Shown: piece after piece, positions 1 through 20,350 of the stretch
How the letters are laid out: each line of letters opens with the position of its first letter
Numbering within the stretch: the first letter of the stretch is position 1
Program-made: the position numbers and the translations under genes
Notes under the pieces: model-generated
What the model was told of the DNA's origin: nothing
Databases searched by the model: none
What the model saw: the letters and a program-made list of their open reading frames with translations, nothing else
Source: a virus
IMG/VR virus record: IMGVR_UViG_3300009079_001742
Coordinates: 1 to 20,350 of that record
Direction: 5' to 3' (one strand)
DNA length: 20,350 nt

Positions 1-1
1 A

Positions 2-1171
2 GCTGCTACAGTTGCTGTAGGGGTACTTGGTAAAAAATTAGGAGGTGTCTTTGATATAACAGGTAGAATAGGTACTGCTGTAAAGGATAAGATAACTGGA
101 GCAATAGGCGGAGCAGCAGATAAAGCCAAAGAACTTGGAAAGGATGTTGTCTCATCTACAAAAACTCCTTCAGCTCCTAAAGCATCTCCTGGAAGTAGTA
201 TTATAGAGAGTTTTAACAAACTCGATACTAAATCTCTTATAAGAGCAGCAGGAGCAATGGTAATATTATCAGCAGCACTTTATATCTCAGCAAAAGCATT
301 CCAAGAGTTTGCTACTGTCGAATGGAAAAGTGTAGCTATGGGTATAACAGGAATGGTAGGCCTGGCAGCAGTAGCTAAAATTATATCTAAAGGAAGTAAA
401 GATATGATATTGGGATCAGTAGCTATCGGTATTTTAGGTCTAGCAATGATTCCTTTAGCATATGCATTAAACCAAATGGCAGGTGTTGATATAGGAGGAG
501 TATTAGCCGCAGCAGCAGGATTAGTAATATTCTCAGCAGCAGCATTTGCTTTAGGATCATTATTTTCTTCCGGTATAGGTGCAGTATTATTTGGAGCAGG
601 ACTATTAGGTATAATGGCTCTAGCAGTTGCTATAGAACCTCTCGGTAAGGCATTAACAGCTGCAGCACCAGGATTTACTGCTTTTGGTAATGCCATGCAA
701 TCACTTACTATGGAAAGTGCAAAAGCATTAGCAATAACCGGGGTAGGTCTAGTAGCATTAGGAGCAGGATTAATAAGTCTCTCTGCAGCTTCTTTACTAG
801 GTAGTCCACTTAGTACACTTACAGAATTAGCTGCATTAGCACCAAGCTTAGCTACAGTAGGTACATCGTTAACAGCAATTGCAGCAGGTGTAGTAGCTCT
901 ATCAACAGCATTAAATTCTCTGGAAACAACTAAGTTAGATGAATTAAAAGATCTAGTGATTACTACTGCATTTGCAGCACCAGCAATCGCAGCCACAGGA
1001 GCTATAACAGAATTAATAAGTGGTTTGACAGGAGGTTCTGAGGATTCAGATAATAAAAAATTATTAGAAAAAGTAGACAAACTTATTGCAGCAGTAGAAA
1101 CTAGACAGAATATATATCTGAACCCCGGAGCTATTGAAGAAGCAATAGTCTTAGGGTCAGAAAAATTTTAA
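2..1171 (+). CDS. Tail tape-measure protein, C-terminal part (5' truncated by window edge)
   Basis: The reading frame is open from the first bases, so only the last ~389 residues are present. They are rich in Ala, Gly, Leu and Ile and form several long hydrophobic stretches (for example around AIGILGLAMIPLAYALNQM), broken by short polar loops. The end is a charged helix (NKKLLEKVDKLIAAVETRQN) followed by a short tail. Tape-measure proteins set tail length, line the tail tube and carry membrane-active hydrophobic segments; this composition and the baseplate-type genes directly downstream fit that role. No peptidase or lysozyme domain is visible in the part seen. An internal ATG at 257 is not the real start, because the frame continues upstream with similar composition. 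The family call rests on composition and synteny, not on a recognised motif. Confidence 0.72.
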   Translation, partial: AATVAVGVLGKKLGGVFDITGRIGTAVKDKITGAIGGAADKAKELGKDVVSSTKTPSAPKASPGSSIIESFNKLDTKSLIRAAGAMVILSAALYISAKAFQEFATVEWKSVAMGITGMVGLAAVAKIISKGSKDMILGSVAIGILGLAMIPLAYALNQMAGVDIGGVLAAAAGLVIFSAAAFALGSLFSSGIGAVLFGAGLLGIMALAVAIEPLGKALTAAAPGFTAFGNAMQSLTMESAKALAITGVGLVALGAGLISLSAASLLGSPLSTLTELAALAPSLATVGTSLTAIAAGVVALSTALNSLETTKLDELKDLVITTAFAAPAIAATGAITELISGLTGGSEDSDNKKLLEKVDKLIAAVETRQNIYLNPGAIEEAIVLGSEKF

Positions 1172-1178
1172 CAATTAA

Positions 1179-1190
1179 TATTTATAAATA
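1179..1190 (+). promoter_or_regulatory. Possible late promoter: TATAAATA inside a perfect palindrome
   Basis: The 26-base gap between the tape-measure gene and the next gene holds TATTTATAAATA, a perfect 12-bp palindrome. It contains TATAAATA at 1183-1190, identical to the T4 late-promoter -10 consensus. It sits 7 bases before the ATG at 1198, so a transcript from it would be nearly leaderless. It is the largest non-coding gap inside the structural block. In DNA this AT-rich the match could be chance. Confidence 0.3.
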
Positions 1191-1197
1191 AACAATT

Positions 1198-1461
1198 ATG
1201 GGACAATTAGAAGCATTAGAAAAAGGATTACAAGGTAAAGATTTAATTACTACAGATCCTGATAGTAAATACAAAGGAACTACCTATTCATATGATGGAA
1301 AATCATTACCACCTAGAGAGAATAATAATCTGCAATCACAAATTCATGCTCAAGGAGCAGGAGCTGATTATAGTACTCTAGCAAAACACTCTATACATGA
1401 TTTAGACGGTAAAACTCCTAATTCTTACGTAAAACCAGCAGATACTAGCGGTAATTTTTAA
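1198..1461 (+). CDS. Small hypothetical protein in the tail/baseplate block
   Basis: An 87-residue, polar, Gly/Asn/Ser-rich protein starting MGQLEALEKGLQ. I recognise no domain, and there is no signal peptide or membrane segment. The low-complexity, probably extended sequence (PPRENNNLQSQIHAQGAG and a closing PADTSGNF) suggests a small virion or assembly component. It lies between the tape-measure gene and a baseplate protein gene, and the downstream gene begins three bases after its stop in the same reading frame (TAA AAT TTG), so the two are surely co-transcribed. Function is unknown; a structural role is inferred only from position. Confidence 0.7.
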   Translation: MGQLEALEKGLQGKDLITTDPDSKYKGTTYSYDGKSLPPRENNNLQSQIHAQGAGADYSTLAKHSIHDLDGKTPNSYVKPADTSGNF

Positions 1462-1464
1462 AAT

Positions 1465-2910
1465 TTGGCTATACTCGAACAAAAAACCGACCTTAAGTCT
1501 TTAAAGAACTCTCTTTATGGAGCAAAAGACTTACTGACTCCGGAGGATATTAATGATCCACCGAAGGCAAAGGGTCTTGCTTTGCAAGTAACTAAACGAG
1601 TTGATGATTTAACTCGACATGTAAAACTACTTACTAGAAAGCAGGGTTTAAAGTTTTTGGGTAATCAAGCTTTACTTAATCAAGTAGGCTTTATAGATAA
1701 GTTAAAAGATGCAAAAAAATCCAATAGTGCAAGAGCTGTAACAAATGCAATTAAGGATCAAGCGATAAACACTGCTATTAATACAGTAGGTGCAACAGCA
1801 TCTTTATTAGCTCAAATACCATTAAACGGTACAGGTATTTTTATACCAAGAGGAATTAAGCCTGCTACATATCTTAAACAAGGAGGTGCGTTAGACGACC
1901 CCGCAATCGGCAGTTCAAATTTATTTAGAAAAGTAGCTACCAGGATACCAAATGAAGAAAGGGATGAGGACGTAATACCATCAGTCCTCAAAGAACGCTC
2001 TTCAGTACATAGTGAAGTTCCAGATCTTGATGATGATTCTAATTTCCTATCTTCAGATAGTAGATTTGTAAAAGACGATAAAATTCAAGATACTGTACAG
2101 CAAGCAATTGACGGTATAGATCTTAAGCCAGAATTAAAATTATCTGAAAATTTAACAGAAGAAATTGAACGTAATAATTCTTCAGATAAACGTACAGCTC
2201 CAGTTAGAACTAAATCTAAAGCAAATTACGAGAATTACCAAGTAGGAGAAGAAAAAACAGATTGGGCATCTTTAAGTAATCCCATAGTACTTTATAGACC
2301 AGGAGCATTAAGAGAAAAAGATAATAAAGATAATCGTCCCGATCCTATCCAATCTTTTAGAAACGGTGATACTACAGCAACTATACTTAACACAGATAAT
2401 GAGGATATAATTCCTTTTGAATTTAATACTTTCTACCCAGGAAATACAGATGGATATTTTTTAGCTTTTCGAGCTTTCTTAGATTCTTTAAATGATAATT
2501 TTACTGGAGATTGGGCGGGTACTAAGTATGTAGGGAGAGCAGATGAACTTTATACTTACCAGGGTTTTAAACGTGCAATAGACTTTAGTTTTAAAGTAGC
2601 AGCTTTTTCTAAAGCTGATTTAGTTCCTCTATACGATAAGATTAATTTATTAGCAGGATCAACAGCTCCTACATATAATGATCAAGGAGAATTCATGAAA
2701 GGTACTCTTACAAAAATTACTATTGCAGATTACCTTAAAGACGTAACAGGTTTCATATCGAGTGTAGGACTAAGTTGGGACGTAAACTCACCATGGGAAA
2801 TAAACTCAGACGACGATACTCCTAGAGTACCACATATACTTACAGTAAGTATTTCGTTTACTCCTATTCACGATTTTATACCTACAGCAACAAGCAGATA
2901 TATAGCATAA
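1465..2910 (+). CDS. Baseplate structural protein, possibly tail-tube initiator/cap (gp48/gp54-like)
   Basis: A 481-residue soluble protein. The start is a TTG at 1465: a stop lies two codons upstream and no in-frame ATG occurs until deep in the gene. The N-terminal ~250 residues are charged with few recognisable features. The C-terminal ~200 residues look like a compact domain, including NTFYPGNTDGYFLAFRAFL, then KAD..PLYDKINLLAGSTAPTY, then LTKITIADYLKDVTGFISSV and a SWDVNSPWEI motif. The pattern of a target protein with limits on position (P-Y at an assembly point, T-I-D-Y, then a W-E-I strand) is what I associate with tube-initiator/tube-cap baseplate proteins of T4-like phages. Position between tape measure and a gp53-like gene agrees. 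The exact T4 counterpart is inferred. Confidence 0.55.
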   Translation: MAILEQKTDLKSLKNSLYGAKDLLTPEDINDPPKAKGLALQVTKRVDDLTRHVKLLTRKQGLKFLGNQALLNQVGFIDKLKDAKKSNSARAVTNAIKDQAINTAINTVGATASLLAQIPLNGTGIFIPRGIKPATYLKQGGALDDPAIGSSNLFRKVATRIPNEERDEDVIPSVLKERSSVHSEVPDLDDDSNFLSSDSRFVKDDKIQDTVQQAIDGIDLKPELKLSENLTEEIERNNSSDKRTAPVRTKSKANYENYQVGEEKTDWASLSNPIVLYRPGALREKDNKDNRPDPIQSFRNGDTTATILNTDNEDIIPFEFNTFYPGNTDGYFLAFRAFLDSLNDNFTGDWAGTKYVGRADELYTYQGFKRAIDFSFKVAAFSKADLVPLYDKINLLAGSTAPTYNDQGEFMKGTLTKITIADYLKDVTGFISSVGLSWDVNSPWEINSDDDTPRVPHILTVSISFTPIHDFIPTATSRYIA

Positions 2911-2911
2911 T

Positions 2912-3217
2912 ATGCCAAACAGATATTCATCAATAACTAATTTTAAAGATAGTGACGGAAAACGTTATCTAGCTAATGCTGTATACCCGGACATCCCGGA
3001 AACACAAGAAGACATTTATATAATAACTGCAGGTACTGATAGGTATGATACCTTAGCAAAGCAGTTTTATAATGACAGTTCGTTATGGTGGATAATTGCA
3101 TCCGCAAACAATTCTAAAAAGGATAGTTTAGTAGTAGAAAAAGGAATACAATTAAGAATACCCGCTGACGGACCTGGGCTTAAAGCTAAATTTAAAAACT
3201 TTAATAACAACAGGTAA
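2912..3217 (+). CDS. Baseplate wedge protein, gp53-like with LysM-type fold
   Basis: A 101-residue protein. Residues ~34-85 (EDIYIITAGTDRYDTLAKQFYNDSSLWWIIASAN and onwards to the IRIPAD-like ending LRIPAD) have the layout of a LysM-like module: a D-T-L-A-x-x-F-Y core, then S-x-x-W-W-x-I-A-x-A-N, then a closing basic-hydrophobic strand. T4 gp53 and the P2-type tail protein X carry this fold and help join baseplate wedges or bind the hub. The gene starts two bases after the preceding stop, and its TAA overlaps the next ATG (TAATG), so translation is probably coupled. The family call is good; the gp53 rather than gpX assignment follows from the myovirus-type context. Confidence 0.66.
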   Translation: MPNRYSSITNFKDSDGKRYLANAVYPDIPETQEDIYIITAGTDRYDTLAKQFYNDSSLWWIIASANNSKKDSLVVEKGIQLRIPADGPGLKAKFKNFNNNR

Positions 3218-5391
3218 TGGCCTCAATTGGATCAGGGGTTGACCCTTACGTTATAACCCAGATAGAAAAAAGACAGGATAGATACGGACAGAGATCTAGA
3301 TCAAAAGCAACCTCTGAATTATTAAATTCGAACTCTGCATTTGTACGGTTGAGATCTAGTGTAAACGAAATAAAAAATGATACATACATAAAGTTAGAAT
3401 CAGGCGAAATACTTCTTAGTAGTGTAGATGGTGTAGATACAAAAGCTAAAAATTCAATACTTACCGGAGGAACCTTAAATGCTTCAGGTAAGAGAAGAGC
3501 AGGAGTAGATATAACTCCCGGTAGAGATACAGTATCTTCATCTGGTGCTTACCATAATTCAGACAAATTAGGATTCAGGCCTATGCCTGGAATTACTTCT
3601 GCTACAATAAAGAGTAAAGGAGATGGAGGTACTTTACAAGAAGCAGAAATTAACTTTACAGTCTGGTCAATAGAAGATTTAAATAATTTTGAATTATGCT
3701 ACTTTAGAGTTGGATACTCAGCCCTACTTGAATTCGGGCATACAGTTTATGTAGATAATGATAACCAGGTTCAAACTATTACTGAATCTCAGCTATTAGA
3801 TAATAATGTATGGTTTACTAAAGATAATGGAGCACAAATAGATAAGGAAGTATCTCGAATTAGAAAAGACAGTGACGGTAATTATGATGCTCTCTTTGGG
3901 TTTATAAAAAACTTTAACTGGAAACTTCGTAACGATGGGGGGTATGACTGTTCTGTAAGTTTAATTTCTAAAGGAGTAGTTATTAATGCCTTAAAAGAAG
4001 GTAAAACTACAGATCATGTTTCTAAAGAAGATCAGGCAGCGGAAGACACAGAAAAAGATAAAAACGAAGGAAGAAGTATTTTTCATTTTATTTTCTATAG
4101 AATAGATAAAGAAAGAAAAGAACCTAACTTTAAAATGAAAGAAGTGTTAGCTAAGGAGAAAGGTAATAGTATAGCAGCCGCTTTTTCCGATGCTAAAGTT
4201 TTTAGAATGAACATGACTATAGGAAATTATACAGGATTTATTGCTAAATTTTTAAATGATAGTATAAATTTAGTTTATATGCCTTTAGGTACTTTTTTAG
4301 AAATAGTCAACTCTTTCTGTATGTTAAAAGATAACACAGGAAAAAATATTGCTGAATTTAATCCTGCTAGCGAAGAAACTTTTCGTACGTTTGATGGACA
4401 TTTTTCTGTCGACCCAGTTGTTGCAGTACCACCTAAAAAACCAACAGGAAAATATAGTTACTGTACTATTGCAAATGAAGAAGTTGATTTGCATCAGCAA
4501 ATGCAAGATTCTGTAGGGTTACAGAATACTAATCTGATAAGAAACATTATGGTTTCTACTCACTTTTTAAGATCTAAAGTTGAGGAATTTACAGATGGTC
4601 CAGTAGAACAGGGAGCAGGTTTGTTGGATTTAATTAGAAACGTCTTAATTGGTATACAAAATGCCTTAGGAGAAGTAAACGATTTTAATATAGTATGGAC
4701 CGAAGTAACACCTGGATTTCATTATTATGAAATAATTGACGGTAAAATGCCTGCTTTAATAGAAAAGAAAAAAGATATACCTCAAATTAACATAAACGGT
4801 TTGAGTACAACAGTGATGGACGTATCCATAACATCTAAGATAAACTCAGATATGGCTAGCATGGTTTCGATTGCTGCACAAGGCAATACTGGTAACTATA
4901 AAGAAAATTTAAATAATATACTTAGATTTAATGCTGGAGCATTAGACAGACACTATCTTACAAAATCACAAAATAAAGAAGATACTAAAAAAGATCTAAA
5001 AGAACTGCAAGATAAAAAAGAAGAATTTGATAAATCTCTTAAATCTGTCTGGACCGAATTTAATAAAAGCAATGGTTTAATATCAACTGCTGCCTTCGAT
5101 TTAGATCTTTGGGCTCAAGTAAAAGGAGAAAGTATATCGATACTTACTTCTTCTACAAAAAAAGATCTTACAGATAATAAAATACCAGACCCTATGCCTG
5201 TTCCTATAGAACTTAATTTAAAGTTGAAAGGAATTGCAGGTTTAAAAATTTTATCTACTTTTAAAATAAATAATACATTGTTGCCAACTAAATATCAAAA
5301 ATTTGCTTATATTATAACCGGATTAGATCATAGTATTGGAGCGGACAATCAATGGATTACAAATATTACTGCTAAAATGTATAATATATGA
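3217..5391 (+). CDS. Large baseplate/hub-type virion structural protein
   Basis: A 724-residue soluble protein, start ATG overlapping the preceding stop. Residues ~118-175 form the most distinctive block: LGFRPMPGI, then a T-x-W-S-x-E-D-L stretch and GYSALLEFG. This is a pattern I associate with large baseplate or hub structural proteins of phages. Around residues 580-620 there is a very charged, probably coiled-coil stretch (KEDTKKDLKELQDKKEEFDK). The last ~45 residues (KFAYIITGLDHSIG then NQWITNITAKMY) resemble the closing strand pair of hub proteins of the gp27/gpD type. No lysozyme domain is present, unlike T4 gp5. It overlaps the next gene by four bases (ATGA). Role as a central hub component is inference from position and C-terminus. 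Confidence 0.55.
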   Translation: MASIGSGVDPYVITQIEKRQDRYGQRSRSKATSELLNSNSAFVRLRSSVNEIKNDTYIKLESGEILLSSVDGVDTKAKNSILTGGTLNASGKRRAGVDITPGRDTVSSSGAYHNSDKLGFRPMPGITSATIKSKGDGGTLQEAEINFTVWSIEDLNNFELCYFRVGYSALLEFGHTVYVDNDNQVQTITESQLLDNNVWFTKDNGAQIDKEVSRIRKDSDGNYDALFGFIKNFNWKLRNDGGYDCSVSLISKGVVINALKEGKTTDHVSKEDQAAEDTEKDKNEGRSIFHFIFYRIDKERKEPNFKMKEVLAKEKGNSIAAAFSDAKVFRMNMTIGNYTGFIAKFLNDSINLVYMPLGTFLEIVNSFCMLKDNTGKNIAEFNPASEETFRTFDGHFSVDPVVAVPPKKPTGKYSYCTIANEEVDLHQQMQDSVGLQNTNLIRNIMVSTHFLRSKVEEFTDGPVEQGAGLLDLIRNVLIGIQNALGEVNDFNIVWTEVTPGFHYYEIIDGKMPALIEKKKDIPQININGLSTTVMDVSITSKINSDMASMVSIAAQGNTGNYKENLNNILRFNAGALDRHYLTKSQNKEDTKKDLKELQDKKEEFDKSLKSVWTEFNKSNGLISTAAFDLDLWAQVKGESISILTSSTKKDLTDNKIPDPMPVPIELNLKLKGIAGLKILSTFKINNTLLPTKYQKFAYIITGLDHSIGADNQWITNITAKMYNI

Positions 5392-5915
5392 CATTTGTAC
5401 CTAAAGTAAAAACAAAAGTTGGAGGTAAGGTTCCTGGTAAACTTATTGATAAAGAAACCGGGAGACAATATCTTGGTGAATTTATTCAAGATTATAAAGG
5501 TAACTTTTATAAAGGTACTAACATTACCAGCTCTAGTGAAAAATTACTACTACAAAAACCTAAACCTAAAACTACTACTGTAGAAGGTTTAAGATTCATC
5601 TATACTAAACCAACTGAAAAAGATTATGCAAAAGGTACTTTCAAAAGATATTTTGTTAGGGATGTAACAATTAATAAAGTTGTGGAGGTAGATAAAAAGA
5701 AGTATCTAGAGTATACAAAACTTAACAAACCTTACTATATTACATACGTGTTAGATTGGAATATTACAGGGATTAAAAAAGATTACTTTATTGATAATAA
5801 AAAAGTTTCTGGAGTTGAGTCTAAAAATAAAGAATTGACCACAGAAGCAGAAAAAAATATACCAGGTATATCTAGTCAGATACTAAAAGACCTTGCACAG
5901 TTTGTTCGTAACTAA
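5388..5915 (+). CDS. Hypothetical protein at the end of the structural module
   Basis: A 175-residue, very lysine-rich basic protein whose ATG overlaps the preceding stop (ATGA), which argues for coupled translation with the hub-like gene. The N-terminus is Lys/Gly/Val-rich (FVPKVKTKVGGKVPGKLID), followed by DKETGRQYLGEFIQDYKGNFYKGT, a repeat-like aromatic pattern with Y-x-G and F-x-K-G steps. The middle has KRYFVRDVTINKVVEVDKKKYLEY. There is no membrane segment or signal peptide, and I recognise no family. Its place directly behind the hub-like gene and before a presumed promoter suggests a small virion or baseplate component, but this is position only. Confidence 0.7.
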   Translation: MTFVPKVKTKVGGKVPGKLIDKETGRQYLGEFIQDYKGNFYKGTNITSSSEKLLLQKPKPKTTTVEGLRFIYTKPTEKDYAKGTFKRYFVRDVTINKVVEVDKKKYLEYTKLNKPYYITYVLDWNITGIKKDYFIDNKKVSGVESKNKELTTEAEKNIPGISSQILKDLAQFVRN

Positions 5916-5916
5916 A

Positions 5917-5947
5917 TTTATCTTATATTGTATAAAAGGTTATATAA
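5917..5947 (+). promoter_or_regulatory. Repeated leader/promoter-like element before the polymerase gene
   Basis: The 32-base gap opens the replication region. It holds TTTATCTTATATT (5917-5929) followed by ATAAAAGGTTATA (5932-5944), ending four bases before the GTG start. The first part recurs exactly at 9193-9205 and, with one inserted T, at 19321-19334. The second part recurs exactly at 14596-14608. Recurrence only at the front of gene blocks suggests a phage promoter and/or translation leader. The AGG could act as a weak Shine-Dalgarno. Confidence 0.45.
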
Positions 5948-7273
5948 GTGTTTTATATTGTAGAGCAAAATAGTAAACTAGAAAGTTTACAAAGGTTATC
6001 AAAATTAGGGTTATACGTTGACGTTATTTCGTCTAATGACTTATACCACCCTAAACTTACCTCTACTATTGCTGTTTATATAAGACCGGTAAATTCAAAG
6101 CATGGATTTATTATTCCAATTAATCACGATGAAGGATTAAACGTTTCAAAAGAACGTGTCTACGGTATACTATCATCTGCTAGTAAACTATATACAGTAA
6201 ACAAAAAAGACTTACTATATCACTTTAATCTACAAGAAGCCACTGATTTATCGTTACTTCATTCTATGGTTAAATACGATAGGTTAGAATATTCTAGAGA
6301 AAATAATACTTTAAACCATTTTTATAATAAATTTAGAGATTTTCGTAATATTAATCAACTGATTCCCATCAGTAAGTTATATGAAAGTTGTGAAAAAGTT
6401 TATAACCAAGTTAATAAGGTTATTGATTATAAAATACCAGATGGATTTGATTTTTACAATAAAGCTGCTACTAATGTATTTTACCTTTTAGAGCAATCAG
6501 GTTTAGGAGTATATTACGATAACTACAGAGAAATATTTAAACCTAGAAACCCTTTATATAATACAGTTGATAATACAGTACTAACTTCATACAATTTATA
6601 CAATGTTACATCTAGACCTACTAATGCTTTTAATAGCGTTAATTTCGCTGCTATACCTAAAAGCCCAGAACACAGGAAGTGCTTTCATCCAACCGGTGAT
6701 TATTTTGTTGAGCTGGATTTCGATGGCTATCACCTTCGTTTACTTTGTGAGCAGATTGGATACCCTTTATCAGACGAATCAGCTCATAAACAGCTAGCTA
6801 AGCAGTACTTTAACAAAGAAGAAATCACAGAAGAAGAATACGATACAGCAAAACAAATTAACTTTCATGCAATTTATGGAAAGATACCCGAAAAATGGGC
6901 TCACCTTGAGATCTTTACAAAGATTGATGAGTATATAAAAGAGTTATGGAAACAATTCGAAGATGACGGAGAGGTTTTGGCACCAATTAGTGGAAAGCCT
7001 TTCACAAGCTCGCTCAAAGACATGAATCCTCAAAAGTTAATGAATTATATCATGCAATCGTTAGAGACTTCCAGAAATATTCTTATATTAAAAGAAGCAC
7101 TACGTTACTTAAAGGATAAAAAAACTAAATTAGTTTTATATACATACGACGCTTTACTTTTTGACTTTCATAAAGAGGATGGCAAAGAAACATTAGAGAA
7201 ACTACAGGAGATCTTAGAAGAAGGTGGGAAATACCCAATAAAAGTTAAATACTCAAAAGATCTCGTGTTATAA
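5948..7273 (+). CDS. Family A (Pol I-like) DNA polymerase, divergent active site
   Basis: A 441-residue polymerase, GTG start. The polymerase core is clear: NLYNVTSRPTNAFNSVNFAAIP, then motif A ELDFDGYHLR (D257), motif B AKQINFHAIYG (K302, F306, Y310) and motif C LYTYDALLF (D401). By eye alignment with E. coli Pol I, the two catalytic aspartates and the O-helix K/F/Y are kept, but E710 is replaced by H262, H881 by Y400, E883 by A402 and R754 by Y298. The N-terminal ~120 residues look like a shrunken 3'-5' exonuclease domain (YVDVISSNDL.., FIIPINHDEGL, NKKDLLYHF) lacking the D-x-E motif, so proofreading is probably lost. There is no 5' nuclease domain; that activity is encoded separately at 12393. 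It would copy phage DNA with the SSB and helicase encoded downstream. Confidence 0.87.
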   Translation: MFYIVEQNSKLESLQRLSKLGLYVDVISSNDLYHPKLTSTIAVYIRPVNSKHGFIIPINHDEGLNVSKERVYGILSSASKLYTVNKKDLLYHFNLQEATDLSLLHSMVKYDRLEYSRENNTLNHFYNKFRDFRNINQLIPISKLYESCEKVYNQVNKVIDYKIPDGFDFYNKAATNVFYLLEQSGLGVYYDNYREIFKPRNPLYNTVDNTVLTSYNLYNVTSRPTNAFNSVNFAAIPKSPEHRKCFHPTGDYFVELDFDGYHLRLLCEQIGYPLSDESAHKQLAKQYFNKEEITEEEYDTAKQINFHAIYGKIPEKWAHLEIFTKIDEYIKELWKQFEDDGEVLAPISGKPFTSSLKDMNPQKLMNYIMQSLETSRNILILKEALRYLKDKKTKLVLYTYDALLFDFHKEDGKETLEKLQEILEEGGKYPIKVKYSKDLVL

Positions 7274-7293
7274 TATAAAAAAGATATTTATAT

Positions 7294-7752
7294 ATGATAA
7301 ATACAGTTACTAGACCGGCATTCGATTACGACTTGGAGCCGATTTACCATAATGAAGATATGAGCAACAAACTTTTTTGTACCTTTGCTACTCAAGATAC
7401 GCTAGAAGGGATATTGGAAGAGGTTCAGGACAGGTACAAAATTATATATAATAAAATCTTTGTACTCTATTCTAAATCTCAGGATGAATACATCTGCACC
7501 TATAACGTTGATTTCGGTAATGTAGGAACATTCCTAGAAAATACTATTCTTGTGCACCGTAAAAAAGAATCTAACACTCTTTATACGATTAATGCCCTAA
7601 ATACATTGATTAAAGAACTTAACGGAGGTGTACTTGATACATCTTACCGAATTAATTGGCCAGATTATAGAAACTGTGTCTTGCTTACAAAAGGTCCTGA
7701 ACTCAAAAGGGTCAATACTAAGCTTTATAGAATCATTGATATAGAAAGTTAG
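7294..7752 (+). CDS. Hypothetical protein
   Basis: A 152-residue soluble protein with no domain I recognise. It begins MINTVTRPAFDYDLEPIYHN and has an alternating strand/helix feel (KLFCTFATQDTLEGILEEV, KIFVLYSKSQDEYICTYNV), with an acidic helix near residue 40 and a closing strand LYRIIDIES. The middle portion (YICTYNVDFGNVG..ENTILVHRKKESNTLYTINALNTLI) looks like a small alpha/beta domain. There is no signal peptide or membrane segment. It starts 20 bases after the polymerase gene behind an AT-only leader, and ends two bases before the dehydrogenase gene, so it belongs to the same transcript. Function is unknown. Confidence 0.75.
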   Translation: MINTVTRPAFDYDLEPIYHNEDMSNKLFCTFATQDTLEGILEEVQDRYKIIYNKIFVLYSKSQDEYICTYNVDFGNVGTFLENTILVHRKKESNTLYTINALNTLIKELNGGVLDTSYRINWPDYRNCVLLTKGPELKRVNTKLYRIIDIES

Positions 7753-7754
7753 TT

Positions 7755-8321
7755 ATGTTACGTATTTCCTTGACAGGGCATACGAAAGGTATTGGTAAAG
7801 CACTTTATGAAACCCTTTCTACGTCTCATTACTTAGACGGCTACAGTAGATCTAACGGATATGATATATCTACAGAGGAAGGAAGGTTAGAAATACTTAA
7901 ACAAGCTTATAACTCAGACGTCTTTATTAATAACGCATACAGCTCTAACTCCCAGACAGAGCTTTTTACTTTGTTATTTAAAAACTGGATGTACGATGAA
8001 AGTAAAACTATAGTAAATATATCTAGTCAATCTAAATACCCCGGTCAAAGCGTCAATTGGTCCGGCTATTCAGCCTACAAAGCCTCCCTTAACCATCAAT
8101 CTTACTTATGTGCCTTTAAAACAGACCGCAAGTGTAGAATTATTACTATAAATCCCGGTTTAGTTAAAACCGGTATGACCTTAGACGCTCAACAAATTAA
8201 CAAAGGTATGCTAACACCAGAAGAAGTAGCTTGGTCAGTAAAGTACGCTATAGAACTACCCCAACATATAGAAATAGGTGAAATGAGCCTGTGGTACAAA
8301 TCTTCAGATCAATCTAGATAA
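7755..8321 (+). CDS. Short-chain dehydrogenase/reductase (SDR)
   Basis: A 188-residue Rossmann-fold oxidoreductase, shorter than the usual ~250 of classical SDRs. Visible motifs in order: nucleotide-binding TGHTKGIG (residues 7-14), N-N-A (59-61), the catalytic serine in NISSQS (90-91), and Y105-S-A-Y-K109, the catalytic Tyr/Lys pair, then INPGLVKTGM, the usual P-G-x-V-x-T. All catalytic positions are therefore intact. The loops are shortened, with the cofactor-specifying region at residues ~28-37 (LDGYSRSNGYDIS); the polar D/S content there leaves NAD versus NADP open. Substrate is unknown. The stop overlaps the next start by one base (TAATG), tying it to the radical SAM gene, so they probably act on the same pathway. 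Confidence 0.85.
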   Translation: MLRISLTGHTKGIGKALYETLSTSHYLDGYSRSNGYDISTEEGRLEILKQAYNSDVFINNAYSSNSQTELFTLLFKNWMYDESKTIVNISSQSKYPGQSVNWSGYSAYKASLNHQSYLCAFKTDRKCRIITINPGLVKTGMTLDAQQINKGMLTPEEVAWSVKYAIELPQHIEIGEMSLWYKSSDQSR

Positions 8322-9175
8322 TGGAAGTTAACAAATTTAAATTTAGATGGGAAGATGTAATAGTCGATAGTATACATAATCCGCTTTTACCAGGTTTACG
8401 TAACTTAGAGATTAATCCTACTGAGTTATGTAATCGAAAATGTAGCTTCTGTCCTAGAGTTAATCCTGAATTATACCCTAATCAGAATTTACATATGGAT
8501 GTTAATACAGCTAGAACGCTCTCAAAACAGTTACAAAATGCAAACTACACTGGGGAAGTAGGTTTAGTTGGATTTGGGGAACCGGTACTAGCAAAAGGTA
8601 TATTAGAGTTATTAGCTGAATTTACTCCTTACTTTTATACTTATACTATGACAAATGGAGATGTATTTCTACGGGGTAAACATAAGGTACAGGATTTTAT
8701 AGATGTAGGTATCAAACTACTTATAGTTAACTGTTATGATGATGCGGAGCATTTAGAGGTACTAACTAAATTTTTTGAACCTTACGGAGATTCTATAAAA
8801 ATTCAACTCAGACATTTGGAAGATACAGGAGAAACTACTATCTTTAAAGAGTACGGCCTTACTAACAGAGGGGGAATATTTAATCAGGTAGAACCTCAAG
8901 AAAGAGAATGTTTTATTCCTTTTTACAAAGCTATGATAGATTGGAATGGTAACGTACTTTTATGTAGTAAAGATTGGCAACGTAACGAGAAAGGCCTTGG
9001 CAATATACTAGACACACCATTCCCAGAATTATGGACTAGCAAAAGATATATGACAGTACGAAAGAAATTATTAGATAAGGATAGAAAATCTATCTCAGCC
9101 TGTAAACACTGCGACGTGAATGGACTTAGAGTCGGTAAAGATAGTGTTGAAGTATTAAAAAAATTCTTAAGATAA
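8321..9175 (+). CDS. Radical SAM protein with SPASM/twitch-like C-terminal cluster domain
   Basis: A 284-residue enzyme. The radical SAM cluster motif C-x3-C-x2-C is at C37-NRK-C41-SF-C44, directly after the first strand (NLEINPTELCNRKC). GFGEP at 84-88 is the G-G-E-P-type SAM-binding motif. The C-terminal part has C197, then AMIDWNGNVLLC (C215), then AC-x2-C (C261, C264), spaced as in SPASM/twitch domains that bind one auxiliary 4Fe-4S cluster. LGNILDTPFPELWTS between them is the usual linker helix. Such enzymes generate a 5'-deoxyadenosyl radical to modify peptides, sugars or other small molecules; the substrate cannot be read here. It is not QueE, which has a different cysteine spacing. 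It overlaps the SDR gene by one base. Confidence 0.85.
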   Translation: MEVNKFKFRWEDVIVDSIHNPLLPGLRNLEINPTELCNRKCSFCPRVNPELYPNQNLHMDVNTARTLSKQLQNANYTGEVGLVGFGEPVLAKGILELLAEFTPYFYTYTMTNGDVFLRGKHKVQDFIDVGIKLLIVNCYDDAEHLEVLTKFFEPYGDSIKIQLRHLEDTGETTIFKEYGLTNRGGIFNQVEPQERECFIPFYKAMIDWNGNVLLCSKDWQRNEKGLGNILDTPFPELWTSKRYMTVRKKLLDKDRKSISACKHCDVNGLRVGKDSVEVLKKFLR

Positions 9176-9192
9176 GTTGTCTGCTAAGATTA

Positions 9193-9235
9193 TTTATCTT
9201 ATATTAATAATAAGTTATATTAAAATTAGTTATAT
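9193..9235 (+). promoter_or_regulatory. Repeated leader/promoter-like element before the ssDNA-binding protein gene
   Basis: The 60-base gap 9176-9235 carries TTTATCTTATATT (9193-9205), identical to 5917-5929, followed by AAGTTATAT (9212-9220) and AGTTATATATG reaching the start codon. A small hairpin, TAAGAT/ATCTTA with a 5-base loop (9185-9201), overlaps the front of the element. A strong promoter is expected for a gene whose product is needed in large amounts. No clear -35 hexamer is visible. Confidence 0.42.
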
Positions 9236-10027
9236 ATGGATTTAAATGCTATTAAGGCAAAGCTGGATACGTTAAATAATAACGGTCAGCAAAAAGAGAA
9301 AACAGATTACTCCAAGATTTTTTGGAAACCGGAACTAGGTAAACAAACGATTCGTATCGTACCGTCTGCCTTTGATCCTGCATTTCCGTTTAAGGAATTA
9401 AAGTTCCACTACGGTGTAGGTAAGTATCCGATGGTTGCTTTATCAAACTTTGGTAAGCAAGACCCGATTGAAGAGTTCGTAAAAGAACTTAGAAAGACAA
9501 ACGATAAAGATAACTGGTCACTATCAGGTAAACTTAACCCTAAAACTAGAATCTTTGCTCCTGTTGTAGTAAGAGGAGAAGAAGATAAAGGTGTAAGACT
9601 ATGGGGATTCGGTATTACTATCTATAAAGCATTACTTGCTTTAGCAGAAGATGAAGATATCGGAGACTTCACAGACGTTATTAACGGATGGGATATGGTA
9701 GTAGAACAAGTACAAGGTAATCCTTACCCTGAAACTACTGTTCGTATCAAACCTAAACAAACTGCGTTATCAGATAATAACGATCAAGTTGATACATGGT
9801 TAAAGACTCAACCTAATCCTACTGAGGTTCATACTGAGTATGATTATGACTTTATTAAGAAGCAACTACAAAGTTATTTAAACCCTGGATCTGAGGAGAC
9901 TACTACTCCTACAGAAACACCTTTACCAGAAAGTTTAGGTCAGCAAAAAACAGATTTTACTTTGGAAACAGCTACTGAAGGAAATAAAGATACTGTTAGT
10001 AAGTTTGATGACTTATTCAACGAGTAA
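9236..10027 (+). CDS. Single-stranded DNA-binding protein, T4 gp32-like
   Basis: A 263-residue protein with the gp32 layout. The N-terminus has a short basic/hydrophobic segment, then YSKIFWKPELGKQTIRIVP (about residues 25-43), a typical opening of the gp32 OB-fold core. The core continues through KLNPKTRIFAPVVVRGEE and RLWGFGITIYKALL. The last ~50 residues are low-complexity and acidic, ending KFDDLFNE, as in gp32, where the acidic tail recruits replication partners. There is no cysteine anywhere in the protein, so the zinc site of T4 gp32 is absent. The gene stands directly behind a promoter-like leader, and its end overlaps the next gene by 20 bases. It would coat ssDNA for the polymerase, helicase and recombinase encoded nearby. 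Confidence 0.82.
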   Translation: MDLNAIKAKLDTLNNNGQQKEKTDYSKIFWKPELGKQTIRIVPSAFDPAFPFKELKFHYGVGKYPMVALSNFGKQDPIEEFVKELRKTNDKDNWSLSGKLNPKTRIFAPVVVRGEEDKGVRLWGFGITIYKALLALAEDEDIGDFTDVINGWDMVVEQVQGNPYPETTVRIKPKQTALSDNNDQVDTWLKTQPNPTEVHTEYDYDFIKKQLQSYLNPGSEETTTPTETPLPESLGQQKTDFTLETATEGNKDTVSKFDDLFNE

Positions 10028-10727
10028 GCATTCTTTTGTATACTGCTTTTCTAAAAAGTTAGCTTATAATGAAGAGCAGTATGCAATTAACCTTCAACTT
10101 CTAGAAAAATCGATTACTCATATTAAAGGTCTATATGAATATAGATTAATTACTGATGAGTTAACAAGTAGTGATGTAGAGCATTTATCAACTAATATTC
10201 AGTTAATAGATACTAGTGATTTTATTTTTCTAGAAGACATGAAGGCTAGATGTGTAAGCCTATTACATTCTCACGAAACAATAGTAGACCCAGATTTATT
10301 TATTTTCAAATCATTAGAATACAGTAATAGTTTTGATGTAATTTTTGAACATAAGGATTCTCCTACTAAGCCTTGGTATACTGATAACATAATAGAATTA
10401 AAAGGCACACTGCTTTACGAGAGAGTAAAAAATACAGGGACTATTCCATTCGTACCTAATATAGGTTTTTTTAAGATCAATAATGATATACTACTTCAAA
10501 CATTTACGGAAACATATTATGAATATCGTAATGACCTTTTAGTAAAAAATATTGCTGACCCTAATAGATTTAATTTAATATTAGGTCAATATTTACTAGG
10601 AATACTTTTATATGAAGAAAATTTTTCGTATCTTGATCTAAGAAGTACTAATCCTGTTGAGACCTATACACACTTAGCAGGACCGGATAAATACAGAAAA
10701 TATAATACTAATAAACCAGCTATATAA
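10008..10727 (+). CDS. Putative glycosyltransferase-like protein (GT-A type, tentative)
   Basis: A 239-residue protein. I choose the ATG at 10008 over the TTG at 10005 directly before it; either overlaps the end of the SSB gene by about 20 bases. The sequence opens FVYCFSKKLAYNEEQYAINLQLL and continues with LITDELT, IQLIDTSDF and an IVDPDLFIF strand with D94-P-D96, a D-x-D-like motif on a hydrophobic strand as in GT-A nucleotide-sugar transferases. Further along PFVPNIGFFKINN and a closing aromatic helix (FTETYYEYRND) resemble this class. There is no membrane segment. The link to glycosyltransferases is pattern-based and weak, and no donor or acceptor can be named. Stop and next start are adjacent (TAA ATG). 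Confidence 0.55.
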   Translation: MTYSTSKHSFVYCFSKKLAYNEEQYAINLQLLEKSITHIKGLYEYRLITDELTSSDVEHLSTNIQLIDTSDFIFLEDMKARCVSLLHSHETIVDPDLFIFKSLEYSNSFDVIFEHKDSPTKPWYTDNIIELKGTLLYERVKNTGTIPFVPNIGFFKINNDILLQTFTETYYEYRNDLLVKNIADPNRFNLILGQYLLGILLYEENFSYLDLRSTNPVETYTHLAGPDKYRKYNTNKPAI

Positions 10728-11798
10728 ATGGCAATGAAAAAAGATACTCAAGAAAGAGCGACCGCTGCAGTTCGTAAGTCGTTTAACTTATCAAATTTTA
10801 AGAAAAAGAAAGGTTATTCTAATTCTTCTGTAAAGTTTAAAGAACAAGGATGGATTCCATTGTCGAAAGCTTTTCAAGATATTACTTCCCTCCCCGGTAT
10901 TCCTACCGGACATATCACTCTCTTGCGTGGACATAGTGATACGGGCAAAACAACTGCCCTACTAGAAGCTGCGGTGAATGCTCAAAAACAGGGCATTCTC
11001 CCGGTCTTCATCATTACCGAGATGAAATGGTCTTGGGATCATGCTAAGGAAATGGGACTTCAAGTAGAAGAAGTTACTGATGAGAACGGTAATGTAACTG
11101 ATTATGAAGGGCATTTTCTCTATGCGGATAGAGGCCAATTAAACACTATTGAAGATGTAGCAGTCTATATTGCTGATCTTATGGATGAGCAGGCTAAAGG
11201 TAATCTACCTTATGATATGTGTTTCTTCTGGGATAGTATCGGTTCAGTACCTTGTGACTTATCGGTTAGATCCAATAAGAACAACAACGAATGGAATGCA
11301 GGTGCTATGTCTACTCAGTTTGGTAATAACTTAAACCAGAAAATACTTTTATCAAGAAAAGAAAACTCTCCTTATACTAATACGCTAGTAGCTATTAATA
11401 AAGTATGGACTATGAAACCTGAGTCACCTATGGGAATGGCTAAGTTACAGAACAAAGGTGGTATGTCGATGTGGTATGATGCTACGTTAGTTGTTACTTT
11501 TGGTAATATTACTAATCCAGGTACTTCTAAGATTAAAGCTATCAAGAACGGTATGCAAGTAGAGTTTGCTAAACGAACTAACGTTCAGATAGAAAAGAAC
11601 CACATTGGCGGTGTACAGTCTAGAGGTAGAGTAGTTATGACTGCTCATGGTTTTATACCAGATGATAAGAGAGAGATCGATAAATATAAAGATGCTCATA
11701 AAGAACATTGGTTGAAGTTAGTAGGAACGTTAGATTTTGATCTTATTGAAGAAGGAGATTTAGAAGAAGATACTATAACTCCTAACTTATTAGATTAA
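10728..11798 (+). CDS. uvsX: UvsX/RecA-like recombinase
   Basis: A 356-residue RecA-fold ATPase. Walker A is GHSDTGKTT (residues 68-76); the strand with the catalytic Glu follows as PVFIITEMKW (E98); Walker B is DMCFFWDSIGSV (D169). The N-terminal 40 residues are basic (KKDTQERATAAVRKSF, FKKKKGYS), as expected for subunit contact or DNA binding. The segment KVWTMKPESPMGMAKLQNKGGMSMWYD is the region corresponding to the DNA-binding loops. The C-terminus ends in an acidic tail (EEGDLEEDTITPNLLD), as in UvsX, which lets accessory proteins control filament assembly. It would drive strand exchange for repair and recombination-dependent replication. Gene position between the SSB and a 5' nuclease agrees. 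It overlaps the next start by one base. Confidence 0.82.
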   Translation: MAMKKDTQERATAAVRKSFNLSNFKKKKGYSNSSVKFKEQGWIPLSKAFQDITSLPGIPTGHITLLRGHSDTGKTTALLEAAVNAQKQGILPVFIITEMKWSWDHAKEMGLQVEEVTDENGNVTDYEGHFLYADRGQLNTIEDVAVYIADLMDEQAKGNLPYDMCFFWDSIGSVPCDLSVRSNKNNNEWNAGAMSTQFGNNLNQKILLSRKENSPYTNTLVAINKVWTMKPESPMGMAKLQNKGGMSMWYDATLVVTFGNITNPGTSKIKAIKNGMQVEFAKRTNVQIEKNHIGGVQSRGRVVMTAHGFIPDDKREIDKYKDAHKEHWLKLVGTLDFDLIEEGDLEEDTITPNLLD

Positions 11799-12391
11799 TG
11801 AACTTTACACCAGTATCTAAATTTAGCAACCGTAAATACCCTATTTGGGAATTAACCGATATAAATATTCCAGATGAAGTTTATAAGGTTATACAGGAAG
11901 GTACTTGGAACGATTACAATAAAGTTACTAATAATAGTAAGTATAAACAACCTGCTACTAGATTTACATTAAGTGGTTACAATGAATCTATTACTTCAGA
12001 TTTATCTAAAGATATAATTTCATTTATTCGTAATCAAAAAGATTATGATTTAAGTTTAGTCGAAAGAAATCACCCTAATATAATTGATAAGATGAAACAT
12101 TATCGCTGGAAAATACAACCAGTTAAAGATATAGCAAAATATAAATTAGGAACACATACAGACGGACAGGAATTTGTAGGAACAGCTATAATAAATCTTG
12201 AAGATAATAAAACAGTTACAGAGTATTACGCAGATAAAGATAGTAAAAGGTTGATATACAAAGGCTCCGGTACAAAAGGAACAGGTGTTCTACATCTTAA
12301 CACTCCGTTTACATATCACAGAGTAAGAAACACTACAGGAGAAGATAGATACATTTTACATTGTATCTTAAGTAACCCGGAATTTAACTAA
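11798..12391 (+). CDS. Fe(II)/2-oxoglutarate-dependent dioxygenase-like protein
   Basis: A 197-residue protein whose C-terminal half fits a double-stranded beta-helix dioxygenase. It shows H120-T-D122 in LGTHTDGQEFVGTAIINL, the H-x-D metal pair, then a distal H174 in FTYHRV and R184 in GEDRYIL, ten residues on, as expected for 2-oxoglutarate binding. Between them is VLHLNTPFTYH, a typical strand. The N-terminal half is less defined. Members in phages hydroxylate DNA bases, proteins or small molecules, or act in sugar or amino-acid tailoring; the substrate is not visible. It overlaps the recombinase stop by one base and precedes the 5' nuclease by one base, so it is part of the replication operon. 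Confidence 0.7.
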   Translation: MNFTPVSKFSNRKYPIWELTDINIPDEVYKVIQEGTWNDYNKVTNNSKYKQPATRFTLSGYNESITSDLSKDIISFIRNQKDYDLSLVERNHPNIIDKMKHYRWKIQPVKDIAKYKLGTHTDGQEFVGTAIINLEDNKTVTEYYADKDSKRLIYKGSGTKGTGVLHLNTPFTYHRVRNTTGEDRYILHCILSNPEFN

Positions 12392-12392
12392 T

Positions 12393-13409
12393 ATGGCATA
12401 CGACGATATTTTAAACAATCTTAAAGAGACCCCACCCCGAGCATTAAACGATCATATCTTGGTCGTTGATGCGATGAACACCTTAATCAGGTCGTTCTCG
12501 CTGCTCAAAGCGATGAACCCATCAGGCGCCCATGTTGGTGGCCTGGTCGGGTTTCTTCGTTCTCTAGGGTACGTTACTCGAATATTCGATCCTACTAGAG
12601 TAATAATAGTATGGGACGGTAAAGGAGGATCTGCTAATAGAAAGAATATCGATCCTAATTACAAAGCACAACGTGCTACCAGTAGAATTACTCATTGGGG
12701 ACTATATGACACTAAAGAAGAGGAAACAGAAGCACTTATAGGTCAATTATTTAGGACTCAAGACTACTTAGAATGTCTTCCAATACATCAATTAGTTATG
12801 GATAAGTTAGAAGCGGATGATATTATGGCATGGATTGCTAAAAAAGCATCTAATTCTAATGTTAAAAAATGTACTATAGTTTCTTCAGACAAGGACTTTT
12901 TACAATTAGTAGATGATACTATAGAAGTATATGCTCCTGTTAAAAAGAAAACCTTTACAAAGGATAACATATTTGAAGAACTAAAAGTATTACCAGAGAA
13001 TTACAACTTAGTAAAAGCATTATTAGGTGATAACTCAGATAACTTGCAAGGAGTAAAAGGATTAGGAATAAAAACAGTAGTATCAGAATTTCCTAAACTA
13101 CTTACTGAAAGGACTGATCTTAACTACATCTACAAAGTAGCAGAAGAAAAGCTAGAAGGCAAAAAGATTTTTGCTAAAATTATACATAACTGGCAAAAAG
13201 TTGAAACTAATTTTGAACTAATGGACTTACATATTTCTTCATTAGATGATAAGGAAAAAGAATACGTAAATGAAGTTATAAACTCTTCAATACCAGATTT
13301 ACAGACAGGTGCATTTCTACGTCTTTTAGAGCAAGATAAGATAGAAGGTATAACCAAGAATACAGAGCTATGGTTAGAGAACTTTAGAGGACTAACAACA
13401 GTAAAATAA
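12393..13409 (+). CDS. 5'-3' exonuclease / flap endonuclease (T4 RNase H-like)
   Basis: A 338-residue FEN-family nuclease. Metal-binding and structural motifs in order: VVDAMN (D26), IIVWDG (D75), E140-A-D142-D143 in KLEADDIMAWIA, S-S-D166-K-D168-F-L-Q-L, and GDNSDNLQGVKGLGIKT (D213, D216 and a helix-hairpin-helix-type turn). All acidic positions expected for two-metal catalysis are present. It would remove RNA primers and 5' flaps, the job of the 5' nuclease domain in bacterial Pol I, complementing the phage polymerase that lacks this domain. Codons ~10-69 are markedly richer in G+C than the rest of the gene. Its TAA overlaps the following ATG (TAATG). Confidence 0.88.
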   Translation: MAYDDILNNLKETPPRALNDHILVVDAMNTLIRSFSLLKAMNPSGAHVGGLVGFLRSLGYVTRIFDPTRVIIVWDGKGGSANRKNIDPNYKAQRATSRITHWGLYDTKEEETEALIGQLFRTQDYLECLPIHQLVMDKLEADDIMAWIAKKASNSNVKKCTIVSSDKDFLQLVDDTIEVYAPVKKKTFTKDNIFEELKVLPENYNLVKALLGDNSDNLQGVKGLGIKTVVSEFPKLLTERTDLNYIYKVAEEKLEGKKIFAKIIHNWQKVETNFELMDLHISSLDDKEKEYVNEVINSSIPDLQTGAFLRLLEQDKIEGITKNTELWLENFRGLTTVK

Positions 13410-13474
13410 TGGACTACAAAAAATTACTTATAGGAGCAGGTTTTTTTATTTTTGCTCAAAGTTTATCTAGGTAA
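13409..13474 (+). pseudogene. 5' fragment of an interrupted small membrane protein gene
   Basis: Starting at the ATG that overlaps the nuclease stop, the frame reads MDYKKLLIGAGFFIFAQSLSR and then meets TAA at 13472-13474. The same frame continues without further stops as QTNGQFISTW into the 88-residue membrane protein at 13505. The short N-terminal piece looks like the natural first transmembrane helix of that protein, and TAATG coupling is the usual gene start in this operon. So the original gene was probably 13409-13771, about 120 residues. The break is a nonsense codon, not a frameshift. It may be a real mutation, a sequencing error or a two-part gene. Confidence 0.6.
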
Positions 13475-13504
13475 CAAACTAATGGACAGTTTATAAGTAC
13501 TTGG

Positions 13505-13771
13505 ATGAAAGACAATCCTGTAATACTTTCAGCGATTATGGGTATCCCAGTAGGATTAGGTTATATATTTGGTACAGAAAATATTGTCGCAGCTTTCGGA
13601 GGAGAGACATTATGGGCTTCTCGTATATTTGGCTTTGTAACAGGAGTATTGACTTTTTCTATTCTTACTTATTTTCATATTAAAGAGGGTGTTAATTTAA
13701 AGACAGCTGTCATCTTAGTACTTGCTTCGGTGATAGTTACTTTACAAGTATTTTGGAAAATAGATGATTAA
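13505..13771 (+). CDS. Small integral membrane protein (downstream part of interrupted gene)
   Basis: An 88-residue hydrophobic protein if begun at the ATG at 13505. Predicted membrane helices by eye lie at residues ~6-22 (VILSAIMGIPVGLGYIF), ~40-57 (RIFGFVTGVLTFSILTYF) and ~67-84 (TAVILVLASVIVTLQVFW). A glycine-rich loop carries FGGETLWASR. In-frame codons continue upstream through a TAA at 13472 into a start-coupled first helix, so this probably is the 3' three-quarters of a ~120-residue four-helix protein. The next gene's ATG overlaps its end by 8 bases. Its role is unknown; small membrane proteins of this kind occur in marine myophages near replication genes. Confidence 0.6.
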   Translation: MKDNPVILSAIMGIPVGLGYIFGTENIVAAFGGETLWASRIFGFVTGVLTFSILTYFHIKEGVNLKTAVILVLASVIVTLQVFWKIDD

Positions 13772-14180
13772 AGGAGTTATAGCAGGAAATTTCGACGTAT
13801 TACATCCAGGTTACATTGCGATGTTTAAAGAAATGAGAGAGAATTGCGATTGTCTAATCGTTCTTTTACATACAGATCCATCCATAGAAAGGCCTCATAA
13901 ACTTAAACCTATACTTTCACCAGATGAAAGAAAAGAAATGTTAGAAAGCATAAGGCATATAGATGACGTAATACGTTATACTTACGAGGAACAGTTATAT
14001 GATTTGCTTAAGATGGGAGAATTTGATTTAAGATTTCTAGGTGATGACTACGTTAATAAGCCTTTCACAGGAGATGATTTAAAAATACCTATCTATTATT
14101 TAAATAGAGATCACGGTTGGAGCACAACAAAGTTTAAAAAATTAATATCAGAAAGTTATGAAAAAAGCAATAATAGTTAG
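13764..14180 (+). CDS. Cytidylyltransferase-like nucleotidyltransferase (first of a pair)
   Basis: A 138-residue Rossmann-like nucleotidyltransferase, close to the length of TagD-type glycerol-3-phosphate cytidylyltransferases. The nucleotide-binding site is GNFDVLHPGY (H14-P-G-Y17); in the canonical H-x-G-H motif the second residue would be His, here Tyr. Further motifs: VLLHTDPSIERPHKLKPIL, LSPDERKEML with the substrate/loop Arg, FLGDDYVNKP, and a final RDHGWSTTKFKKLI in place of the R-x-x-x-I-S-S-T motif. Such enzymes couple CTP or ATP to a phosphorylated small alcohol or sugar. The substrate is unknown. Start ATG lies inside the preceding gene's last codons, and its end overlaps the second nucleotidyltransferase by 23 bases. 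Confidence 0.78.
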   Translation: MIKGVIAGNFDVLHPGYIAMFKEMRENCDCLIVLLHTDPSIERPHKLKPILSPDERKEMLESIRHIDDVIRYTYEEQLYDLLKMGEFDLRFLGDDYVNKPFTGDDLKIPIYYLNRDHGWSTTKFKKLISESYEKSNNS

Positions 14181-14577
14181 CGGGTACTTTAACCCTTTAC
14201 ATAAAGGACATTTAGAATTATTCGAAAAAGCAAAAGAAGTAGGAGACGCTCTCATAGTGATTGTTAATAACGACAAACAAAGAGAAATGAAAGGTTCTTC
14301 TTTCTTTATGGACGAAGCAGAAAGGGTTGAAATAATAAGAGCTCTTACTGTAGTAGATATGGCATGGGTATCTATAGATGAGGATAGTACTCAAAACGAA
14401 ACTCTAAAGCTTATGGTTGATAAATTTCACGAAACTTACAAACTAGCTTTTGCTAATGGAGGAGATCAGAATAATAATACTATTCCTGAAGCAGATATCT
14501 GTAGACAATATAATATTGAACTTATAGACGGATTAGGAGATAAAATACAGTCTTCTTCTTGGCTATTAAAAAAATAA
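14158..14577 (+). CDS. Second nucleotidyltransferase (cytidylyltransferase-like superfamily)
   Basis: A 139-residue protein of the same superfamily but not a close copy of its neighbour. It has an intact signature GYFNPLHKGHLELF with H15-K-G-H18, then VIVNNDKQREMKG, FMDEAERVEIIRALTVVD, FANGGDQ (the G-G-D-x turn near the nucleotide), IPEADICRQYNI and IQSSSWLLKK, which corresponds to the I-S-S-T/S motif. The complete motifs suggest an active enzyme transferring a nucleotidyl group from CTP or ATP to a phosphorylated substrate, as in heptose-phosphate or glycerol-phosphate activation. The overlapping arrangement with the first copy implies coupled expression and possibly a joint pathway. Substrate not identifiable. 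Confidence 0.78.
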   Translation: MKKAIIVSGYFNPLHKGHLELFEKAKEVGDALIVIVNNDKQREMKGSSFFMDEAERVEIIRALTVVDMAWVSIDEDSTQNETLKLMVDKFHETYKLAFANGGDQNNNTIPEADICRQYNIELIDGLGDKIQSSSWLLKK

Positions 14578-14581
14578 ATCA

Positions 14582-14609
14582 TATATTAAGATATAATAAA
14601 AGGTTATAA
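14582..14609 (+). promoter_or_regulatory. Leader element before the helicase gene
   Basis: The 32-base gap holds TATATTAAGATATAAT followed by ATAAAAGGTTATA (14596-14608), identical over 13 bases to the element before the polymerase gene. It ends one base before the helicase ATG, leaving AGG six bases from the start. This is the same leader module seen before other gene blocks; whether it is a promoter or only a translation leader is not decided by sequence. Confidence 0.42.
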
Positions 14610-15950
14610 ATGACATTAAAGAGTTTACAGCAGTACGGAAAGGGGTTTCAGTTAAAGGTTTTAGGATCACTACTTACAGATAAAAGTTTTTTACTAAACG
14701 TAAGAGATGTTCTACACGATCATTACTTCGATGCAGATTCACATAAATGGATCATTAATCAAATAAAAGAGTATTTCGATAAGTATCATACTAACATTAC
14801 TATGGATGTTCTTAAAGTAGAACTTCAAAAGTTAGAGAATGAGGTACTTCAAGTAGCACTTAAAGAGGAGCTAAGAAATTCTTACGAAGCATCAGTTGAT
14901 GATTTAGAGTATGTGCAAGAGGAGTTTCAAACCTTTTGTAAGAATCAAGAAATGAAGAACGCTATACTTAGTTCTGCTGACCTTCTTAAAGATCATGACT
15001 TTGACGGAATCAGAAACATGATTGAGAAGGCTATGAAAGCTGGTATGGATAAAAATATTGGACATGAATATAATAAAGATGTTGAAACTAGGTATAGAAC
15101 TGACTACCGTCCTACTATTCCTAGTCCTTGGCCTATACTTAACGATGGTATTCAAGGAGGATTTGGACCTGGCGATTTGGGTATTGTTTTTGGTAATCCA
15201 GGAGGTGGGAAAAGCTGGTGTATGGTTGCTATTGCTGCTCATGCTGTCAGTCTTGGCTATAAAGTTAATTATTATACCCTCGAACTCGGAGAGGACTATG
15301 TGGGTAAACGGTTTGATTGCTACTTTACAGGATACTCTATTGATGAGGTTAATAAACACCGTAAAGAAGTTCAAACTTATGTCGATAGTCTCAAAGGTAA
15401 GCTCATCGTTAAAGAATATCCACCGAAAGGGGCAACGGTAAATACTATTAAGTCGCATATTCAGAAATGTATGGATATGGATCACAAGCCTGACTTAGTT
15501 ATTATTGACTATGTTGATTATCTGAGGGCACCCTCTAAAGGTAAATACTCAGAAAGAAAAGATGAGATCGATGATGTATTTATAGCTACTAAAGGCTTAG
15601 CAAAAGACCTAAAGATACCTATTCTTACACCATCTCAGGTAAATAGAATGGGAGCTAAAGACAGTGTAATAGAAGGCGATAAAGCAGCTGGGAGTTACGA
15701 TAAAATGATGGTAGCAGATATATGTTTATCTCTATCTCGTCAGAAAGAAGATAAAGTGCTAGGCACCGGGAGAGTACACGTTATGAAAAATAGATATGGT
15801 CAAGACGGTATGACTTACAACGTAAAGATGGATACTAATAATGGTCATATATCTTTCGAAGGAAAAGCATCAGCTGAAGATCTTATACCAGAAGAGGAAG
15901 GTAAACCTAAGTTTACTATATCTCGAGAGGCAATGTCAAAATTATTATAA
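14610..15950 (+). CDS. Replicative DNA helicase, DnaB/T4 gp41-like
   Basis: A 446-residue hexameric-helicase family member. The N-terminal ~150 residues are the helical primase-interaction and hexamer-contact domain (LKVLGSLLTDKSFLLNV, DADSHKWIINQI). The RecA-like motor follows: Walker A GNPGGGKSW (G195-S202, K201), YYTLELGE with the catalytic Glu, Walker B DLVIIDYVDYLR (D300), and LTPSQVNR with the sensor Gln343. A basic segment (GTGRVHVMKNRYGQDG) near residue 390 is the region of the arginine finger and DNA loops. It unwinds the lagging-strand template ahead of the phage polymerase. No primase gene lies in this window. It stands behind its own leader, and a strong hairpin terminator follows 42 bases after the stop. 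Confidence 0.9.
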   Translation: MTLKSLQQYGKGFQLKVLGSLLTDKSFLLNVRDVLHDHYFDADSHKWIINQIKEYFDKYHTNITMDVLKVELQKLENEVLQVALKEELRNSYEASVDDLEYVQEEFQTFCKNQEMKNAILSSADLLKDHDFDGIRNMIEKAMKAGMDKNIGHEYNKDVETRYRTDYRPTIPSPWPILNDGIQGGFGPGDLGIVFGNPGGGKSWCMVAIAAHAVSLGYKVNYYTLELGEDYVGKRFDCYFTGYSIDEVNKHRKEVQTYVDSLKGKLIVKEYPPKGATVNTIKSHIQKCMDMDHKPDLVIIDYVDYLRAPSKGKYSERKDEIDDVFIATKGLAKDLKIPILTPSQVNRMGAKDSVIEGDKAAGSYDKMMVADICLSLSRQKEDKVLGTGRVHVMKNRYGQDGMTYNVKMDTNNGHISFEGKASAEDLIPEEEGKPKFTISREAMSKLL

Positions 15951-15991
15951 TTTTTTTTGCTAAATGTGGAATATATATTCTATTTATAACC

Positions 15992-16025
15992 ACGGCCTCG
16001 GAAACTTCTTTTCGAGGTTGTTTTT
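15992..16025 (+). terminator. Intrinsic terminator after the helicase gene
   Basis: A 13-bp stem, ACGGCCTCGGAAA paired with TTTTCGAGGTTGT (15992-16004 / 16009-16021), with three G-T pairs and a CTTC tetraloop, followed by a T run (16021-16025) and GTCT. The stem core CCTCG/CGAGG is the most stable structure in an otherwise AT-rich 106-base gap (15951-16056). It separates the replication block from the ribonucleotide reductase block. A T8 tract just after the helicase stop (15952-15959) is not preceded by a stem. Confidence 0.8.
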
Positions 16026-16056
16026 GTCTAACACTTTAAGTAATATATAAAGATAT

Positions 16057-17034
16057 ATGAGTTTACTAGAAGAAAGAGTTGTGTATAAACCCTTCGAATA
16101 CCCTAAGGCATACGATTACTGGTTAAAACAGCAACAAGCACATTGGCTACATACAGAAGTACCAATGGCGCAAGACGTTACTGACTGGAAATCAAATATG
16201 AAACCCCATGAAAAAAATGTAGTAGGAGGAATCTTAAAAGGATTTGCTCAAACAGAAACAGTAGTTAATGATTACTGGTCTACATTAGTAACTAAATGGT
16301 TCAGGAAACCAGAAGTTATTATGATGGGTACTACTTTAGGTTCTAGTGAAACGATACATGCAGAGGCTTATTCTTTACTCAATGAGCAATTAGGATTAGA
16401 CAACTTTGCAGAGTTTATGGAGGATGAAGCAACTATGGCTAAAATAGAAAACCTAATGGACGTTAGAGATGGACATAACGGTGAACCTAACTGGCATGAT
16501 AGGTCTAAATCACTAGCTATATTCTCAGCATTTACAGAAGGTGTAAATCTATTTAGTTCTTTCGCAGTTTTATTATCGTTTAAAATGAGAAATAAACTCA
16601 AAGGAGTAGGGCAGATAGTAGAGTGGTCTGTAAGAGACGAAAGTCTTCACTCTGAAGCAGGATGTTGGTTATTTAGAACCCTTATGAAAGAACATCCGGA
16701 ATTTAAGACTCCAGAACTTATAGCTGATATAAATGAAGCAGCAGCAACTGCATTACAGTTAGAGTTTAATTTTATCGATAAGATATTTGAAATGGGTGAT
16801 CTTGAAAACTTAACTAAAGACGAATTAAAAAACTTTATTCGTCATAGAGTAAATACAAAAATGGCAGATTTAGGATTAAGTCCTATTATTCCTGCAGAAG
16901 ATATCGATAAAGGTGCATTAAAAACTATGAAATGGTTTGATGCTGTTATCGCTGGAAAACAACAAACAGATTTCTTTGCTAGTAGAGTTACAAACTATAG
17001 TAAAGGTCACTTAGATTGGTCTAACGCATTTTAA
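16057..17034 (+). CDS. nrdB: Ribonucleotide reductase class I, beta (radical) subunit
   Basis: A 325-residue R2-type ferritin-fold protein. Metal ligands by eye alignment with E. coli NrdB: E67 (QTETVV, at the position of Asp84), E98 and H101 (SSETIHAEAY), E161 (FTEGVN), E195 and H198 (RDESLH). Y105 sits at the radical tyrosine position, so a tyrosyl radical is possible. The first ligand is Glu instead of Asp, a substitution also known from class Ic enzymes; those lack the tyrosine, so this protein is mixed in character. A C-terminal FFASRVTNYSKGHLDWSNAF tail ends without the usual Glu-rich run. With NrdA it makes deoxynucleoside diphosphates for phage replication. It begins a block after the terminator and precedes nrdA by 10 bases. 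Confidence 0.93.
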   Translation: MSLLEERVVYKPFEYPKAYDYWLKQQQAHWLHTEVPMAQDVTDWKSNMKPHEKNVVGGILKGFAQTETVVNDYWSTLVTKWFRKPEVIMMGTTLGSSETIHAEAYSLLNEQLGLDNFAEFMEDEATMAKIENLMDVRDGHNGEPNWHDRSKSLAIFSAFTEGVNLFSSFAVLLSFKMRNKLKGVGQIVEWSVRDESLHSEAGCWLFRTLMKEHPEFKTPELIADINEAAATALQLEFNFIDKIFEMGDLENLTKDELKNFIRHRVNTKMADLGLSPIIPAEDIDKGALKTMKWFDAVIAGKQQTDFFASRVTNYSKGHLDWSNAF

Positions 17035-17044
17035 TATAAAGGTT

Positions 17045-18760
17045 ATGTCACACATAGTAGATACCAGTAGCTGGGAAGCTGGAAAGGATTACCCAGAATG
17101 GATGAATGAAGTTTCTATTGCAACTATCTCAAAAGGATATTTAATGCCTGATGAAACTCCAAAGTTAGCATATAAAAGAGTAGCTAATAGAATAGCTGAA
17201 AGATTAGATCGACCTGATTTAGCGAATAAATTTTTTCGTTACATGTGGAAAGGTTGGTTGAACTTAGCCTCCCCCGTCCTGTCTAATACAGGAACCGATA
17301 GAGGATTGCCCATCTCTTGTTTTGGGATAGATACCCCAGACTCTATAAGAGGAATCGGCCTTACTAACGCAGAGTTAATGAGGCTGACTTCCCTCGGTGG
17401 TGGAGTTGGTATAGGATTATCTAAAGTTAGAGGTAGAGGTAATAAAATAGGTAAAGATGATATGGGACAGTCAGAAGGTATAGTACCTTGGGCTAAGATA
17501 TACGACTCAACTATCATTGCTACTAATCAAGGTGCAGTTAGAAGAGGAGCAGCATCAGTTAATCTAGATATCAATCACCCAGATATTCACGAATTTTTAG
17601 AAATTAGACGTCCTAAAGGAGACCCTAATAGACAGTGTCTAAACCTACATCAATGTGTTGTAGTGGATGATAGCTTTATGCAAAAACTAGAGCATAGAGA
17701 CGCTGAGGCAATGGAATTATGGGTTAAAATACTTAAGTCTAGAGTGGAGACTGGAGAGCCTTATATTATGTATAAGGATACAGTTAATAATGCTAATCCA
17801 CCTGCTTATAAAAAGAATAACCTGGATGTTAGTATGACTAATATCTGTTCAGAAATCACTTTACATACAGATGAAGAGCATTCTTTCATTTGCTGTTTGT
17901 CATCTGTTAATTTAACAAAATGGCATGAATGGAAAAACACGGACCTAGTAGAAACCGCAATATATTTTTTAGATGGAGTGTTAGAAGAGTTCTTAGCAAA
18001 AACTTCTGGAAAAGATTCGTTAATAAGAGCGTATAGATCTGCTAAAAAAGGTAGGGCAATTGGTTTAGGAGTATTAGGATGGCATACATTCTTACAAAAC
18101 GAAAGAATACCCTTCGCATCCATTGCTGCTACTTCTCTTACACATCAGATATTTTCTCAATTAAAAAATCAAGCAGATGCTGCTTCAAGAAAGTTAGCAG
18201 AAGAGTACGGAGAACCTCTATGGTGTAAAGGAACAGGTATGAGAAATACTCATGTTCTAGCAATTGCACCTACAGTTTCTAATAGTACTATAGCAGGAGG
18301 TGTATCTGCCGGTATTGAACCAGTACCTGCTAACATTTACACATTTAATTCAGCAAAAGGTACATTTATACGTAAAAATTCAGCATTAGAATCTTATTTA
18401 GAAGCAAAAGGAGCTAACACTGAAGAAGTATGGGATCAAATTATGAAAGATAGAGGCTCAATCGCTAACTTACCGGAAGATGTAATGCCAGCTGATGATA
18501 AGCCTATATTCTTAACTTTTGCAGAAATTAACCAATTAGAATTAGTTAAACAAGCAGGAGCTCGACAGAAGTACATAGATCAAACGCAATCATTAAACTT
18601 AGCCTTTGACCCAACAGATAGTCCTAAATTTATTAATGAAGTTCACCAAACAGCTTGGAGAGAAGGAGTAAAAACACTATACTACCTACGTACAGACTCA
18701 GTAATTAACGGAGACATTGGAAGTAGAACAGATACTGACTGTTTAAGTTGTGATGGTTAA
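17045..18760 (+). CDS. nrdA: Ribonucleotide reductase class I, alpha (catalytic) subunit without ATP-cone
   Basis: A 571-residue catalytic subunit, well short of the ~760 of E. coli NrdA. The 10-stranded barrel motifs are present: SPVLSNTGTDRGLPISCFG (C92, first redox cysteine), TSLGGGVGIGLS, N266-I-C268-S-E270 (thiyl cysteine with its Asn and Glu), C283 in ICCLSSVNL (second redox cysteine), APTVSNSTIAGG, and TLYY (Y546, Y547) for radical transfer. The C-terminal C566-L-S-C569 pair can be re-reduced by thioredoxin. The N-terminus lacks an ATP-cone domain, so dATP feedback inhibition at an activity site is not expected. This would favour a high dNTP supply during infection. It runs directly behind nrdB; thioredoxin is encoded two genes later. 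Confidence 0.94.
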   Translation: MSHIVDTSSWEAGKDYPEWMNEVSIATISKGYLMPDETPKLAYKRVANRIAERLDRPDLANKFFRYMWKGWLNLASPVLSNTGTDRGLPISCFGIDTPDSIRGIGLTNAELMRLTSLGGGVGIGLSKVRGRGNKIGKDDMGQSEGIVPWAKIYDSTIIATNQGAVRRGAASVNLDINHPDIHEFLEIRRPKGDPNRQCLNLHQCVVVDDSFMQKLEHRDAEAMELWVKILKSRVETGEPYIMYKDTVNNANPPAYKKNNLDVSMTNICSEITLHTDEEHSFICCLSSVNLTKWHEWKNTDLVETAIYFLDGVLEEFLAKTSGKDSLIRAYRSAKKGRAIGLGVLGWHTFLQNERIPFASIAATSLTHQIFSQLKNQADAASRKLAEEYGEPLWCKGTGMRNTHVLAIAPTVSNSTIAGGVSAGIEPVPANIYTFNSAKGTFIRKNSALESYLEAKGANTEEVWDQIMKDRGSIANLPEDVMPADDKPIFLTFAEINQLELVKQAGARQKYIDQTQSLNLAFDPTDSPKFINEVHQTAWREGVKTLYYLRTDSVINGDIGSRTDTDCLSCDG

Positions 18761-18772
18761 CTATTTATATAC

Positions 18773-19309
18773 ATGAGCAAACGAGTTTTTATTAACGGTG
18801 TAACTATAGGTAGGGATGTTTCTCTAGTTGATATTTACCATACTTCAATTACTGGTAGTAACCTCCTGGCTAGTTCAGTTTCTAAAGATACTTTGCTTTC
18901 CGGCAGTTCGTTTATAGTGGATGACGATGTTGTTGAATTTATTGTAGTCTGTAGCGATGGAGATGTATGTCAAGACGAAACTGGTAGTATAAGTTTAACT
19001 ACTTATAATCCTAACATAAGGTACTTTAACGTAGGTTCAACAGATACTGAAGCTACAGTAGAAATTACCTACCCAGTAGTAGATGGACCTACTACAGGAA
19101 GTCTTACACAAATTGTAGACTTTAAAACCTATTCTTCATTTATTATTGAAGCAGATACAGTTCCAGCTTACCCTAGATTAACTGGTTTTAGTGGATGGTA
19201 TGACGCACCAACTTCAGGTAGTTTAATTTCTACTAATAATCCGCTAACCATAACACAAACTACATTTACTGGGTCTAGAGGAGACGAATTTTATGCTTAT
19301 TTTAGTTGA
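18773..19309 (+). CDS. Unknown protein with a Listeria-Bacteroides-repeat-like C-terminal module
   Basis: A 178-residue, beta-rich, Ser/Thr/Val-rich protein. The N-terminal ~100 residues (KRVFINGVTIGRDVSLVDIY, SFIVDDDVVEFIVVCS) look like an independent small beta domain with no family I recognise. The C-terminus has PRLTGFSGWYDAPTSGSLIS, then a T-rich strand and GDEFYAYF; this G-F-x-G-W-Y then ...G-D-x-x-Y-A-x-F pattern is the signature of the short Listeria-Bacteroides (InlB B-type) repeat seen in surface proteins. There is no signal peptide. It is placed between nrdA and thioredoxin, unexpected for a structural-type protein; a virion decoration or adhesion role is inference. Confidence 0.7.
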   Translation: MSKRVFINGVTIGRDVSLVDIYHTSITGSNLLASSVSKDTLLSGSSFIVDDDVVEFIVVCSDGDVCQDETGSISLTTYNPNIRYFNVGSTDTEATVEITYPVVDGPTTGSLTQIVDFKTYSSFIIEADTVPAYPRLTGFSGWYDAPTSGSLISTNNPLTITQTTFTGSRGDEFYAYFS

Positions 19310-19318
19310 TAAATTGCT

Positions 19319-19351
19319 AATTTATTCTTATATTTATATAAAATAAGTTAT
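19319..19351 (+). promoter_or_regulatory. Leader element before the small basic protein and thioredoxin
   Basis: The 42-base gap has TTTATTCTTATATTT (19321-19335) and AAGTTATATG at the start codon, the third copy of the element found at 5917 and 9193, with one extra T. It is preceded by a perfect AT-only stem, ATAAATT-GCT-AATTTAT (19309-19325), that begins at the previous stop. This may end the RNR transcript or regulate the next one. Confidence 0.4.
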
Positions 19352-19528
19352 ATGTCAAAAATAAGTTCTAAAACACGCTACAATCAGCTCAAAGAATGGT
19401 TACCAACACTTAAATCCTATAGAGATAAGCACATGAAAAAAGATGATGCTTCTAATGGTAAAAAATTTTCTAAAGCAGATTATTATAAACAACAAAACAA
19501 TCGTTATGGCGGCAAAAAAGCTAATTAA
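19352..19528 (+). CDS. Tiny basic hypothetical protein
   Basis: A 58-residue lysine-rich protein starting MSKISSKTRYNQLKEWLPTL. It is too small to be obvious but supported by its own leader element, a full-length open frame and a start codon in the same context as neighbouring genes. Its sequence is half charged: a helix (NQLKEWLPTLKSYRDKHM) and a basic polar tail (KADYYKQQNNRYGGKKAN). There are no cysteines and no membrane segment. Its end overlaps the thioredoxin start by 23 bases. It may bind nucleic acid given its charge, but I recognise no family. Confidence 0.6.
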   Translation: MSKISSKTRYNQLKEWLPTLKSYRDKHMKKDDASNGKKFSKADYYKQQNNRYGGKKAN

Positions 19529-19772
19529 ATTTTATGCTACATGGTGTGGACCATGTAAAATCTACGGAAAGACTTGGGATAAAGTTAAACCTACATATCA
19601 AGATCAAGTAGACTTCGAAGATATAGATATAGATAAAGATACTACTGGTTTAGCAGCTAAGTATAAAATATCCTCTGTACCTACTACTGTGCTAATTAAA
19701 GAAGACGGTTCTACTATTACAAAAACAGGACGTCTAGGAAAAACAGAATTAACCGAACTAATACTATCATAA
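19506..19772 (+). CDS. Thioredoxin/glutaredoxin-like protein
   Basis: An 88-residue thioredoxin-fold protein, start at ATG 19506 (an upstream ATG at 19443 in this frame would add 21 residues with no thioredoxin character and would overlap the small upstream gene). Active site is W-C-G-P-C (ATWCGPCKIYGKTW), a canonical thioredoxin site, followed by VDFEDIDIDKD, the strand before helix 2, and the cis-proline loop SSVPTTVLI. The final helix is KTELTELILS. Length is just under the ~105 of typical thioredoxins, as in phage reductants. It would reduce the C-terminal cysteine pair of NrdA, encoded two genes upstream. The stop is directly adjacent to the next ATG. Confidence 0.85.
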   Translation: MAAKKLIKFYATWCGPCKIYGKTWDKVKPTYQDQVDFEDIDIDKDTTGLAAKYKISSVPTTVLIKEDGSTITKTGRLGKTELTELILS

Positions 19773-20069
19773 ATGTTACGAAATCCAGATTCAGTACCCG
19801 CAAGTGATACTCTAATACAAGATCCAGTTATGGAACCATACTTTATTACTCGTTCTCAAACCGGTGGCTTCACTGTGTATGAAAGAGTTATTAAAGGAGA
19901 AAATGATACAGAATATATTAAAACTATTAGCTATCCTTCTAACTTTGGAAATGCACTTAAAACAGTAGCTAGAGAGATACTCAATGTTAGTGGTAAAGAA
20001 TACGACTTAAAAAGTTATGTAAAACGTTGGGAAGATGTAAAAAATTCCTTACTTTCTATAGTAGAATAG
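19773..20069 (+). CDS. Small hypothetical phage protein
   Basis: A 98-residue soluble protein starting directly at the thioredoxin stop (TAA ATG), so the two are translationally coupled. It shows a strand-turn-strand part (EPYFITRSQTGGFTVYERVI, then EYIKTISYPSNFGNALKTVA) and a closing helical segment (SYVKRWEDVKNSLLSIV). It resembles small conserved phage proteins of unknown function; I recognise no catalytic motif. No membrane segment. Its 47-base downstream gap precedes queC and shows no clear hairpin. Confidence 0.7.
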   Translation: MLRNPDSVPASDTLIQDPVMEPYFITRSQTGGFTVYERVIKGENDTEYIKTISYPSNFGNALKTVAREILNVSGKEYDLKSYVKRWEDVKNSLLSIVE

Positions 20070-20116
20070 CGTTCGCCTATACGTTTTTAATACCTGGCAA
20101 ATTTAAATAAATAGAA

Positions 20117-20350
20117 ATGGCAAAAAATGTTGTAATTAGTCTTTCAGGAGGGATGGACTCCTCAACCTTACTACTTAGATGTTTATCTGAGTATGACAAT
20201 GTAACTGCAATATCTTTTGATTACGGTCAAAAGCATAAAGTAGAGCTTGAAAGAGCACAATCGTTAGTTAACTACTTAAATGATGAAGTTCACTTTAGAA
20301 ATGGTGATCAAATCAAATACCAAGTTATTAAACTTGACGGATTAGTTAAC
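20117..20350 (+). CDS. queC: 7-cyano-7-deazaguanine (preQ0) synthase, 5' part only
   Basis: The first 78 codons of a QueC-like enzyme, cut by the window edge. The PP-loop LSGGMDSSTLL binds ATP, and AISFDYGQKHKVELERA is the characteristic QueC second motif. QueC converts 7-carboxy-7-deazaguanine to preQ0 with ammonia and ATP. In phages, preQ0-pathway genes usually feed 7-deazaguanine modification of DNA that blocks host restriction. The zinc-binding cysteines of QueC are C-terminal and lie beyond the window, so completeness is unknown. It starts 47 bases behind the previous gene, with an A-rich leader and no Shine-Dalgarno. Neighbouring queD, queE and folE-type genes are not seen here. Confidence 0.9.
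   Translation, partial: MAKNVVISLSGGMDSSTLLLRCLSEYDNVTAISFDYGQKHKVELERAQSLVNYLNDEVHFRNGDQIKYQVIKLDGLVN

Follow-up and report, generated by a model that had tools for sequence, protein, structure and literature searches.

A phage queC truncated at a contig end and a predicted formyl-dPreQ1-type DNA modification pathway in its Immutovirus-related lineage

Gene order at the locus

The window, i.e., the whole stretch of DNA analyzed here (20,350 b), is the entire virus record IMGVR_UViG_3300009079_001742 in IMG/VR, and the genes 3′ of queC are therefore read from relatives. Its last part carries a series of synteny markers that leads up to queC, into which the contig end cuts (Table 1).

Table 1. 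Positions of queC and of the synteny markers in the window
Feature	Position	Strand	Basis
DnaB-type replicative helicase; synteny marker, included in the tree	14610..15950	+	75% to immuto_2-6A dnaB
Ribonucleotide reductase small subunit, synteny marker	16057..17034	+	81% to immuto_2-6A nrdB
Ribonucleotide reductase large subunit, synteny marker	17045..18760	+	Pfam, 1.3e-100; 83% to immuto_2-6A nrdA
Thioredoxin-like gene, 5′ of queC, synteny marker	19506..19772	+	40% to immuto_2-6A thioredoxin gene in the equivalent place
Small conserved ORF directly 5′ of queC, synteny group marker	19773..20069	+	48% to immuto_2-6A homologue
queC 5′ part (7-cyano-7-deazaguanine synthase), 78 codons, truncated by the contig end	20117..20350	+	Pfam QueC; homology
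PP-loop ATP-binding motif SGGMDS of QueC, residues 10 to 15	20144..20161	+	Sequence reading

The sequence-only reading had placed a queC gene at the window edge, and the position that it gave, 20117-20350, proved exact. The ORF opens with ATG at 20117 and runs stop-free to the last base, encoding 78 aa. Residues 5 to 56 match the Pfam family QueC (PF06508; E = 3e-14; score, 53.5 bits; cut-off, 22), and competing PP-loop families have much lower Pfam scores on the same ORF. It also matches PHROG 1550, “QueC-like” (3.2e-18), and NCBIfam TIGR00364 (2.1e-16), the latter with a score under the family's full-length cut-off because the gene is truncated. The fragment is 64% identical to the queC of immuto_2-6A (97% coverage) and 96% identical to that of its best IMG/VR relative (L003), whose 269-aa ORF contains SGGMDS, VPNRN, and YPDCR. 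SGGMDS is kept in every full-length QueC relative, and the VPxRN and YPDCR motifs of the C-terminal part are found in nearly all of them. At the sequence level, 20117-20350 is thus confirmed as a genuine phage queC truncated by the contig end.

In bacterial QueC, C-terminal cysteines bind zinc. The C-terminal Cys4 zinc motif is absent from all listed full-length QueC proteins of the lineage (including L002:18607-19488) and present in the QueC of phages VogelGryff and phiSM.

Scanned for exact patterns from the last 230 bases, IMG/VR contained only diverged relatives and no near-identical virus, and a megablast of window positions 14001-20350 gave zero matches to named phages. The nearest named phage is Flavobacterium phage vB_FspM_immuto_2-6A (NC_055915, Immutovirus), here called immuto_2-6A, which has polA, ssb, recA, exonuclease, dnaB, nrdB, nrdA, thioredoxin, and queC in an order identical to that of the window. 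By these comparisons, the window is a contig end from a large Immutovirus-related phage. Within ≤19 kb 3′ of its queC, immuto_2-6A carries queD, queE, folE, a gene annotated as DpdA, a formyltransferase-domain gene, a thymidylate kinase gene, and queF, with Pfam support for QueC, PTPS, GTP cyclohydrolase, QueF, and Formyl_trans_N. Two contigs, L056 and L060, have ribonucleotide reductase genes of another type in the usual place (26 to 34% identity to those of the window), which suggests replacement.

Relatives in IMG/VR carry a 7-deazaguanine module

We fetched 80 loci from IMG/VR, most of which sort into two groups. Group I shares with the window the thioredoxin gene and the small ORF directly 5′ of queC and has the order queD-queE-PRT-folE-PRA-PH-dpdA-formyltransferase-tmk-queF 3′ of it. 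In group II, a diverged dpdA lies ∼1 kb 5′ of queC, and the immuto-type queF is missing. The small ORF, present in 44 of the 68 relatives that have both thioredoxin and queC, marks the synteny group of the window.

Group I comprises 40 contigs with the upstream order of the window, 10 of which extend >14 kb 3′ of queC. All 10 carry dpdA, the PurN-like formyltransferase gene, and queF, although L044/L048 and L058/L059 look like one virus twice, which leaves ∼8 independent viruses among the ten. The long syntenic relatives examined in detail also have folE, queD, and queE, and the group I contigs without dpdA all end <14 kb from queC. The four genes that the sequence-only reading had proposed as a check, folE, queD, queE, and a DpdA-like gene, are consequently all present in syntenic relatives, beyond the point at which the window ends.

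In a tree of DnaB, NrdB, and NrdA, the window falls among full-module contigs of group I. The closest relatives by QueC (L003 and L004) both belong to group I, and L004 has the complete dpdA-formyltransferase-queF module. One contig, L006, combines the group I order upstream of queC with the group II order downstream (queD, queE, and folE rearranged), and dpdA was not found within the 13.9 kb 3′ of its queC. Recombination or chimeric assembly may explain L006; its gene order indicates that the downstream module can differ and calls for caution in transferring the module to the window.

An exact-pattern scan revealed a further, diverged group (L118, L119, L125, and L126) in which queC, dpdA, queF, formyltransferase, tmk, and folE form a head-to-tail operon whose genes overlap or are closely spaced. 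The dpdA, queF, and formyltransferase of this group share only 33 to 38% identity with those of immuto_2-6A. The formyltransferase thus accompanies dpdA and queF in two different gene orders.

DpdA, QueF, and formyltransferase of the relatives

The DpdA of the relatives has no Pfam match, and the Pfam TGT model found no match in immuto_2-6A, whereas 14/14 control genomes matched. An AlphaFold2 model of the protein (pLDDT, 91) consists of alternating strands and helices. Alignment of its profile to phage DpdA1 with hhalign gave a weak match (probability, 31%; E = 5e-4), while an unrelated control profile reached E = 0.58 and was unaligned. In this weak pairing, D53 and D208 stand opposite D63 and D206, i.e., at the two catalytic Asp positions, with IILDNS opposite FLDSGA and SLDTSN opposite SCDSSS. 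The DpdA of immuto_2-6A is 43 to 44% identical to the DpdA-like protein of Campylobacter phages CP220 and CPt10 (44% for CP220). Searching solved structures with the DpdA sequence yielded no convincing match; with the profile as query, the DNA-guanine transglycosylase 7ui4 appeared only at E = 1.4, a value too weak to use.

QueF of the relatives is intact in 9/9 sequences both at its NADPH motif, ESKSIKLYLNS, and at the catalytic Cys/Asp stretch, LRSNCRVT(N/D)QPDWGD, and the protein aligns nearly end to end with the solved two-domain QueF 3bp1 (2.4e-44), which favors a reductase over QueF-L. The predicted product of this QueF should be preQ1.

The formyltransferase of the relatives matches Formyl_trans_N in Pfam (2.4e-13) and is related to GAR transformylases. 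NGHPG and H-x-V...GVDEG, the sites at which GAR transformylase has its Asn, His, and Asp, are intact in all 10 sequences, and the gene lies directly 3′ of dpdA in each of the 12 records in which it was found. At 175 to 190 aa, the protein is short for PurN, and the PurN match spans the catalytic half only. By its domain, its Asn-His-Asp triad, and its adjacency to dpdA, it is a putative formyltransferase of the DpdN type.

Other genes in the window

Compared with the window, immuto_2-6A is without SDR, radical SAM, glycosyltransferase-like, dioxygenase, and nucleotidyltransferase genes at the matching spots. The sequence-only reading had combined two ideas, namely, that queC marks 7-deazaguanine DNA modification and that these genes (including two nucleotidyltransferases) might contribute to a base hypermodification or glycan pathway. 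The former gains support from the long syntenic relatives with a DpdA-family transglycosylase and queF; the latter is not borne out by the relatives that span the spots. Among these, the SDR occurs in 1/26 (a weak match, located elsewhere), the radical SAM gene in 0/26, the glycosyltransferase-like gene in 1/31, and the dioxygenase in 1/36 (33% identity). The two nucleotidyltransferases are present in 15/40 and 23/40 relatives, and both are absent from L031 and immuto_2-6A, which carry the full deazaguanine module. For the names “glycosyltransferase” and “dioxygenase,” the window ORFs gave no Pfam or PHROG match. Judged by this distribution, the SDR, radical SAM, glycosyltransferase-like, dioxygenase, and nucleotidyltransferase genes are variable cargo. 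The SDR and radical SAM/SPASM genes form an inserted pair (window positions 7755-9175) with a conserved ORF on one side and ssb on the other.

A predicted pathway and its alternatives

We propose, with a probability of roughly three in four, that the window queC is part of a phage formyl-dPreQ1-type DNA modification pathway whose remaining genes lie past the contig end. FolE would convert GTP to dihydroneopterin triphosphate, from which QueD would form carboxytetrahydropterin and QueE 7-carboxy-7-deazaguanine; QueC would then complete preQ0 synthesis with ATP and ammonia. QueF would reduce preQ0 to preQ1 in an NADPH-dependent step, the DpdA-family transglycosylase would put the 7-deaza base in the place of guanine in the phage DNA, and the PurN-like, DpdN-type formyltransferase would place a formyl on the aminomethyl group, yielding formyl-dPreQ1. 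The replacing DNA base is thus probably a 7-deazaguanine with a formylated aminomethyl group, and the modified bases would block host restriction enzymes. What we observe is the queC fragment and, in syntenic relatives, the other genes with their motifs intact; that the window virus shares these genes, that exchange precedes formylation, which base results, and that it protects the DNA are inferred.

Formyl-dPreQ1 and the formyltransferase DpdN, in a pathway with DpdN and DpdA3, were reportedly described by Cui et al. in 2023 (NAR). The same product and formyltransferase step are predicted here from the genes of the relatives of the window, and the DNA-guanine modification system is accordingly a further case of an already known type. 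In passages of PMC12783734 and PMC11515303, Cui et al. 2023 is cited for further phage 7-deazaguanine modification. Among QueF-bearing phages, dPreQ1 was measured in Streptococcus phage Dp-1 (PMC6884629), and mass spectrometry found 15% dPreQ1 in Vibrio phage 6E351A (PMC12028318). The relatives of the window share preQ0 synthesis genes, DpdA, and QueF with the dPreQ1 pathway of these two phages but add a formyltransferase gene beside dpdA. In CP220 and CPt10, dADG replaces 100% of dG (PMC8306585); these phages resemble immuto_2-6A in their DpdA-like protein, but their end product is an amide and not the formyl-dPreQ1 predicted here, and a search for a formyltransferase homologue in them gave no match.

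The deazaguanine pathway might instead stop at dPreQ1 or dPreQ0, with the formyltransferase near dpdA serving purine/folate metabolism. The immuto_2-6A formyltransferase carries a GAR transformylase annotation, PurN-like genes occur in cyanophages, and the downstream module of the window virus lies outside the window. We nevertheless consider this role unlikely, given the short length of the protein, the limited extent of its PurN similarity, its place directly 3′ of dpdA in the 12 records, and the position of its gene between queF and tmk in the second, diverged operon. A group II type of queC, with the diverged dpdA ∼1 kb upstream, no immuto-type queF, and dPreQ0 or dADG as the DNA base, would fit the way in which L006 couples the upstream order of the window with the group II downstream order. 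The window, however, has thioredoxin and the small ORF rather than dpdA 5′ of queC, and its closest relatives by QueC lie in its own group, one of them with the full module, making this type very unlikely. Similarly small is the chance that a CP220-related DpdA brings about near-total guanine replacement and that preQ1 bears a further group besides or instead of formyl, a base undescribed so far; such a group would be added by conserved genes of the queC-queD interval, e.g., a NodU/TobZ-type carbamoyltransferase.

Two other readings leave the module aside, and we give them hardly any credence. Lone phage queC genes with an unclear role are known (PMC6884629), and only the N-terminal 78 aa are visible here, so the gene could be a lone PP-loop gene or a supplier for host tRNA queuosine, with no DNA modification; yet queC stands alone in no long group I relative, and dpdA is in all long syntenic relatives. 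The dioxygenase, radical SAM, SDR, glycosyltransferase-like, and nucleotidyltransferase genes do lie within 13 kb on one strand, as a base-hypermodification pathway including queC might, but four of them are missing at the matching spots in nearly all queC-bearing relatives, the nucleotidyltransferases come and go, and the dioxygenase and glycosyltransferase-like ORFs belong to no Pfam or PHROG family that we could match. The formyl-dPreQ1-type pathway remains our preferred reading.

With this pathway, a widespread group of uncultured aquatic phages joins those predicted to have 7-deazaguanine DNA, and the two gene orders provide linkage evidence that places a PurN-like formyltransferase in the DpdA/QueF pathway. 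7-Deazaguanines in DNA block restriction (PMC6884629). Such DNA resists many restriction enzymes, and it may be miscounted in metagenome libraries.

The queC-queD interval

The genes between queC and queD differ among the relatives. A NodU/TobZ-type carbamoyltransferase gene lies there in most group I contigs (L102:5733-7391 in relative G002; Pfam, 1e-61) and is absent from the interval in immuto_2-6A, L031, L040, L046, and L060; NodU/TobZ-like carbamoyltransferase genes also occur in many cyanophages. In the closest relative (L105:6676-9019), we noted by eye sulfotransferase-like, SPASM-like cysteine-containing, and APS-kinase-like ORFs 3′ of queC. The interval looks like a variable cargo site. 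Directly 3′ of queE, many group I contigs conserve a 4Fe-4S ferredoxin gene (L102:10984-11238), whose product might supply electrons to QueE, a radical SAM enzyme.
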